From Bacteroidetes bacterium 47-18 (GTDB lineage: Bacteria > Bacteroidota > Bacteroidia > Chitinophagales > Chitinophagaceae), in assembly GCA_001897155.1 (NCBI GenBank), contig MKSF01000014.1, forward strand, positions 124,001 to 188,000: DNA of 64,000 nt, in the 5' to 3' direction. Below, one piece after another: positions 1 to 64,000 of this stretch (positions within the stretch are counted from its first letter, which is position 1; each line of letters begins with the position of its first letter). The translations under genes and the position numbers were made by a program. The notes beneath the pieces were generated by a model. It had not been told where the DNA came from, made no database searches, and saw only the letters and a list, made by a program, of their open reading frames with translations.

Positions 1-1348
1 AGAAAGCAGGGTACACCCCTACATAATTATGCGGCGTGATCTTATCCAGCTCAGCTTTGACCTTGTCGCTGACGTTCAGGGACCTGATAAAGGCTTTAAT
101 GGCCTTTTCGGTGATCCCGTCCTTGCCGCGTGTCAGCTCTTTCAATGCTTCGTAAGGCCTGGGGTAGCCTTCACGTCTCAGCACTGTCTGGATGGCTTCC
201 GCGGTCACTGCCCACATATTGTCCAGGTCTTCCCTGATCCGGGCTTCGTTCAGCAATAATTTATCCAGGCCTTTATTGAGGGATTTCAGCGCCAGCAGGC
301 TGTGCGCCATAGGCACGCCTATATTACGCAGCACGGTGGAGTCGGTAAGGTCTCTCTGTAAGCGGGATATGGGCAGCTTGGCCGCAAGGTGCTCATACAG
401 GGCATTGGCAATGCCCAGGTTGCCTTCCGCGTTCTCGAAGTCTATGGGGTTCACCTTGTGCGGCATAGCGGAGGAGCCTACTTCCCCGGCTTTGGTCTTC
501 TGCTTGAAGTAGTCCATGGAGATATAGGTCCAGATATCGCGGCACAGGTCCGTGATGATATTATTGAAACGTTTCAGCCCGTCGAAATGGGCGGCCAGGG
601 AATCGTAATGCTCTATCTGGGTGGTGTATTGCATCCGTTCCAGCTCCAGGTAGTCTTCTACGAATTTATTACCGAAGGCTATCCAGTCTTTTTTAGGGAA
701 TGCCACGTGGTGGGCATTGAAGTTGCCGGTAGCGCCCCCGAATTTTGCGGCATAGGGTATGGGCGCGAACAGGTTGAGCTGGTTGTTGAGGCGTTCCACG
801 AACACCATGATCTCTTTACCCAGGCGGGTGGGAGATGCAGGCTGTCCGTGGGTACGCGCCAGCAGGGGAACGGCTTCCCATTCTTTGGCCAGCGCCTGCA
901 GCTTGATGATGGTATTGACGAGAGCCGGCAGGTAACAATACTCCAGCGCTTCTTTCCAGGAGAGCGGTATGGCCGTATTGTTCACATCCTGGGAGGTAAG
1001 CCCGAAGTGCACCCATTCGGCAATCTCCCCGGCGTTCAGCGCTTCCAGCTTTTCCTTTATGAAATATTCCACTGCTTTGACGTCGTGATTGGTGGTCTTT
1101 TCTATCGCTTTGATACGAAGCGCGTCCTCTTCTGAAAATTCTTTATAGATGTTCCGGAGCTTGTCGTCGGTCAATCCTTTGGTGAGTTTGAATATCTTTT
1201 CATGCGAAAGCGCGATGAAGTATTCTATTTCTACCCTGACACGGTATTTTATCAGGCCGAATTCTGAAAAATAGGGTGCCAGTTCCGCTAATTGCTGGCG
1301 ATAGCGTCCGTCCACCGGACTGATGGCTGTAAGCGTTGATAATTCCAT
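1..1348 (-). CDS. purB: adenylosuccinate lyase (3' end beyond window)
   Basis: Adenylosuccinate lyase of the fumarase/aspartase superfamily. It releases fumarate from SAICAR and from adenylosuccinate in purine synthesis, in the cytosol. Translating the reverse strand from ATG 1348 gives MELSTLTAISPVDGRY, closely matching the N-terminus of the E. coli-type enzyme, then THGQPASPT and the catalytic signature loop SSAMPHKVNP. The frame is open for 449 codons to the window edge. The E. coli enzyme has about 456 residues, so only a few C-terminal residues are missing. A -7-like element, TACCTTTG, sits at 1360-1353 and ends 4 bases before the start codon, so the mRNA may be leaderless or nearly so. 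It is divergent from ispD. The identification is secure; the exact 3' end cannot be seen. Confidence 0.97.
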   Translation of the reverse strand, partial: MELSTLTAISPVDGRYRQQLAELAPYFSEFGLIKYRVRVEIEYFIALSHEKIFKLTKGLTDDKLRNIYKEFSEEDALRIKAIEKTTNHDVKAVEYFIKEKLEALNAGEIAEWVHFGLTSQDVNNTAIPLSWKEALEYCYLPALVNTIIKLQALAKEWEAVPLLARTHGQPASPTRLGKEIMVFVERLNNQLNLFAPIPYAAKFGGATGNFNAHHVAFPKKDWIAFGNKFVEDYLELERMQYTTQIEHYDSLAAHFDGLKRFNNIITDLCRDIWTYISMDYFKQKTKAGEVGSSAMPHKVNPIDFENAEGNLGIANALYEHLAAKLPISRLQRDLTDSTVLRNIGVPMAHSLLALKSLNKGLDKLLLNEARIREDLDNMWAVTAEAIQTVLRREGYPRPYEALKELTRGKDGITEKAIKAFIRSLNVSDKVKAELDKITPHNYVGVYPAF

Positions 1349-1352
1349 AAAG

Positions 1353-1360
1353 CAAAGGTA
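1353..1360 (-). promoter_or_regulatory. purB promoter -7 element
   Basis: TACCTTTG read on the minus strand matches the Bacteroidota -7 consensus TAnnTTTG. I see no good -33 TTG at the usual spacing. The element ends 4 bases before the purB ATG, implying a very short or absent 5' leader. Confidence 0.5.
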
Positions 1361-1387
1361 ATTAAGAAATATTGGGTATAAAAATAC

Positions 1388-1395
1388 TAATTTTG
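1388..1395 (+). promoter_or_regulatory. ispD promoter -7 element
   Basis: TAATTTTG matches TAnnTTTG and lies 27 bases upstream of the ispD start. It points away from the purB element, giving a compact divergent promoter region of about 75 bases. No -33 TTG is found at the usual spacing; the nearest TTG (1372-1374) is too close. Confidence 0.45.
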
Positions 1396-1422
1396 GTGCT
1401 CCGGATTTATCACAGACACCTT

Positions 1423-2103
1423 ATGAAGACATATGCCGTAATCGTTGCGGGCGGACAGGGCACAAGAATGGGCACCGCTATACCGAAGCAGTTTCTGCCG
1501 CTGGGAGGCAGGCCTGTACTGTATTACACCATAAAGGCATTTGTAGATGCCGTTCCCGGCATTACGGTGGTGCTGGTGCTGCCGGAAGAGCAGATCAGCT
1601 ATAATAATATGGTATTGCAGCACTTTGAGGAGATACCCGAGCTGATCATCGTGGCCGGTGGCGCCAGCCGGTATGAAAGCGTACGGAACGGGCTGGACAT
1701 CGTGGAGGAGGAAGACGCTATCGTATTCGTGCATGACGGGGTCCGTCCCTTTGTAAGCGCCGCTCTGATCAGGAATTGTATGGACCAGGCCAGGGAAAAG
1801 GGAAGCGCCATCCCCTGCGTTACGGTCACCGACAGTATGCGCTTTTGCGGGGAAGACGGGCATAAGGCTATTGACAGGGATAAGCTGCGTATCATCCAGA
1901 CACCGCAGACCTTTCTTGCAGGCCCCCTGCTGAAGGCTTTTGCCCAGGAGTACCGGGAGAGCTTTACGGATGAGGCCTCGGTGATGGAGCAGTCGGGCGG
2001 GGAGGTCTTCCTGATCGCGGGCGATAAGTATAATATTAAGATCACCACCCCGGAAGATCTTTGTATCGGCGAGGCTATTCTGAACATGACCGCCGCAAAA
2101 TAG
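1423..2103 (+). CDS. ispD: 2-C-methyl-D-erythritol 4-phosphate cytidylyltransferase
   Basis: IspD joins CTP and 2-C-methyl-D-erythritol 4-phosphate, the third step of the MEP isoprenoid pathway. The 226-residue product begins MKTYAVIVAGGQGTRMG, the glycine-rich CTP-binding loop, and continues with PKQFLPLGGRPVL, the VHDGVRPF segment, and IQTPQTF, all typical of the family. A longer reading from 1372 adds 17 residues upstream of the conserved start and would overlap the -7 element, so ATG 1423 is preferred. The length is normal for the family. The gene downstream starts 4 bases after the stop and is probably cotranscribed. Dxs of the same pathway is encoded about 15 kb away at 17.1-19.0 kb. 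Confidence 0.95.
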   Translation: MKTYAVIVAGGQGTRMGTAIPKQFLPLGGRPVLYYTIKAFVDAVPGITVVLVLPEEQISYNNMVLQHFEEIPELIIVAGGASRYESVRNGLDIVEEEDAIVFVHDGVRPFVSAALIRNCMDQAREKGSAIPCVTVTDSMRFCGEDGHKAIDRDKLRIIQTPQTFLAGPLLKAFAQEYRESFTDEASVMEQSGGEVFLIAGDKYNIKITTPEDLCIGEAILNMTAAK

Positions 2104-2107
2104 ACAG

Positions 2108-3055
2108 ATGAAGAAAGCGTTGAACAGGACATTATGGACCATCCTGCTGCTCTTGCAGGGAGCCGCTGCCTTTTCCCAGGTCGAGAAGGTGCTGCTGCCG
2201 GGTGATTCCGTATATGTGGATGTGGCTACCCTGGATACCATCTATTTCAGGCCGGGACAGGGCGTACAGTCCGTTGCGGACCTTATTGCCCTGCTGCAGC
2301 GGGATACCACATTTTATAAATCTTTCCGTAACCTGCGTTTCGTCACTTACAATGCGGAGCACCAGGTGAAGGTGTATGACAAGAAGGGGCAGTCGGTGGT
2401 GGCGTCTATGGAAGCGGAAAGCAAGCATATCTACAGGGACCGGTGCTACTGGATGAATGTGCTGGAGGAAAATATCTCCGGAAGGTATTATGATAAGAAA
2501 GGCCATCCTGACTATTATACGACCGCTTTATACCATGATATCTTTTATAATAAGGAGAAGGTGTGCGGTGAAGAGAATGTGCTGAGCAGGGATTACCTGC
2601 AGCCTTCCGGCACTGCTATGGAAAAGCACAAGGCACAACTGAAGCTGATGATGTTCAGCCCGGGTACCAGGATCAGGGGCATTCCCTTCATCGGTAATAA
2701 AGCATCCATCTTTGATCCCGATATCGCACGGGATTATGATTTCAGCATGCGGGTGGAAGAAAAGAACGGGGTACAGGCCTACCTGTTCGAGGCGGTTCCC
2801 AAGCCCGGTAAAGAAGGCAACGTGGTGTACCGGGTATTCAAGACCTGGTTCGATCCTTACGATTTTCATATCCTTGCCAGGGATTACCACTTAAAGTACA
2901 ATGCCAGGGTGTATGACTTTGATGTGAAGATCAGGGTAGAGCTTACGGAAAAGCATGATATGCTGCTGGTCCGTACGATCTATTTTAACGGGAACTGGCG
3001 CGTGATCGGGCAGGGACGGGAAAGGGTGATGTTCAGCAGCAGGTTCTATCATTGA
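2108..3055 (+). CDS. secreted protein of unknown function
   Basis: A 315-residue protein with a signal peptide (hydrophobic core LWTILLLLQGAAAF, likely cleavage near FSQ at 24). I do not recognise a named family. The mature part is rich in aromatic residues and charged beta-strand-like segments, for example DYDFSMRVEE and FKTWFDPYDFHILARDYHLKYNARVYDFD. This would suit a curved beta-sheet, LolA/LppX-like fold, but that is only an impression. It starts 4 bases after ispD and probably shares its transcript without an obvious functional link. It converges on the DUF922 gene, with only 4 bases between the two stop codons. Confidence 0.8.
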   Translation: MKKALNRTLWTILLLLQGAAAFSQVEKVLLPGDSVYVDVATLDTIYFRPGQGVQSVADLIALLQRDTTFYKSFRNLRFVTYNAEHQVKVYDKKGQSVVASMEAESKHIYRDRCYWMNVLEENISGRYYDKKGHPDYYTTALYHDIFYNKEKVCGEENVLSRDYLQPSGTAMEKHKAQLKLMMFSPGTRIRGIPFIGNKASIFDPDIARDYDFSMRVEEKNGVQAYLFEAVPKPGKEGNVVYRVFKTWFDPYDFHILARDYHLKYNARVYDFDVKIRVELTEKHDMLLVRTIYFNGNWRVIGQGRERVMFSSRFYH

Positions 3056-3059
3056 CCGG

Positions 3060-3620
3060 CTATTCCGTTTCGCGGAGCCATTGCGCTATTTTCTCATTCC
3101 ATTCCTTTTGCCTGGCCTCGTTGATGGAGTGATTGGTCTCCAGGTCGTATTGCTGCTGCAGGCGGTTGCTTTCCTCTACGTAGGTGTTGAAGATCCTGCT
3201 GATATCCTTGTTGAAATTTTTTCGTGTAAATGTATGTTTCCGGAACGCGGCGTTGGCCCTGCGTGCGTAGATCTCCGTAATGTCGAAATGGCCCTGCTCG
3301 TGGCGGAGTATATCTGCTGTCCTGCCTTCCGGCTTTACCCAGGAGGAGCTTCTCAGAAAGACGGATCTGACCGTGATCGTCACGGTATTATCGGGAGAGA
3401 GGGAGGCGCTGCTGATGAGGCCCGAATGGGTGGCGGCCACGCCTTTGGATGAACGGTCTATAGGGCCCTGGAAATCCTGCCAGGTCAGCTTGTATTCCGG
3501 TGACCAGTTAATGGTATCGCTGACGGCAGCAGCGGCAACAGGGTCATCTGCCGCTCCCTGGTGCCAGGAGACCAGGTACAGGCTGCAGACGGCTGCCAGG
3601 ACGAGAAATACCTTTTTCAT
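3060..3620 (-). CDS. secreted DUF922-type putative zinc protease
   Basis: A 186-residue protein with an N-terminal signal peptide (MKKVFLVLAAVCSLYLVSW). It carries an HExxH motif, HEQGH at residues 107-111, followed by HFDITEIYARR, matching the DUF922 family of predicted secreted zinc-dependent proteases. The upstream segment WSPEYKLTWQDFQG is also typical of this family. Activity has been inferred rather than shown for most members. The ATG at 3620 directly precedes the basic n-region of the signal peptide. It stands alone on the minus strand, convergent with the unknown secreted gene at 2108-3055. Confidence 0.8.
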   Translation of the reverse strand: MKKVFLVLAAVCSLYLVSWHQGAADDPVAAAAVSDTINWSPEYKLTWQDFQGPIDRSSKGVAATHSGLISSASLSPDNTVTITVRSVFLRSSSWVKPEGRTADILRHEQGHFDITEIYARRANAAFRKHTFTRKNFNKDISRIFNTYVEESNRLQQQYDLETNHSINEARQKEWNEKIAQWLRETE

Positions 3621-3761
3621 ATACTTAAAGTTAATGAATACTTTGTATTAGACCGAATTTTCAGGAAGAAGTTACCTGCCGGAAATGTTAAAGACCAGGC
3701 AGTGCGAAAAATTCCGGGTGAGCCGCAGCAGGACAGGGTCACCCGGACGGGATATTGTTAA

Positions 3762-5714
3762 TTATGACATCTTTTCCTCGAGCTCCATCATCTGCTCCAG
3801 GTAGCCTTCGGTTTCAGATTCGAGGCGCTGCAGGCGGCCCAGTATTGCCTGGTATTCCTGCTCCACGCTTTTGAATTTCTGGTTGTCGGCAAAAAGAGCC
3901 GGGTCGGACATCTGCTCTTCCAGCCTGGTTTTATCGGCGTCCAGCTTTTGCATCTGCTCTTCCGTCCTTTCCATCTGCTTCTGCAACTTATTGTATTCTT
4001 TCTGCAGTTGCTTCAGCTCGCTTTCCCTTCTCTGGGATACGGGCGCAGCAGTCGCCGCAGGCTTATTGCTCTTTTCTTCTTTCCGCGCCTGTGCCTGTGC
4101 TTTCCGCTCTTCTTCCTTTCTGGCGTTCCATTCCTGCCATTCTTCATACGGGCCATTGAACATATTGACCTTATGGTCATCAATGGTCCAGTACCTGTTG
4201 GCGGTACGGCTCACAAAATACCTGTCGTGCGATATGATCATACAGGTACCCTGGTATTTATTGAGCGCTTCTATCAGCAGCTCGACAGACATCATGTCCA
4301 GGTGGTTGGTAGGCTCATCCAGCATCAGGAAATTGGCTTTGCTGGCTATGACCTTGGCCAGGGCCACCCTCGCTTTTTCGCCGCCGGACAATACGCGTAT
4401 CTTTTTGAATACATCATCGCCGCTGAAAAGGAAGCAGCCCAGTAGCTGCCTGAGCTCCAGCTCGGTCTTGCCTGTTCCGCTGGAGAGCATTTCCTCCAGT
4501 ATGGTATTTTCGATGTTCAGGCTTTCCAGCTGGTGCTGTGCGTAGAAGCTTTCTTTGACATTGTGCCAGCCGGTACGGCTGCCTTCAAAGGGTTCCATGT
4601 CGGCGATAATGCGCATCAGGGTGGATTTCCCCTTGCCATTGGCGCCCACCAGGGCGATCTTATCACCCCTCATGATCTCAAAATCCGCCTGTTCCAGGAT
4701 GACATTGTCACCGTAGGCCTTGGAAATATTTTTGGCATCGCAGATGATCTTGCCGGGCTGCACGTCCACCACAAAGTTGATATTGATCCTGGGAACATCG
4801 GCATCGGGCAGCTCTATACGTTCCAGCCTGTCCAGCTTTTTAAGCGCAGACTGTGCCTGTGCCGCCTTGGAAGCCTTGGCGCGGAAACGTTCTATAAACC
4901 TTTCCTGCTGCCTGATATATTTCTGCTGGTTTTCATACTCCCGCTCCAGGAATTCCATACGGGTCGCCTTTTCGATCTCGTAGAAGGAATAGTTCCCGGA
5001 ATAAGAGATCAGGTCCTGCTGGAATAATTCTATGATGCGGGTGACCATCCTGTCCAGGAAATAGCGGTCGTGCGAAACGATGATCACGGTGCCGGGATAG
5101 CTTTGCAGGTAACGTTCCAGCCATTCGATAGAGGGGAGGTCAAGGTGGTTGGTCGGTTCATCGAGCATCAGGATATCGGGCTGCTGCAGCATCATTTTAG
5201 CCAGCAATACCCGCATCCGCCAGCCCCCGCTGAACGTATTGTAGGATTGCTGCAGCGATGTGGTCGAAAATCCCAGGCCTTCCAGTATCTCGGCCGCCTT
5301 GTATTCCATTTCGTAGCCGCCTGCCATCTCAAACTCGTGCAGGGCGTTCGCGTAGGCATCCAGCAGGGCTGCGTCCTCCGGCCTGCCTTCCAGCTCTGCC
5401 GTGAGCGTATCTATGGTAGCCTGCCATTCCATCGCTTTTTCGTAGGCTGTCATGACCACCGACAAAATAGAATTGTCCGTAGCAAAGCTGAGCAGGTCCT
5501 GGTTGAAAAAGCCTATGGAGACATCGTTCGCTTTCTGGATATTGCCGCTTTCCACCGAGTATTCGCCCATAATGAGACGCAGCAGGGTGGATTTGCCGGC
5601 GCCGTTGGGTCCTACAAGCCCGATCCGTTCGTTTTCTCCTATCTGTAAATTTACTTCGTTGAGCATCTGGCGCGCGCCAAATGAAAATGACACATTATTT
5701 AACTGTAACAACAT
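3762..5714 (-). CDS. ABC-F family ATP-binding protein
   Basis: A 650-residue cytosolic protein with two ABC ATPase domains and no membrane segment, the ABC-F layout (Uup/YheS/YbiT group). Domain 1 has Walker A GPNGAGKST near residue 36, signature FSGGWRMR and Walker B MLDEPTNHLD. A charged linker follows (YENQQKYIRQQERFIERFRAKA). Domain 2 has GANGKGKST, LSGGEKAR and a second MLDEPTNHLD. The C-terminal 90 residues are a heptad-like coiled coil rich in Lys, Glu and Gln. ABC-F proteins act at the ribosomal E site or in antibiotic ribosome protection. This one looks like the housekeeping kind, but the exact subfamily cannot be set by eye. It is divergent from the formyltransferase gene. Confidence 0.93.
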   Translation of the reverse strand: MLLQLNNVSFSFGARQMLNEVNLQIGENERIGLVGPNGAGKSTLLRLIMGEYSVESGNIQKANDVSIGFFNQDLLSFATDNSILSVVMTAYEKAMEWQATIDTLTAELEGRPEDAALLDAYANALHEFEMAGGYEMEYKAAEILEGLGFSTTSLQQSYNTFSGGWRMRVLLAKMMLQQPDILMLDEPTNHLDLPSIEWLERYLQSYPGTVIIVSHDRYFLDRMVTRIIELFQQDLISYSGNYSFYEIEKATRMEFLEREYENQQKYIRQQERFIERFRAKASKAAQAQSALKKLDRLERIELPDADVPRININFVVDVQPGKIICDAKNISKAYGDNVILEQADFEIMRGDKIALVGANGKGKSTLMRIIADMEPFEGSRTGWHNVKESFYAQHQLESLNIENTILEEMLSSGTGKTELELRQLLGCFLFSGDDVFKKIRVLSGGEKARVALAKVIASKANFLMLDEPTNHLDMMSVELLIEALNKYQGTCMIISHDRYFVSRTANRYWTIDDHKVNMFNGPYEEWQEWNARKEEERKAQAQARKEEKSNKPAATAAPVSQRRESELKQLQKEYNKLQKQMERTEEQMQKLDADKTRLEEQMSDPALFADNQKFKSVEQEYQAILGRLQRLESETEGYLEQMMELEEKMS

Positions 5715-5732
5715 ACCGCTGAGTGCTTGATT

Positions 5733-5753
5733 TATCTTTGCGATGCAAAAATA
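5733..5753. promoter_or_regulatory. overlapping divergent promoters
   Basis: TATCTTTG at 5733-5740 on the plus strand fits the -7 consensus for the formyltransferase gene. CAAAAATA at 5746-5753 reads TATTTTTG on the minus strand and fits the ABC-F gene. The two elements are 5 bases apart, so polymerases could not occupy both at once. No clear -33 TTG is visible for either. Confidence 0.4.
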
Positions 5754-5785
5754 CTTTAAATTCGCCTATTAAACACCCTGAGCGT

Positions 5786-6535
5786 ATGGAAGCAAAAAAG
5801 CGTATCGTCTACCTGGGCACTAAGCCGATAGGCGCTCACTGCCTGGAATATATACTGGACCGCCGGGAAGAGCTGGATGTGGAGGTCATAGCGGTAGGGA
5901 CCCGGGAGCGGAAGGAGTTTGCCGGTTCGAACGCGGTGGCAGACCTGGCAGCGCGGCATCATATCCCCTTGCTGGAGCACCCGGACGCTATCCCGGAGTG
6001 TGATATCATCTATTCGGTACAGTACGATAAGATATTAAAGCAGCAGCATATTGATAAGGCGTCCCGGATAGCGGTAAACCTGCACCTGGCGCCCCTGCCG
6101 GATTACAGGGGATGCAACCAGTTCTCTTTTGCCATCTTTAACGGTGCGGAGGTGTTCGGCGTTACAATTCATGAGATAGATACGGGCGTTGACAGCGGTG
6201 ATATCCTGTTCGAGGACCGCTTTCCCATACCCGGCGATATATGGGTAAAGGAGCTGTTCGATATCTCAGTGGACAGGGGTAAGCAACTGTTTGAAAGTAC
6301 GCTGAAAGACATCATTGCGGGTAGCTATGTGAAGGTACCGCAGGCTTCTCTGACCGGGGAAAGGGGATTGCATTTATACAGTCGTAAGGATATAGGCTGG
6401 CTGAAGCGGATAGACCTGGAAGAGCCTGCGTCCAAAACGGCCCGGCGCATCCGTGCTACCTATATGCCGGGCTTTGAGCCGCCTTATGTCCTGGTGGGTG
6501 GCTCAAAGCTGTTTCTGAAGGCGGCGGAGGATTAA
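5786..6535 (+). CDS. formyltransferase-fold protein
   Basis: A 249-residue protein of the formyl_trans_N family (Fmt/PurN/ArnA-N relatives). The N-terminal Rossmann-like start (KKRIVYLGTKPIGAHCLEYI) and the catalytic block NLHLAPLPDYRGCNQ supply the conserved Asn and His. HEIDTGVDSGDIL supplies the catalytic Asp. It lacks the C-terminal RNA-binding domain of Fmt (about 310 residues), so it is not the initiator-tRNA enzyme. It resembles short sugar-nucleotide or amino-sugar N-formyltransferases, whose folate cofactor is N10-formyl-THF. The substrate is unknown. ATG 5786 was chosen because upstream codons read through the promoter region. It ends before a bidirectional hairpin. Confidence 0.85.
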   Translation: MEAKKRIVYLGTKPIGAHCLEYILDRREELDVEVIAVGTRERKEFAGSNAVADLAARHHIPLLEHPDAIPECDIIYSVQYDKILKQQHIDKASRIAVNLHLAPLPDYRGCNQFSFAIFNGAEVFGVTIHEIDTGVDSGDILFEDRFPIPGDIWVKELFDISVDRGKQLFESTLKDIIAGSYVKVPQASLTGERGLHLYSRKDIGWLKRIDLEEPASKTARRIRATYMPGFEPPYVLVGGSKLFLKAAED

Positions 6536-6550
6536 GCGGTATGGAGCAAA

Positions 6551-6587
6551 AAAAATCCCGCCGGCAATGATGCCCGGCGGGATTTTT
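6551..6587. terminator. bidirectional intrinsic terminator
   Basis: Stem of 14 bp (6551-6564 with 6574-6587) with a 9-base loop, flanked by A runs on one side and T runs on the other. It sits between the convergent formyltransferase and HU-CCDC81/SPOR genes and can serve both. Confidence 0.85.
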
Positions 6588-6616
6588 CTTTATGCCTGTC
6601 AGTGAGGATAAGCAGG

Positions 6617-7615
6617 CTATTGTAAAAGTCTTACATTACCGTTCGGATTCAGCATTTTTTTGACAGAGTCCACTGTACGCTGTACATTTTCGGTGCTTAC
6701 CGCCGCTTTTAATATTACGTGATATTTTAAGGAGTCCGTTCCGTGCTCTACCACATCCACATTCTTATAGTTGTAGGAAAGCAGCTTTTCCCTGCGGCTT
6801 TCCGCGCGTTCCCTGCTGCTGTAGCTGTTCACGATGATGCGGATCTCCCCGGCCGGTGAAGGCTGTGCGGTCGCTGCGGCAGGAGGTACGGCATCATTGT
6901 TCGCCCGGCCGGTATCGGCAGGCTGTATCGTATCCGCAGGTACTACGGGCGGTGCCGGCTGCTCTATCACTTCCGGTGTTGTTTCCGCTGCTTCCGGTAA
7001 AGGCTTGTCCGCGCCTTTGTCCATGTTGACGATGACAAAGGCTACAATGGCCAGTATCAGCACGATGATCCCGATGATAATGCCCAGCTTGCCCCAGTTG
7101 ACCTGTGCAGGCTTAATGACGATCTCCTCGTCGCTTTTCGGCTCCCGGAAAGTAGTTTTTTCGATGATATTCGAAAGCGTTTCTTCCTTTTTCTTTTCTT
7201 CTACTTCCGAGCTGATCTTGAAGAAAGGTATCTGCTTTTCCTGGATGCGCAGCTCGGGGTCGGTCTCAAAGTAAACGTCTTCACCTCCGGCCTTGCTGAT
7301 GAATTTCCCGATGCCGGGTATAATGACCTCGTGGCCTTTATTGAACTCTTCTTTAATATGGCTGCAATACTCCCGGATATGGTTGGAGGCATGGGCGATA
7401 CTGATACGTTCCAGGTTGGCGATAAAGTTCGCAAAGGAATCGTCGAGAGAGCCTGCGCCTTTGACAAAAACTACCTCGTACCCGGAGCTTTCCGTCTGTA
7501 ATGTTTCTTTATTGAAAGAGGCGCTTCGCTTAATGACCTGGAGACTTCCGAAGCCCGGAAGATAGCAGTACTCATTTTTCAATAAAAATAAACCTACATA
7601 TTTACCTATATCCAT
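6617..7615 (-). CDS. HU-CCDC81-type DNA-binding-like membrane protein with SPOR domain
   Basis: 332 residues in clear modules. Residues 1-60 and about 65-135 look like two HU/IHF-like units, each with a PG-[F/I]-G hairpin (PGFGSLQV near 20, PGIGKFIS near 100). A charged linker follows, then one membrane segment at about 176-197 (GKLGIIIGIIVLILAIVAFVIV) and a Pro/Ala-rich stretch (205-255). The C-terminal SPOR-like domain (257-330) begins EIRIIVNSYSSRERAE. SPOR domains bind denuded peptidoglycan at division sites. The layout puts the HU-like part in the cytosol and SPOR in the periplasm. It is the last gene of a three-gene leftward operon, 34 bases after the barrel gene. DNA binding is inferred. 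Confidence 0.85.
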   Translation of the reverse strand: MDIGKYVGLFLLKNEYCYLPGFGSLQVIKRSASFNKETLQTESSGYEVVFVKGAGSLDDSFANFIANLERISIAHASNHIREYCSHIKEEFNKGHEVIIPGIGKFISKAGGEDVYFETDPELRIQEKQIPFFKISSEVEEKKKEETLSNIIEKTTFREPKSDEEIVIKPAQVNWGKLGIIIGIIVLILAIVAFVIVNMDKGADKPLPEAAETTPEVIEQPAPPVVPADTIQPADTGRANNDAVPPAAATAQPSPAGEIRIIVNSYSSRERAESRREKLLSYNYKNVDVVEHGTDSLKYHVILKAAVSTENVQRTVDSVKKMLNPNGNVRLLQ

Positions 7616-7649
7616 TATCTACTATTCTTTGAAATAATTTTGAGTGAAA

Positions 7650-9314
7650 TTAGAATTTAAAACGTAAACCACCAATAATATTAAAACCGTACACATTGTA
7701 CAGGTTGAAACGTTCGTATTGTTTGTTCAATATATTATTAAGCTGTAAAAATAAAGATAATCGCGGAATTATCTGGTACTCTCCCTGTAAACTTAGGTCG
7801 GTGATGGGGAGCAGGCGTTCCGTGGCACCGGTTTCCGTCAGGTAGAATATCCGGTCCCAGTATTCCAGCCTGGCGGCAAGATATAAGCCTTTGACCGGCC
7901 TGGTAAATACTTCTCCTGCCAGCTTCAGCTGCGGCTCATGGTAGATCTTATTCATCGTCTCCTTATAGGTAAAGCTGGTCCATGCGCCTGAACCCGTTAT
8001 CCCGAAGGTTTCATTGACCTGGTACTTGAAATAGCCGTCAAAGGTGAGCGCCTGCACTTTTCCTTCATAAGCTATGCGGAAGTACCTGCCGTCCGGTGTC
8101 CTGGAATAGTCATTGATAAATACGGGGAGATTGTTCCATTGGTTCCAGGCAAGAGAGCCTCCCATCGACATATATTTACCCAGTTTGCTGTCAAAGCCGC
8201 CGAATACTTTCAGTTGCCTGGACTGCTGTACCAGGTAATTATTGTACATGAAAGGATTTTTAGATGAAAGCTGCTCAAAGGTATTCTGGATCACTTCGCC
8301 TTTAAAGCCGCCATTCAATGTCAGGGAATTGGTTATCAGCGGTACCCGAAGGGTGATGTCGGGCAGCAGGTAAAACCGGTTGTCCATTCCCAGGGACGGG
8401 CGGATGCCGATATGGAGATCGCTTTTCAGCACGCTGATATCCACGTAAGGGCGGGCGGACACCAGGTGATTGCCTACAGCGGTATGGTTGACCACATAGC
8501 TGTAAAAATTGCCGTTGAGGTCCAGTCCTATCTTTAAGGTGCTGTCTAACTGGTAAGACAGGGGAATGCTGAGGTCCAGCCCGGTTTCGGAAGCTGTCCA
8601 CCTGTCGGCGTAGTAGCTGGCGCCCAGGCGGGGCTTATAGAAAAAGCGGCTGCCATTGGAATTCTCCATAGCTACCTGTCCCCTGATGCCCCAGTACACC
8701 TGTCTTACGCTGTCCAGGGCAGGATAAGGGTACGTTGTCTGGTTCATGCCGTAATAGCTGGTACCTCTCCTGGTGAACTGCACGTTGCCTTCCAGGTCAT
8801 GATGGTCCAGCTGGTAGTAGCCCACACCGGAAAATTCGGACAGGGAGCTTTGCCTGTTCGCGATGCCGCCTTTCTGGGAGAGGTGCCTGCCGTGCAGCAC
8901 GGACTGGAATTTTTCTGTCTGGAGCGCGCTGATGCCCGCATCCAGGAGGAAGGAGGAGTAATTGCCCATTCCCGCTTTGATATAATTTTCGAAATTAGGC
9001 TGCTGGTTGTCCAGTCCCAGCGCCAGCGGGCGGATAGGCACCGCCTGGTAGGTGTAGGTCAGCTTCTGCTCCGGGACCTCATACTGGTATACAGGATTGA
9101 TGGTGTCGAACCTGGGTGCATCCGGCACAAGGCGTTCCTTGGTCTTTTTCTGCACTTCCGGTACATATATCTGATATACGTTGAACTCCTGTGTACGGAT
9201 CACTGTGTCTGTGCCTCTTTGCGTGCGCTGCTGCGACCAGCCGTTATGGGTCCAGGCGGTGGTGAGCAGGAACATAGCGGCAGGTATATATTTTGCTTTG
9301 GTATATAAGCTCAT
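7650..9314 (-). CDS. outer-membrane beta-barrel protein, TonB-receptor-like barrel without plug
   Basis: A 554-residue exported protein. The ATG at 9314 gives a signal peptide (MSLYTKAKYIPAAMFLLTTAW, cleavage near GWSQ). A TTG three codons upstream is possible but less likely. The mature part has many alternating amphipathic strands and ends with NNILNKQYERFNLYNVYGFNIIGGLRFKF-like strands and a terminal Phe, the pattern of an outer-membrane barrel and of TonB-dependent receptor C-termini. No plug domain or CarboxypepD-like N-domain is seen and the protein is too short for a full receptor. Its place between a TPR protein and a SPOR protein suggests an envelope structural or assembly role rather than nutrient uptake; that is inference. 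Confidence 0.8.
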   Translation of the reverse strand: MSLYTKAKYIPAAMFLLTTAWTHNGWSQQRTQRGTDTVIRTQEFNVYQIYVPEVQKKTKERLVPDAPRFDTINPVYQYEVPEQKLTYTYQAVPIRPLALGLDNQQPNFENYIKAGMGNYSSFLLDAGISALQTEKFQSVLHGRHLSQKGGIANRQSSLSEFSGVGYYQLDHHDLEGNVQFTRRGTSYYGMNQTTYPYPALDSVRQVYWGIRGQVAMENSNGSRFFYKPRLGASYYADRWTASETGLDLSIPLSYQLDSTLKIGLDLNGNFYSYVVNHTAVGNHLVSARPYVDISVLKSDLHIGIRPSLGMDNRFYLLPDITLRVPLITNSLTLNGGFKGEVIQNTFEQLSSKNPFMYNNYLVQQSRQLKVFGGFDSKLGKYMSMGGSLAWNQWNNLPVFINDYSRTPDGRYFRIAYEGKVQALTFDGYFKYQVNETFGITGSGAWTSFTYKETMNKIYHEPQLKLAGEVFTRPVKGLYLAARLEYWDRIFYLTETGATERLLPITDLSLQGEYQIIPRLSLFLQLNNILNKQYERFNLYNVYGFNIIGGLRFKF

Positions 9315-9362
9315 TGAAAACAATATTTAATAGCTGTACTGATAAAAAATTACGGAAGGGGT

Positions 9363-12300
9363 CTATTCTACTTTGGAGTGCTGCAACTGGGCTGCCTTTA
9401 CACGATCGTACAGATCGTTGATTTCTGCAGTGAGGCTGGCATCCTTTACCCCTTTTTTCAATTCTTCCACGATAGCATTGGCTTCAAAATAGTCTTTCTG
9501 CTCCAGCATGATGGTTGCGATCAGCATAAAGTTCTTAGCTACCCAGTATTGATATTGATTCGATGTTTTGACCGCTTTTTCAGCTGCCTTTACAGCGTCA
9601 TCCGGTTTGCCCTGCTCTTTCAGTATGTAAGCGCTCCAGTACCGCGATTCCGCGGTCAGGATGCCGAGGTTCTGGGTGGATACCTTGTTCAGGTGGGTCA
9701 GCGCCTCGTTCCAGTCCTTATTCTGAATGGCGTTCCGTGCCTTTATAAGGTTGGCAAGGCCGATATCTGATTTGTCCACACCTTCTGTTTTCAGCAGGGT
9801 ATTGGCGTATTCTTCCGCGGTGGTCCTGTTGCCCAGTTCATAATGGGCGGTCATCAGGCCTATGTAAGCCTCTTTCTGCAATGCCGCATTCTGCGTATGC
9901 TGAAGCAGGTAGTCGTAGTAATTTTTAGTAGCCTCATATTGTTTAGCCTGCAAGGAGAGCATCCCGGCCTTCTGGCTGGCATCTTCCGCATACGCGTTCC
10001 AGTCGCCTTTCAGCACTTCGTTGTAATCTTCTAGCGCTTTATCTGCCTGCTGCAGCATTCTCCTGGCTTCTCCCCTGTAGTAAAGCGCCGGTATCGCGTA
10101 CTGGCTGCTGCTGTAATCCCTGGTGAACTGGGAGACCTTATCTACTACCACGTTCCATTGCCTGTTCTCGAAGGCTGTTTCAATAATGTCGAAATAAGCC
10201 TGTTGCTTGGTCAGCTCATCCGGTTCGGGCAGGTCCTGCTGGCGGGCGTATTGTATGTAGGCGTCAAAATCGCTGTCCTGTGTGTACAGGATGCGCAGGG
10301 CTTCCATAGCGCTGGCCCTGTCGGCAGAGGAAGGGTATTTTTCAATATATTCCTTATAGGTGGCTTTGGCCAGCTCCCGCTGGTCCATTGACTGGTACGC
10401 AAAGGCCAGCTTATAGGTAGCGCTGGCTTTGACCTGGGGATTCCTGGTAGTGCTCAGGATGCTTTTCAGGCTTGCTACCGCTTCGGAAAAGGCATTCCGC
10501 TGCAGTTGCATAGAGGCCAGCTCTACCTGAGCGGCTTCCCTGTAGGTGCTGCCGGTATTATTGTTGTTCAGTGACTGCAGCAGCTTCTGCTTTTCGGGGT
10601 CATTGTCATTCAGACCCGCTATCAGCGCGCGCTGGAAAATGGCGTAGTCTTTTTCTGTAGTGTTCTTTTTGATGGCCTGGTCATACAGCTGGTCGGCTGC
10701 CGTATAATCCTTTCTCATAAAAGCCGCGTCTGCGGACCGCAGCACTGCCAGTACGGAGGCTGTCGCATCCTGCCCGGCATCCGCTTTCTGAGCGGCGGAA
10801 AAGGCTGTCTGCGCATTGGAATAATCTCCCAGCTCCATCTGGGCATATCCCATGATCATCTGGGCATTCTGCCTGCTGGCCTTCGCGGACAATTTAGGAA
10901 TGGCGTGGCTGTAGGCATTGTAAAGATTCAGGAAATCCCGCGCATTGTCCACTGCATTTTTATAATCTCCCCTGTTATAATCGAGTTCGGCTTTCCAGAA
11001 TTTGGCTATCGCCTCGTATTCGCCGTTCACCGGGTATTTCAGGGAATTGTTCAGCATCTGGTAGGCGCCTTCGTAATCTTTGTCGATCAGCAGTTGCAAG
11101 CCCCTGCCGACAGCCACCTTCTGGTAAATGGATTTCATGAAATTATCCTGCAGGTTGGAGCTGCTGATGATATTGAAAGCCTCTTCATAGTTGCTGCTCT
11201 TAAGCAGCAGGCCGGATAAAAGGCTTTTGGCTTCATTGGCGTGACGCCCGTCCGGGTAGGCCTTGATATATTCATCGAATTTCCGGCTGGCCACTATTTC
11301 GTTACCCTGCTCATAGGACAGCTTGGCATACAGGAAAGTAGCGGCTTCCCTGATGGAGAGGTTGTAGCTCATATCAGAAGCCAGGCCGAAAGCGTTCCTG
11401 GCTCCTTTTTTGTCATTGACGCGGAGGTAGCAGTCGCCCAGGAGGTACATCGCCGTCTGCCCCAGGGAATCCTGCGATACGCTGAGCTCCTTGAAGGCGG
11501 TAATGGCCTCATTCCAGTCCTTCAGCTTATAATAGGTGTACCCGATCTCGTAATACACTTCCTTCCTGAGCTTGTCACTGTTGTTGAGCACATACCGGAA
11601 GTCGGGCAGCGCTTCTGCATATTTACCTTCTTCAAAGCTGACCTGTGCTCGGAGCAGGTGCATCTCCTTTTTATAATGGAAATCATTACCGGCAGCGAGG
11701 TAGCTTCCGGCAAGGGATCTCAGTTGCGCCTTATTACCGAGGAAATAGTGTATCTCCGCCTGGTAATAGGGTACGACCTCCTTGTATTCTGCTTCCCCGG
11801 CGATGGCCTCAAAGCTTTTTAAGGCGCTTTTATAGTCCTTATCGTTATAGGCGAGCAGCCCGTAATAGTAATTACCGGGCACATAGTATTTGTGGTTGTG
11901 TATATCTTTGATAGCCGCAAACAGGTTCTTGGATTCCGTCAGCCGGTTGTTATAGAAGTAGCAGTAGGCCAGCTCAAATTTGGCATCTGAAATCTCCGCA
12001 TTGGTGAGATTATCCATACCGGCCTTTTCATAATAAGCGGCGGCATTGATATAGTCGTTCCTGTGAAAATAGAGCTGCGCCAGGGCAAAGGATACCCGCT
12101 GGTAATACACCGGGTCTGAGCATTTGTCAATATACTTCCTCGCCAGCTCTTCCGATCCGAAAAGATTGCCTTTTACATTGCTCAGCACATAATAGTAATA
12201 AGCCTGCCGGTAGTCGAAATTGGATTCCAGGCTTTCATCGTGCTGCGTGGGGAGAAAATTGGAATTTAAAAAGCCGTTCAGGGAATTGGTAGCCTGAATA

Positions 12301-12452
12301 TATAATCCGGCATTGAACTGCTCAATGCCGTGCTGTAATAAATTATTTTCATAGCTGTTATTTACAGGCTGCTGTGCTGCCAGGGGTTGCAGTGCTGTGA
12401 AAGCGAGCGAGCTTATAAGTAATGGCCGGAATATTCTTTTATGAATAATCAT
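9363..12452 (-). CDS. large periplasmic tetratricopeptide-repeat protein
   Basis: A 1029-residue protein with a signal peptide (FRPLLISSLAFTALQPLAAQQ), made almost wholly of TPR-like helical hairpins. Recurrent features are A-x-Y-x-x-G and Y-E-x-A motifs, such as QLYFHRNDYINAAAYYEKAG, YTYYKLKDWNEAITAFKEL and YKLAFAYQSMDQRELAKATY. Proteins of this kind act as scaffolds for envelope complexes. It opens a leftward operon with a barrel protein (39 bases downstream) and the HU-CCDC81/SPOR protein, so the three may form one trans-envelope assembly. The start at 12452 immediately precedes the basic n-region of the signal peptide. Confidence 0.88.
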   Translation of the reverse strand: MIIHKRIFRPLLISSLAFTALQPLAAQQPVNNSYENNLLQHGIEQFNAGLYIQATNSLNGFLNSNFLPTQHDESLESNFDYRQAYYYYVLSNVKGNLFGSEELARKYIDKCSDPVYYQRVSFALAQLYFHRNDYINAAAYYEKAGMDNLTNAEISDAKFELAYCYFYNNRLTESKNLFAAIKDIHNHKYYVPGNYYYGLLAYNDKDYKSALKSFEAIAGEAEYKEVVPYYQAEIHYFLGNKAQLRSLAGSYLAAGNDFHYKKEMHLLRAQVSFEEGKYAEALPDFRYVLNNSDKLRKEVYYEIGYTYYKLKDWNEAITAFKELSVSQDSLGQTAMYLLGDCYLRVNDKKGARNAFGLASDMSYNLSIREAATFLYAKLSYEQGNEIVASRKFDEYIKAYPDGRHANEAKSLLSGLLLKSSNYEEAFNIISSSNLQDNFMKSIYQKVAVGRGLQLLIDKDYEGAYQMLNNSLKYPVNGEYEAIAKFWKAELDYNRGDYKNAVDNARDFLNLYNAYSHAIPKLSAKASRQNAQMIMGYAQMELGDYSNAQTAFSAAQKADAGQDATASVLAVLRSADAAFMRKDYTAADQLYDQAIKKNTTEKDYAIFQRALIAGLNDNDPEKQKLLQSLNNNNTGSTYREAAQVELASMQLQRNAFSEAVASLKSILSTTRNPQVKASATYKLAFAYQSMDQRELAKATYKEYIEKYPSSADRASAMEALRILYTQDSDFDAYIQYARQQDLPEPDELTKQQAYFDIIETAFENRQWNVVVDKVSQFTRDYSSSQYAIPALYYRGEARRMLQQADKALEDYNEVLKGDWNAYAEDASQKAGMLSLQAKQYEATKNYYDYLLQHTQNAALQKEAYIGLMTAHYELGNRTTAEEYANTLLKTEGVDKSDIGLANLIKARNAIQNKDWNEALTHLNKVSTQNLGILTAESRYWSAYILKEQGKPDDAVKAAEKAVKTSNQYQYWVAKNFMLIATIMLEQKDYFEANAIVEELKKGVKDASLTAEINDLYDRVKAAQLQHSKVE

Positions 12453-12520
12453 TGTTGTGAAACTATTTTATTTGTATGGGTTAGGTATTAACAGCTGCAG
12501 GGAAGCCACTCTACTTCAGG

Positions 12521-12528
12521 CAAAGATA
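12521..12528 (-). promoter_or_regulatory. TPR operon promoter -7 element
   Basis: CAAAGATA reads TATCTTTG on the minus strand, an exact TAnnTTTG match 68 bases before the TPR gene start. No TTG at ideal -33 spacing is evident. Confidence 0.4.
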
Positions 12529-12591
12529 GGATTTAGATATTTCAATATATAAACAACGGAGTGTTTTAGTAAAAATTATCAAATTATTAAG

Positions 12592-13662
12592 CTATGGCAT
12601 CCTGAATGCCGGATTGGCCACGAAATTGTCATCATTAAGGGTGTTGAGAAAGCTCAGCAGGTCGTCCTTTTCACGGTCGCTCAGCGGAATGCCATGGGCC
12701 AGTTGCGGGTCCAGGTTGGGGGTTTGCTGCACGTGCTTCCTGTAATGCTCCAGCACCACGCTGACCGTTTCATAGCGGCCGTCATGCATAAAGGGCGATG
12801 TGTACTTCAGGTTCCGGAGCGTGGGCACCCGGAACTTATAGTAGGAAGCGCTGTCCAGGTGGGTGATGACGCCCCTGCCGAGATCAATTGCGCCTTTGGT
12901 ATTGGGAAGGAGCGCCAGGCCGTTATTCCGGAAGCTGTGATCCGTAAATAAAGGTTCCGTATGGCAGGAGTTGCAATGCTGCTTAAACAGCATATAGCCC
13001 CGCTCCTCATTCTGCGAGAACTGGTAGCCGGCTACGCCCTGCTGTATCTTATCATACTTGGAGCCGGCAGATATCATAAAGCACATATACTGCGCAAGCG
13101 CTTTCATAATGCCTTCCGTATCCGCCTGGTCCTTATTGAACACCTTTTTAAAGGCTTCCCGGTAAGCTGCCACCTCGTTCACGGCCTTTACCGCCTGTTC
13201 CAGCGTATTGCCCATTTCGTCCGGGTGGGTGATGGGATTGATGGGCTGTACTTCTATATGATTGGAGCCGCCATCCCAGAAGAAAGAGGTGTTCCACATC
13301 ATGTTGAAGATAGGCTGGGAGTTCCGGATGCCGAGGTTGCCCCTGATGCCGTGGCTCAGGTCATGACCTCTCTGCGCGAAAGCTGCTTCCGGTAAATGGC
13401 ACGAGCTGCAGCTAACGGTATTATTGGCAGATAATATCCTGTCAAAAAAAAGCTTCCTGCCCAGCTCAAATCCTTCTTTGGTCAGCGGATTATTCTCAAA
13501 ATTATATACAGGAGTAGGGAAGTGGCCGGGATAACTGATGGTCCATGCCGTGTCCTGCCCTGGCGGAACCAGGGGAACGGTATCTTTCCTGCAGCTTGAG
13601 ATCACCATAAAGCAGGTTACGGAAGCTGTACACAGTATCTTGAGAAGTCGGCTGCTTGTCAT
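12592..13662 (-). CDS. di-haem cytochrome c peroxidase / MauG-family lipoprotein (MbnH-like candidate)
   Basis: A 356-residue protein with a lipoprotein signal peptide (lipobox VISSC, Cys24). There are two c-type haem sites, CSSCH (residues 85-89) and CNSCH (230-234), in the spacing of the CcpA/MauG di-haem family. Segments such as ELGRKLFFDRILSANNTVSCSSCH and the C-terminal YTSPFMHDGRYETVSVVLEHY are family hallmarks. It probably acts in the periplasm or on a membrane surface, using peroxide either to detoxify it or to oxidise a protein substrate. It starts 7 bases after an MbnP-like gene. This is the arrangement of MbnP/MbnH pairs, in which MbnH converts a Trp of MbnP to kynurenine. Peroxidase activity is the safe call; the MbnH role is inferred from context. 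Confidence 0.9.
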   Translation of the reverse strand: MTSSRLLKILCTASVTCFMVISSCRKDTVPLVPPGQDTAWTISYPGHFPTPVYNFENNPLTKEGFELGRKLFFDRILSANNTVSCSSCHLPEAAFAQRGHDLSHGIRGNLGIRNSQPIFNMMWNTSFFWDGGSNHIEVQPINPITHPDEMGNTLEQAVKAVNEVAAYREAFKKVFNKDQADTEGIMKALAQYMCFMISAGSKYDKIQQGVAGYQFSQNEERGYMLFKQHCNSCHTEPLFTDHSFRNNGLALLPNTKGAIDLGRGVITHLDSASYYKFRVPTLRNLKYTSPFMHDGRYETVSVVLEHYRKHVQQTPNLDPQLAHGIPLSDREKDDLLSFLNTLNDDNFVANPAFRMP

Positions 13663-13669
13663 CGTCAGG

Positions 13670-14461
13670 TTATTGTATCTCGTATTTTACAAACATTTTA
13701 GCGTAATTGTCCGCAAGCTTCTTGGAGGACGGCCCGATAGTTACCACGGAGTTTACTTCGGGTATGGATATCGGGTGTACGGCGTTAAACCATTTCAGGG
13801 CATCTGCGGTTAGCTGCAGATCAATATTTTTATCCGTGGTAGAGAAAGGCTCATCCAGCCGGATGCTTACCGGCCTGACCGCATTATATTCACCGGCATA
13901 GCCGCCTATATGATAGAAGAAGGTGCCATAGGGCGCAAGAGGGCTGGTGCCTTCAAAAGTGGCCATTACATAACCTGTATTCCAGTCCCAGAAAAGTCCC
14001 CAGAAAGGATCCAGCGCCCCGGTCTGTATGCCGCTGACATTCCTGGCACTGTCCACTCCTATAGCGAAGATAAGCTCCCGGTAGGTGCCTTTCATCGTTT
14101 TGAAGCTGGCGTTATAGATGCCCTGTGTGGCATCCACTATATGATAAGCCGGGTATAAGGACAGGGTATCGCCGGTAGTGCTTATCAGCCTGGGATTGGA
14201 AATATAATATACGTATCTTTTGATCTGGAACGGCTCTCCCAGGTAGTTATAATAGGTTGCCCCGGAATCCAGCGAGGTCTTGAAGATCATTTCCCGGTCG
14301 CCCACCATATTCTTAATGGACAGGTTGAGCAGGTGCCCGTCATACTGTATGGAATCCTCAGGTGCTGGCCTGTCGGTTATGGGATCCACAGGCTTCGGCT
14401 TTTTACATGCCGTTGCCGCAAACAGCAATAACAAAAGGATGTGTATATAATGCCGGCGCAT
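13670..14461 (-). CDS. MbnP-like copper-binding lipoprotein candidate
   Basis: A 263-residue lipoprotein (lipobox ATAC, Cys19). The core DPFWGLFWDWNTGYVMATFEG region (residues 151-171, Trp154, Trp158 and Trp160) matches the MbnP family signature. So do HLLNLSIKNMVGDREM near the N-terminus and YISNPRLISTTGD. MbnP proteins bind copper after an MbnH-type di-haem enzyme oxidises one Trp. Here the di-haem gene follows by 7 bases, in the same operon. No methanobactin precursor (mbnA) or mbnBC is visible in the window, so this would be a stand-alone pair, as found in many non-methanotrophs. The family assignment is by motif memory, not alignment. Confidence 0.75.
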   Translation of the reverse strand: MRRHYIHILLLLLFAATACKKPKPVDPITDRPAPEDSIQYDGHLLNLSIKNMVGDREMIFKTSLDSGATYYNYLGEPFQIKRYVYYISNPRLISTTGDTLSLYPAYHIVDATQGIYNASFKTMKGTYRELIFAIGVDSARNVSGIQTGALDPFWGLFWDWNTGYVMATFEGTSPLAPYGTFFYHIGGYAGEYNAVRPVSIRLDEPFSTTDKNIDLQLTADALKWFNAVHPISIPEVNSVVTIGPSSKKLADNYAKMFVKYEIQ

Positions 14462-14573
14462 AGATCTTATATTTAATGAAAACTGAATAAACTATTAATA
14501 TTCCTGGAAGAAGGTTTTTTGTATGTAAAATTGGTTTAAATTTACAGGTTTTCTCTCAATATATGAGGCTGAT

Positions 14574-15296
14574 ATGATTTTTTTCAATAAATACTTTGCG
14601 GCTGTCTGGCTGAGCCTGTGCGTATGGGCGGCGAATGCCCAGAGCACGCTTCCCGACCTGACCATCACATCTGATAACGGCTATAATATCGTCAGCTGGC
14701 AGAATCCCTATAAAAGCGGTGTAAAGGCCATTATTGTGGAGCGGTCTTCCGACAGTAATTTCAATTTTTCCGCAATCGGTATCGTTAAGGACTTTAAGAA
14801 CACCATCCAGTCGTTCGTGGATGTGACGCCGCTCGCAGGCGCCAACTGGTACCGTGTCAATGTGATCTTCGAATCGGATGTGGAATGGCGCAGCAATACG
14901 GCCAAGATGATACTGGACAGCATGGATATCGTGAACAGGAAGCAGGTGACCTCGCTGGAATCACTACAGAAATCCGTGAATGAAACGATCAATACCAAGG
15001 GTATCAAGGAGGACATTGTAAAGGAAACGGTCAGGCAGATCGAGATACCCAAGTCCAGGTATATCTTTACCAACCCTTTCAGCGGGAATATCAATATCGA
15101 ATTGCCCGATACGCGGGTATATAACTATTATATCACTTTTTATACACAGAATGATAAGAAGGTGTTTGAAATACCCCGGATTCATGAAGATGAGATCATA
15201 CTGGATAAGCGAAACTTTCAAAGCACCGGCACCTATAAATTCATTATCCTGAGGGATGATAAGGAGTTTGAGAAGGGATTCATTACCGTTTATTAA
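14574..15296 (+). CDS. secreted protein with fibronectin-like fold, function unknown
   Basis: A 240-residue protein with a signal peptide (FFNKYFAAVWLSLCVWAANAQS, cleavage after NAQ). Residues 28-105 resemble a fibronectin type III or similar beta-sandwich domain: ITSDNGYNIVSWQNPYKSGVKAIIVERSSD, then WYRVNVIFESD. A short helical linker and a second beta-rich part follow (YIFTNPFSGNINIEL), ending in FIILRDDKEFEKGFITVY, which looks like a T9SS-like terminal sheet. It is a single gene bounded by a strong hairpin. I do not recognise a named family. Confidence 0.75.
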   Translation: MIFFNKYFAAVWLSLCVWAANAQSTLPDLTITSDNGYNIVSWQNPYKSGVKAIIVERSSDSNFNFSAIGIVKDFKNTIQSFVDVTPLAGANWYRVNVIFESDVEWRSNTAKMILDSMDIVNRKQVTSLESLQKSVNETINTKGIKEDIVKETVRQIEIPKSRYIFTNPFSGNINIELPDTRVYNYYITFYTQNDKKVFEIPRIHEDEIILDKRNFQSTGTYKFIILRDDKEFEKGFITVY

Positions 15297-15329
15297 GCGG
15301 TACGGGAACAGTAGTAAGCTTAAAAGGAG

Positions 15330-15367
15330 AACGGGACTGCGGCCATCATTCAGGTCACAGTCCCGTT
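15330..15367. terminator. intrinsic-type hairpin between convergent genes
   Basis: Ten-base stem (15330-15339 with 15358-15367), core ACGGGACTG/CAGTCCCGT. The loop has GGCC/AGGTC bases that could extend it imperfectly. It sits between the secreted FN3-like gene and the convergent small membrane protein gene. Confidence 0.7.
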
Positions 15368-15436
15368 CGGTTGTATAAAAATCTATTTTATTTTTTAATC
15401 GTTGTACTATACAAAGCTGCAATAAGCAAGTGAGGG

Positions 15437-15901
15437 CTATTGGGTATTGGCTTTCACGAAAGATCTTATTTTCCGGATATAGTCGAAATAGCCTGTCTGC
15501 ATCTTAAACCAGAAAACAACAAAGATCAGGATGCTTACTCCGCCCATTACCATAGGTATCTGGTACTGTCCCGGCTGAAAGATCAGGAAGCCCAGGCCGA
15601 TGATAAAGATAAAGGCACAGAAGATAACCAGTAAATAAGGGCCCCCGATATCAATACGCCTGGGCTTGGATCTTATTATGATAGTTGTATTCTGTGCCTG
15701 GTTCTGTAATTCCAAATGCGTTATGGGCAGGATCTTCAGCTCGGTTGAATTTTCTGCGTGGGGAATGACCTTCAGCTTGTCATTTTTTTCCATCACTTCA
15801 AAATCCATTTGATGAATCTGGATCCGTTTCCCCAGGAGCTTATCCCTGACAGCATCCTTTGAGAGGGACGACCTGAATTTGTAAGTACGATTAAAAATCA
15901 T
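15437..15901 (-). CDS. small two-helix membrane protein, unknown
   Basis: 154 residues. An N-terminal soluble part of about 80 residues begins NRTYKFRSSLSKDAVRDKLLGKRIQIHQMDFEV. Two adjacent membrane helices follow (YLLVIFCAFIFIIGLGFLIF and PMVMGGVSILIFVVFWF), then a basic tail. It has no signal peptide, so the soluble head should be cytosolic. I do not recognise the family. It is a single gene, convergent with the FN3-like gene and downstream of chaN on the same strand, separated by 80 bases of AT-rich sequence. Confidence 0.7.
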   Translation of the reverse strand: MIFNRTYKFRSSLSKDAVRDKLLGKRIQIHQMDFEVMEKNDKLKVIPHAENSTELKILPITHLELQNQAQNTTIIIRSKPRRIDIGGPYLLVIFCAFIFIIGLGFLIFQPGQYQIPMVMGGVSILIFVVFWFKMQTGYFDYIRKIRSFVKANTQ

Positions 15902-15981
15902 AATAGATATATTTTAGTTACATAAAAAAATTACGCTACTGCAATATATCTTTTTTTTTACAATTTTCAAATAATTTAATA

Positions 15982-16878
15982 TTAATTTTTGCCGGCGCCG
16001 GCAGCAGCGGTTTCCGCGGCACGCGTCACAATGACATAATCGCCCAGTTGCTTCCAGTCGGCCCAGTCGGTCTGCTGCACATCTGCCTGGTAAAAGCTTG
16101 AAATGACCACTACATCCAGATCGTACTCCCTTCGCAGGCGGAAGACGGTGCCCTCGCCGTAATCGCTGTGGAACCGGCCGCACAGGTGGTAAATGATACC
16201 GTTCCGGTATTTCCCGGACTTGTTATATATGCTGTGCGCCATGGTGGCGTCCCATACGTTCTGGCTCTGGTAGAGGTTGAACCCGGGGATGCTGTGCCCG
16301 CCCATGGCTTCCAGGAACCTGTCGTAATAATTGCCTTTCAAGGTATCTACCGGCAGGGGAGGAAGGTAATTTTTCCTGGCCTCTTTGCTTAAAAGCTCCA
16401 GGGACCCCAGGCCCCTGGTCGTTACCATATTGGTATAGCGTGAGGGTGTATTGGCTGCAAGTACGCTGATCCCGTGATGCTTGGCATACTCCACCATAGG
16501 TCTGTAATCGGCATAATTGCCCCAGGCCCTGGCCTCTTTGATGAAGTTCTTCTCGCTGATCAGACCCTGGAGGTATTCATCCACGATATACTGCACGTCT
16601 TTCTGGAACATTTCCATTGACAGCAGGACCTTTTTGCTGCCCCATTCCTGTTGCAGCAATTGCAGGAGCTGGTATTGCAGCGCGTGCGCGATGCTGTCAT
16701 CGTGCTGCTCCCCGAAGACCAGCACCGTACCGGCCGGAACTGCGGCGGTGATCTCCCTGAGGGTAACCTCCCGTTGCTGCTTTACGTCATATATTTTATA
16801 GGATATTGCCTCCTGCTGTGCAGCAGAGATGCATACGGTGCCCAGTAATAAGAGCCAGGATATCAGCAGTGTTCTCAT
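15982..16878 (-). CDS. ChaN family haem/iron-associated exported protein
   Basis: A 298-residue exported protein with the ChaN/haem-binding-uptake (Tiki-like) fold. Motifs are VFGEQHDD (residues 54-61), SMEMFQKDVQ and RPMVEYAKHHGISVLAANTP. A late YHLCGRFHSDYGEGTVFRLR completes the EReX-like pattern. The N-terminus is a signal peptide (MRTLLISWLLLLGTVCISAAQ); Cys16 is not in a convincing lipobox. In Campylobacter, ChaN binds haem dimers under iron regulation; here no TonB receptor is adjacent. Some Tiki-like members are metalloproteases, so haem transport is only one possibility. A -7 element lies 27 bases upstream of the start. Confidence 0.85.
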   Translation of the reverse strand: MRTLLISWLLLLGTVCISAAQQEAISYKIYDVKQQREVTLREITAAVPAGTVLVFGEQHDDSIAHALQYQLLQLLQQEWGSKKVLLSMEMFQKDVQYIVDEYLQGLISEKNFIKEARAWGNYADYRPMVEYAKHHGISVLAANTPSRYTNMVTTRGLGSLELLSKEARKNYLPPLPVDTLKGNYYDRFLEAMGGHSIPGFNLYQSQNVWDATMAHSIYNKSGKYRNGIIYHLCGRFHSDYGEGTVFRLRREYDLDVVVISSFYQADVQQTDWADWKQLGDYVIVTRAAETAAAGAGKN

Positions 16879-16904
16879 ATGCTTATAAATGTATATACAG
16901 GGTG

Positions 16905-16912
16905 CAAAAGTA
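16905..16912 (-). promoter_or_regulatory. chaN-like gene promoter -7 element
   Basis: CAAAAGTA reads TACTTTTG on the minus strand, an exact TAnnTTTG match upstream of the start at 16878. No clear -33 element is seen. Confidence 0.4.
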
Positions 16913-17078
16913 ACGCCTCGCGGCGAGAGACTGTGAAAAATCAGATAATTTTTACAAAGTCCCCGGGGAATACCTAAAAAAAATCTAATTTAGTTACCTG
17001 TTTTGAACTTTAGATGCAAAGTTTTGTGTTACTTTGTATTTCAAAGTGAAATTATTATTAAGATAATATCAGTTGTAT

Positions 17079-19010
17079 ATGGATGAAATTGTAGCCGGCC
17101 CTTTGCTCAGCACGATCAATGAACCTGCCGACCTGAGAAAGTTAGACCCTGTGCAGTTGCAGCAGGTATGTAATGAGCTGCGCCAGTTTATTGTGGACTG
17201 TGTCAGCATCAACGGCGGGCACTTCGGCGCAAGCCTGGGTGTGGTGGAGCTTACGGTGGCGCTGCATTACGCTATGCATACGCCTTATGACCAGCTCGTA
17301 TGGGACGTGGGCCACCAGGCTTACGGTCACAAGATACTCACAGGCAGAAGGCAGGTATTCCATACCAACAGGAAATACGGCGGTATCAGCGGGTTCCCCA
17401 AGCGCGATGAAAGCGAATATGATACTTTCGGGGTAGGGCACTCATCCACTTCCATCTCTGCCGCCCTGGGCATGGCCATTGCCTCCAAGCTCAAAGGAGA
17501 AACGGACCGCCAGCATATCGCGGTGATAGGGGATGGCGCTATGACAGCGGGACTGCCGTTTGAAGCTATGAACCATGCCGGTGTGGCCAATGCCAATATA
17601 CTGGTGATCCTCAACGATAACAATATGAGCATCGACCCTAACGTGGGCGCGCTCAATCAATATCTTACCGATATCACTACTTCCACGGCCTATAATAAGC
17701 TGCGGGATGACGTATGGAACTTCATCGGTAAGCTGCCGTATGCCGATCTGCAGCAGAAATTCGCCTCCAAGTTCGAAGCGAGGCTGAAAAAGGCCATCAA
17801 TAAATCCAGCAATCTTTTTGAAGCGCTGGGATTCCGGTACTTCGGACCCGTAGACGGTCATAATGTGCTGAAGCTGGCGGAGACCATTAAGGACCTCCGT
17901 AATATTTCCGGCCCCAAGCTGCTGCACGTCAAAACGGTGAAAGGAAAAGGCTATAAGCTGGCGGAAGAGGACCAGACCCTCTGGCATGCGCCGGGCCTGT
18001 TCGACAAGGTCACAGGACAACTGAACAAAGTGTCTTTTGCCGTTCCCCAGCCTCCCAAATACCAGGATGTGTTCGGTCATACCATCATAGAGCTTGCGAA
18101 GGCGAATGATAAGATCATGGGCATCACTCCCGCTATGCCTTCGGGATCGTCTTTGAAATATATGATGCAGGAAATGCCGGACAGGGCGCTGGACGTAGGC
18201 ATAGCAGAGCAGCATGCGGTAACCGTAAGCGCTGGGCTGGCTACGCAGGGAATGAAGGTCTTCTGCAATATCTACAGCTCCTTTATGCAGCGCGCCTATG
18301 ATATGGTGATCCACGATGTGGCCATCCAGGGCCTGCCTGTGATATTCTGCCTGGACAGGGCAGGTATGGTAGGCGATGACGGGGCGACCCACCAGGGTGC
18401 TTATGATATTGCATATATGCGCTGCATACCTCATATGGTGATCAGCGCTCCTATGAATGAGCAGGAGCTGCGAAACCTGATGTACACGGCCCAGCTGGAT
18501 ACCAATACCAGTCCTTTCTGTATCCGTTACCCGAGAGGACAGGGTGTGATGCCGGAATGGCGGACGCCGTTCGAGGAGATCACTATAGGTACCGGTCGCC
18601 AGATCAGGAACGGGAAGGATATTGCCATACTGACCATCGGTCATCCGGGCAATTTTGCAGTGGAAGCCACGGCCCAGCTCGAAGCGCAGGGTATCAGTGT
18701 AGCGCATTATGATATGCGCTTTGCAAAGCCCATAGATGAAAATATATTGCATCATGTAGGCAAGACCTTCAGGAAAGTGATCACGGTAGAGGATGGTACC
18801 GTTGTCGGTGGTATGGGAAGCGCCGTGCTGGAATTCTTCAATGCGCATGGCTATAAGCCGGATGTAAAGATACTGGGCATTCCCGATGTGTTCATTGAGC
18901 ATGGCACGCAAAAGGAACAATACAGGGATTGCGGCTATGATAAGGACGCGATTGTGCAGGCGGCCAGGGCTATGATGACCATAGCTGAAGGAAGCCGCGT
19001 ATTCGCGTAG
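17079..19010 (+). CDS. dxs: 1-deoxy-D-xylulose-5-phosphate synthase
   Basis: Dxs condenses pyruvate and glyceraldehyde 3-phosphate, the entry step of the MEP pathway, using thiamine diphosphate. The 643-residue product shows INGGHFGASLGVVELTVALHY near residue 45, VWDVGHQAYGHKILTGRR, and the ThDP site GDGAMTAGLPFEAMN with NDNNMSID. The second-half motif DVGIAEQHAVT contains the catalytic Glu. The length is typical. A TTG two codons upstream is possible, but ATG 17079 is simpler. It is a single gene ending at a strong terminator. With ispD in the same window it indicates isoprenoid synthesis by the MEP route. Confidence 0.97.
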   Translation: MDEIVAGPLLSTINEPADLRKLDPVQLQQVCNELRQFIVDCVSINGGHFGASLGVVELTVALHYAMHTPYDQLVWDVGHQAYGHKILTGRRQVFHTNRKYGGISGFPKRDESEYDTFGVGHSSTSISAALGMAIASKLKGETDRQHIAVIGDGAMTAGLPFEAMNHAGVANANILVILNDNNMSIDPNVGALNQYLTDITTSTAYNKLRDDVWNFIGKLPYADLQQKFASKFEARLKKAINKSSNLFEALGFRYFGPVDGHNVLKLAETIKDLRNISGPKLLHVKTVKGKGYKLAEEDQTLWHAPGLFDKVTGQLNKVSFAVPQPPKYQDVFGHTIIELAKANDKIMGITPAMPSGSSLKYMMQEMPDRALDVGIAEQHAVTVSAGLATQGMKVFCNIYSSFMQRAYDMVIHDVAIQGLPVIFCLDRAGMVGDDGATHQGAYDIAYMRCIPHMVISAPMNEQELRNLMYTAQLDTNTSPFCIRYPRGQGVMPEWRTPFEEITIGTGRQIRNGKDIAILTIGHPGNFAVEATAQLEAQGISVAHYDMRFAKPIDENILHHVGKTFRKVITVEDGTVVGGMGSAVLEFFNAHGYKPDVKILGIPDVFIEHGTQKEQYRDCGYDKDAIVQAARAMMTIAEGSRVFA

Positions 19011-19033
19011 ATATGCAGGTAAAATAATTATAC

Positions 19034-19067
19034 CCAGAAAAGAGGCTTTTTAAAGCCTCTTTTCTGG
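19034..19067 (+). terminator. dxs intrinsic terminator
   Basis: Perfect 16-bp stem (19034-19049 with 19052-19067) whose outer part is AAAAGAGGC/GCCTCTTTT. The T-rich arm lies on the plus strand, 24 bases after the dxs stop. Confidence 0.85.
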
Positions 19068-19132
19068 TCTTATGAAGATTTTCGTGCTGCATTGAACCCG
19101 TCGTGTCATATGGACCCTATCATGTTATATTG

Positions 19133-19203
19133 AGCCTGTTGAAATGCGATTTATAATGGTTTTAGCAGGGCTTCGACGGGGCTCAGCCTGACAGTTGAGG
19201 GAT
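19133..19203 (-). repeat. single inverse copy of the 122-bp inverted-repeat unit
   Basis: Bases 19153-19203 are the reverse complement of the core unit seen at about 62577-62627 and later copies, with AGCAGGGCTTCGACGGGG and CTCAGCCTGACAGTTGAGGG in order. The upstream bases TGAGCCTGTTGAAATG are a diverged form of the second arm (TGAGCTTGTCGAAGGG). This is therefore a complete hairpin-forming unit outside the tandem array. Confidence 0.85.
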
Positions 19204-19440
19204 TTTGTTACAGGGAGCGTGTCAGGTCACATTGAGCTTGTCAGTGTCACATTGAACCTGTCGAAATGTGATATCCATATGGCTTAACAATCGCGGCAAC
19301 ATTCCGGCTGAGCTTTATAGGGCAGGATTGTTGACTTTTTACACAGCCACTTTTTTGATGTCCTGCTGGACGCTCACCCTGCTTTCCCGGCAGCTCCGGG
19401 GCGCGGGCTGCCGTTCCCGATATTGTTGTAACTTTACGCC

Positions 19441-20091
19441 ATGAAAAAAACCATATTGCTATTCGTTGCCATCCTGGCGGTTACCGGCACGCTGAAGGCG
19501 CAGCAGCAATTCGACCGGGAAGAGCTCCGCATTATACAGCATCCTTCCGAAAAGGGGTTGCTGAGAGTATTGCAGACCACAGTGAAGGAAGACAGCCTGA
19601 AGCTCAGGAGGATTGCCCAACTGCTGGATGTAAAGGAACCGAAGCTACAGGCATTGTTAGACCTGCTGCTGCATACGGTGCAGGACCCGGAAAATGAAGG
19701 CGTCGGTATAGCCGCGCCGCAGGTAGGCGTCAATAAGCAGTTGTTCCTGGTACAGCGGTTCGATAAGGAAGGCACACCTTTCGAAGCGATCCTGAACCCC
19801 ACCATATTATGGACTTCCAACCTCATACAGGCAGGACGGGAGGGATGCCTGTCCATCCCCGACACGATGGGCATAGTGAACCGCTTCTACAGTATCCGGG
19901 TACAATACCAGACACCCCGGGGCGAATGGAATACGGAGATACTGGAAGGCTTTACGGCCGTTATTTTCCAGCATGAATACGATCACCTTATGGGAAAGCT
20001 GTTCATAGACAGGCTGGCAGAACAGCAGCAGCAGGAATATATTACCCCGCAGCATAATTTTTATTACTTATCAGGCAAGAATACACGATAG
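19441..20091 (+). CDS. peptide deformylase homologue with signal peptide
   Basis: 216 residues with all three peptide deformylase metal/active-site motifs: GVGIAAPQ (87-94), EGCLS (134-138, metal ligand Cys136) and HEYDH (178-182). These features predict hydrolysis of N-formyl-Met peptides. Unusually, the N-terminus is a convincing Sec signal peptide (MKKTILLFVAILAVTGTLKA, cleavage before QQQ). About 40 extra residues (RVLQTTVKEDSLKLRRIAQLLDVKEP) lie between it and the catalytic domain. The normal enzyme is cytosolic, so this looks like an exported paralogue, and the genome should have another def. The HD-domain gene starts on the next base after its stop, so the two are cotranscribed. Confidence 0.88.
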   Translation: MKKTILLFVAILAVTGTLKAQQQFDREELRIIQHPSEKGLLRVLQTTVKEDSLKLRRIAQLLDVKEPKLQALLDLLLHTVQDPENEGVGIAAPQVGVNKQLFLVQRFDKEGTPFEAILNPTILWTSNLIQAGREGCLSIPDTMGIVNRFYSIRVQYQTPRGEWNTEILEGFTAVIFQHEYDHLMGKLFIDRLAEQQQQEYITPQHNFYYLSGKNTR

Positions 20092-21303
20092 ATGCAGAAG
20101 ATCATCAATGACCCGGTGTACGGTTTTATCCAGATCAAGGATAAAGAGATCCTGGACCTGATCAGTCACCCATGGGTCCAGAGGTTAAGACGGATCAAGC
20201 AGATGGGCATAGCGCATTATGTGTACCCGGGAGCGGTGCATACAAGGTTCCATCATTCCCTGGGCGCTACGCACCTGATGCGTACGGCTATTGACAATCT
20301 TCATCTGAAGGGCATAGCTATCAGCCCGGAAGAAGCGCTGGGCGTGCAGCAGGCCATACTGCTCCATGATGTGGGACATGGTCCTTTCTCTCACGCCCTG
20401 GAGCATACCATCGTTTCCGGCATATCCCACGAAGATATCTCGCGCATATTAATGCAGCGCATCAATGCCGATACAGGAGGCAGCCTGGAAACCGCCATCG
20501 CTATCTTTGAGCAGAGCTATTCCAAGCGATTCCTGCATCAGCTGGTGTCCAGCCAGCTGGATATGGACCGGATGGATTACCTGAACAGGGACAGCTTCTA
20601 TACCGGGGTGTCCGAAGGAGTGATAGGCTACGACAGGATACTGCAAATGCTGACGGTGGTGGATGACCATCTCAGCGTGGAAGCCAAGGGCATCCATTCG
20701 GTGGAGAAATTCATCATTGCGCGGAGGATGATGTACTGGCAGGTGTACCTGCATAAAACGGTATTGGGGGTAGAGCAACTGATCGTCAATATATTGAGCA
20801 GAGCTAAGGAGCTGGCTTTAAAAGGCGCGGAGCTGTTTGCATCGCCTGCCTTCCGGTTTTTCCTGTATGAGCAGGTGCATAAGGCTGACTTTGAAAATGA
20901 CGAAGCTATTATCCGTAAATTCTGTACCCTTGACGATTCTGATATCTCCTGTTCCGTGAAGGTCTGGGCGGATCATCCCGATAAGGTATTGTCCCTGCTT
21001 TGCAACATGATCCTGAACAGGAAGCTGTACAAGGTTATGATGAGCAGTGATAGGCTGGACGGGCAGTTTGAGGAAATGGAGAAGACATATGCCTATCCTG
21101 CAGGTATCGGAGAGGAAGAGAAGCATTATTTCCTCTTCAGGGGCAGCACCACCAATAAGACCTATAATCAATATGACGACCTGATCACCATTAAAATGAA
21201 AGACGGCTCCCTTAAGAATATTACGGAGGTGGACAATGCGCTGATCAATCCTTATGTCACGCTGCCTGTCAAGAAATATTATATTATCAGGGCGGTGCTG
21301 TGA
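20092..21303 (+). CDS. HD-domain phosphohydrolase (dGTPase/SAMHD1-like)
   Basis: A 403-residue cytosolic protein of the HD superfamily. Its metal motif is laid out as HTRFHHSLG (50-58), [15 protein letters not shown] (91-105, HD pair at 92-93) and [10 protein letters not shown] further on, the H...HD...D pattern of dNTP triphosphohydrolases and SAMHD1 relatives. The opening [33 protein letters not shown] is characteristic of this subgroup. The substrate is probably a nucleotide; which one cannot be seen. It begins on the base after the exported deformylase stop, so translation may be coupled, although an obvious functional link is missing. Confidence 0.9.
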
Positions 21304-21371
21304 TCACGGATCATGGTGTAGCATATTACAGGAAAAATGCGTATTTTTGTAATAGAAAAACAGTGAAAATT

Positions 21372-22322
21372 ATGTCCGATACAGCGATCCTGGAGCAGCA
21401 ATTCCAGCAGAAAATAGATGATGAACTGAGAATAGAGCCTAAAGACTGGATGCCGGAAACATACAGGCAGACCCTTATACGCCAGATATCCCAGCACGCG
21501 CACAGTGAAGTGGTGGGTATGCTGCCGGAAGGGAACTGGATAACGCGGGCCCCTTCATTGAGGCGGAAAGCGGTATTGCTGGCAAAGGTCCAGGACGAAG
21601 CGGGACACGGGCTGTACCTGTACAGCGCTGCTGAAACGCTGGGTGTCACCAGGGACCAGATGGTAGAAAAGCTGCATGACGGCACTGCCAAATACTCTTC
21701 CATATTCAATTATCCTACCCTTACGTGGGCGGATATGGGCGCCATCGGCTGGCTGGTGGACGGCGCTGCGATTATGAACCAGGTGCCTTTGTGCCGCTGC
21801 TCGTACGGGCCGTACAGCAGGGCGATGATCCGGGTATGCAAGGAAGAAAGCTTTCACCAGCGCCAGGGATTTGAGATCATGCTGACCTTGTCCAACGGCA
21901 CGCCGGCACAGCGTAAAATGGCACAGGATGCGCTGAACCGCTTCTGGTGGCCTGCGCTGATGATGTTTGGTCCCAATGATGCCGAGAGCCCGCATTCTCA
22001 GCAATCCATGAAATGGAAGATAAAACGCTTCTCCAATGATGAGCTTCGCCAGAAATTCGTTGACGTAACGGTGGAGCAGGCCAAGATATTGGGCCTTACC
22101 GTCCCGGATCCTGATCTGAAATGGAATGAAGAGAGAGGACATTATGATTTCGGGGAGATCAACTGGGATGAGTTCTGGAATGTGGTGAAAGGTAACGGCC
22201 CCTGTAACAGGGAACGCCTGGAGACCCGCCGGAACGCCTGGGAAAATGGCGAATGGGTACGGCAGGCGGCCACTGCATATGCGGCCAAGCAGGCTGCGGC
22301 AAAAGAGCAGAAAGTAGCATAA
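21372..22322 (+). CDS. paaA: 1,2-phenylacetyl-CoA epoxidase catalytic subunit PaaA
   Basis: A 316-residue di-iron oxygenase subunit. PaaA with PaaC, B, D and the reductase PaaE forms the epoxide of phenylacetyl-CoA in aerobic phenylacetate breakdown. Di-iron ligands are visible as HSEVVG (Glu46), DEAGHG (Glu76, His79) and KEESFHQ (Glu159, His162). The ends [21 protein letters not shown] and [20 protein letters not shown] fit the family. ATG 21372 is preferred over GTG 21300, which lies in the intergenic region. No paaB, C or D follows; the next genes are an intergenic repeat and a GTPase. A PaaE-like reductase is encoded 20 kb away at 42.4-43.5 kb. Confidence 0.93.
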
Positions 22323-22344
22323 GCTTCATCATATAGTTTGCATA

Positions 22345-22377
22345 AGGAGAGCATATACAGCAATGGTATGCTCTCTT
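22345..22377 (+). terminator. paaA intrinsic terminator
   Basis: An 11-bp stem (22345-22355 with 22367-22377, one G-U), core GAGAGCATA/TATGCTCTC, followed by a T run, 22 bases after the paaA stop. Confidence 0.8.
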
Positions 22378-22540
22378 TTTATTTGCCCGGAAAGGCTTTG
22401 TATAGAATGAAGGGACGATCGTGCTTACAGGAAACTACCCAACAACGGAGAGAAAAGTTTTGCTGGTTATGAGAGCGTTGGTGATGCACACCAGTAACGG
22501 AGCGGGCATCACAAGGGAGTGCAAGGTGTCCTGTATTATA

Positions 22541-22612
22541 GTCATTCCGGACAGATGTGAGGAATCTCTTGTATCATATTATCGCTTTGTTGCTTATATA
22601 GATGGTCGGCCA
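22541..22612 (+). repeat. dispersed intergenic repeat, family 2, copy A
   Basis: Starts GTCATTCCGGACAGATGTGA, then GGAATCTCTTGTATC and ATCGCTTTGTTGCTTATATAG. It aligns by eye with copies at 26557 and 59930, which share CATTCCG-AC-GATGTGAG, -ATCTCTTA- and the CTTTGTTTCCTATATA block in the same order. Confidence 0.75.
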
Positions 22613-22644
22613 GGATGTTATAAGTTGTACACCGGGCAGCATAG

Positions 22645-22676
22645 TTGGACTTATGCCGTAAAAAGTGCTAATTTTA
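22645..22676 (+). promoter_or_regulatory. promoter of the MeaB-type gene
   Basis: TTG at 22645-22647 and TAATTTTA at 22669-22676, 21 bases apart. This is close to the Bacteroidota -33/-7 layout (last base A instead of G). The GTG at 22665 lies inside this promoter, which favours the TTG start at 22701. Confidence 0.4.
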
Positions 22677-22700
22677 AGCCTTATTCAAGGTAGAGCGATT

Positions 22701-23678
22701 TTGAAAAGGAAAACAGATATATCATGGCTGGCAGCAGGCATCAGGGCAGGTGATATGGCTGCCCTGAGCAGGGCTATCACGCTGATGGAATCCGGCAAGC
22801 AGCAGCACCGGGAAGCGGCGGCACAACTGATGGAAGCAGTGCTGCGTGATACCGGCAGGGCCAGGAGGATCGGCATAACAGGTGTGCCGGGTGTCGGCAA
22901 AAGCACCTTTATAGAAGCTTTCGGCATGCATCTCATCCGGCAGGGACTGAAGGTGGCCGTGCTGGCCATAGACCCTTCCAGCTCGGTCAGCAGGGGCAGC
23001 ATCCTGGGAGATAAGACGCGGATGGAGCAGTTGTCGGTACACCCCGATGCCTTTATCCGCCCTTCTGCGTCGTCCGGCAGCCTGGGCGGCATTACCTATA
23101 AGACCAGGGAAGCCATGCTCTTATGCGAGGCGGCAGGTTATGATGTGGTTATCATTGAGACCGTAGGAGTAGGGCAGAGCGAAACGGAAGTCACGCAGAT
23201 CACGGATTTCTTTTTACTGCTGATGCTGGCCGGCGCGGGAGATGAGCTGCAGGGTATCAAAAGAGGGATCATGGAAATGGCCGATGGTATGGTGATCACC
23301 AAAGCGGACGGTGAAAATATGACTAAGGCTAAAAGTGCCCGGTCCGAATACGCGCGTGCGCTGCACTTTTTCCCGCCGGCGCCTTCCGGGTGGATACCCC
23401 AGGTAAAGCTTACCTCTGCTTATGAAGCCACAGGGATAGAAGAGGTATGGGATATGATACAGCAATATTATCTGCAGGTGGAAACGAACGGTTTCCTGCA
23501 GCATAAAAGGCAGGAGCAGAACAGGTATGCTTTCCACAGGCTTTTCGATGAGCAGTTGCGACGTATGTTCATGGACAATCCTGTGGTCAGGGAGGGTATG
23601 GAGAAGATAGAAAAAGAAGTGGAGGCAGGTACGATAAGCCCGTATACTGCCGTTATGCAGCTGGTCAATATGATATAA
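22701..23678 (+). CDS. MeaB/ArgK-type GTPase of methylmalonyl-CoA mutase
   Basis: G3E-family P-loop GTPase of 325 residues from TTG 22701. Motifs are GVPGVGKST (61-69), AIDPSSSVSRGSILGDKTRM, ETVGVGQSETEV and VITKADGEN. MeaB chaperones load and protect the cobalamin cofactor of methylmalonyl-CoA mutase. The mutase genes are not in this window. A GTG at 22665 would add 12 residues but lies inside the likely promoter, and the 325-residue form matches the usual family length of about 330. The alpha/beta hydrolase gene begins one base after its stop, so the two form an operon. Confidence 0.93.
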   Translation: MKRKTDISWLAAGIRAGDMAALSRAITLMESGKQQHREAAAQLMEAVLRDTGRARRIGITGVPGVGKSTFIEAFGMHLIRQGLKVAVLAIDPSSSVSRGSILGDKTRMEQLSVHPDAFIRPSASSGSLGGITYKTREAMLLCEAAGYDVVIIETVGVGQSETEVTQITDFFLLLMLAGAGDELQGIKRGIMEMADGMVITKADGENMTKAKSARSEYARALHFFPPAPSGWIPQVKLTSAYEATGIEEVWDMIQQYYLQVETNGFLQHKRQEQNRYAFHRLFDEQLRRMFMDNPVVREGMEKIEKEVEAGTISPYTAVMQLVNMI

Positions 23679-23679
23679 A

Positions 23680-24636
23680 ATGAAACGACTCCTAAAGGCT
23701 GTCCTGCGTATCGGGCTGCTGTTCTTTATACTAGTGAACATTTTCGTCATCATGCACGCCTATAAGTTCACGCATTTTGTCACAGGCCATTCCAGGCTGA
23801 TCCGGTCCACTACCCAGCTCAGCCGGCCTGAAAAGATCAGGTCCCTTATCTTCGGGGTGGACCTGCCCCGGCCGGTCCAGCGACAGGTGCCGGCATACAG
23901 CTACCGCCAGGTACGGATTGCCAGCAATGCCACGCTGGATGCCTGGTTGACGGATGTCCCGGATGCCCGCGGTACCATCCTGCTGTGCCATGGCTACGGG
24001 GGTGAAAAGAGCAGCCTGAACAACTATGCGCAGCAATTCCAGAAAATGGGTTATAATACCCTGCAGCTCGACTTTATGGGCGCGGGGGCTTCTTCCGACA
24101 ATATCGTGACCATCGGGTATAAGGAGGCGGAGAATGTAAAGGATGCTTTTACTTACCTGCAGTCCAAAGACTATTCCAACATCACGGGATATGGGGTTTC
24201 TATGGGCGGCGTGGCCCTGCTCAAGGCATACAGTGATCACAGGCTGCCTTTTAAAGGCTTTATTATAGAATGCCCGTTCGGCAGTATGCTGGGTACGGTA
24301 AAGGCCCGTTTTGACATCATCGGCGCCCCGGCCTTTCCTATGGCGCATTTGCTGACTTTCTGGGGCGGTACCATCAACGGCTTCAATGCCTTCAGTCATA
24401 ACTCCGTTGATTATGCCCGGAATGTGGACATCCCCGTGATGCTGCTGTCCGGGGCTAAGGATGAATATGTGACCCTGCAGGAGATAGATGATATTTACAA
24501 TAACCTGGCGGGCAGGAAAATGAAATATATCCTCCCGGAGGCGAAGCATGAGAACTATATCAGCCGGTTCGGTCCCGAATGGCTGCGGGAGGTCAGCCCC
24601 TTCCTGAAAGGGCTTTCTGTTGGGGCACAGCCCTGA
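23680..24636 (+). CDS. membrane-anchored alpha/beta hydrolase
   Basis: A 318-residue protein with one N-terminal membrane helix (VLRIGLLFFILVNIFVIMHAY) and a serine hydrolase domain outside it. It has an oxyanion-type GTILLCHGYGGEKSS segment, nucleophile elbow GYGVSMGG (Ser174), probable Asp in LLSGAKDEYV and His in EAKHENY. It resembles the YqkD/BAAT-like group of hydrolases attached to the cell membrane; the substrate is unknown. It starts one base after the MeaB-type GTPase stop, so it is cotranscribed. Confidence 0.88.
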   Translation: MKRLLKAVLRIGLLFFILVNIFVIMHAYKFTHFVTGHSRLIRSTTQLSRPEKIRSLIFGVDLPRPVQRQVPAYSYRQVRIASNATLDAWLTDVPDARGTILLCHGYGGEKSSLNNYAQQFQKMGYNTLQLDFMGAGASSDNIVTIGYKEAENVKDAFTYLQSKDYSNITGYGVSMGGVALLKAYSDHRLPFKGFIIECPFGSMLGTVKARFDIIGAPAFPMAHLLTFWGGTINGFNAFSHNSVDYARNVDIPVMLLSGAKDEYVTLQEIDDIYNNLAGRKMKYILPEAKHENYISRFGPEWLREVSPFLKGLSVGAQP

Positions 24637-24695
24637 TGCTGTTCGCCGGAACTGCCGTTAGCAACGGTATAGCTTTACAGTCCGCAGTAATACCC

Positions 24696-24703
24696 TAATT
24701 TTG
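24696..24703 (+). promoter_or_regulatory. pseudouridine synthase gene promoter -7 element
   Basis: TAATTTTG fits TAnnTTTG and lies 32 bases before ATG 24736. The alternative GTG at 24706 is only 2 bases beyond it, so that longer reading is unlikely. Confidence 0.4.
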
Positions 24704-24735
24704 CAGTGCCGGGATCGTTTCCCGGTCTTCATACG

Positions 24736-26415
24736 ATGAAAGACAATAAATTACACAGGTTCCTGGCGGATGTTTCCCGGATAGCGTTACCCGGGAAGTT
24801 TACCTTTCCTTTTTATTATGACCCCCACCCGCTGGCCCGGCTGGCGGCAGAGCAGTTGCAGGACTATCTGGGAGAGCAGGAAGATTTTGTGCACAATTTC
24901 GGTATGCACCAGGATGCGGACGGCCTGGAAATAGGCAAAATGTTCGGCGTGCTGGTGGTCAGGGACAGGGAAGGTGCTTTGGGCTTCCTGGCCGCCTTTT
25001 CCGGTAAGCTTGCCGAGAGCAACGATCACAGGTACTTTGTACCGCCCGTATTCGACCTCCTGGAAGGTAACGATTTCTTTAAGCCCGAAATAGCCATACT
25101 GAATGATATTAATGACAGGGTGGAAGCGCTGGAACAAAGCGGGGAGCTGCAGCAGCATAAAGCGCACTATGAGCTTACGGTAGCCGATAATGAAAGGAAG
25201 CTGGCGGGCTTCAGAAAATATTGTGAGCAGCAGAAAGCCTTAAGGGCAACGGTCAGGGATGCATTCAGCACGCAGCGGGAAGATCCGGCATATGAGGTGC
25301 TGGCTGACTACCTGAACAGGCAGAGCGCCCGGGACAGCTATGAGCTGAAGCAACTGCAAAAGTCCATAAAGGAGCAGCATGAGGCGGCTTTCAGGCAATA
25401 TGATGACTACCTTGCGAAGATACGGGAGCTGAAGCGGGAGCGGAAGCAGCGTTCTGCAGCCCTGCAGGACAGGATATTCAGGCAGTATGTTTTCCTGAAT
25501 AAGGAGAAGCAGCCTAAATCCCTTTATGAGATCTTCAATAAGGACCTTGGCATACAGCCGCTGGCGGGAGCCGGGGAATGCGCGGCGCCCAAATTGTTCC
25601 AGTATGCCTTTGAGCATGGACTGGAGCCGGTATGTATGGCGGAATTCTGGTGGGGCAAATCGCCCAGGTCGGAGGTGCGCCGGCACCTGCATTACTATCC
25701 TTCCTGCCGGGGGAAATGTGAGCCTATCCTGAGGCATATGCTGGAAGGCATAGATATGGATGCGGATGTGCTGAAAATGGTGACCGCCTGTGATTGCGAG
25801 GTGGAGGTGGTGTACGAGGATGACTACCTTGCGGTCGTGAATAAGCCGGAGAATTTTTTGAGTGTGCCCGGCAAATTCATGGAGGATAGCGTCTATAAAA
25901 GGATGCGGCAGCGCTACCCGTCCGCGACAGGTCCGCTGGTAGTGCACCGGCTGGATATGGGAACTTCCGGCCTGCTCCTGGTGGCCAAGGATAAGTATAC
26001 CCATGAGCTGCTGCAGCGGCAGTTCCTGAAAAAAACGATACGGAAACGCTATGTGGCTTTGCTGGACGGCATCCTGGACGTGCAGCAAGGCAGCGTGGAC
26101 CTGCCTTTGCGGGTGGACCTGGAAGACCGGCCCCGGCAACTGGTATGCTATGAGCATGGCCGGTCTGCGCTCACGCATTACGAGGTGGTAGGATATGAAG
26201 ACGGTGCTACAAGGGTGCATTTCTTTCCTGTTACCGGCCGTACCCACCAGCTCAGGGTGCATGCCGCCCATCACCTGGGACTTAAAACGCCTATTAAAGG
26301 AGATGAGTTTTACGGAGCCAAAGCTGACAGGCTGTACCTGCACGCGGAGGAGCTGCGGTTTGTACATCCTCAGACAAGGGAAATCATGACCGTTACCTGT
26401 CCTGCGCCTTTCTAA
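24736..26415 (+). CDS. RluA-family pseudouridine synthase with long N-terminal extension
   Basis: A 559-residue protein. The C-terminal 220 residues form the RluA-type catalytic domain. HRLDMGTSGLLLVAKD has catalytic Asp407, preceded by YLAVVNKPENFLSVPG and followed by TGRTHQLRVHAAH. Members isomerise uridine in rRNA or tRNA. The N-terminal about 340 residues are not an S4 domain. They include a coiled-coil stretch (residues about 145-250, rich in Glu, Lys and Gln) and a Cys-containing segment (GECAAPK, VCMAEFWW, YPSCRGKCEP) that could bind metal. A similar large form exists in some Vibrio- and Bacteroidota-type relatives. The target RNA is unknown. Confidence 0.9.
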   Translation: MKDNKLHRFLADVSRIALPGKFTFPFYYDPHPLARLAAEQLQDYLGEQEDFVHNFGMHQDADGLEIGKMFGVLVVRDREGALGFLAAFSGKLAESNDHRYFVPPVFDLLEGNDFFKPEIAILNDINDRVEALEQSGELQQHKAHYELTVADNERKLAGFRKYCEQQKALRATVRDAFSTQREDPAYEVLADYLNRQSARDSYELKQLQKSIKEQHEAAFRQYDDYLAKIRELKRERKQRSAALQDRIFRQYVFLNKEKQPKSLYEIFNKDLGIQPLAGAGECAAPKLFQYAFEHGLEPVCMAEFWWGKSPRSEVRRHLHYYPSCRGKCEPILRHMLEGIDMDADVLKMVTACDCEVEVVYEDDYLAVVNKPENFLSVPGKFMEDSVYKRMRQRYPSATGPLVVHRLDMGTSGLLLVAKDKYTHELLQRQFLKKTIRKRYVALLDGILDVQQGSVDLPLRVDLEDRPRQLVCYEHGRSALTHYEVVGYEDGATRVHFFPVTGRTHQLRVHAAHHLGLKTPIKGDEFYGAKADRLYLHAEELRFVHPQTREIMTVTCPAPF

Positions 26416-26765
26416 GGCAGGTGCGCGCAGGACAGTGGCCCGGGGCGGTACAGCTAGGGGTAGATTTGCTTTAAGTGGCTGCCTGCTTGCAGGAAACACC
26501 TTTTATTACAGGTACCGTTTCGTTGAACAGTGTCCCCCTGCGGGTACTGCGGGCGTTGGGCATTCCGGACGGATGTGAGGCATCTCTTACATCTGCCATA
26601 TGATCGCTTTGTTTCCTATATAATAGATAATCAGTTTGTTTTAACAATCTCTTTAGGCCGGAAAGTCATAACCGGTTGTTTTATTGAGCTATCCGCATTA
26701 ATTTACATTCTGTTGACATTATGTATTTTTCCGGGACGGAAAATACTTATACTTTTGTTGACATT
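26416..26765. other. non-coding interval before the TetR gene
   Basis: 350 bases with no credible gene. It contains copy B of the dispersed repeat (26557-26632) and the regulator promoter with its 14-bp direct repeat (26711-26769). An 88-codon frame spans the repeat and is rejected. Confidence 0.6.
26557..26632 (+). repeat. dispersed intergenic repeat, family 2, copy B
   Basis: Core CATTCCGGACGGATGTGAGG from 26561, then CATCTCTTAC and CGCTTTGTTTCCTATATAAT. Same order of blocks as the copies at 22541 and 59930. Confidence 0.8.
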
Positions 26766-26769
26766 ATGT
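26711..26769 (+). promoter_or_regulatory. direct repeat and promoter at the TetR start
   Basis: TGTTGACATTATGT occurs at 26711-26724 and again at 26756-26769, exactly 45 bases apart. Both copies contain an in-frame ATG (26721 and 26766). A -7 element, TACTTTTG, lies at 26750-26757, 8 bases before ATG 26766. The repeat could be the operator for self-repression by the regulator, and the leader would be very short. Confidence 0.45.
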
Positions 26770-27380
26770 CAAACGGATTGTCAAGTGATGTTGTAAGTAC
26801 AGAAGTGCAGATCAAGGAGCAGGCTAAGGTCTTATTCTTTGTAAGGGGCAATATGACCGCTACCTGCCAGGAAATAGCGGATTTCGCGGGTGTGAAGCGC
26901 ACGCTTGTGAATTACTATTTCAGGTCCCGTGAAAACCTGTTACGGGTAGCTTACCAGGAGATCGTGTGTGATATGAAGCGGGCGCTGGACGAGGTGTACA
27001 TCAGTGATGTAAGCTTTGAGGATAAGGTAGAGCGGCTGATCGGCTGCACTATGGAATTTCGGCTGAAGTATCCTTTTTTCGAGATATTCAATATCAGCGA
27101 GATCAGCAATAAGATGCAGAATAAAGCCAGCATTATGCAGCCGGTACCTTCTCCCAGGCTGGCCTGCTTTATCAGGGAAATAGAGCAGGAGATGGCCCGC
27201 GGCACTATCCAGCCGTCGAATCCCCATAATTTCCTCCTGAACCTGATGTCGCTGATCTCCTATCCTATTACCTTAAAGCCTTTATACGCCGAGGTGTACG
27301 GGATGACGGATGAGGAATATGACGAGGTTTTAAAGGAACGCAAAGCATTGATTAAAAAAATACTGTTTAAAAAATTATAA
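26766..27380 (+). CDS. TetR/AcrR-type transcriptional regulator
   Basis: A 204-residue regulator with an N-terminal helix-turn-helix (MTATCQEIADFAGVKRTLVNYYFRS region, about residues 32-56) followed by an all-helical ligand-binding part. The adaptor of an RND efflux pump starts 9 bases after its stop. The usual arrangement is a local repressor of the pump that is released by pump substrates. ATG 26721 is in frame 15 codons upstream but lies before the -7 element, so ATG 26766 is preferred. A direct repeat overlapping the start suggests autoregulation. The ligand is unknown. Confidence 0.88.
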   Translation: MSNGLSSDVVSTEVQIKEQAKVLFFVRGNMTATCQEIADFAGVKRTLVNYYFRSRENLLRVAYQEIVCDMKRALDEVYISDVSFEDKVERLIGCTMEFRLKYPFFEIFNISEISNKMQNKASIMQPVPSPRLACFIREIEQEMARGTIQPSNPHNFLLNLMSLISYPITLKPLYAEVYGMTDEEYDEVLKERKALIKKILFKKL

Positions 27381-27389
27381 TATCCCTAT

Positions 27390-28556
27390 ATGGTATCTCT
27401 CAATATAATTCCCAGGTCGCTGGTATTGATCGGAACGGTTTCCTTATTGGCGGCCTCCTGTAAAACAGATAAAGGCGGCCAGCAGGCATCTAAAGTCCAG
27501 TCGTATAAGGTGGTGGCGCTGGAACGTTCATCCGCTACCCTGTATTCGGAATACCCCGCGAAGCTGCAGGGTGCGCAGGATATTGATATCCGTCCGAAGA
27601 TAGACGGCTATATCGAAAAGGTAATGGTGGATGAGGGCCAGGAAGTCAAGGCCGGGCAGGTATTGTTTACCATTAACAATCCCCAGTACGCCCAGGATGT
27701 CAATAATATGCAGGCGGCCATTTCCAGCGCGGAAGCTGCTGTAGCTGCTGCGAAGCTGCAGGTGAAAAAGACGCGCCCGCTGGTAGAGCAGGGCATTATC
27801 AGCGCTTATGAGCTGGAGACCGCAGAGCTGAACCTGCATGCCAGGGAAGCGGCTTTGGCGCAGGCCAGGGCCATGTATAATAATGCCAGGACGAATCTGG
27901 GCTATACGCGTGTAACGAGCCCTGTCAATGGTGTTGTGGGCCTGCTGCCTTACAGGGTAGGGAGCTATGTCAACAGCGCAACGGCACAGCCGCTGACCAC
28001 GGTTTCCGATATCAGTAAAATGTATGTGTACTTTTCCATGAATGAAAAGCAGCAGCTTGCTTTTTCGGAGCAGACGGAAGGCAATACCTTCCAGGCCAAG
28101 ATACAGCAGCTTCCGCCCGTGGAGCTGGTATTGTCCACCGGTGAGGTATATCCTCAGAAAGGCAAGGTGGAAACCTTCAGCGGGCAGGTAAATGTGCAGA
28201 CGGGCGCCTTTAATGTCAGGGCGGGCTTCCCGAACCCGGAGAGAATGCTGCGTTCAGGAAGCAGCGCCACGGTCCGGATACCCGTACACGTCAGCAATGC
28301 TATCCTCATTCCGCAGTCGGCTACCACCGAGCTCCAGAATAAAAGGCTGGCCTATGTGGTGGCAGACAGCAATAAGGTGAAAGCGGTGCCCGTGAGCGTA
28401 CGCCCTGTTCCCGGCGGCCGGCTTTTTGTGGTGGACAGCGGGCTTACGGAAAAAGACCGCCTGATAGTGGAAGGCATCGGCATCCTGACGGAAGGTACGG
28501 TCATTGATCCCCGGCTGATCTCTATGGATAGTGTAAGGACTGTGAATAAGAAGTAA
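27390..28556 (+). CDS. RND efflux periplasmic adaptor (membrane fusion) lipoprotein
   Basis: A 388-residue AcrA/MexA-type adaptor. It has a lipoprotein signal (lipobox LAASC, Cys24). The barrel-sandwich start is SATLYSEYPAKLQGAQDIDIRPKIDGYIEKVMVDEGQEVKAGQVLF, followed by an alpha-hairpin (QAAISSAEAAVAAAKLQVKKTRPLVEQGIIS). The second lipoyl half TRVTSPVNGVVGLLPYRVGSYV and beta-barrel/MP-proximal domains follow. It connects the pump to the outer-membrane channel. It is the first structural gene of the three-component operon behind the TetR regulator. Confidence 0.94.
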   Translation: MVSLNIIPRSLVLIGTVSLLAASCKTDKGGQQASKVQSYKVVALERSSATLYSEYPAKLQGAQDIDIRPKIDGYIEKVMVDEGQEVKAGQVLFTINNPQYAQDVNNMQAAISSAEAAVAAAKLQVKKTRPLVEQGIISAYELETAELNLHAREAALAQARAMYNNARTNLGYTRVTSPVNGVVGLLPYRVGSYVNSATAQPLTTVSDISKMYVYFSMNEKQQLAFSEQTEGNTFQAKIQQLPPVELVLSTGEVYPQKGKVETFSGQVNVQTGAFNVRAGFPNPERMLRSGSSATVRIPVHVSNAILIPQSATTELQNKRLAYVVADSNKVKAVPVSVRPVPGGRLFVVDSGLTEKDRLIVEGIGILTEGTVIDPRLISMDSVRTVNKK

Positions 28557-28605
28557 AGCACGTTTCCGAAAGGTTTTATAGTTTTTCAGGTAATCATCCA
28601 TTCGT

Positions 28606-31600
28606 ATGTTTAAAAAATTTATTGAGCGTCCTGTACTATCTACAGTTATTTCAATCATAATAGTTATATTGGGTATATTGGGTCTGATAGCATTACCAGT
28701 TTCCCAGTATCCGGAGATCGCTCCTCCTACCGTTTCCGTCCAGGCCAGCTACCAGGGGGCCAGCGCGGAGGTTCTTGTGAACAGCGTGATCATTCCACTG
28801 GAAGAGCAGATCAACGGCGTGGAGGATATGTTGTATATGACCTCTTCCGCCACGAATGACGGCTCCGCGTCCATTAACGTATTCTTCAAGCTGGGCACTA
28901 ACCCGGACCTCGCGGCAGTGAACGTGCAGAACAGGGTAGCCAGGGCTACCAGCCTGCTGCCTCAGGAAGTGACCAGGGCAGGCGTCACGACCGCCAAGCG
29001 GCAGAGCAGCAATATCCTGATCTTTACGCTGCACAGCAGCAATCCCGTTTACGACCAGACCTTTTTACAAAACTATATCAACATCAATATCCTGCCGCGT
29101 ATCAAGCGGGTGCAGGGCGTGGGTGAGGCTATGGTATTCGGACGCAGGGATTATGCCATGCGTATCTGGCTCAAACCGGATGTGATGGCCTCCTACGGGC
29201 TGGTACCCAATGACATCAGCGGTCTCCTGGCAGAGCAGAATATTGAGGCGGCACCCGGCCAGTTGGGAGAGAACAGCGACCAGTCGTTCCAGTACACGCT
29301 GAAGTATAGGGGGCGCCTGCTGACCGAAGAAGAGTTCGGTAATATTGTGGTACGGGCTTTCCCGGACGGGCAGGTGCTGAAGCTGAGCGATATCGCCAGG
29401 GTGGAGCTGGGCTCACAGACCTATGTGGGCACTTCCACTACCAATGGTAACCCTTCTGTGGGTGTGGCCATCAGCCAGACCGCGGGCTCCAATGCGCAGC
29501 AGGTAATTGATGATTGTAAAAAAGTGTTGGAAGAATCCGCCAAGACCTTCCCGGAAGGCGTGCAATATGCTACCGTGCTGGATGCCAACGACTTTTTAAG
29601 CGCTTCCATTGAGAAAGTGATTCATACCCTGTTAGAGGCGTTCATACTGGTATTTATAGTGGTATTCGTATTCCTCCAGGACTGGCGTTCTACGCTGATA
29701 CCTGCCATCGCCGTACCGGTGGCTATTATCGGTACCTTCTTCTTTTTATATATTTTCGGCTTCACCATCAACCTGCTCACGCTCTTCGCGCTTGTGCTGG
29801 CGGTAGGTATCGTGGTGGATGATGCCATCGTGGTGGTAGAAGCGGTGCATGCCAAAATGGAAACAGGGGAGAAAGATCCTTTAAAGGCATCTATCGGCGC
29901 TATGGATAACATCAGCGGCGCTATCGTAAGCATTACGCTGGTGATGGCGGCCGTATTCGTACCTGTCAGCTTTATCGGCGGTTCGGCCGGGGTGTTCTAC
30001 AAGCAGTTCGGCCTGACCCTGGCGGTGTCCATCATATTATCCGCCATTAACGCGCTGACCCTGGCGCCGGCGCTTTGCGCTTTAGTGCTCAAGCCGCATG
30101 ACGCGCACCCTGCAGCTAAAAAGAACCTGTTACAGCGCTTTTATGCCAATTTTAATATCGCATTTGAGGCTACTACCCGGAAATATAAGCGGGGTGTCGG
30201 CTTCCTGATAAGGAAAAAATGGATAGCGTTGACGGCGATCGCTGTATTCGGCGGCCTGTTTGCCTACCTAATGACCACTACGCCCAAATCATTCGTACCT
30301 ACGGAAGATACCGGCTCTATCATGGCTGAGGTGCAGATGCCAGTAGGTACTTCGGAAGAACGTACGATGGAAGTGCTGGATCAGTTGCAGCAGGTAGTGC
30401 AGGATATGCCGGAGCTGGAGAGCTTTCTGAAGGTGGCGGGCCGCGGTATGATGAGCGGCGCCGGCAGCAATTACGGTATGTTCATCATGAAGCTGAAGCA
30501 CTGGGATGAAAGGAAAGGGGAAGCGCACAGCTCCGCCGGGCTGATCAAGCAGTTGTTCGCTAAGGCCTCGGTCATCAGGGATGCTAATATTATTTTCTTT
30601 GCCCGCCCGGCCATACAGGGGTTTGGTATGGGCAGCGGCTTCGAGATGCAGTTGCAGGACCAGATGGGTGCGGGCATCCTGAAGCTGAATGAGGTAAAGG
30701 ATGACTTTATCAAAGCACTGAGAGCACGCAAGGAGATACAGTATGTCAATACTTCTTTCAATCCCAACTTTCCCCAATACCTTATTGATGTGGACGTGGC
30801 CGCTGCAAAAAAGGCCGGTCTTACCGTAAGCGATATATTAAGCACCCTGCAGGGATATTATGGCGGGGTATATGCCTCTAACTTTAATACCTATGGCAAG
30901 CAGTTCCGGGTGATGTACCAGGCCGAGCCCGAGTACACGGCCGACCTGAATACGCTCAACCTGGTCAAGGTAAGGAACAGCCAGGGACAGATGGCGCCGA
31001 TAGCGCAATTCATCACACTTGAAAAGGTGTACGGACCGCAGACCATCAACCGCTTTAACCTCTTTACTGCGGTGTCGCTGAACGGGGCTCCTAACCCGGG
31101 CTATAGCTCCGGGGACGCGATACGCGCCATAGATGAAGTGGCCGAGCAGACCCTGCCGGTAGGCTTCGGTTATGAATACTCCGGTATGACAAGAGAGGAA
31201 ATGAACTCCGGCGGACAGACCGTATATATTTTCCTGCTCTGCCTGGTATTCGTTTACTTCCTGCTGGCAGCCCAGTATGAAAGCTACCTGCTGCCGTTCG
31301 CGGTGCTGCTGTCCCTGCCGATAGGGCTTGCCGGAACCTTTATCTTTGCACAGCTCTTTGATGTGTCCAATAATATCTATTTACAGATCACGCTGATCAT
31401 GCTCATAGGATTGCTGGCGAAGAATGCGATCCTGATCGTGGAGTATGCAGTGGAGCGCCGGAAAAGCGGTATGCGCCTGGTAGATGCGGCCATCTCCGGC
31501 GCGGTAGCCCGTTTCCGTCCCATCCTGATGACCTCATTTGCCTTTATCCTCGGTCTTGTACCCCTGATGCTGTCGCAGGGCGCAGGTGCGGTCGGCAATA

Positions 31601-31761
31601 AGAGCATCGGCGCCGGCGCGATAGGTGGGATGCTGATAGGTACCGTGCTGGGTGTTTTCGTGATCCCTGCCCTCTTCATCATATTCCAGAGCTTACAGGA
31701 AAAGGTGTCCAGGAAGAAAATAAATTATGATGCGGTCAATAATGATACGCAGCCGGCATAA
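28606..31761 (+). CDS. RND multidrug efflux pump, HAE1 type
   Basis: A 1051-residue inner-membrane transporter with the typical 12-helix RND plan and two large periplasmic loops. The N-terminus FIERPVLSTVISIIIVILG is hallmark for AcrB/MexB relatives. The proton-relay helix GIVVDDAIVVVEAVH carries the paired Asp residues, and the C-terminal half has LIGLLAKNAILIVEYA with the relay Lys. It exports hydrophobic drugs or lipids using the proton gradient. It follows the adaptor by 49 bases and is followed by its channel. The substrate range cannot be read from the sequence. Confidence 0.96.
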   Translation: MFKKFIERPVLSTVISIIIVILGILGLIALPVSQYPEIAPPTVSVQASYQGASAEVLVNSVIIPLEEQINGVEDMLYMTSSATNDGSASINVFFKLGTNPDLAAVNVQNRVARATSLLPQEVTRAGVTTAKRQSSNILIFTLHSSNPVYDQTFLQNYININILPRIKRVQGVGEAMVFGRRDYAMRIWLKPDVMASYGLVPNDISGLLAEQNIEAAPGQLGENSDQSFQYTLKYRGRLLTEEEFGNIVVRAFPDGQVLKLSDIARVELGSQTYVGTSTTNGNPSVGVAISQTAGSNAQQVIDDCKKVLEESAKTFPEGVQYATVLDANDFLSASIEKVIHTLLEAFILVFIVVFVFLQDWRSTLIPAIAVPVAIIGTFFFLYIFGFTINLLTLFALVLAVGIVVDDAIVVVEAVHAKMETGEKDPLKASIGAMDNISGAIVSITLVMAAVFVPVSFIGGSAGVFYKQFGLTLAVSIILSAINALTLAPALCALVLKPHDAHPAAKKNLLQRFYANFNIAFEATTRKYKRGVGFLIRKKWIALTAIAVFGGLFAYLMTTTPKSFVPTEDTGSIMAEVQMPVGTSEERTMEVLDQLQQVVQDMPELESFLKVAGRGMMSGAGSNYGMFIMKLKHWDERKGEAHSSAGLIKQLFAKASVIRDANIIFFARPAIQGFGMGSGFEMQLQDQMGAGILKLNEVKDDFIKALRARKEIQYVNTSFNPNFPQYLIDVDVAAAKKAGLTVSDILSTLQGYYGGVYASNFNTYGKQFRVMYQAEPEYTADLNTLNLVKVRNSQGQMAPIAQFITLEKVYGPQTINRFNLFTAVSLNGAPNPGYSSGDAIRAIDEVAEQTLPVGFGYEYSGMTREEMNSGGQTVYIFLLCLVFVYFLLAAQYESYLLPFAVLLSLPIGLAGTFIFAQLFDVSNNIYLQITLIMLIGLLAKNAILIVEYAVERRKSGMRLVDAAISGAVARFRPILMTSFAFILGLVPLMLSQGAGAVGNKSIGAGAIGGMLIGTVLGVFVIPALFIIFQSLQEKVSRKKINYDAVNNDTQPA

Positions 31762-31797
31762 TACGGCCCGGCGGTAATAAAAACAGAACAGAATACA

Positions 31798-33216
31798 ATG
31801 CGAAATTCATATAAATATTTAGGAACGGCACTTGTTGCATTACCCCTGGTGCTGGGGTCCTGCGGTGTGCTGAGAAAATACAGGGCGCCTGAGATGACCG
31901 GGCAGCAGCAGGAGCACCTGTACCGGGATGCCGCTGCCGGGGATACGGCTTCCCTGGCTGACCTGCACTGGCGGGAAGTATTTACGGATCCTCACCTGCA
32001 GCAGCTTATAGAAGAGGCCCTGCAGCATAACTATGACCTGAAAAATGCCGTATTGCAGATTGCACAGGCCGAGGCTACCCTGATGCAGAGCCGTTGGGCG
32101 CTCTTCCCTACGCTGAGCTTTGCTCCCCAGATCAACCATTCCAAGACGTCCAGGGCTGCCCTGAACTTACCCCCAACGGTCAATATACGCCTGAGGACCA
32201 CCACCATACAGCTGGGCTTTTCCAGCACCTGGGAGCTGGATGTATGGGGTAAGCTGGCGAGCGGCAGAAGAGCCAGCCTGGCCGGTTACTGGCAGGCCGA
32301 TGCCACCCGGAAAGCAGTGGAAACTTCACTGATCGCCAATGTGGCCGGTATGTATTACACCCTGCTGGCGCTGGATGAGCAGCTGGCCATTACGGAATCT
32401 ACCGTCCAGATACGGGAGAAGACCATGAACTCTATGAAAGCCCTTAAAGAGGCTGCCGTAGTGACCGGTGCCGCCGTTGTGCAAAGTGAGGCGAACTGGT
32501 ATGCGGCGCAGGTGAGCATACCCGACCTGAAGCAGAATATCCGGGAAACAGAAAACGCTTTATCGGTATTGCTGGGACGGACGCCTCAGCCTGTGGCGAG
32601 AGGCAAGCTGACAGATGCCGTTACGGAGCACCGGATCGCTGCCGGGGTGCCGGTACAGCTGCTGACCAGGAGACCGGATGTGCAGGCGGCGGAGTTTGCC
32701 TTCCGTAAAGCCTTTGAGAATACCAATGTGGCGAAGGCCCAGTTTTATCCGAGCTTTACCATTACCGCGGCCAATGCCGGTCTCAGCGCCCTGACGCATA
32801 ATAATCTTTTTTCAGAATCCATTTTTTATAATTTTATCGGGGGGCTTACGCAGCCTATCCTGAACCGCGGCGCCATCAGGGCAAACCACCGGATCGCCAA
32901 TGCGCAGCAGGAGCAGGCCTGGAATACCTTCCAGAAGACCATCCTGACAGCGGGCCAGGAGGTGTCCGATGCCCTGTTTGCCTACAGCGCCGGCGTGAAT
33001 AAAATGGAAGCCCGGCATAAGCAGATAGCTGCGCTCGAAAAGGCGGTACATTATAATATGCAGTTGCTGGAATACAGCAGCACTACGAACTATACGGATG
33101 TGCTGACTTCGGAGCAGAGCCTGCTGCAGGCCAGGCTGAGCCTGGTCAGTGACCGGCTGCAGCAGACCAGGGCCATAGTAGAGCTGTACAGGGCCCTGGG
33201 AGGCGGATGGGAATAA
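31798..33216 (+). CDS. RND efflux outer-membrane channel lipoprotein (NodT/OprM type)
   Basis: 472 residues of the outer-membrane factor family. The lipobox is LVLGSC (Cys22). Features include LHWREVFTDPHLQQLIEEALQHNYDLKNAVLQIAQAEA, STWELDVWGKLASGRRAS, and the C-terminal repeat NHRIANAQQEQAWNTFQKTILTAGQEVSDAL. It forms the TolC-like duct for the pump encoded just upstream (36 bases). The operon ends at a strong palindromic terminator. Confidence 0.95.
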   Translation: MRNSYKYLGTALVALPLVLGSCGVLRKYRAPEMTGQQQEHLYRDAAAGDTASLADLHWREVFTDPHLQQLIEEALQHNYDLKNAVLQIAQAEATLMQSRWALFPTLSFAPQINHSKTSRAALNLPPTVNIRLRTTTIQLGFSSTWELDVWGKLASGRRASLAGYWQADATRKAVETSLIANVAGMYYTLLALDEQLAITESTVQIREKTMNSMKALKEAAVVTGAAVVQSEANWYAAQVSIPDLKQNIRETENALSVLLGRTPQPVARGKLTDAVTEHRIAAGVPVQLLTRRPDVQAAEFAFRKAFENTNVAKAQFYPSFTITAANAGLSALTHNNLFSESIFYNFIGGLTQPILNRGAIRANHRIANAQQEQAWNTFQKTILTAGQEVSDALFAYSAGVNKMEARHKQIAALEKAVHYNMQLLEYSSTTNYTDVLTSEQSLLQARLSLVSDRLQQTRAIVELYRALGGGWE

Positions 33217-33238
33217 TTGTGAGTGCTGATGTGCCTGG

Positions 33239-33280
33239 AAAAATGCTGCCGGCCCCGATATCGGGGCCGGCAGCATTTTT
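33239..33280 (+). terminator. RND operon intrinsic terminator
   Basis: Near-perfect palindrome centred at 33259/33260 (GCTGCCGGCCCCGATATCGG...), 21-base arms ending in a T run on the plus strand, 23 bases after the channel gene stop. Confidence 0.9.
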
Positions 33281-33387
33281 TATGTTATTACAGGCTAAAA
33301 AAGCCTGCTGCTGAAAAAAATAAAGAGATGTTAACTTTTTTTTGTTATTTTATTGTAAATTTATCCTTTGAAATATTTTTAATTTAC

Positions 33388-33412
33388 CCAACTATTTATA
33401 AAAAATAGTTGG
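33388..33412 (+). promoter_or_regulatory. leader hairpin or operator upstream of the first T9SS type B gene
   Basis: A 10-bp stem (33388-33397 with 33403-33412, CCAACTATTT/AAATAGTTGG) with a 5-base loop. A third half-site, AATAGTT, lies at 33423-33429, 20 bases before the start codon. It could be an RNA leader hairpin or a dyad operator. Confidence 0.35.
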
Positions 33413-33449
33413 TCTATTTGCGAATAGTTAACTACTAATCATTTTATTT

Positions 33450-34979
33450 ATGAAATTGCTGAAAATTTACACTTTTTTACTTGCAATGTTCAGTATATTA
33501 GGGTGTAACGACCTGTTTGCCCAGACAATGATGCCATTGCCTGCCCCTACCTATAACTATGGTCCGTACAACGGCCATATCAGGGGGTATTGGTTTGAGG
33601 CGCCAACGAACTTCACCATCACGGGTCTGCGTGTACCGGTGGAAGCAGGTACGGGTTTGCAGACCTTGTATGTGATCGTCATTAACGACCCTGTCCCGGT
33701 TGTATGGCCTACCACGTCTACCAACTTTACCCAGCTTTATGGTGTTACGGGTGTACCTAATATGGTGATCCAGAATGTAAATATTCCCATTACCACCGGT
33801 CAGAAAGTAGCTATACTGGGTCATGCGGGTGGCATTCACACCTATGGAGCGACAGCGGCGCCCTCCAATATCGATGGCCTGCCTGTAACGCTTTACAGGA
33901 TGGGTTCTCAGAACCTGTTCACTCCCGGCACTCCTTTGCCTGATTACTGGACGGAGCCGGCCAATATCGCCCGTGTGGAAATGTATTATAATGCCTGTAC
34001 AGCTTATGATACGATACGCCCGGTAATCTGCGACAACCAGGTATTCCGTATCAATAATAAGGAATATACCGCAAGCGGTACTTATATCGACTCCTTTAAG
34101 GTAGGCAGTTGCGACAGTATCGTAACAACGATCTTAACGGTCAATCCTACTTACGAGCAAACCATTGTTGACAGCTTTTACCAGGGTGGTACCTACCATT
34201 TTAACGGGATTGATTATACTTCAGCCGGTACTTACAGGCTTAACTATCCATCCGTATATGGTTGTGACAGTGTGACCTACCTGGCGCTGAAAGAGATACC
34301 GTTCCGTGTTTATAACGTGGACACTATCATGTGTCAAGGCTATTTCTTCACTTTCCAGGGTAAGAAGTATGACCGTACCGGTATTTATTCCGATACTTTC
34401 GTTGCACCCGGTTATCATAAGGTGCTCAATCTTGACCTGACGATACGCCCCAACCCGAACCTGAAAATGACCATTAAGGATAAGGACCCCAACGAATTAT
34501 GTGCGGGTGAGCCTATTACGCTCCTGGCTTCGGGTGCTGAATCTTATGAGTGGCTCAGAAGACGTTCGCCTGTAGATGAGCGTTTATACACCGAAGCGGA
34601 GTTCAAAACCTTTGTCTATGGTCCTGAAACACCTATGGCGCTGATAGGTAAGGATGATATCGGCTGCTATACCAGGATAGAATTCGACCTGCTGGGTAAG
34701 AACTGCTGTGATTTGGCGGTGCCTACTGCCTTCAGTCCCAACGGGGATGGCCTGAACGACGGTTTCAGCGTGCTGGGCCGTCAGCCTGCAAGATATATTA
34801 TCAATATTTATAACAGGACCGGTAACCTGGTATTTACGTCTGAAAAAGTAGATGCCGTATGGGACGGAACGTTCAAAGGCCGTGAAGCGCCCCAGGATAC
34901 CTATTTTTATATTATCCAAGGTGAATGCTTTGATGGTTCCGTGATCAATAAAAAAGGAGATATCACACTGATAAGATAA
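33450..34979 (+). CDS. secreted T9SS cargo, type B C-terminal sorting domain, paralogue 1
   Basis: A 509-residue surface or secreted protein with an N-terminal signal peptide (YTFLLAMFSILGCNDLFAQ). Residues 25-186 form a unique beta-rich N-domain (GLRVPVEAGTGLQTLYVIVIND). Residues 187-330 are about three tandem 45-50-residue repeats of the form Cys, then F/Y-x-G-x-x-Y, SGTYxDxF, GCDSxxxLxLTV. The C-terminal about 85 residues (VPTAFSPNGDGLNDGF to KKGDITLIR) are the type B gliding/CHU_C domain that directs type IX secretion. From residue 187 it is almost identical to the next gene, but the N-domain is unrelated. A strong hairpin follows the stop codon. Confidence 0.92.
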   Translation: MKLLKIYTFLLAMFSILGCNDLFAQTMMPLPAPTYNYGPYNGHIRGYWFEAPTNFTITGLRVPVEAGTGLQTLYVIVINDPVPVVWPTTSTNFTQLYGVTGVPNMVIQNVNIPITTGQKVAILGHAGGIHTYGATAAPSNIDGLPVTLYRMGSQNLFTPGTPLPDYWTEPANIARVEMYYNACTAYDTIRPVICDNQVFRINNKEYTASGTYIDSFKVGSCDSIVTTILTVNPTYEQTIVDSFYQGGTYHFNGIDYTSAGTYRLNYPSVYGCDSVTYLALKEIPFRVYNVDTIMCQGYFFTFQGKKYDRTGIYSDTFVAPGYHKVLNLDLTIRPNPNLKMTIKDKDPNELCAGEPITLLASGAESYEWLRRRSPVDERLYTEAEFKTFVYGPETPMALIGKDDIGCYTRIEFDLLGKNCCDLAVPTAFSPNGDGLNDGFSVLGRQPARYIINIYNRTGNLVFTSEKVDAVWDGTFKGREAPQDTYFYIIQGECFDGSVINKKGDITLIR

Positions 34980-35004
34980 GCTGAAGAGCTTGGCTCTATA
35001 AAAG

Positions 35005-35042
35005 AAAGAGGCTGCCCGGATTAAAAAGCCGGCAGCCTCTTT
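35005..35042 (+). terminator. terminator of T9SS paralogue 1
   Basis: A 12-bp stem (35005-35016 with 35031-35042), AAAGAGGCTGCC/GGCAGCCTCTTT, ending in T residues, 26 bases after the stop. Confidence 0.85.
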
Positions 35043-35170
35043 CGGCTTTTCTGCGCTCGCTTGTGGATGCGCTTTATCCAGTGATCTGCACAGCGAGTTG
35101 TCCGGAATCTTATCAGGTGTATGGAGATTCAGAGGAACCGGATGAGACAGCCTGGTGAACGTCAGGCCTT

Positions 35171-35199
35171 TTGTAAAAAAATAATGTTGGTTAATTTTG
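35171..35199 (+). promoter_or_regulatory. promoter of T9SS paralogue 2
   Basis: TTG at 35171-35173 and TAATTTTG at 35192-35199, 18 bases apart. This fits the Bacteroidota -33/-7 layout and gives a leader of about 107 bases. Confidence 0.5.
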
Positions 35200-35312
35200 T
35201 GTAAATTAAATTTCTTTATTGTAAATTTATTGTTTAAAATATTGAGGTATGCCCGACTTTTTGCATGCTGAAGTATCGCCTTAATTATGTCTAAAATAAA
35301 TTACTGCTCCTT

Positions 35313-36857
35313 ATGAAACTTTTAAAAATACATATTTTACTGCTCATCGCCTGTTGTTCTCTGATGATGGGACGCGTAAATGCCCAGGTATCTTGTGATC
35401 TGTCGAACTACAGTACTACTTATGTATTGAATGCCAATGACTATCCCTATACTTTCGGCAACGGTATAACGGTGACCTCCACAGCAGTCGGTATTCCCAC
35501 GCTGGCCAACTTTTCCTATGCCTGTGGCGGTAATACCTTCAATACCAATGCGCCTGCTTACTGGCTGAACGCGGCTACCCAGCAGTGGATACTGACCTTC
35601 TCTTCGGTAGTGACGAACTTTACCCTGATCTGTAACGGTATCGAGGTTACGGAAGCGTTTACCGTGACGCCTTCATCAGGTACTGTTACCTTTTCCAACT
35701 TCTGCGCGGCAGGCTTTACGGCAACAGGTAATGTCATCACCTGCAATGGCCCGGGTGTAATGGGTACCATATTTACCATCAATAATCCTGCGGGCGCTAC
35801 CCAGTACACCATTACCCACAATGGCCTGATGGCCGGCGCAAGGGTAGGGCTGATGGATTGCGTCATAGGCGGCTGCGTCGCCAGGGATACCATCCGTCCT
35901 GTAATCTGCGACAATCAGGCATTTTATATCAACAGTAAGGAATATAAGACTAGCGGCACCTATATAGACACCTTTAAGATAGGTAGTTGTGACAGTATCG
36001 TTACAACGGTCTTAACGGTAAATCCCACGTACGAGCAGACCATCGTTGACAGCTTCTACGAAGGTGGCACTTATCATTATAACGGCCAGGAATATACTTC
36101 TGCCGGTACCTATAAATTGAACTACCCGTCAGTGCAGGGTTGTGACAGCGTGACCTACCTGGCGCTGAAAGAGATACCGTTCCGTGTTTATAACGTGGAC
36201 ACTATCATGTGTCAAGGCTATTTCTTCACTTTCCAGGGTAAGAAGTATGATCGCACCGGTATTTATTCCGATACTTTCGTTGCGCCCGGCTATCATAAGG
36301 TGCTCAATCTTGACCTTACGATACGTCCTAACCCGAACCTGAAAATGACCATCAAGGATAAGGATGCCAACGAATTATGTGCAGGCGAGCCGATTGTTCT
36401 CCTGGCTTCGGGTGCTGAATCTTATGAGTGGCTCAGAAGACGTTCGCCTGTAGATGAGCGTTTATATACGGAAGCGGAATTCAAAACTTTTGTTTATGGC
36501 CCTGAAACACCTATGGCACTGATTGGCAGGGATGATATCGGCTGCTATACCAGGATAGAGTTCGACCTGCTGGGTAAGAACTGCTGTGATCTCGTGGTGC
36601 CTACTGCCTTCAGTCCCAACGGGGATGGCCTGAATGACGGGTTCAGCGTGCTGGGCCGTCAGCCGGCAAGATATACCATCAATATCTATAACAGGCTTGG
36701 TAACCTGGTATTCACTGCTGAGAGGGTAGATGCTGTATGGGATGGTTCTTTCAAAGGCCGTGAAGCGCCGCAGGATACCTATTTTTACATTATCCAGGGT
36801 GAATGCTTTGACGGTTCCGTGATCAATAAGAAAGGAGATATTACACTGGTGAGGTAG
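35313..36857 (+). CDS. secreted T9SS cargo, type B C-terminal sorting domain, paralogue 2
   Basis: A 514-residue tandem paralogue of the preceding gene. It has a signal peptide (ILLLIACCSLMMGRVNAQ), then a different N-domain (residues 26-191: SCDLSNYSTTYVLNANDYPYT, GTVTFSNFCAAGFTATGN). From residue 192 to the end, 323 residues match residues 187-509 of paralogue 1 with about 24 substitutions counted by eye. They share the Cys/GCDS repeats and the type B sorting domain (VPTAFSPNGDGLNDGF). A 100-base stretch is identical in DNA (34273-34372 and 36151-36250). It is probably exported by T9SS and anchored or released at the surface; function unknown. Confidence 0.92.
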   Translation: MKLLKIHILLLIACCSLMMGRVNAQVSCDLSNYSTTYVLNANDYPYTFGNGITVTSTAVGIPTLANFSYACGGNTFNTNAPAYWLNAATQQWILTFSSVVTNFTLICNGIEVTEAFTVTPSSGTVTFSNFCAAGFTATGNVITCNGPGVMGTIFTINNPAGATQYTITHNGLMAGARVGLMDCVIGGCVARDTIRPVICDNQAFYINSKEYKTSGTYIDTFKIGSCDSIVTTVLTVNPTYEQTIVDSFYEGGTYHYNGQEYTSAGTYKLNYPSVQGCDSVTYLALKEIPFRVYNVDTIMCQGYFFTFQGKKYDRTGIYSDTFVAPGYHKVLNLDLTIRPNPNLKMTIKDKDANELCAGEPIVLLASGAESYEWLRRRSPVDERLYTEAEFKTFVYGPETPMALIGRDDIGCYTRIEFDLLGKNCCDLVVPTAFSPNGDGLNDGFSVLGRQPARYTINIYNRLGNLVFTAERVDAVWDGSFKGREAPQDTYFYIIQGECFDGSVINKKGDITLVR

Positions 36858-36864
36858 ATCATAC

Positions 36865-36919
36865 CTTCCTGATGTGACAAAAGGCGCTGCATTGCAGCGC
36901 CTTTTGTCACATCAGGAAG
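36865..36919. terminator. very long bidirectional terminator overlapping a stop codon
   Basis: A perfect palindrome with 27-base arms (36865-36891 and 36893-36919) and one central base. Inner arms are AAAAGGCGCTGC/GCAGCGCCTTTT. It lies 8 bases after T9SS paralogue 2, and the right arm contains the stop codon (36912-36914) and the last codons of the convergent methyltransferase gene. Confidence 0.85.
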
Positions 36920-38117
36920 CGGCAGGTCTGCAGAAAAGCACCGCCTTGTCCCCGGTATGCAGGGTCGTGAAGAAGAGAAACAGGTCGCCCCCGTTCTTTA
37001 TTTTATGTTTCCGTATGAGTGCCTCCGAGTTATCCGGGAAATTCCTGGTGCTGACGTTGGCCGTGAGCTGCTGCCACTGCCGGAAGTTCTTTTTCTGGTA
37101 GGGTATTACGGATGTGATCTCGAATACCTTACCGGGAAAAGACAGTAGCTCCGAAGCGGTGTACAGGTGGGAATTCGGGTGGAGCTTGGCCAGCCCGAAC
37201 GCCGTGCCCAGTTGCCGGAACTGACCGCTTTTCATAATGGCGGCATTGGGCAGGTACAGGTATTGTTGCGGCAGGTCATAGCGTACCCCGGCATCATCCC
37301 CGGCACCGTAGGTCGTTTCCCAGGTATCCGTATGGTCTTTCTTTATATTGGCCGTATGGATAAGCGGCGGCGCTGCGGCAGGATGAAGGGTATCAATGTG
37401 AAACAGCAATTCCTTGACCTCGTTGTCCGTAGCCAGTATGAAAATATGTGCTATATGCCCCAGCTTGTTCATCGTGTCCTGTATATCCAGCAGGGGAGAC
37501 GTTTTGATCCAGATATGCCGGGCCCTGGACGAGAAAAGGGGCCAGTGCCCGAAAATGTCGGGTGTGCAATCTTCCAGCAGGAAAACTTTCTGCTGCCGGT
37601 CGTTGCGCCTGGCAGGGTCCAGGTAGAGGGTATCGAAAGTAAGATTGCTGTCCTGCAGGTACCTAATGCAGTCATCCTGTATGCAGGTGATATGCGCTGC
37701 GCCCAGTTGCCGGAAATTATGCGCGGCTATATGGCTGAGGCTGCTGTCCCTTTCTATATGCAGGACGGTATCGAAATTGTCGGATAGCACGAATGTATCC
37801 ACGCCGAATCCTCCCGTAAGGTCAGCCATTGAGCCGCCCTTTATAAATTGTGACTTGTACCGGGCTGTCTGTTCGGAAGAGGTCTGCTCAATGGAAAGTG
37901 CCGGGGGATAAATAATATTGGCCGTACGGAACCAGGTCGGCAGCTTTTTTTCTGATTTTTTCCTGGATTGTATCTGCTGCAGGAGTGCGGTCCTTGGTAT
38001 CTGTGGAAAGGGATGCTGCTGCAATGCCAGCTCACGGATATCATCATGCGTATGGGCTGCTATGAATGCCTGTACTTCGGGCGCTAAAAGGGCTGTTATA
38101 TCCGTATGTTCGGTCAT
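36912..38117 (-). CDS. THUMP-like (PG_1098-type) SAM-dependent methyltransferase
   Basis: A 401-residue class I methyltransferase of a Bacteroidota family with a helical N-domain, a Rossmann core and a C-terminal ferredoxin-like THUMP-like part. The SAM loop is MADLTGGFGVDTFVLSD, with acidic ends VLHIERD and the catalytic-type motif TLYLDPARRND. Family members are thought to modify RNA, but I know of no firm substrate. The last codons lie inside the terminator palindrome shared with the convergent T9SS gene, so the 3' coding end doubles as the transcription stop. It is a single gene. Confidence 0.85.
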   Translation of the reverse strand: MTEHTDITALLAPEVQAFIAAHTHDDIRELALQQHPFPQIPRTALLQQIQSRKKSEKKLPTWFRTANIIYPPALSIEQTSSEQTARYKSQFIKGGSMADLTGGFGVDTFVLSDNFDTVLHIERDSSLSHIAAHNFRQLGAAHITCIQDDCIRYLQDSNLTFDTLYLDPARRNDRQQKVFLLEDCTPDIFGHWPLFSSRARHIWIKTSPLLDIQDTMNKLGHIAHIFILATDNEVKELLFHIDTLHPAAAPPLIHTANIKKDHTDTWETTYGAGDDAGVRYDLPQQYLYLPNAAIMKSGQFRQLGTAFGLAKLHPNSHLYTASELLSFPGKVFEITSVIPYQKKNFRQWQQLTANVSTRNFPDNSEALIRKHKIKNGGDLFLFFTTLHTGDKAVLFCRPAAS

Positions 38118-38357
38118 ATCAGGAAAAAATGGATTGTCTTGTTGAATGCTGAAAGCGTGCGGGCATCGCGGAATGCTGCTTTATTGTTGTCCGTTGCCGG
38201 CAGCGCTCCCGCAACGGGATAGCCCGGTCTGCTTATGTACGTGCAAAATTACCAAATATAGCTTTGCGGTTATCAGTAAATATTAAGGCGGGCTGCTTTG
38301 CGGGACGGCTGCTTATTTTTAATCTGCCATATTTTAAGCCTGATACACCAAATATTG

Positions 38358-38365
38358 TAAATTTG
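38358..38365 (+). promoter_or_regulatory. serS promoter -7 element
   Basis: TAAATTTG matches TAnnTTTG, 35 bases before the serS start. No exact -33 TTG is present. Confidence 0.4.
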
Positions 38366-38400
38366 CTTTCTTAATTTATTTTATACAAATAATACTTGCA

Positions 38401-39672
38401 ATGTTACAGATACAGCTCTTCCGCCAGGACAAGGAAAGAATCATTGAAGGTCTGAAGAAAAAGAATTTCAAAAACTTGGAAATAGTGGATGAAATTATTG
38501 CTTTGGATGAACAGAAAAGACAGATCCAGCAAACTTCTGAAACGTTCCAGGCGCAGGTCAACCAGGCCTCCCGGGAGATCGGTCAGTTGATGGCTGCCGG
38601 GAATAAAGAGGAGGCGGAAGCCAAAAGATCGGAAGTGAACCGCCTGAAAGAGGACGCTAAGGCTGCCGGTGTCCAGCTGGGGGAGCTGGAAGCCAGGCTG
38701 GAAGAATTGCTGGTGCAGATTCCCAACCTGCCGCATACATCTGTTCCGGAAGGAAAAACTCCGGAAGACAATGAAGTGGTGAGAACAGGCGGCCCTATGC
38801 CGGAGCTGGGAGCCGGGGCGCTGCCGCACTGGGATATTACCACTAAATATAACCTGATAGATTTCGAGCTGGGCACCAAGATCACGGGTTCCGGTTTCCC
38901 TGTTTATATCAACAAGGGCGCGCGTTTGCAGCGGGCGCTGATCAGCTTTTTCCTGGATTTTAATATTGCAGGCGGCTATACGGAGTATTACCCGCCTCAT
39001 ATGGTCAATGCCGCTTCCGCCTATGGTACCGGCCAGCTCCCGGACAAAGAGGGGCAGATGTACCATATGCAGACCGATAATTTCTATATGATCCCGACAG
39101 CAGAGGTGCCTGTGACCAATATTTACCGTGATGAGATCGTGAAAGCGGAGCAACTGCCCATCAGGATGACCGCCTATACACCCTGCTTCCGGAGGGAGGC
39201 GGGCAGCTACGGTAAGGATGTGAGAGGTCTGAACCGCCTGCACCAGTTCGATAAGGTAGAGCTGGTACAGCTGGTGAAGCCGGAGCGCTCTTATGAAACG
39301 CTGGAAGAGATGGCGCTGCATATAGAAAAGCTGCTGCATGAGCTGGAATTGCCTTACAGGGTGCTGCGCTTGTGCGGGGGCGATATGAGCTTTACATCCG
39401 CGCTGACCTATGACTTCGAGGTGTACAGCGCCGCGCAGGGCAGATGGCTGGAAGTAAGCTCCGTATCTAATTTTGAAAATTACCAGACGAACAGGATGAA
39501 GATACGTTACAAGGATGAGCAGGGTAAAACGCAGCTGGTACATTCCCTGAACGGCAGTTCTCTGGCCTTACCGCGCATTATGGCCTGCCTGCTGGAAAAC
39601 CACCAGACACCGGAAGGTATCAGGCTGCCGAAAGCCTTAGTGCCTTACTTCGGAAGCGGGATAATTAATTAA
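38401..39672 (+). CDS. serS: serine--tRNA ligase
   Basis: A 423-residue class II aminoacyl-tRNA synthetase charging tRNA-Ser (and tRNA-Sec where present). The N-terminal about 110 residues form the long antiparallel coiled coil that grips the tRNA long arm (KERIIEGLKKKNFKNLEIVDEIIALDEQKRQ). Motif 2 is CFRREAGSYGKDVRGLNRLHQFDKVEL and motif 3 is NGSSLALPRIMACLLENHQ. The length and the end PKALVPYFG are typical. It is a single gene followed by a GC-rich hairpin. Confidence 0.97.
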   Translation: MLQIQLFRQDKERIIEGLKKKNFKNLEIVDEIIALDEQKRQIQQTSETFQAQVNQASREIGQLMAAGNKEEAEAKRSEVNRLKEDAKAAGVQLGELEARLEELLVQIPNLPHTSVPEGKTPEDNEVVRTGGPMPELGAGALPHWDITTKYNLIDFELGTKITGSGFPVYINKGARLQRALISFFLDFNIAGGYTEYYPPHMVNAASAYGTGQLPDKEGQMYHMQTDNFYMIPTAEVPVTNIYRDEIVKAEQLPIRMTAYTPCFRREAGSYGKDVRGLNRLHQFDKVELVQLVKPERSYETLEEMALHIEKLLHELELPYRVLRLCGGDMSFTSALTYDFEVYSAAQGRWLEVSSVSNFENYQTNRMKIRYKDEQGKTQLVHSLNGSSLALPRIMACLLENHQTPEGIRLPKALVPYFGSGIIN

Positions 39673-39727
39673 GGCACCAGATACCGTAAGACCATACGGG
39701 CAGGCACCTTTGCCTGTTACTTTATAT

Positions 39728-39755
39728 CAACGTCCCGCATAGCAGCGGGACGTTG
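39728..39755 (+). terminator. hairpin after serS
   Basis: An 11-bp stem (39728-39738 with 39745-39755), CAACGTCCCGC/GCGGGACGTTG, 55 bases after the serS stop. It lacks a clear T run, so termination strength is uncertain. Confidence 0.55.
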
Positions 39756-39947
39756 GCGTATAGATGCTATTGCAGGAAAGGCCGGCCGGCAAGGTGCCGC
39801 TGCCCCGGCAGACCAGTGGCGCCGGGTTAAAATAAAAACCGTATTCCCGGTATATTTTTATATATTATTATCGAAATTTGCCGGTGGTGAGCATGCTTAT
39901 GGTATGGCGACCGTCAAACTTCATCGTTTTTGTTAAATCTTACACTT

Positions 39948-40370
39948 ATGATACAACGCATCCAAACTTTATGGTTCCTGGCGGCAATAGTCGTGCTGGG
40001 CCTTACGTTCATGCTGGCGCTTTACCGTTCGCCCGATGTGAGAACCTACCCCAATTTTTACCTGGGAGAAACCGTTCTGGGTATAATATGTACAGCCGTT
40101 ACCATATTGCTTACAGGCTATACCCTGATCCTGTTCAAGAACAGGAAGCGGCAGAGCACCTTTGGCTGGTTATCCATCATTGCTGCTTTAGGCACTTTTG
40201 CCTGTCTGTACCTGGCCTGTGAAAATTACCTGGAGACCAACCAGGTTGTGGGCGGCAGCTATTGGTTCGGGCTGTTCATGCCGCTGGTCAGCGTGGTGTT
40301 CATCTTTTTGGGACTGCTGGGTGTCAGGAAGGATGAAAAATTAATAAAATCATTAGACAGACTCAGATAA
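39948..40370 (+). CDS. DUF4293 four-helix membrane protein
   Basis: 140 residues with four hydrophobic helices (LWFLAAIVVLGLTFMLALY, LGIICTAVTILLTGYTLILF, LSIIAALGTFACLYLAC, GLFMPLVSVVFIFLGLLGV) and a basic C-terminus. The opening MIQRIQTLWFLAA is the hallmark of the DUF4293 family, found throughout Bacteroidota, with no known role. ATG 39948 is chosen because it gives this exact conserved start. The aminotransferase gene begins 10 bases downstream, so the two are likely cotranscribed. Confidence 0.85.
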   Translation: MIQRIQTLWFLAAIVVLGLTFMLALYRSPDVRTYPNFYLGETVLGIICTAVTILLTGYTLILFKNRKRQSTFGWLSIIAALGTFACLYLACENYLETNQVVGGSYWFGLFMPLVSVVFIFLGLLGVRKDEKLIKSLDRLR

Positions 40371-40380
40371 AAATATCATT

Positions 40381-41517
40381 ATGCAGCAATTACAGATGGT
40401 CGATCTTAAACGCCAGTATGAAAAGATCAAAACGGAAGTAGATACGGCCATTCAGGAGGTGATCAACAGCGCAGCGTTTATTAACGGTCCGGATGTGAAA
40501 GCGTTTTCCCATGAGCTGGAAGCGTATTTAGGCGTAAAGCATGTCATCCCCTGTGCCAACGGTACGGATGCCTTACAGATCGCCCTTATGGCGCTGGGCC
40601 TGCAGCCCGGCGATGAGGTGATCACCCCTTCCTTTACTTTTATAGCCACGGTGGAAGTGGTCGCGTTGCTGAAGCTGAAGCCCGTGTTCGCAGATGTGGA
40701 CAGGGATACGTTCACGATGAACGCGGAAAGTCTCAGGAATGCCATTACACCTGCTACCAAAGCCATTATCCCGGTTCATTTATACGGTCAGTGCAGCAAT
40801 ATGGAGGAGATACTCGCGATTGCACAGGAGCATAATATCCCGGTGATCGAAGACAATGCCCAGGCGATAGGAGGGTATTACCAGGAAGACGGCTCCCGGA
40901 AAAGAACAGGGAGCATGGGCCTGATCGGCTGCACCTCCTTCTTCCCGTCCAAGAACCTGGGATGCTACGGTGACGGCGGCGCTATCTTTACCAATGATGA
41001 TACGCTGGCGCATCTGATGCGTAAAATATGCAGTCACGGCTCCGAGAACAGGTATTACCATGAGATCGTAGGCGTGAACAGCAGGCTGGACAGCATTCAG
41101 GCCGCGGTGCTCCGCATTAAGCTGCGTCACCTGGATGCCTATTGCGATGCCCGCAGGAGCGCTGCCGCCTATTATGATAAGGCTTTTGCCGGTAACCCCA
41201 GCATCACTGTACCTTTTGTGCCGGACTACAGCCATCACGTATACCACCAGTACACGCTGATCCTGGAGAACGTGGACCGAAACAAGGTGCAGGAAGAGCT
41301 GGCCGCATTGGGCATACCCAGCATGATCTATTACCCCGTGCCCTGCCACCAGCAGGAAATGTTCGCGGCGCTGGGCGGCAGTTCATATGTCTTGCCGCAT
41401 ACGGATTATTTAACGCCGCGTGTGCTTTCTCTCCCTATCCATACGGAGCTGACAGATGAAGAGCTTGAGTTTATTTCCAAGAACGTCAACGAGGTCGTCA
41501 GCAGGCTGGCGCAATAA
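40381..41517 (+). CDS. DegT/DnrJ/EryC1/StrS-type sugar aminotransferase
   Basis: A 378-residue PLP enzyme of the sugar-nucleotide aminotransferase family. Motifs are FINGPDVKAFSHELEAYLG, CANGTDALQIAL and GDEVITPSFTFIATVE. IEDNAQAIGG provides the cofactor Asp, and FFPSKNLGCYGDGGAI the Schiff-base Lys191. It converts a keto-sugar nucleotide to an amino sugar (WlbC/WbpE-like) for surface glycans. It follows the DUF4293 gene by 10 bases. A Wza/Wzc export pair lies 2 kb downstream and a glycosyltransferase at 61.4 kb, but no complete glycan cluster is present here. Confidence 0.9.
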   Translation: MQQLQMVDLKRQYEKIKTEVDTAIQEVINSAAFINGPDVKAFSHELEAYLGVKHVIPCANGTDALQIALMALGLQPGDEVITPSFTFIATVEVVALLKLKPVFADVDRDTFTMNAESLRNAITPATKAIIPVHLYGQCSNMEEILAIAQEHNIPVIEDNAQAIGGYYQEDGSRKRTGSMGLIGCTSFFPSKNLGCYGDGGAIFTNDDTLAHLMRKICSHGSENRYYHEIVGVNSRLDSIQAAVLRIKLRHLDAYCDARRSAAAYYDKAFAGNPSITVPFVPDYSHHVYHQYTLILENVDRNKVQEELAALGIPSMIYYPVPCHQQEMFAALGGSSYVLPHTDYLTPRVLSLPIHTELTDEELEFISKNVNEVVSRLAQ

Positions 41518-41680
41518 GCGATCATCTTATATTTTCCACTTCCGGGACAGCAAGGGTTTCCATAAAGAAACGATGCCTGTCCCGGCTTTATTTATATGGC
41601 ATCCTTATCAAGCATGGTTTGTTCCGGCGGCATTGCCGGGCAGGAGCAGGGTAAATGACGCACATCCGCCTGCTATTGCT

Positions 41681-41688
41681 TATTTTTG
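41681..41688 (+). promoter_or_regulatory. RsmI-like gene promoter -7 element
   Basis: TATTTTTG fits TAnnTTTG, 29 bases before the start at 41718. No -33 TTG at ideal spacing. Confidence 0.35.
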
Positions 41689-41717
41689 TGCCCGGTATTC
41701 ACAAATTGTCACACTCT

Positions 41718-42437
41718 ATGAACAACAGCATACGCGGTACCCTGTATCTTATTCCTATCCCTATTGCGGAAGGACAGCTCAATACCATCCCGGAATCGGT
41801 CCGGCAACTGACAGTACGGCTGAAGTATTTTTTCGTGGAGAATGTGCGTACGGCGCGCAGGTATCTGAAGCAGCTGGACAAGAGCATTCATATAGACAGT
41901 ATACAGTTCTCCGAGATCAATCACCGTCATCCCGCTGATCTGAACCTGCTGCAGGAGTGGCTGGAAGCGGGACATGAGATTGGTGTGATGAGCGAGGCCG
42001 GCTGCCCGGGCATAGCTGATCCCGGGAGCGTGCTGGTGGCCAAGGCCCAGGATATGGGTGCACCGGTGGCGCCGCAGGTAGGTCCGTCTTCCGTATTCCT
42101 GGCCCTGATGGGCTCGGGCTTCAATGGCCAGAACTTTCGCTTCGGCGGCTACCTGCCGGTTAAAAATCCCCTGCGCCAGAAAGCATTGCGCCAGATGGAA
42201 GACTGGTCGGCACAGCGGGACGAGACCCAGATATTCATAGAAACGCCTTACAGGAACCAGCAACTGATAGAAGACCTGATACAATATTGCAAAGGCACTA
42301 CCAGGCTGTGCATTGCGGCCAATATGACCGCGGAGAATCAGTTTATCAAGACATTGACCTTAACGGAATGGAAGAAGCATTATAAATTGCTGGATCTGCA
42401 GAAGACGCCCTGCATTTTTCTGGTATATGCCGGTTAG
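41718..42437 (+). CDS. RsmI-like tetrapyrrole-methylase-fold SAM methyltransferase
   Basis: 239 residues of the tetrapyrrole methylase fold. GTLYLIPIPIAEG replaces the usual RsmI GTLYLVATPIGN. MSEAGCPGIADPG, with its Pro-Gly loop, corresponds to the SDAGTPLISDPG motif, and APVAPQVGPSSVFLALMGSGF follows. RsmI methylates C1402 ribose in 16S rRNA. This shorter Bacteroidota family differs in the first motif and lacks the C-terminal domain, so it may be a paralogue with another substrate. ATG 41718 is preferred over an upstream codon at 41655, which precedes the -7 element. It ends 4 bases into the convergent PaaE-like gene. Confidence 0.82.
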   Translation: MNNSIRGTLYLIPIPIAEGQLNTIPESVRQLTVRLKYFFVENVRTARRYLKQLDKSIHIDSIQFSEINHRHPADLNLLQEWLEAGHEIGVMSEAGCPGIADPGSVLVAKAQDMGAPVAPQVGPSSVFLALMGSGFNGQNFRFGGYLPVKNPLRQKALRQMEDWSAQRDETQIFIETPYRNQQLIEDLIQYCKGTTRLCIAANMTAENQFIKTLTLTEWKKHYKLLDLQKTPCIFLVYAG

Positions 42438-43471
42438 AATTCCAGCACCACATCCCCTTCTACCGGGAAGCCCAGGCAGGTCAGTACATAGCCCTGTGAA
42501 AGCTCCCGGTCGGTCAGCACCTCATTATAAGCCATCCATACTTTTCCTGATACCGTCCTGGCCGTGCAGCTACCGCATTGGCCCGATCCGCAGCTATACG
42601 GCAGTTTCAGCCCTTTTTTCAGCGCGGTGTTCAGTATGGAGTCCGGGTACTGGACTTCCAGCTCGTGCGTTTCGCCATTGGGGAAATGCAGGGTCACATT
42701 ATGGACGGCAGTGTCTTCCGGTACTGCCAGCTCCTCTATCTCGTAATTATAATACAGCTCTTTCCGGATATGCTCTCTCGGGACGCCTTCCGTCAGCAGG
42801 GTGATGGATACCGTGTCCATATAATCCAGGGGGCCGCAGGTGTAAAACAGCGCCTTGTCAAAAGTGGTCACCGCTTCCCGGTGGATGTACCGGGTCAGCA
42901 GCGTATTGTTCAGCCTGGACATACCTGCCCGGCCGGATGTGCTGAATAGGTACTCGATCCTGAAATTATCATGATTGTCTGCCAGGGCATTCAGCTCATT
43001 GTAAAAGATGGTCGCCGCCGGGGATTTGGAGCTGTACAGCAGGTTAATTCGCAGTCCGGTGCCTGTAAGCGCCTGTATCATAGGCAGCACGGGAGCGATA
43101 CCGCTGCCTGCGGCTATGAAAAAGACTTGTTCGTAGCGTTTGCCGATGTCGGCCGGCAGGGTAAAAAAGCCGTTGATCGCCACGACCTCCAGGGGATCTC
43201 CTGTGACTGCCTTATCTATAAGTGTCCTGGAAACTGTACCATTGTCAATACGTTTGACAATGAATCCCAGCTCTTTGCGGTCAGGATCGAAAGAGACGAT
43301 GGAATAGGAGCGCCGGTATTCCCTTCCATTGATCAGCCGGGAGATCACCACGTATTGCCCGGGCTGGTATTCGGCAGGAAAATTTTCTAAATGAATTGTG
43401 AAATATTTGCTGTCAGGCGTAATTGGACTAATATTTGTGATTTTACCGCTATATGTTGCGTTATAATTCAT
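42434..43471 (-). CDS. PaaE-like ferredoxin-NAD(P)H reductase
   Basis: A 345-residue flavo-iron-sulfur reductase. The N-terminal FAD domain has GQYVVISRLING and RRSYSIVS, the NAD(P) domain has AAGSGIAPVLPMIQ and FYTCGPLDYMD, and a C-terminal plant-type [2Fe-2S] ferredoxin domain has Cys294, Cys299, Cys302 and Cys332. This is the architecture of PaaE, which feeds electrons to the PaaAC oxygenase, and of related phenol/HCP-type reductases. It is the natural partner for the lone paaA 20 kb upstream, but a different oxygenase partner is possible. Its stop overlaps that of the convergent methyltransferase gene. Confidence 0.85.
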   Translation of the reverse strand: MNYNATYSGKITNISPITPDSKYFTIHLENFPAEYQPGQYVVISRLINGREYRRSYSIVSFDPDRKELGFIVKRIDNGTVSRTLIDKAVTGDPLEVVAINGFFTLPADIGKRYEQVFFIAAGSGIAPVLPMIQALTGTGLRINLLYSSKSPAATIFYNELNALADNHDNFRIEYLFSTSGRAGMSRLNNTLLTRYIHREAVTTFDKALFYTCGPLDYMDTVSITLLTEGVPREHIRKELYYNYEIEELAVPEDTAVHNVTLHFPNGETHELEVQYPDSILNTALKKGLKLPYSCGSGQCGSCTARTVSGKVWMAYNEVLTDRELSQGYVLTCLGFPVEGDVVLEF

Positions 43472-43597
43472 AATTTTGCAGGAAATTTTAGCACTACATA
43501 CTTGAGATATTCAAAGAAAGTGTAAAATTTTTAGATTATTTGCTTTCTTTGCTAATTAATAGGTTAATATCTCTAACTAAAAGTGATATATTTATAT

Positions 43598-44401
43598 ATG
43601 AAATCAAATTTATCATGTGCAATCGCATTATTTGCCGTTCTGCTCTTATCTTCCTGCTATTCTACCAAGAAAATCACTTATTTTAACGATCTCCGCGACA
43701 GCAGTACCTGGAGCGCTCCCATTACCAATTATATACAGCCCAAATTCCAGAAAGATGACAGGATCAGCGTGGAAGTGAGGACGATAGATAAAGGGACGAG
43801 TGATTTCCTGAACTCCGGGGCCATCATCAATTCAAGTGCGGGAACCTCTGGCGAAGGCTCCACGGGCCAGAGCAGCAAGGAGAAAGGTTATGTGGTAGAT
43901 GAAAAGGGGGATATCTACCTGCCGTTCATCGGTAAGATACATGCGGAAGGGCTGACGAAAATGGAGCTGAAAGAGGCCATTACAAGGGAGATCAGCAAGT
44001 ATGTCAAGAATCCCATCGTGTACGTGGAATGGCTGAACTTCAAATATACCGTTATAGGTGAAACCAAAGGTACCGGTGTATATGAGCTGGAAGGAGACCG
44101 TATGAATGTGATCCAGGCAGTTGCGAAAGCAGGCGATTTTAATAAGACCGCTGAGATGGACAATGTCATGCTGATAAGAGAAGAGAATGGCGAGCGTAAG
44201 ATGGTAAAGCTGGATTTCCAGAGCAGCGAATTGCTGAACTCTCCGTACTTCTATATACAGCAAAATGATATCCTGTACCTAACCCCTTCCAAATATGCGG
44301 ATCAGAAACCGCAAAACCAGATAAGGCAACTGACACTGCTGTCCACTATCACAGCATTATCCGGTACCATAATAGGTATCATCTCCTTAACCAGAAAATA
44401 G
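43598..44401 (+). CDS. Wza-like polysaccharide export lipoprotein
   Basis: 267 residues. The lipoprotein signal has lipobox LLSSC. The poly_export (PES) domain starts QKDDRISVEVRTIDKG, with KGYVVDEKGDIYLPFIGKIHAEG. A SLBB-type domain follows (YTVIGETKGTGVYELEGDRMNVIQAVAKAG), and the C-terminus is a hydrophobic helix (LLSTITALSGTIIGIISL) that could cross the outer membrane. It forms the outer-membrane exit for extracellular or capsular polysaccharide with the Wzc-like kinase that begins 32 bases downstream. ATG 43598 is used; a GTG five codons earlier is less likely. Confidence 0.92.
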   Translation: MKSNLSCAIALFAVLLLSSCYSTKKITYFNDLRDSSTWSAPITNYIQPKFQKDDRISVEVRTIDKGTSDFLNSGAIINSSAGTSGEGSTGQSSKEKGYVVDEKGDIYLPFIGKIHAEGLTKMELKEAITREISKYVKNPIVYVEWLNFKYTVIGETKGTGVYELEGDRMNVIQAVAKAGDFNKTAEMDNVMLIREENGERKMVKLDFQSSELLNSPYFYIQQNDILYLTPSKYADQKPQNQIRQLTLLSTITALSGTIIGIISLTRK

Positions 44402-44433
44402 ACGCATTCATCTCATCATTATAAACAGTTTTA

Positions 44434-46848
44434 ATGGAATCTTTAAGTCCGGAAGTTAGCAAGGGAAAAAGTATAGCAGAAAGCCTGAATTTAAATAATT
44501 TCAACCTGAAAGGGTTCCTGTTGAAGTTACTGGCCCACTGGTATCTTTTTGTCGTTACTATTATTATCGCGCTTATCTGCGCATTCTTATATTCCAAATA
44601 CAGCACTCCCCAATATAAGGTAACCAGCACCCTGATGCTGAAAGACAGCAAGTCCGGTAAGGTGCAGGATGTGAATCCTATGAGCCAGATGGACATCTTC
44701 AGTCCCAATGCGCAGGTCAATAATGAGATGATATTGCTGAAGGCGCAGTCGCTGGTTGAGAAAGTGGTCAGCAAGCTGGGTATCTTTATCACATATTATT
44801 CCGTGGGCAAGTTCAATTCCTATGAAATATACGGGGGAGAATCTCCTATCGCCCTTGAGATCATTCAGGGAGATACCGCGGCCTTTGCCGGCAAGCATTA
44901 TTTTATTTCCGTTAATGAGGATAAGACCTTCACTATAGAAAACACGCGGACCCAGGAAAAGGAAAAATACGCTTTTGACACACCCATTAAGAAACCGTTC
45001 GGGACGTTTAAGATCATTTCCAAAAATGAAGAGCTGAAGAATGGTGACTTTGAGATCAGGATAGGATCTGTTTCCGATGTGGCCAGCTATATCGTTTCGT
45101 TGATCGATATTGCCCAGGTGTCCAACGGCGTGCCTATTATCAATATATCCGTTATCTCCCCGAACAAGCTGAAAGGTATCGAGATCATCAATACCCTGGT
45201 CAACATCTACGAGGAGGATAATAAGAACGACAAGAACAAGATCGCGCAGGCTACGGTTGATTTTATCAATGACAGGCTGGAATACCTGGTGGATGAATTG
45301 TCCGGTGTGGAAAAGGATGTGGAAGCGTTCAAGCAGAAATACGGTATCATGGAAGTGGAAGCCGCTGCCAATGACGCCATTACGCAGACCGCCGAAATTT
45401 CCAAGCAGGTAATGGAATATGAGACCCAACTGAACATCCTCTCCTATATCAGGGATTATATCACGAAAGAAGTGAATAAGAATGAGCTGATCCCCAGCAC
45501 GCATGGCATATCGGATCCCACTCTGAACGGTCTTATCAGCAGGTACAACGAGACGCAGTTGCTGGTGCAGAAGCTGTCTTCAACCCTGGAGGCCGAAAAC
45601 CCGCAGATCCATGGCTTAAAGACCGAGCTGAGCATCCTGAAGACCAAGATACTGGAGAGCATCAATAACACGAAGAATAATATCAACGTCGTTAAGAATA
45701 ACCTGAAATCCCAGGTTGGCGAAACGCAGAACCGCGCCCGCACCATGCCATATATCGAGCGCGCTATGACCGATATACAGAGGCAGCAGGCCATTAAGCA
45801 GAACCTGTACTCTTTCCTGCTGCAGACCAAAGAAGAGGCTATTATCTCTATGGCGGCGAATGTGAGCAACTCCAGGATCATTGATAAGGCAAGAGCGTCA
45901 ACCATTCCCGTAAAGCCGGAGAAAAGGATGGTGTACCTGGTAGCCATACTCGGCGCCCTGGTGCTTCCTGCGCTGCTGGTATACGGAAAGGATTATTTCA
46001 ATAATAAGATACAATATCTTTCTGATGTCACCAATGTGACCAGCGTGCCTGTGCTGGGCGAGCTGATCCACAGTGATGTGGATGATACCCTGGTGGTGGA
46101 GGAAAAAAGCCGGACGGCCATCAGTGAGCTGTTCAGGCTGATAAGGGCCAATCTTGAATTTATAGTGCCTGCCAAAAAACATCATATTTACCTGGTGACC
46201 TCCAGCTTGTCGGGTGAGGGTAAAACGTTCTTTAATATCAACCTGGGCGCTATCATAGCGCTTACCGGCAAAAGGGTCGTGGTGCTGGAAATGGATATCA
46301 GGAAGCCGCGTGTGTTCATGAACCTTGGACTGACGCCGGAAAAGCCCGGTATAACCCGTTATATTGTCAATCCTGACCTGAGAGTAGAGGATATGATACA
46401 GCATCACCCTACTATCAAGGGATTTGACCTGATCGCTGCCGGCCCGGTGCCTCCTAACCCGAGCGAGCTGCTGTTAAGCGAGAGGATAAAGCAGATGTTC
46501 GATACGCTCCGGGAGCAGTATGATGTGGTGCTGATAGACAGCAGCCCGATAGGGCAGGTGGCCGATGGCTTTACCATCGCGCAACACGTGGATGCCACTA
46601 TCTATATGGTGAGATATAATTATACCTATAAGGAAAACCTCCAGATACTGAACGATATATATAAGAACCGTAAAATGCCTAATCTCATGGTGATGCTGAA
46701 CGATGCCAAGCCTGAAAACCAGAAATCATACGGCTACGGTTACGGTTATGGCTACGGTTATGGCTACGGATACGGTTATGGTACCTACGGTGCGGAGAAG
46801 CAGGAAGGGCTGATGGGCAAGATAAAGAATATCTTTAAAAGGAAATAA
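44434..46848 (+). CDS. Wzc-like polysaccharide co-polymerase and tyrosine autokinase with (Tyr-Gly)9 tail
   Basis: An 804-residue inner-membrane BY-kinase. The first helix is at about 32-54 (WYLFVVTIIIALICAFLYS), followed by a large periplasmic Wzz-type domain with coiled coils, a second helix at about 492-510 (VYLVAILGALVLPALLVYG) and a cytosolic kinase. Walker A is SGEGKT (593-598), Walker A' is VVVLEMDIRKPR and Walker B is VVLIDSSPIGQV. The C-terminal Tyr cluster, usually irregular, is a strict (YG)9 run at residues 766-783 followed by TYG. Cycles of phosphorylation there control polymer length and export. It is cotranscribed with the Wza-like gene. Confidence 0.95.
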   Translation: MESLSPEVSKGKSIAESLNLNNFNLKGFLLKLLAHWYLFVVTIIIALICAFLYSKYSTPQYKVTSTLMLKDSKSGKVQDVNPMSQMDIFSPNAQVNNEMILLKAQSLVEKVVSKLGIFITYYSVGKFNSYEIYGGESPIALEIIQGDTAAFAGKHYFISVNEDKTFTIENTRTQEKEKYAFDTPIKKPFGTFKIISKNEELKNGDFEIRIGSVSDVASYIVSLIDIAQVSNGVPIINISVISPNKLKGIEIINTLVNIYEEDNKNDKNKIAQATVDFINDRLEYLVDELSGVEKDVEAFKQKYGIMEVEAAANDAITQTAEISKQVMEYETQLNILSYIRDYITKEVNKNELIPSTHGISDPTLNGLISRYNETQLLVQKLSSTLEAENPQIHGLKTELSILKTKILESINNTKNNINVVKNNLKSQVGETQNRARTMPYIERAMTDIQRQQAIKQNLYSFLLQTKEEAIISMAANVSNSRIIDKARASTIPVKPEKRMVYLVAILGALVLPALLVYGKDYFNNKIQYLSDVTNVTSVPVLGELIHSDVDDTLVVEEKSRTAISELFRLIRANLEFIVPAKKHHIYLVTSSLSGEGKTFFNINLGAIIALTGKRVVVLEMDIRKPRVFMNLGLTPEKPGITRYIVNPDLRVEDMIQHHPTIKGFDLIAAGPVPPNPSELLLSERIKQMFDTLREQYDVVLIDSSPIGQVADGFTIAQHVDATIYMVRYNYTYKENLQILNDIYKNRKMPNLMVMLNDAKPENQKSYGYGYGYGYGYGYGYGYGTYGAEKQEGLMGKIKNIFKRK
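46729..46782 (+). repeat. hexanucleotide repeat encoding (Tyr-Gly)9
   Basis: Nine TAY-GGN units in a row within the kinase gene. Third positions vary (TAC/TAT, GGC/GGT/GGA), so the tract is conserved at protein level and only partly repetitive in DNA. Confidence 0.9.
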
Positions 46849-46874
46849 TACGTAATCCATACATTTGACACACA

Positions 46875-46904
46875 AAGGACGGCAGGATATTTCCTGCCGT
46901 CCTT
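46875..46904 (+). terminator. terminator after the Wzc-like gene
   Basis: A 13-bp stem (46875-46887 with 46892-46904), AAGGACGGCAGGA/TCCTGCCGTCCTT, followed by T residues. Confidence 0.85.
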
Positions 46905-47002
46905 TTATATGGCGCTTATTCGGTCATATGGCATATTTACAGCCTGGATATTATCGAAATGTTATTTGTATCTGTATAATATTCTGTTTTGTGTCTTTTG
47001 TT

Positions 47003-47032
47003 TTGTATTAAATTCTGTTCGTATTACATTTG
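47003..47032 (+). promoter_or_regulatory. promoter of the Lrp-DMT operon
   Basis: TTG at 47003-47005 and TACATTTG at 47025-47032, 19 bases apart. This is an excellent Bacteroidota promoter match; the leader is about 15 bases before ATG 47053. The topA promoter has the same -7 sequence and spacing. Confidence 0.6.
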
Positions 47033-47052
47033 CAGAATAATTGTCTTTTTTT

Positions 47053-47514
47053 ATGGAATATGCTTTAGACCAGGTGGATCTGCAGATACTGAAGCTGATG
47101 CAGGAAAACGGGCGCATCAATAATGCGGATATAGCGAGGCATCTCGGCATGGCTCCTTCCGCTGTACTGGAGCGTGTCAAGAAGCTGGAGCAGAAAGAGG
47201 TTATACTGCAATATACTGCCAGGATCAACCCGCAGGCGCTGGAGCAGGATATGCTGGCCTATATTTTTATCAAGGCGCAGGATGTCATAGGCGACCAGAA
47301 GGTCGGCAGACAGCTGGCGGCCTTGCCGGAAGTGCTGGAGGTCCATGATATTGCGGGCGATGACGGCTACCTTATAAAGGTACGTACCCGTGATACCCAG
47401 GGGCTTGTCGGCCTCATGCGAAAGTCTCTCAGTAAAATAAAAGGTATTATATCCACCCGGACCACGATCGTGCTGGATACGCTGAAAGAAACAACTATTT
47501 TAAATATCCCTTAA
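47053..47514 (+). CDS. Lrp/AsnC family transcriptional regulator
   Basis: A 153-residue regulator. The N-terminal winged helix-turn-helix is LDQVDLQILKLMQENGRINNADIARHLGMAPSAVLERVKKLE, and the C-terminal RAM effector domain is MLAYIFIKAQDVIGDQ to GDDGYLIKVRTRD. Such regulators sense amino acids or related molecules. An EamA/DMT exporter gene starts 11 bases after its stop, so the likely target is amino-acid export by that transporter. A TTG four codons upstream is possible, but ATG 47053 fits the family length. Confidence 0.92.
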   Translation: MEYALDQVDLQILKLMQENGRINNADIARHLGMAPSAVLERVKKLEQKEVILQYTARINPQALEQDMLAYIFIKAQDVIGDQKVGRQLAALPEVLEVHDIAGDDGYLIKVRTRDTQGLVGLMRKSLSKIKGIISTRTTIVLDTLKETTILNIP

Positions 47515-47525
47515 TTTTTTTTGTT

Positions 47526-48677
47526 ATGAGCGCAGCTGCTGTATCACATCCCAATAAAGGTATGGTGATCCTCTGTTATGCAATAGTATATCTTGTCTGG
47601 GGCAGCACCTTCTTCTTTATTGAAAAGGCCCTGCACAGCTTCAGTCCCTTTGTGCTGGGTTCTCTCCGGTTCATACTGGCAGGTTCCCTCCTGTTTACGT
47701 TCTGCGGTATACGGGGCTATGTGCTGTGGGATAAAAAAGCGGTGAAGGAAGCCGTGCTGGTCGGGTTTATATTATTGTTCATTGATATGGCCGCCGTCAT
47801 ATGGTCGGAACAGTACATTTCCAGCGCTATCGTTTCCATATTGTCCGCGGCCTGTGCCATATGGTTCGTGGTCTTTGACAAGCCTAAATGGAAGGAAAAC
47901 TTTTCTTCCGTACCCACTATTCTGGGCCTGGTCATGGGCTTTGCAGGGGTGCTGCTGCTGTTTGCGGAGCAGGCGCTTGAGGCTACGGGCAACGCGGAGA
48001 ACGGCAGGATGAAGGTGATCGCTATGATCGTTATGGTGATCGGTACCATCGGGTGGACCGTAGGCTCGCTGATCTCCAAGTATGCTGCCAGCAGAGCAGA
48101 GGGAGAGGTGCACCAGGCGGAAGATACGGACGAAGAGAAGCTGGAGCCGGTTCAGATGCACATTATGGTCAAAACCGCCTGGCAGATGCTGACCGCGGGT
48201 GTGGCCTTTACGCTGACCGCGCTTCTTACAGGGGAATATGCCGCTTTTGATATCCGTGCCGTGGCGACGGAGCACTGGTATGCGCTGGGTTACCTGGCCG
48301 TGTTCGGTTCCATCCTGGCCTTCAGCTCTTATCTATGGCTGCTGGAAGTAAGGCCGGCCACAGAGGTGAGCACCTATGCCTATATCAATCCTATAGTAGC
48401 GATGCTGCTGGTATATTTCTTTACCGACCACCATGTGACACAGCTGCAGGTCTGGGGACTGGCAGTGGTGCTCTGCTCCGTATTGCTGATGAACTGGAAA
48501 ATGTACAGCAGCAGCAGGACCGTTACGGCGCTCCGGAACAGGAGGTTCATCAAGCACCTGTATTATAAAAGCAGCATCCCGCGTATTATTGATCTTGTAG
48601 AGATACACTCGCTGCGGGAGCGCATAAAAAGCAGAAGAAGGAGAAGATCTGGGACAGGTATCAGCAGTCCTGAATAA
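47526..48677 (+). CDS. EamA/DMT family transporter (putative amino-acid or metabolite exporter)
   Basis: A 383-residue inner-membrane protein with ten predicted helices in two EamA repeats (start ILCYAIVYLVWGSTFFFIEKAL; second half HWYALGYLAVFGSILAFSSYLWLLEV). Between the halves lies a charged soluble insert of about 30 residues (AASRAEGEVHQAEDTDEEKLEP). The protein ends in an extended basic tail (LRERIKSRRRRRSG), both beyond the usual 290-300-residue core. Cotranscription with an Lrp-type regulator suggests export of an amino acid or similar molecule. The substrate cannot be read from the sequence. Confidence 0.88.
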   Translation: MSAAAVSHPNKGMVILCYAIVYLVWGSTFFFIEKALHSFSPFVLGSLRFILAGSLLFTFCGIRGYVLWDKKAVKEAVLVGFILLFIDMAAVIWSEQYISSAIVSILSAACAIWFVVFDKPKWKENFSSVPTILGLVMGFAGVLLLFAEQALEATGNAENGRMKVIAMIVMVIGTIGWTVGSLISKYAASRAEGEVHQAEDTDEEKLEPVQMHIMVKTAWQMLTAGVAFTLTALLTGEYAAFDIRAVATEHWYALGYLAVFGSILAFSSYLWLLEVRPATEVSTYAYINPIVAMLLVYFFTDHHVTQLQVWGLAVVLCSVLLMNWKMYSSSRTVTALRNRRFIKHLYYKSSIPRIIDLVEIHSLRERIKSRRRRRSGTGISSPE

Positions 48678-48863
48678 TTAAGAGATACGATGAATGAGCA
48701 ATCTGAACCAGGTTGCTCATTTTTCTTTTTGCCGGAATGGTAAATATGGGAAGACGTGTGTTCCTTTTATATTAGGTAATTTAATTAACTTAAAAAAAAT
48801 AAATATTAATATTATTATTTATTAACAATAATTTTTATATTGTGTTGTACTAAAATCACATCC

Positions 48864-50240
48864 ATGAAAAAGATTATTTTGTGGCTCGCCGCATCATTCC
48901 TGACTGCTCCGGCCTTATGGGCGCAGACACCCTGCCCGACAGTATCCAGCCTGGATCTCAGCACCGGCAGGGATGCCGTAACTTCAGCCCTGATCCCGTT
49001 CTCTAACCCCGACCCTAACTGGATCATTACAGGCTTAACGCCGGATTGCGCTGCCGTGCCGGGAGCAGTGACGCTGGGGCAGCAGGCCAGGGTCTGCAAT
49101 AACTGGAGCCTGGGGGCCGGCAGTGCCAGGTGGATTTCTTTTCTGAATGCAGGGACCTATGCCACGAGCAGTACGGTGCCTGATTTGACGTATGGATTTA
49201 CTGCAACACGATCTTTCAGGGTCTGTGAAGAGGATGCTTTTTTATTTAGTTTTGATTTTGCAAATGATAATTTTTGTACCAATATTACCGTGGATGGCAT
49301 TCCTATCTTCCCTCCCCAGACACCATCAACCAATCCCAGTAATTATACGACCTTCACGCCGGTCAGCGCTACTTTGGTCTTAGGACCGGGCGTGCATAAT
49401 ATTTCGGTAACGGTATACAATTATCCGGTGCAGAGCTTCAGTAATCCGCATGGGTTCATCCTGATTGGCGGCGTGTCATCGCTGGGTGCCAACACATCAT
49501 TAATTGCCCCGGACGCTCCGGACAAATGTGAGTGCATACGTTACGATTGTTCTGACACCTGTTACTGGAAAGTAGATGGCAATAATATTATCGGTGGCCG
49601 AAATAAATTCGGTACGGTTTCTACTGACGATGTTGAGATCATCACGGATAATACGGATAGAGGTATATTTACCAACAAAGGGTTATTCGGATGGAATACC
49701 ATGGCGCCGACCGCCTACTTACACGTTAATTGTGCAGGTCATAATGAACAGGGACTATCTGATATCAGGTTTGAAAAATTAGAGAAGGGCAGAGGTAATA
49801 TTTTAGTGATTGATAAAGAAGGTTACGTCTATGACAGCAAAGTGCCGCTGGAGCGTTACGTAGAAGAGATGGAAGCTATCAGGAATGAAAACAGGGAGCT
49901 TAGGAAAGAGCTGCAGGGCCTGAAAGAGAAAATGGACATACTCTTGAACCAGGCCGGCAATAATGTTGAGCTGAAAAGCAGCTATCTGGAGCAAAACTAT
50001 CCTAACCCGTTTGAAGCTACAACTGCCATAGCATATAATGTTGTCTCCTATAAAAGGCAGGCTAATATCATTATTGTTGATGCCCGGGGAGCCGAAATAG
50101 TTAATCATGCTATTCATAATACAGGCAAAGGTCTTTTGACCGTAGATACCGGGAAAATGAGATCCTCGGGGATATACACCTACAGCCTGGTGATTGACGG
50201 CATCGTGGTGGATACTAAAAAAATGACCTTAGTACGGTAA
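48864..50240 (+). CDS. secreted T9SS cargo with type A C-terminal sorting domain
   Basis: 458 residues. The signal peptide is MKKIILWLAASFLTAPALWAQ. A beta-rich N-domain follows (about 22-220, IPFSNPDPNWIITG, FRVCEEDAFLFSFDFANDNFCTNITVDGIPI). A middle segment of short repeats is seen in surface fibres (CYWKVDGNNIIGGRNKFGT, NAYLHVNC-like). A coiled coil lies at about 333-362 (RNENRELRKELQGLKEKMDILL). The C-terminal about 75 residues begin QNYPNPFEATTAIAYNV and end KKMTLVR, the type A T9SS sorting domain. ATG 48864 starts the signal peptide. Function unknown; probably a trimeric or filamentous surface protein. Confidence 0.87.
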   Translation: MKKIILWLAASFLTAPALWAQTPCPTVSSLDLSTGRDAVTSALIPFSNPDPNWIITGLTPDCAAVPGAVTLGQQARVCNNWSLGAGSARWISFLNAGTYATSSTVPDLTYGFTATRSFRVCEEDAFLFSFDFANDNFCTNITVDGIPIFPPQTPSTNPSNYTTFTPVSATLVLGPGVHNISVTVYNYPVQSFSNPHGFILIGGVSSLGANTSLIAPDAPDKCECIRYDCSDTCYWKVDGNNIIGGRNKFGTVSTDDVEIITDNTDRGIFTNKGLFGWNTMAPTAYLHVNCAGHNEQGLSDIRFEKLEKGRGNILVIDKEGYVYDSKVPLERYVEEMEAIRNENRELRKELQGLKEKMDILLNQAGNNVELKSSYLEQNYPNPFEATTAIAYNVVSYKRQANIIIVDARGAEIVNHAIHNTGKGLLTVDTGKMRSSGIYTYSLVIDGIVVDTKKMTLVR

Positions 50241-50314
50241 TGCTTACGGATCGGTACGCAATTATTTTAAAAAAATTGCAGTGTCTTCCGTTCCTGTAAC
50301 AGGCTGTACAGGAC

Positions 50315-50346
50315 AAAAACGGAGGCTTTTAAAAGCCTCCGTTTTT
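50315..50346. terminator. bidirectional intrinsic terminator
   Basis: A 16-bp perfect stem (50315-50330 with 50331-50346), AAAAACGGAGGC/GCCTCCGTTTTT, between the convergent T9SS cargo and peptidase genes. Confidence 0.88.
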
Positions 50347-50442
50347 CACATTGAATGTGGTGTAGGATGCACAAATAACCCTGTCAATATTGCGACTTAA
50401 CTGCATATGACAGGGTTGTTTGTTTTTCAGAAAATATCTTCT

Positions 50443-52602
50443 TTATTTAAGGTGCAGGTCAAAATAGTCCGTGATCTTCTGCATCAGGTGAACCCTGTCT
50501 TTGCCCAGTACATTATGCTGGTGGCCGGGATAGACAAAATAATCTGCCTGTATGCCTTTCTTCACCGATTGGTCTATGAACTTAAGGGAATGCTGCCATA
50601 CCACTACATCATCGTCCGTCCCGTGGATCAGCAGCAGATGTCCTTTCAGCTTATCCACCTTGCTGCTGAGCTCTGTCAGCTCAAACCCTTTGGGATTCTC
50701 GCCCGGGTTGCTCATATATCTTTCCGTGTACATGATCTCGTACATGCTCCAGTCTATAACAGGTCCGCCGGCAACACCCGCTTTGAATACCTCAGGATAC
50801 CGGGTCATCAGGGAAGTGGTCATAAAGCCACCGAAGCTCCACCCGTGCACGCCCAGGCGGTCCGCATCCACATAGCTTAAAGATTTAAGATAGGTCACCC
50901 CGGCAAGCTGGTCTTTCATTTCTACCTGTCCCAGTTGCTTATGGGTTGCGGATTCAAATTCAAATCCCCGGTTGCTGCTGCCCCGTCCGTCCATGGAGAA
51001 AATGATATACCCGTTCTGGGTCATATAATCGTACCACAGGTTGCCGCTTGCGGGATAGCTGTTGGTAATGAGCTGAAGGTGCGGACCATTATACAGGTAC
51101 ACGATTACCGGGTACTTTTTGCCGGGATCAAAATCGTGGGGCTTCATGAGCTTCCCGTACAGGAGGGTGCCGTCATCCGCGGTCAGCGTGACATTCTCTA
51201 CCTGCGCTGTAGCATATCCTTTGAGCTTATCTTCCGCTATCAGCAGTGTTTTTACATGTCCTTTCTGGGTGCTCAGCAGCTCTATGCTCCTGGGAGTGGT
51301 GCTGTTCTGGTAGGCGTTCAGGATATATTCTCCCCGGCTGTGTACCAGGGGTGTATGAATGCCGGGATTGTTGTCTATCTTCCTGATATTGCCGTTGGTC
51401 CAGTTGACTGCGTAAATATGGCGTTCCTTGGCATCGTCCTTGGTGGCGGTAATGATCAGCTCTTTTTCATTTTTGCGGATGCCGGCAATGTGGTTGACCA
51501 GCCAGGGGCCTTTCGTTACCTGGTTGAGCAGCCTGCCGTTCCGGTTGTAGCGGTATATGTGCATATAGCCGTCCCGCTGGCTCAGCCAGACAAATTCCTC
51601 GCTGGATATAAAGAACAGCGGGTGCTGAGGCTCTACATACTTACTGTTTTTCTCTTCAAAGAGCGTTTTGACAAACGCCCCGGTCCGCGCGTCATACTGG
51701 TTCCACTTTAAATGGTTCTGCGCACGGTTCAGCACGCCCACGTAAATATCCTTTTCATCAGGGCTCCAGCTTACATTGGTCAGGTACTGATCCCTGGGAC
51801 CTTCCACCTGGAGATACACGGTATTCCCGGAAAGAATATTATATACGCCGATGCTTACCTGGTGGGAGGTTTTCCCCGCCATAGGGTATTTGATATTTTT
51901 GGCGGCGGCGGGCGTGGTGCTCCAGTTGATCACCGGGTAATCCGCTACCATGCTTTCATCCATCCTGTAAAAGGCAATGAAATTATTACCGGGAGAGAAG
52001 AAGATGCCGTTATGGATGCCGAACTCGTTCCTGTGGACGGACTGGCCGTAGATCACGTGGGGAGTGGTGCTCTGGGCTACAGTATGCGTCTTTCCGAAGG
52101 CATCCGTCAGCAGGAGATTATTATCAATGGTATAGGCAAGCTGTTTGCAGGCCCGGTCCCAGGTGACATTGGCCGCGTTGGAGGGCAGCGTATATTGCTG
52201 TACGATCTTCCAGGCCTGCCTGGATTGCTGTTCCAGTATGTAGCGCTGGTCCTTGTAGGCAACGACCATCTGGTCATCGGTATTCCACTGGTAGGAGGGA
52301 AAAAATTTCAGGGAGTCCTTCTGAAAAAGCAGCGTATTGAGCTGTGACAGGTAGATCAGGGTGTCGGTCTGCTTGTCCGCCGGGGCATTTTGTATCAGGG
52401 CGATACTACTGCTATTACCTGCTACCTGGGTATAATGTACCGTTTTGCTGCGCCATTGGGGCTGCTTCAGATTGTCCGGCATCAGCGCTCCGCCTCTTAA
52501 GCCCAGTACTGCTTCCTCCATGGTAAACTTTTTGGCCTGGGCCATGGATTGGAAACTGGCAAGGGCAGCTAATACGATGCCAAAGGTCAGTTTTGTTGTC
52601 AT
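50443..52602 (-). CDS. dipeptidyl peptidase IV-like S9 peptidase
   Basis: A 719-residue exported serine peptidase. The signal peptide from ATG 52602 is KLTFGIVLAALASFQSMAQ; further ATGs upstream would place the signal internally. An N-terminal beta-propeller (DPPIV_N) covers about residues 80-460, e.g. FFSPGNNFIAFYRMDESMVADYP. The C-terminal hydrolase domain has nucleophile GWSFGGF (Ser589), Asp in HGTDDDVV and His in GHQHNV. It removes Xaa-Pro or Xaa-Ala dipeptides from peptides in the periplasm or at the surface. It is a single gene; the usual mammalian and Porphyromonas DPP4 length is similar. Confidence 0.93.
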   Translation of the reverse strand: MTTKLTFGIVLAALASFQSMAQAKKFTMEEAVLGLRGGALMPDNLKQPQWRSKTVHYTQVAGNSSSIALIQNAPADKQTDTLIYLSQLNTLLFQKDSLKFFPSYQWNTDDQMVVAYKDQRYILEQQSRQAWKIVQQYTLPSNAANVTWDRACKQLAYTIDNNLLLTDAFGKTHTVAQSTTPHVIYGQSVHRNEFGIHNGIFFSPGNNFIAFYRMDESMVADYPVINWSTTPAAAKNIKYPMAGKTSHQVSIGVYNILSGNTVYLQVEGPRDQYLTNVSWSPDEKDIYVGVLNRAQNHLKWNQYDARTGAFVKTLFEEKNSKYVEPQHPLFFISSEEFVWLSQRDGYMHIYRYNRNGRLLNQVTKGPWLVNHIAGIRKNEKELIITATKDDAKERHIYAVNWTNGNIRKIDNNPGIHTPLVHSRGEYILNAYQNSTTPRSIELLSTQKGHVKTLLIAEDKLKGYATAQVENVTLTADDGTLLYGKLMKPHDFDPGKKYPVIVYLYNGPHLQLITNSYPASGNLWYDYMTQNGYIIFSMDGRGSSNRGFEFESATHKQLGQVEMKDQLAGVTYLKSLSYVDADRLGVHGWSFGGFMTTSLMTRYPEVFKAGVAGGPVIDWSMYEIMYTERYMSNPGENPKGFELTELSSKVDKLKGHLLLIHGTDDDVVVWQHSLKFIDQSVKKGIQADYFVYPGHQHNVLGKDRVHLMQKITDYFDLHLK

Positions 52603-52697
52603 ATATTGTAGTTGGGATAATTGAATATATGCAAACATACTCAAAAAAGTGGTTAATATACTATGGCATGACTGGTATAATGGCGCTGTAAATGATG

Positions 52698-52726
52698 AGC
52701 CGTTGCAGCTTTAAGCTGCAACGGCT
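52698..52726 (-). terminator. hairpin after parC
   Basis: A 14-bp stem (52698-52711 with 52713-52726), AGCCGTTGCAGCTT/AAGCTGCAACGGCT, 44 bases beyond the parC stop on the minus strand. The T run is weak. Confidence 0.6.
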
Positions 52727-52769
52727 GAGTAATGGTTGTGTATTGCTGTTTCAGTAACCCTGGTATCAA

Positions 52770-55340
52770 TCAATTATCGCTGAACAGCTCCTGGACGACA
52801 GGGCCATTATCTTCGTCCTTGTTGCCGGAGGACTGTGCTGACCGCAGCTCTTCTTCGGTCAGCGGATCCGGGGTATCCAGCAAGCGTACGGACAATATCT
52901 TTTCATCCGTAAGCTTATTGCCCAGGGCCTTCCAGCCGCTGACGCCGACCTTCTCCGTAAGATCGACTTCCGTAACGACAGCGTTCGCTTTGGTCTTACC
53001 CATGCTCAGCTCCACCTGAGGTTGCGTATGGGTAGTGACGAATTCCAGCTTGTTCTTATTGCCCTCCTTAATGAACAGGAAACGTTGCTTCAATGTCTGT
53101 GTCTCGATCTGGAAACGCTTTACCGAATATTGCTTTTTATCGTTATCGAAATAAACGGCGGTGATGATGCGTTTTGGGTTGTACTTTTCCAGGAGATAAA
53201 TATCTTCCTGCTCAAAACGGTAGCTCAGGTCGCAGTCTTTCAGCTCGTAATGCCCGTCCTTATAAATGACCAGCAGCCTGTCTTCCACGTCAAAGCTGCC
53301 GATCAGGCGGCCGTAGCCGTCCGTATTGAGCCTTCCCACCTGCTCGTCATACCATATCTTAGGCGCCTCCAGGGTACTCTTGCCATGCTCCTTGAACTTC
53401 ACCTGGCGTACCGGGTATTTGGTTACCTGGTTACCGTTGGAGCTCCGGCCTTTGATACCCAGCTGTTCAAAATAATAATCGAAATTCTTGACCCTGGCGG
53501 TGCTGCCGGGTGACAGGGTGACGGTCACAACTTCTGCCTCGCCGTTGGGATTGGCGGTAAGATACATCACCTTGCTACCTTTGCTGCCTTTGGTCAGGTC
53601 ATACTCCTTATCGCGGGTGATGCCCGTAACATTGAAGCGCTTGGCATATACGATGCCCGTGGCCCCGTCCATATACATCATATTATAAGTGGTACGGTCA
53701 TCATTCTTACGGAATACGTCCACATGGATAATATCCTTGCCCACGAACGATTTGTCGCTGACCTTTGTCACCAGCATGGTGCCGTCCTTCCGGAAGACGA
53801 TGATATTGTCAATATCGGAGCAGTCCGTAACAAATTCATCCTTTTTCAGCCCGGTGCCCACAAATCCTTCTTTCCGGTTGACATACAACTTGGCATTGGC
53901 TATCGCTACCTTGGTGGCCTGTATGGTATCGAATACCCTGATCTCGGTTTTCCGTTCTTTCCCGGCGCCGTACTTTTTCAGCAGCCCGGTATAATAATCT
54001 ATGGTGAAATCCACGATATGCTCCATATGGTGACGGGTCTGCTCAATGGCAGCCTCCACGCCTTTGATATGCTCATCCGCTTTGAAAGCGTCATACTTGG
54101 AGATACGCTTGATCCGTATTTCGGTGAGCCTTGTGATATCCTCTTCGCTTACCGTTCTCCGTAATAATTTCTTGAAAGGATCCAGGCCTTTATCTATAGC
54201 CTTTAAGACGCCTTCCCAGGTGGTCTCTTCCTCTATATCGTGGTAGATCCTGTTCTCAATGAAGATCTTTTCAAGAGAAGAATAGTGCCAGTCGCTTTCC
54301 AGCTCTTCCAGCTTTATTTCCAGCTCTTTGTAAAGCAGGTCGCGCGTGTTGTCTGCAGACCTTTTCAATAAATGCTTCACACTGACGAACCGGGGCCTTT
54401 CCTCTTCAATGATACAGGCATTGGGAGAGATGGATACCTCGCAATCGGTAAAGGCATATAAGGCGTCTATGGTCTGGTCGGTAGAGACCCCGGGAGCCAG
54501 CTGTATGGCCAGCTCCACTTCCTGGGCGGTATTGTCCGTAACGCTTTTGATCTTTATCTTGCCGGAATCATTGGCCTTAAGGATGGAATCTACCAGTTGC
54601 TGCGTGGTAATGCCGTAAGGAACGGATTTGATCAGCAGCGTTTTTTTATCCAGCTCTTCTATATGCACCCTCACCCTTACCTTGCCGCCACGCTGACCGT
54701 CATTATAGCCGGAAACATCTATGCTGCCGCCTGTAAGGAAGTCAGGATATAATTCAAAGGAGCGTCCTTTCAGGTATTTAATGGAGCAATCTATCAGCTC
54801 GCAGAAATTATGCGGCAATATCTTGGTGGAGAGTCCCACCGCAATGCCTTCGGCTCCCTGTGCCAGCAGGAGGGGAAACTTTACAGGCAGCGTTACCGGC
54901 TCGTTCTTACGGCCGTCATAGCTCAGTTGCCACAGCGTGGTCTTATTATTAAAAGCTATATCCAGCGCAAATTTGGACAGGCGGGCTTCAATATAACGGG
55001 ATGCTGCGGCAGGATCGCCGGTTCTTACGTCCCCCCAGTTTCCCTGGGTCTCTATCAGGAGGTCCTTCTGGCCCAGCGTGATGATGGCATCGCCGATGGA
55101 CTGGTCGCCGTGGGGGTGATACTGCATGGTCTGACCTATGACGTTGGCCACTTTATTGAACCGGCCGTCATCCATTTCCTTCATGGAGTGAAGGATCCGT
55201 CGCTGTACGGGCTTCAGTCCGTCTTCTATCGCAGGTACCGCTCTTTCGAGTATCACATAGCTTGCGTATTCCAGGAACCAGTTCTCGTACAGCTTATTGA
55301 TACCCGGGGCATTTCCCGTATGATGATTTTGCTCTTCCAT
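52770..55340 (-). CDS. parC: DNA topoisomerase IV subunit A (GyrA/ParC type)
   Basis: An 856-residue type IIA topoisomerase cleavage subunit. The opening YENWFLEYASYVILERAVPAIEDGLKPVQRRIL, the QYHPHGDQSIGDAI QRDR-like stretch, and AASRYIEAR with catalytic Tyr116 are typical. A C-terminal beta-pinwheel region follows about residue 500 with imperfect blades (KKDEFVTDCSDIDNIIVFRKDG). Domain order and the HPHGDQSIGD form fit the Bacteroidota ParC rather than GyrA, but no ParE is next to it. The last 30 residues are acidic and low in complexity. It decatenates chromosomes, with an MFS gene and topA just upstream. Confidence 0.88.
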   Translation of the reverse strand: MEEQNHHTGNAPGINKLYENWFLEYASYVILERAVPAIEDGLKPVQRRILHSMKEMDDGRFNKVANVIGQTMQYHPHGDQSIGDAIITLGQKDLLIETQGNWGDVRTGDPAAASRYIEARLSKFALDIAFNNKTTLWQLSYDGRKNEPVTLPVKFPLLLAQGAEGIAVGLSTKILPHNFCELIDCSIKYLKGRSFELYPDFLTGGSIDVSGYNDGQRGGKVRVRVHIEELDKKTLLIKSVPYGITTQQLVDSILKANDSGKIKIKSVTDNTAQEVELAIQLAPGVSTDQTIDALYAFTDCEVSISPNACIIEEERPRFVSVKHLLKRSADNTRDLLYKELEIKLEELESDWHYSSLEKIFIENRIYHDIEEETTWEGVLKAIDKGLDPFKKLLRRTVSEEDITRLTEIRIKRISKYDAFKADEHIKGVEAAIEQTRHHMEHIVDFTIDYYTGLLKKYGAGKERKTEIRVFDTIQATKVAIANAKLYVNRKEGFVGTGLKKDEFVTDCSDIDNIIVFRKDGTMLVTKVSDKSFVGKDIIHVDVFRKNDDRTTYNMMYMDGATGIVYAKRFNVTGITRDKEYDLTKGSKGSKVMYLTANPNGEAEVVTVTLSPGSTARVKNFDYYFEQLGIKGRSSNGNQVTKYPVRQVKFKEHGKSTLEAPKIWYDEQVGRLNTDGYGRLIGSFDVEDRLLVIYKDGHYELKDCDLSYRFEQEDIYLLEKYNPKRIITAVYFDNDKKQYSVKRFQIETQTLKQRFLFIKEGNKNKLEFVTTHTQPQVELSMGKTKANAVVTEVDLTEKVGVSGWKALGNKLTDEKILSVRLLDTPDPLTEEELRSAQSSGNKDEDNGPVVQELFSDN

Positions 55341-55382
55341 ACACTCTTCTCTTTATTTAAATGGTCCGCAAATTTAAAAAAA

Positions 55383-56618
55383 TTAAATTTCCTTTTCTTT
55401 TTGCTGTAATGCCCGTGTGTTTTTCAGGAACGGTATTACAAAGGCCGTCGCGATGATCATGAATATGAACCCTACAATATAAGGCATGCCGGGAAATTCG
55501 AAATAAGCGTTCTTGCCTGAAAAATGGTTGAATAGATTCAGCATCAGCAGGGGACCGAAAACGGTAGCGATGCTCATGACCCCGGTAATGGCGCCCTGCA
55601 ATTCTCCCTGCCCGTTGGGCGGCGTCTGCCCGGACATAATACCCTGCAGCGAAGGGCCGGCAATACCGCCTAGGCAATAGGGTATACAGATAAGGTACAT
55701 CATCCAGCCTTCGGAGGCAAAGGCAAACAACACCAGTCCCAGGCTGTAAAAAGCGGTGCCTATCAGTATAGAAGAGATATTGCCCCATTTTTTGAGCGTC
55801 CAGCGGATCAGGAGGCCGTTCACCAGCATAGAGAGCACACCTACCACTGCCAGTGAGATGCCTATGGTCCTTTCGTTCCAGTGAAACTTGTACTTGGTAT
55901 AATACGGCCAGGTGGACTGCACCGCGTAGGAGGCCATATACAGGCAGAACAGCGTAATAGCCAGCTTGGAGACCACCGGGTGCTTCCTCAGGTTGATAAT
56001 GGAATTAAAAGGATTGGACCTTGCCCAGCTGAAATCCCTCCTGTTCTCCTGCTTTAAGGATTCTGGCAGGATGAAAATGCCGTATAGCAGGTTCAGCAGG
56101 GTAATAGCTGCCGATACGATGAAGGGAGCCCTTGACGAATAATCGGCCGCCACACCTCCTATGACAGGACCTATGATAAAGCCAAGTCCGAAGGCCACGC
56201 CTACCAGCCCGAAATTCTGTGTCCTTTTTTCCGGCGTCGATACATCCGCTATATAAGCGTTGGCGGTGGTCAGCGATGCGCCCGATATCCCGGACAGGAA
56301 CCTGCCCGCCAGCAGCCAGCCGAAAGTCGGGGCAAAGATCAGCAGCACATAATTGATGCACATACCCAGCAGGGATAACAGGAGTACCGGTCTTCTGCCG
56401 AACTTGTCGCTCAGCCCGCCCATAATAGGGGAGAAGATGAATTGCATGATGGCATAGCTGACCATCAGCAGGGAGCCGTAATGGGAAGCCTCGCTGATAT
56501 CTCCCCCGATCAGCTCCTCTATAAGCGTAGGCATTACGGGTATGATGACTGCCATACCGATGATATCGATCAGCACGGTCAGGAATATGAAGAAAATAGC
56601 GGAATTGTAATTTTTCAT
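55383..56618 (-). CDS. MFS transporter, TetA/TCR-type
   Basis: A 411-residue 12-helix major facilitator transporter. Loop 2-3 motif A is GGLSDKFGRRPVLLLSL; motif C-like LSGISGASLTTANAYIADVSTPEKR and GLGFIIGPVIGG follow, as in tetracycline-type drug/proton antiporters. ATG 56618 starts MKNYNSAIFFIFLTVLIDIIG, a normal first helix; an upstream TTG/ATG at 56639 is less likely. The substrate is unknown; it may export drugs or metabolites. It sits between parC and topA and is divergent from topA. Confidence 0.9.
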   Translation of the reverse strand: MKNYNSAIFFIFLTVLIDIIGMAVIIPVMPTLIEELIGGDISEASHYGSLLMVSYAIMQFIFSPIMGGLSDKFGRRPVLLLSLLGMCINYVLLIFAPTFGWLLAGRFLSGISGASLTTANAYIADVSTPEKRTQNFGLVGVAFGLGFIIGPVIGGVAADYSSRAPFIVSAAITLLNLLYGIFILPESLKQENRRDFSWARSNPFNSIINLRKHPVVSKLAITLFCLYMASYAVQSTWPYYTKYKFHWNERTIGISLAVVGVLSMLVNGLLIRWTLKKWGNISSILIGTAFYSLGLVLFAFASEGWMMYLICIPYCLGGIAGPSLQGIMSGQTPPNGQGELQGAITGVMSIATVFGPLLMLNLFNHFSGKNAYFEFPGMPYIVGFIFMIIATAFVIPFLKNTRALQQKEKEI

Positions 56619-56744
56619 ATATAGCTTAAAAGTCAGCAAAATTACTATTATCTCCGGAGTTATAATTTAATTCCTGCATAAATAATGCTTGCCGCGGGGC
56701 TATTAATAAATGATATAATTTATTTGTATTATAATATATCAGAT

Positions 56745-56774
56745 TTGTACAGAAAAAATGTATGCTTACATTTG
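56745..56774 (+). promoter_or_regulatory. topA promoter
   Basis: TTG at 56745-56747 and TACATTTG at 56767-56774, 19 bases apart. It is the same -7 word and spacing as the Lrp operon promoter, with a leader of about 45 bases before topA. Confidence 0.6.
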
Positions 56775-56825
56775 CAATGATTTTGTCTGGCAAAATCTAT
56801 GTTAATTACGAGCTAAAATACCAAT

Positions 56826-59429
56826 ATGGGAAAGAATCTCTTAATAGTGGAGTCTCCTGCCAAAGCGAAGACGATAGAGAAATACTTAGGTAAAGAGTTT
56901 GAAGTGAAGTCCAGCTTCGGGCATATAAGAGACCTGGAAAAAGAGGGGATGGGCATAGATATAGAGAATGGCTTTGAGCCCAGCTATACGGTGTCGGAAG
57001 ACAAGCGGAAGGTCGTACAGGAGCTGAAGCAGAAAGCCAAGGGCGCAAAGGAAGTATGGCTCGCAACGGATGAGGACCGGGAAGGAGAAGCCATAAGCTG
57101 GCATTTGTGCGAGGTGCTGGGACTGGACCCCCGTCATACCAAAAGAATTGTATTTCATGAAATTACCAAGCCGGCTATCCAGAAGGCCGTAGCCAGCCCC
57201 AGGACCGTCAATATGGACCTGGTGGACGCGCAGCAGGCCCGTAGGGTGCTGGACAGGCTGGTAGGCTTCGAGATATCTCCCGTACTGTGGCGTAAGCTGA
57301 GCGGCGGCAGCAGCCTGTCCGCCGGAAGGGTGCAGTCGGTGGCTGTAAAGCTGATCGTGGAAAGAGAGCGGGAGATCAACCAGTTCAGATCCGTCAGCGA
57401 TTACAGGATAGAGGCCCGTTTTGCCGGCACCGCTGCCAGGCAGACCCCCTTCAAGGCGGAAGGGGCCAGAAAGAAGACGCAGGCCGACGCGGAAGCATTC
57501 CTGGACAGTTGTAAGCAGGCGCAGTATACCGTATCTGATGTGCAGGTAAAGCCCGCCAAGAAATCGCCGGCTCCGCCCTTCACCACATCAACGCTGCAGC
57601 AGGAAGCCAGCAGGAAGCTCGGCATGTCCGTATCGCGTACGATGAGGGTTGCGCAAAGCCTGTATGAGAACGGGTATATTACCTATATGCGTACGGATTC
57701 TGTAAACCTTTCTGATACCGCCCTGGAAAACGCCCGTGGCGCCATTACCCGCCAGTTTGGCGAGCAATACCACCAGCAGCGCAGGTTCCAGACCAAGAAC
57801 CAGTCGGCACAGGAAGCGCACGAAGCGATCCGGCCTACAGACCTCAACGTGGCGCATATCAGCGACCCGGACGGCTACCGTTTATACGACCTGATATGGA
57901 AGCGTACCATAGCCAGTCAGATGGCGGACGCGCAACTGGAAAAAACAACCGTTAAGATCAATATATCCACCAATAACGAGCAGCTTACCGCCCAGGGTGA
58001 GGTGATCAAGTTTGACGGGTTCCTTAAAGTATATATAGAGAGCAGCGATGAGGAGCCGGAAGATGATAACAACCCGGTATTGCCTGCTATGCGTATAGGA
58101 GAGCAGCTGAACCTGGATTACCTGAAAGCGACAGAACGCTTTTCCCGTCCCGCGCCGCGGTACACGGAGGCCTCGCTGGTGAAAAAGCTGGAAGAGCTCG
58201 GCATAGGCCGTCCTTCCACCTATGCGCCTACCATCAGCACCATTCAGCAACGGAATTACGTGGAAAGAAGGGAGCTGGAAGGTACGAAGCGCAGCTATAA
58301 TATCCTGACATTGCAAAACGACCGCCTGCAGAAAGATACCGCCACGGAGATCACGGGCGCGGATAAGAATAAATTATTTCCTACCGACCTCGGTATGGTG
58401 GTGACGGACTTCCTGAGCATGCACTTCACGCAGATCATGGATTACGGCTTCACCGCGAATATCGAAAACCAGTTCGATAATATCGCCCGTGGGAAAGAGG
58501 ATTGGAAAGCTACTATTAAGGAATTCTACTATCCTTTTCACGAAACGGTGAAGGAAACCATGGAAACGGCAGAGAGGGCGAAAGGTGAGCATATCCTGGG
58601 TACGGATCCGCAATCCGGCAAGCAGGTGGTGGCCCGCCTGGGCCGCTTCGGCCCGATGGTGCAGATAGGCTCCAATGAGGATGAGGAAACGCCACGCTTT
58701 GCTTCCCTGCGTAAGAACCAGAGCATAGAGACCATTACGCTGGAAGAGGCGCTGGATCTGTTTAAGCTGCCTATGGACCTGGGACAGTATGAAGGTCAGG
58801 ATGTCAGCGTAGGTATAGGGCGCTTCGGGCCGTATGTAAAGTATGGTGAAACCTTTATATCCCTTCCCAAGGGAGAGGACCCGCTGACGGTAGATATGGA
58901 CAGGGCCATAGCTGTGATCCGTGAGAAGGAACTGGCAGATGCGCCTATCGGCTCTTTTAAAGGGGAACCCGTAACGAAGGGCAAAGGAAGGTTCGGGCCT
59001 TTTATCAGGTATAAGGACCTGTTCATCAATGTACCCAAGGCCTATGATTTTGATCATCTCAGCCAGCAGGACATAAACGAGCTGATCGAGAAAAAGCTGG
59101 ATAAGGAAGCCAACCGCTATATCGCGCAGTGGGAAGATGAAAAGATCGCTATAGAGAACGGCAGATGGGGCCCCTTTGTCAGGTTCGGCAAGCAAATGCT
59201 GAAGCTCGGCAGGAAAGTGGACGGAGAGAAATATACGGCAGAAGACCTGAAGGATATAGACCTGGAAACCGTGAAAGCGATGATAAAGGAGCAGGTGCCG
59301 GACGCTTTTGAGAAGAAAAAGGCGGCTGCTAAGAAGAAAACCGCCGCTAAGAAAAGTGCGGCTAAAAAGACCGCAGTAAAGAAGAGCACGGCTAAAAAGA
59401 CCGCCGCTAAAAAAACTAAGAAATCATAA
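56826..59429 (+). CDS. topA: DNA topoisomerase I
   Basis: An 867-residue type IA topoisomerase that relaxes negative supercoils. The TOPRIM start is KNLLIVESPAKAKTIEKYLG with acidic ATDEDREGEAISWH. The active-site strand ITYMRTDS has Tyr287, preceded by GRVQSVAVKLIVEREREI. The C-terminal part holds several GRFGP-type repeats of the Topo_C_Rpt kind (LGRFGPMVQIG, IGRFGPYVKYG, KGRFGPFIRYKD, NGRWGPFVRFG) instead of zinc fingers. A 35-residue Lys/Ala histone-H1-like tail follows (AAKKKTAAKKSAAKK...), common in Bacteroidota. The stop codon is the first arm of its terminator. Confidence 0.97.
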   Translation: MGKNLLIVESPAKAKTIEKYLGKEFEVKSSFGHIRDLEKEGMGIDIENGFEPSYTVSEDKRKVVQELKQKAKGAKEVWLATDEDREGEAISWHLCEVLGLDPRHTKRIVFHEITKPAIQKAVASPRTVNMDLVDAQQARRVLDRLVGFEISPVLWRKLSGGSSLSAGRVQSVAVKLIVEREREINQFRSVSDYRIEARFAGTAARQTPFKAEGARKKTQADAEAFLDSCKQAQYTVSDVQVKPAKKSPAPPFTTSTLQQEASRKLGMSVSRTMRVAQSLYENGYITYMRTDSVNLSDTALENARGAITRQFGEQYHQQRRFQTKNQSAQEAHEAIRPTDLNVAHISDPDGYRLYDLIWKRTIASQMADAQLEKTTVKINISTNNEQLTAQGEVIKFDGFLKVYIESSDEEPEDDNNPVLPAMRIGEQLNLDYLKATERFSRPAPRYTEASLVKKLEELGIGRPSTYAPTISTIQQRNYVERRELEGTKRSYNILTLQNDRLQKDTATEITGADKNKLFPTDLGMVVTDFLSMHFTQIMDYGFTANIENQFDNIARGKEDWKATIKEFYYPFHETVKETMETAERAKGEHILGTDPQSGKQVVARLGRFGPMVQIGSNEDEETPRFASLRKNQSIETITLEEALDLFKLPMDLGQYEGQDVSVGIGRFGPYVKYGETFISLPKGEDPLTVDMDRAIAVIREKELADAPIGSFKGEPVTKGKGRFGPFIRYKDLFINVPKAYDFDHLSQQDINELIEKKLDKEANRYIAQWEDEKIAIENGRWGPFVRFGKQMLKLGRKVDGEKYTAEDLKDIDLETVKAMIKEQVPDAFEKKKAAAKKKTAAKKSAAKKTAVKKSTAKKTAAKKTKKS

Positions 59430-59461
59430 TCAAAACGCCGGTATATACCGGCGTTTTGATT
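59428..59461 (+). terminator. topA terminator, overlapping the stop codon
   Basis: A 16-bp stem (59428-59443 with 59446-59461), AATCAAAACGCCGGTA and its complement. It begins within the TAA stop codon (59427-59429) and ends in T residues. Confidence 0.85.
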
Positions 59462-59700
59462 TACATACTAAGGAGGAATGGCACGAGGCACCATTATTTC
59501 CCGTAATACAGAATGCTGTCCCAAAAGGTCGTCATTGCGGGCGAAATGCAGTGAAGTCGGGAACTATTCCCAGCGAGGATGCATCTGCTGGTTGTAAGTC
59601 ACTGACCATGAGATTGCTCCATTCCGCTACGCTCGAAAAGACACTAAGATGCTTTTTAGACACTCTCTTTTATAATATGGTGTTGCCCTGGCTGTGGCGT

Positions 59701-59741
59701 GTCGCTATTCCGAACGGCTGTGAGGCATCGCTTATGCCCCG
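59701..59741 (+). repeat. dispersed intergenic repeat, family 2, copy C (short)
   Basis: GTCGCTATTCCGAACGGCTG then TGAGGCATCGCTTATGCCCC. It matches the first half of the other copies but lacks the CTTTGTTTCCTATATA block. Confidence 0.65.
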
Positions 59742-59777
59742 TTGGCAGCGCATCTATACCTGGATAGTTATAAAGCA

Positions 59778-59810
59778 AAAGGAGGAGATGGGGTTAGCAT
59801 CTCCTCCTTT
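59778..59810. terminator. orphan terminator-like hairpin
   Basis: A 13-bp stem (59778-59790 with 59798-59810), AAAGGAGGAGATG/CATCTCCTCCTTT, ending in T residues. No gene ends directly before it. It could mark the end of a lost gene or of a non-coding transcript. Confidence 0.5.
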
Positions 59811-59929
59811 AATAAGATTTAGTGACTATCTGCTTACAGTCAACAACCTTTTATACGGATACGCCTCGCTGAGCAATGTCCTCTATGAAGCTCAGATACC
59901 CCTTTAGCTTTATAAAGGTGGGGGTTCTG

Positions 59930-60030
59930 GTCATTCCGAACGGATGTGAGAAATCTCTTATGCGGCTTAGTAGTATCCCAGACCTGTCATATAATGGCTT
60001 TGTTTCCTATATATAGATAGTCAGTTGAGG
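59930..60030 (+). repeat. dispersed intergenic repeat, family 2, copy D
   Basis: GTCATTCCGAACGGATGTGA, then GAAATCTCTTATG and CTTTGTTTCCTATATATAGA with TAGTCAGTT. This copy has about 25 extra bases between the blocks compared with the 26.5 kb copy. Confidence 0.8.
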
Positions 60031-60047
60031 TTTTATGCAGACCGTAT

Positions 60048-60076
60048 GGTTCGGCGGCAAACCATGCCGCCGAACC
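60048..60076 (-). terminator. hairpin after the class I aminotransferase
   Basis: A 12-bp stem (60048-60059 with 60065-60076), GGTTCGGCGGCA/TGCCGCCGAACC, 53 bases beyond the aminotransferase stop on the minus strand. There is no clear T run. Confidence 0.6.
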
Positions 60077-60128
60077 AGTAATACCAGTAAGTATATATTC
60101 AGTAAGATGATCCTGAGGATACCCGGGA

Positions 60129-61322
60129 TCAGCGTGCCTTATAAGCTTCCAATGCAGCGGCAAGTATAGCCACAGCTTTTTGTATATCTTCCTTGTTCAG
60201 CACATAGGCCAGTCGTACCTCGTTTTTACCTGAGCCGGGCGTGGCATAGAACCCGCTTGCCGGGGCCATCATGACCGTTGCGCCTTCATAGGAGAAGTCC
60301 GACAGCAGCCACTGGCAGAAATCTTCGGCATCCTCGATGGGCAGTTGTATCATAGCATAAAACGCGCCTCCGGGATTGGGTACCACTACACCTTCTATGG
60401 ACTTTAATCCTTCAACAAGGGTATTCCTGCGCAGCTCATATTCCGCCAGTACGGCGTCAAAATAATCAGCAGGAAGGTCGCAGGCGGCTTCGCCCAGTAT
60501 CTGCTCAAAAGTGGCGGGAGACAGGCGGGCCTGTGCCATCTTCAGGGCAGCGGCATACACGTCCCTGTTCCTGGTGACCAGCGCCCCGATACGGGCGCCG
60601 CAGGCGCTGTAACGCTTGGAGATGGTGTCCAGCAGGATGGCATGCGCTTCCAGCCCTTCCAGCTCCATGACGGAAAAGTGCTGCCTGCCGTCGTAGCAGA
60701 ACTCGCGGTAGGCTTCGTCGCTGAGTATGAACAGGTCGTGCTTGAGCGCGATATTCCTTAATGTTTCCAGCTCCTCGCGGCTGTACAGGTAGCCGGTAGG
60801 ATTGTTGGGATTGCAGATCATAATGGCCCTGGTACGCTCCGTGATCGCTTTTTCAAAGGCATCAATAGGAGGTAAGGCAAAATTATCTTCAATGGAGGAA
60901 GGGATAGGGACTACCTTTATGCCGGCCGCAACAGCGAAGCCGTTGTAATTGGCATAGAACGGTTCGGGTATGATGATCTCGTCACCGGGGTTCATACAGC
61001 TCATCAGGGCGAAGGAAATGGCTTCCGAGCCGCCCGCCGTAATGATGATATCATCCGCGGTGATATTGATGTGCTTGCTGTTATAATAGCGGGCCAGCTT
61101 TATCCTGTAGCTTTCAAAACCCTGGCTGGGACTGTATTCCAGTACTTTAAAGGAAGCGTTCTTTACGGCTTCCAGGATGGAGGGCGGCGTTTCGATATCC
61201 GGCTGTCCTATATTCAGGTGATATACTTTGGTGCCGCGCTTTTTGGCCACTTCGGCATAAGGAGCTAATTTTCTTATCGGGGAAGGTGGCATCAACTGAC
61301 CACGCGTGGAAATATTGGGCAT
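60129..61322 (-). CDS. class I/II pyridoxal-phosphate aminotransferase (AspC-like)
   Basis: A 397-residue fold-type I PLP aminotransferase. It shows KVYHLNIGQPDIETPPSILEAV, YSPSQGFESYR, ITAGGSEAISFAL, ICNPNNPTGYLYS (cofactor Asn/Pro loop), DEAYREFCYDG and the Schiff-base Lys236 in DTISKRYSACGARIG. The phosphate-binding Arg sits in the C-terminal NEVRLAY segment. It most resembles prokaryotic aspartate/aromatic aminotransferases; the substrate is not certain. It is divergent from the glycosyltransferase gene. Confidence 0.93.
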   Translation of the reverse strand: MPNISTRGQLMPPSPIRKLAPYAEVAKKRGTKVYHLNIGQPDIETPPSILEAVKNASFKVLEYSPSQGFESYRIKLARYYNSKHINITADDIIITAGGSEAISFALMSCMNPGDEIIIPEPFYANYNGFAVAAGIKVVPIPSSIEDNFALPPIDAFEKAITERTRAIMICNPNNPTGYLYSREELETLRNIALKHDLFILSDEAYREFCYDGRQHFSVMELEGLEAHAILLDTISKRYSACGARIGALVTRNRDVYAAALKMAQARLSPATFEQILGEAACDLPADYFDAVLAEYELRRNTLVEGLKSIEGVVVPNPGGAFYAMIQLPIEDAEDFCQWLLSDFSYEGATVMMAPASGFYATPGSGKNEVRLAYVLNKEDIQKAVAILAAALEAYKAR

Positions 61323-61408
61323 AGATCTTACAATTTCAGGTAGATAATTGTCAAACTTTTGAATTTAAGTGCGAATTTATATTAATTTGCTGTATTAAAT
61401 CGTTGTCA

Positions 61409-62533
61409 GTGAAAGTTTATATTATAGGACCGGCCCATCCGTTCAGGGGAGGATTGGCAGATTTTGATATGCGTATGGCCAGGGGATTCCAGGAAAAAGG
61501 ATGTGAGGCGCACCTGATCAACTTTACCCTGCAATACCCCTCTTTTCTGTTTCCCGGGAAAACACAATATACGGATGCGCCGCCACCGGAGGGTCTGAAT
61601 ATCCGGCAGTTGATCAACTCGGTCAACCCGTTCAACTGGCTGAAAGTAGGCCGCCGGCTGCGCAGGGAAAGGCCGGACCTGATCATCGTACGATACTGGC
61701 TGCCCTTTATGGGACCGGCTTTCGGAACCATACTGCGGCAGGTAAAGAAAAATAAGCATACGCAGGTCATAGCGATCGCTGATAATATCATCCCGCACGA
61801 AAAAAGATTCGGGGATACTATGTTCACGAAGTATTTTGTAAAGCCGGTGGATAAGTTCGTCTGTATGAGCAGGGAGGTAGCAGAGGATGTGAAGCATTTC
61901 AGCGACCGGTCGGTACTGACCCTGCCGCATCCTATGTATGATATCTACGGCGAGCTGCTGGACAAGGCTGCCGCCAAAATGGCCCTGGGTTTGCGGGCGG
62001 ATGATAAGGTGGTGCTTTTCTTCGGGCTGATCAGGAAATATAAGGGACTGGATATCCTGCTGGATGCTTTTGCCGACCCGCGGGTAAGGGACAGCAATGT
62101 GAAGCTCGTCATCGCGGGGGAGTTCTATGCGGATGCCGCGGAATATGAGCGCCAGATCAGGGACCTGAACCTGGAACCCAGCATTGTAAGGGCCACGCAC
62201 TTTATACCCAACGAGGAGGTCAATAAATATTTCAGCGCCGCGGATGTTGTGGTACAGCCTTATAAGAACGCGACTCAAAGCGGTATTACGCAGATCGGCT
62301 TCCACTTTTCAAAGCCGATGATCGTTACGAACGTGGGAGGCCTGCCCGAATTTATCAGGCATAATGAGCTGGGACTGGTGACAGAGGTGGAGGCCGCTTC
62401 TGTAGCGGCGGCTATTGTCCGGTATTTTGACGAGGGACTGGAAGCACCCTTTACCGCTGCAATGGAAGCGGAGAAAAAGCGATACGAATGGTCTTACTTT
62501 ATTGACAGGATGCTGGACTATGCAAGGTCATGA
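61409..62533 (+). CDS. group 4 glycosyltransferase (GT-B)
   Basis: A 374-residue GT-B glycosyltransferase of the GT4 group. The N-terminal domain starts KVYIIGPAHPFRGGLADF. The nucleotide-sugar domain starts KVVLFFGLIRKYKGLDILLDAF, and ADVVVQPYKNATQSGITQIGFHFSKPMIVTNVGGLPEFI contains the E/Q-x7-E-like donor site. It adds a sugar from a nucleotide donor to a surface glycan or lipid. GTG 61409 gives a normal beta-strand start; a TTG two codons earlier is also possible. It is a single gene directly followed by the tandem repeat array. Confidence 0.88.
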   Translation: MKVYIIGPAHPFRGGLADFDMRMARGFQEKGCEAHLINFTLQYPSFLFPGKTQYTDAPPPEGLNIRQLINSVNPFNWLKVGRRLRRERPDLIIVRYWLPFMGPAFGTILRQVKKNKHTQVIAIADNIIPHEKRFGDTMFTKYFVKPVDKFVCMSREVAEDVKHFSDRSVLTLPHPMYDIYGELLDKAAAKMALGLRADDKVVLFFGLIRKYKGLDILLDAFADPRVRDSNVKLVIAGEFYADAAEYERQIRDLNLEPSIVRATHFIPNEEVNKYFSAADVVVQPYKNATQSGITQIGFHFSKPMIVTNVGGLPEFIRHNELGLVTEVEAASVAAAIVRYFDEGLEAPFTAAMEAEKKRYEWSYFIDRMLDYARS

Positions 62534-62559
62534 GTGCCCTGTAAGTATATTACACAAAG

Positions 62560-64000
62560 ACAGGTTCAATGTGAGAAATCCCTCAACTGTCAGGCTGAGC
62601 CCCGTCGAAGCCCTGTTAAAAACTATTATCAACTACCCTTCGACAAGCTCAGGGTGACGGCATAGGCTCAATGTAACAAGATCAGCTCTATGTGACACCG
62701 TCCCTCAGTTGTCAGGCTGAGCCCCGTTGAAGCCCTGCTAAGAAGCATTATCAACCACCCTTCAACAAGCTCAGGGTGACGGCATAGGCTCCATGTAACA
62801 AGATCAGCTCTATGTGACACCGTCCCTCAGTTGTCAGGCTGAGTCCCGTCGAAGCCCTGCTAAGAAGCATTATTAACCGCCCTTCGACAAGCTCAGGGTG
62901 ACAGCATAGGCTCAAGTGACAAGATTAAGTTCTATATGACAAATCCCTCAGTTGTCAGGCTGAGCCCCGTCGAAGCCCTGCTAAGAAGCATTATCAACCA
63001 CCCTTCGACAAGCTCAGGGTGGCAGCATAGGTTCAAGTGATAAGATTAAGTTCTATATGACAAATCCCTCAGTTGTCAGGCTGAGTCCCGTCGAAGCCCT
63101 GCTACAATCATTATCAACCAGCCTTCGACAAGCTCAGGGTGACAGCATAGGCTCAAGTGACAAGATAAGCTCCCTGTGACACACGTTCCTCAGTTGTCAG
63201 GCTGAGTCCCGTCGAAGCCCTGCTAAGAAGCATTATCAACCGCCCTTCGATAAGCTCAGGGTAACAGTATAGGTTCAAGTGACAAGATAAGCTCCCTGTG
63301 ACACACGTTCCTCAGTTGTCAGGCTGAGCCCTGTCGAAGCCCTGCTAAAAACCATTATCAACCGCCCTTCGATAAGCTCAGGGTAACAGTATAGGTTCAA
63401 GTGACAAGATAAGCTCCCTGTGACACACGTTCCTCAGTTGTCAGGCTGTGAGCCCTGTCGAAGCCCTGCTAAAAACCATTATCAACCGCCCTTCGATAAG
63501 CTCAGGGTAACAGTATAGGTTCAAGTGACAAGATAAGCTCCCTGTGACACGTCCTTCAGTTGTCAGGCTGAGCCCCGTCGAAGCCCTGCTAAGAAGCATT
63601 ATCAACCACCCTTCGACAAGCTCAGGGTGACAGCATAGGCTCAATGTAACAAGATAAGCTCTATGTGACACACGTTCCTCAGTTGTCAGGCTGAGTCCCG
63701 TCGAAGCCTTGCTAAAAACCATTATCAACCACCCTTCGATAAGCTCAGGGTGGCACCATAGGTTCAAGTGACAAGATAAGCTCCCTGTGACACGTCCTTC
63801 AGTTGTCAGGCTGAGCCCCGTCGAAGCCCTGCTACAACCATTATTGACCTCCCTTCGACAAGCTCAGGGTGACAGCATAGGCTCCAGGTAACAAGATCAG
63901 CTCTATGTGACACCGTCTCTCAACTGTCAGGCTGAGCCCCGTCGAAGCCTTGCTAGAAGCATTATTAACCGCCCTGCGACAAGCTCAGGGTGACAGCATA
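62560..64000. repeat. tandem array of a 121-122 bp inverted-repeat unit, at least 12 copies
   Basis: The anchor GTCAGGCTGAG recurs at 62589, 62711, 62833, 62954, 63075, 63196, 63318, 63440, 63562, 63685, 63805 and 63926, giving periods of 120-123. Each unit holds two facing arms, CTGAGCCCCGTCGAAG and CTTCGACAAGCTCAG, about 25-30 bases apart, so it can form a hairpin. A spacer (GTGACAGCATAGGCTCAAG...) leads to the next unit. Copies differ by single bases and small indels, with sub-types (for example TAAGCTCCCTGTGACACACGTTC in copies 6-8 and 10). The array continues beyond the window. No gene was found inside it. Confidence 0.92.

Follow-up and report, generated by a model that had tools for sequence, protein, structure and literature searches.

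The window (the whole analysed stretch of 64,000 nucleotides) contains, at 12592-14461 on the minus strand, a gene pair of the MbnP/MbnH kind whose di-haem enzyme probably acts on a tryptophan of its partner lipoprotein. Because a methionine kept by most relatives has been lost from this lipoprotein (Leu156), its tryptophan may be oxidised without copper being held in the usual way. A canonical pair is encoded elsewhere in the genome, and its co-occurrence with this natural Met-to-Leu variant separates two questions on the family, namely what the enzyme needs for tryptophan oxidation and what the protein needs for holding copper.

The pair consisted of two minus-strand open reading frames, 13670-14461 (263 aa) and 12592-13662 (356 aa), separated by 7 bp as the initial annotation had recorded, and flanked by a divergent gene 112 bp upstream and a TPR gene 139 bp downstream. 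This spacing suggests that the two genes are co-transcribed. The predicted structures of both proteins began with an N-terminal helix, and a lipobox-like Cys was read by eye near both N-termini (Cys19 of the lipoprotein, 14405-14407, with Cys in 98 of 125 aligned MbnPs; Cys24 of the enzyme). The unit is probably bicistronic and of MbnP/MbnH type, with both proteins exported and lipid-anchored. No RNA family was detected in 9000-20000. A sigma-70-type promoter scan yielded 9 sites compared with 4.0 in shuffles; since Bacteroidota promoters differ from the sigma-70 type, this result was set aside.

The lipoprotein scored 130.2 bits against the Pfam MbnP family (PF20243; gathering cut-off 27). 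Its AlphaFold2 model, built with 54 homologues from a pattern-selected MbnP set (mean pLDDT 89.8), was nearest among solved structures to MbnP of M. trichosporium (7l6g; Z 16.8, 206 aligned residues, rmsd 2.9), with the second-best match at Z 5.7 only, and six chains of 7l6g ranked first in Foldseek. Both profile and fold therefore bear out its earlier identification as an MbnP. The enzyme matched PF03150 (CCP_MauG) with 173.5 bits, and its model (pLDDT 87.8) was nearest to 6e1c, described as a MauG-like copper-homeostasis protein and corresponding to M. trichosporium MbnH (Z 33.8), followed by MacA (28.6), the N. europaea peroxidase (28.3) and MauG (28.2). This fold match, together with the adjoining MbnP gene, supports placing it as an MbnH relative. 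The two proteins thus independently matched both halves of one characterised pair. The family search gave a divided answer, however, as the NCBIfam scores lay far below their cut-offs, with 19.8 bits for the lipoprotein against TIGR04052 (MbnP_like_WxW, equivalog; cut-off 140) and 197.7 bits for the enzyme against TIGR04039 (MbnH; cut-off 362.85), its best NCBIfam model. The pair is accordingly of the MbnP/MbnH kind, yet neither protein is an NCBI equivalog. No close orthologue of the lipoprotein was found, identity reaching at most 45%, and a search for it on plasmids gave no match.

Residue conservation was assessed in 125 distinct Bacteroidota MbnPs, obtained from 129 after removal of duplicates and including both MbnPs of the genome itself; Met counts were taken without the pattern-selected loci, whose search pattern contains the Met. 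The family core M-x-W-x-W...H corresponds to positions 156, 158, 160 and 184 in window numbering, and all four residues were present in 99 of the 125 proteins. The window lipoprotein kept the WxW motif as Trp158-Asp-Trp160 (13988-13990 and 13982-13984; Trp in 121/125 and 111/125, respectively), Trp158 being the expected oxidation site, as well as His184 (13910-13912; His in 122/125), a candidate metal ligand. Trp154, Trp158 and Trp160 had been numbered correctly as a Trp-rich signature, of which Trp158-x-Trp160 stood; Trp154 did not, Trp being outside the nine commonest residues at that position in the 125 sequences.

Two residues before the WxW, the conserved Met was replaced by Leu156 (13994-13996), encoded by CTT and so at least two base changes away from ATG. 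Met occupied this position in 106 of the 125 proteins and Leu in three, including the window protein. Met was also present in all 28 top-ranked relatives of the lipoprotein (the newly obtained loci among 115 genomes with a match, one match per genome being read), in 7l6g, and in seven of eight plasmid-borne MbnPs from other phyla (8 of 11 records, the other three coming from the same species). The exception, a Trichormus MbnP, carried Leu despite scoring 320.7 bits to TIGR04052, which argues for caution about the ligand role of Met156. TIGR04052 proteins possess a second conserved Met within a CMS motif, a rival candidate ligand, found in five of the eight plasmid-borne MbnPs (CMG in the Pseudoalteromonas protein) but in none of the 125 Bacteroidota MbnPs. 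Two Deinococcus plasmid MbnPs lacked CMS, kept M-x-W-x-W and a His, and adjoined copper genes; Met156 and His184 were therefore taken as the shared candidate ligands and, from the sequences compared, are the likeliest copper ligands of the family. The earlier proposal of copper binding by the lipoprotein is weakened to that extent: with the conserved Met gone and the checked residues on which oxidation seems to depend kept, its copper half is less safe than in relatives.

The closest characterised counterpart is the M. trichosporium system (7l6g, 6e1c), in which mbnP and mbnH are presumably adjacent, an arrangement also seen in Methylocystis plasmids. A 2021 PNAS study of M. trichosporium MbnP reportedly found the first Trp of the WxW converted to kynurenine, with His, Met and solvent at the copper. 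The window pair resembled this system in the fold of each partner, the WxW and the conserved His. It differed in having lipoprotein-type N-termini and no MbnB-family gene in its genome, and its lipoprotein in the absence of a CMS region and the Leu in place of the conserved Met.

In the proposed mechanism, the enzyme would combine a Tyr-His low-spin haem with a peroxide-binding haem, and an oxidant such as peroxide would bring it to a high-valent state. Electrons would then be withdrawn from Trp158 of the lipoprotein, so that kynurenine, or an oxidised Trp related to it, would arise next to His184. The oxidised Trp would complete, in canonical relatives, a Cu(I) site to which His and Met also contribute; in the window lipoprotein, the change of Met156 to Leu would most likely leave this site weakened, re-ligated or absent, while the canonical pair of the same genome would keep the usual one. 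We consider it probable that the enzyme acts on Trp158 of its partner, and within that reading the chances that the copper outcome is altered or lost, as against normal, would be about even.

Part of the same reading, and one to which we give an appreciable though minority share, is that the pair is an ordinary canonical one, with Trp158 converted to kynurenine, Cu(I) held through His184 and another residue, and Leu156 neutral. Met166, which is available in the window lipoprotein, could be such a residue, and the Trichormus protein, a strong TIGR04052 member, likewise carries Leu; Met is nevertheless found at position 166 in only 17 of the 125 MbnPs, and the retention of Met156 in most of the family and in every top-ranked relative speaks against a neutral substitution. 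A rather doubtful proposal, which we offer tentatively, is that an MbnH-type maturase and its substrate have been recruited to another role, in a genome that also has the canonical pair, giving an oxidised-Trp group (kynurenine, or a product in which the cluster of Trp154, Trp158 and Trp160 takes part) that has ceased to serve a Cu(I) site.

For the enzyme, the earlier reading of two haems was borne out by two CxxCH motifs, C85SSCH (13396-13410) and C230NSCH (12961-12975); across the di-haem alignment, the His of both motifs and the first Cys of the former were conserved. The inter-haem Trp position, MauG Trp93, was occupied by Trp129 (13276-13278), a Trp being shared by 91 of the 120 paired enzymes as well as by 6e1c, 1iqc and 3o5c, and Gln139 and Glu149 of the di-haem alignment were also retained. 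At the sixth-ligand position, aligned with a Tyr in 6e1c and a Met in 3o5c, the enzyme had Tyr307 (12742-12744), and Tyr was likewise found in 111 of the 120 paired enzymes and in 15 of the 16 unpaired ones. The distal-loop His present in 1iqc and 3o5c was replaced by Ile106, and this His was found in none of the 120 paired enzymes versus four of the 16 unpaired ones. Pattern-selected loci were excluded from this alignment, and for part of the enzymes the label paired or unpaired was based on no more than about 1.5 kb of flanking sequence per side. In bacterial peroxidases the haem is ligated by Met-His, and in MauG and BthA by Tyr-His, according to portions of PMC6405878. Tyr307 thus speaks against a Met-ligated peroxidase and is no proof of MbnH chemistry, since it is shared by most unpaired enzymes. 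The idea that a Tyr sixth ligand establishes MauG/MbnH chemistry was accordingly dropped, unpaired enzymes of the genome itself and of the family having the same residue.

Among 296 Bacteroidota genomes at least 90% complete, the window's own included, PF20243 was found in 78, about a quarter. In the 92 Bacteroidota loci fetched from this survey, where MbnP frames were chosen by HMM, a same-strand di-haem frame lay downstream of 95 of 96 MbnPs, within 300 bp in 93 of them; two MbnPs with a more distant di-haem frame were tandem copies beside a paired MbnP, and one locus (L124) had none. Five survey places lay outside the fetched set; G220:C23 and G192:C31 were partial matches above the cut-off, and the other three scored below it. 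The pairing of MbnP with a di-haem gene is therefore not due to chance. It was also seen for 29 of 30 MbnPs in a relatives set, which overlaps in genomes with the survey, and for 75 of 82 in the pattern-selected set, the remaining seven having no downstream di-haem gene. An enzyme was found within about 1.5 kb downstream in only 20 of the 28 top-ranked relatives and was absent in eight, which indicates looser adjacency in the group to which the window lipoprotein belongs.

MbnP distances and enzyme distances were correlated over 118 pairs (Mantel r 0.80, with 0 of 999 permutations as high), a value inflated by shared species history. The enzyme tree comprised 88 rows, made up of 55 of the 120 paired enzymes (45 of them random draws), 16 unpaired, nine other and eight reference sequences. 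There the window enzyme grouped with three others, all four being paired (support 95), and this group was nested in a wider one of 41 enzymes, of which 38 were paired and three labelled unpaired (support 99). In the MbnP tree, the window lipoprotein stood among Chitinophagaceae pairs without high support, and the two trees differed in the nearest relatives that they gave for the window pair. The end branches of both genes were longer than the median (1.32 vs 0.56 for MbnP, 0.83 vs 0.46 for the enzyme), neither being flagged as long by the tree program; such branches fit a changed function or a relaxed constraint.

A classical peroxide-detoxifying CcpA was ruled out by Tyr307 in place of Met, Ile106 in place of the distal-loop His, the tree, and MbnH as the nearest fold. 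The initial annotation had named two contrary outcomes, a lipoprotein placed outside MbnP and an enzyme grouping only with such peroxidases; instead, the lipoprotein lay inside the Pfam family and the enzyme had neither the axial Met nor the distal-loop His that were seen in the classical peroxidases used for comparison. A broader version of the idea, in which the di-haem protein only detoxifies peroxide and the lipoprotein serves as its electron-donating or anchoring partner, draws on superfamily membership, on the Tyr haem-ligand pattern common to unpaired members of the family and on those MbnPs that have no adjacent enzyme. It is nonetheless unlikely, given the frequent pairing with MbnP, the closeness of the model to MbnH and the same two substitutions at the haem.

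The canonical pair was located on another contig (MbnP at L003 2431-3240, di-haem gene at 1366-2415, 15 bp apart). Its MbnP kept the Met, and both of its proteins were likewise below the NCBIfam cut-offs (41.2 bits for TIGR04052 and 196.5 bits for TIGR04039). This pair adjoined a small Cys-rich frame and a CDICGC frame, neither of which neighboured the window pair; relatives of these two frames were found near 38 and 32 MbnPs, respectively, compared with 163 for the clustered di-haem neighbour. The canonical enzyme (L003 1366-2415, minus strand) had a Leu at the inter-haem Trp position. As the two pairs of the genome sat in separate regions of the trees, the window pair is no recent copy of the canonical one. 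A decaying duplicate without present function, which the long end branches, the lost Met and the canonical pair elsewhere in the genome might suggest, is hence quite improbable, both frames being intact, Trp158, Trp160, His184 and the checked residues of the enzyme being kept, and the two pairs being placed separately in the trees.

Action of an MbnH-type enzyme on Trp158 of its partner is the most parsimonious reading. None of the neighbours of the window pair was recognised as a copper gene, so the copper connection proposed earlier received no backing from this side. The six nearest other genes of the window were not found beside other pairs, save for ChaN-like matches in two loci. Single-query phmmer searches of the 92 survey and 80 pattern-selected loci, of low sensitivity, returned a PCuAC-like match in one locus and TonB receptor-like matches in 10, and the same searches gave no CopC and, with partial queries, no SCO or CopD. 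A ChaN-type haem-binding protein (15982-16878, minus strand; PF04187, 176 bits) is encoded a short distance upstream of the pair.

No MbnB-family gene (PF05114) was found in the genome, which is 98.79% complete, in support of the stand-alone status first assigned to the pair, outside any methanobactin operon. Given this absence and the occurrence of MbnP in about a quarter of Bacteroidota genomes, the MbnP/di-haem pair seems to have a role independent of methanobactin.

Pairs of this kind are already known: portions of PMC3621798 describe stand-alone MbnP/MbnH pairs (TIGR04039/TIGR04052, GenProp0940) far beyond methanobactin producers. Like the window pair, they have a di-haem enzyme adjoining MbnP and no methanobactin operon; those of Paracoccus and two Deinococcus lie near copper genes, whereas those of Pseudoalteromonas and the window do not. 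Among the open-licence papers searched, none was seen to describe a Leu variant occurring together with a canonical paralogue.

In CorA/CorB and MopE/SACCP of methanotrophs, as presented in sections of PMC3912023, a Trp at the Cu(I) site is oxidised to give kynurenine and a di-haem protein is co-transcribed, the role of the CorB-type enzyme in oxidising the CorA Trp being a proposal. The same sections report that a CorB-like knock-out of Methylomicrobium alcaliphilum grew faster and suggest non-enzymatic Trp oxidation there, which by analogy would count against action of the window enzyme on Trp158. By spacing, Trp160 takes the place of His64 in the CorA motif Kyn62-x-His64, so the CorA/MopE motif as given there does not match the Trp-x-Trp of the window. 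The CorA and MopE structures were absent from the profile and fold match lists of the lipoprotein, an absence that proves nothing. MauG and BthA share with the window enzyme the Tyr-His six-coordinate haem pattern and differ in their partners, MauG modifying two Trp of methylamine dehydrogenase (portions of PMC6405878); the model of the window enzyme was closer to 6e1c than to MauG.

Several variations were observed at other loci. MbnPs without a nearby di-haem gene were found at L164, L170, L174, L180 and L210, in addition to the eight loci of top-ranked relatives, and all eight genomes of the latter carried PF03150 genes elsewhere. Those of L170, L174 and L180 were clustered with a small Cys-rich frame, a CD(V/A)CGxSG frame and two small lipoprotein-like frames. 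L193 and L209 each had an MbnP/di-haem pair with a further MbnP lying divergently to it, an arrangement in which a single enzyme might act for two partners. An expansion was seen in G571 (genus g246; related genomes alike), with seven MbnPs in 3.4 Mb and 10 PF03150 matches, two of them second pieces of the same frames. At L065, L101, L107, L112 and L117, two di-haem genes came after MbnP, and the inter-haem Trp position of the first was occupied by Arg; of three MbnPs scanned for a T9SS sorting tail, those of L065 and L101 were above the cut-off and that of L117 below. Phe instead of Tyr at the position of the sixth ligand occurred in the paired enzymes of L079, L085, L089-L092, L096 and L097, which partner WEW-type MbnPs except at L097.

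On Deinococcus plasmids (L305, L306), MbnP and a MauG-type gene were clustered with copper resistance genes. In five of five plasmid records (L269-L273), the two-CxxCH gene following MbnP bore the annotation 'methanobactin export MATE transporter MbnM'; these genes were MbnH-like, and both of those scored exceeded the TIGR04039 cut-off.
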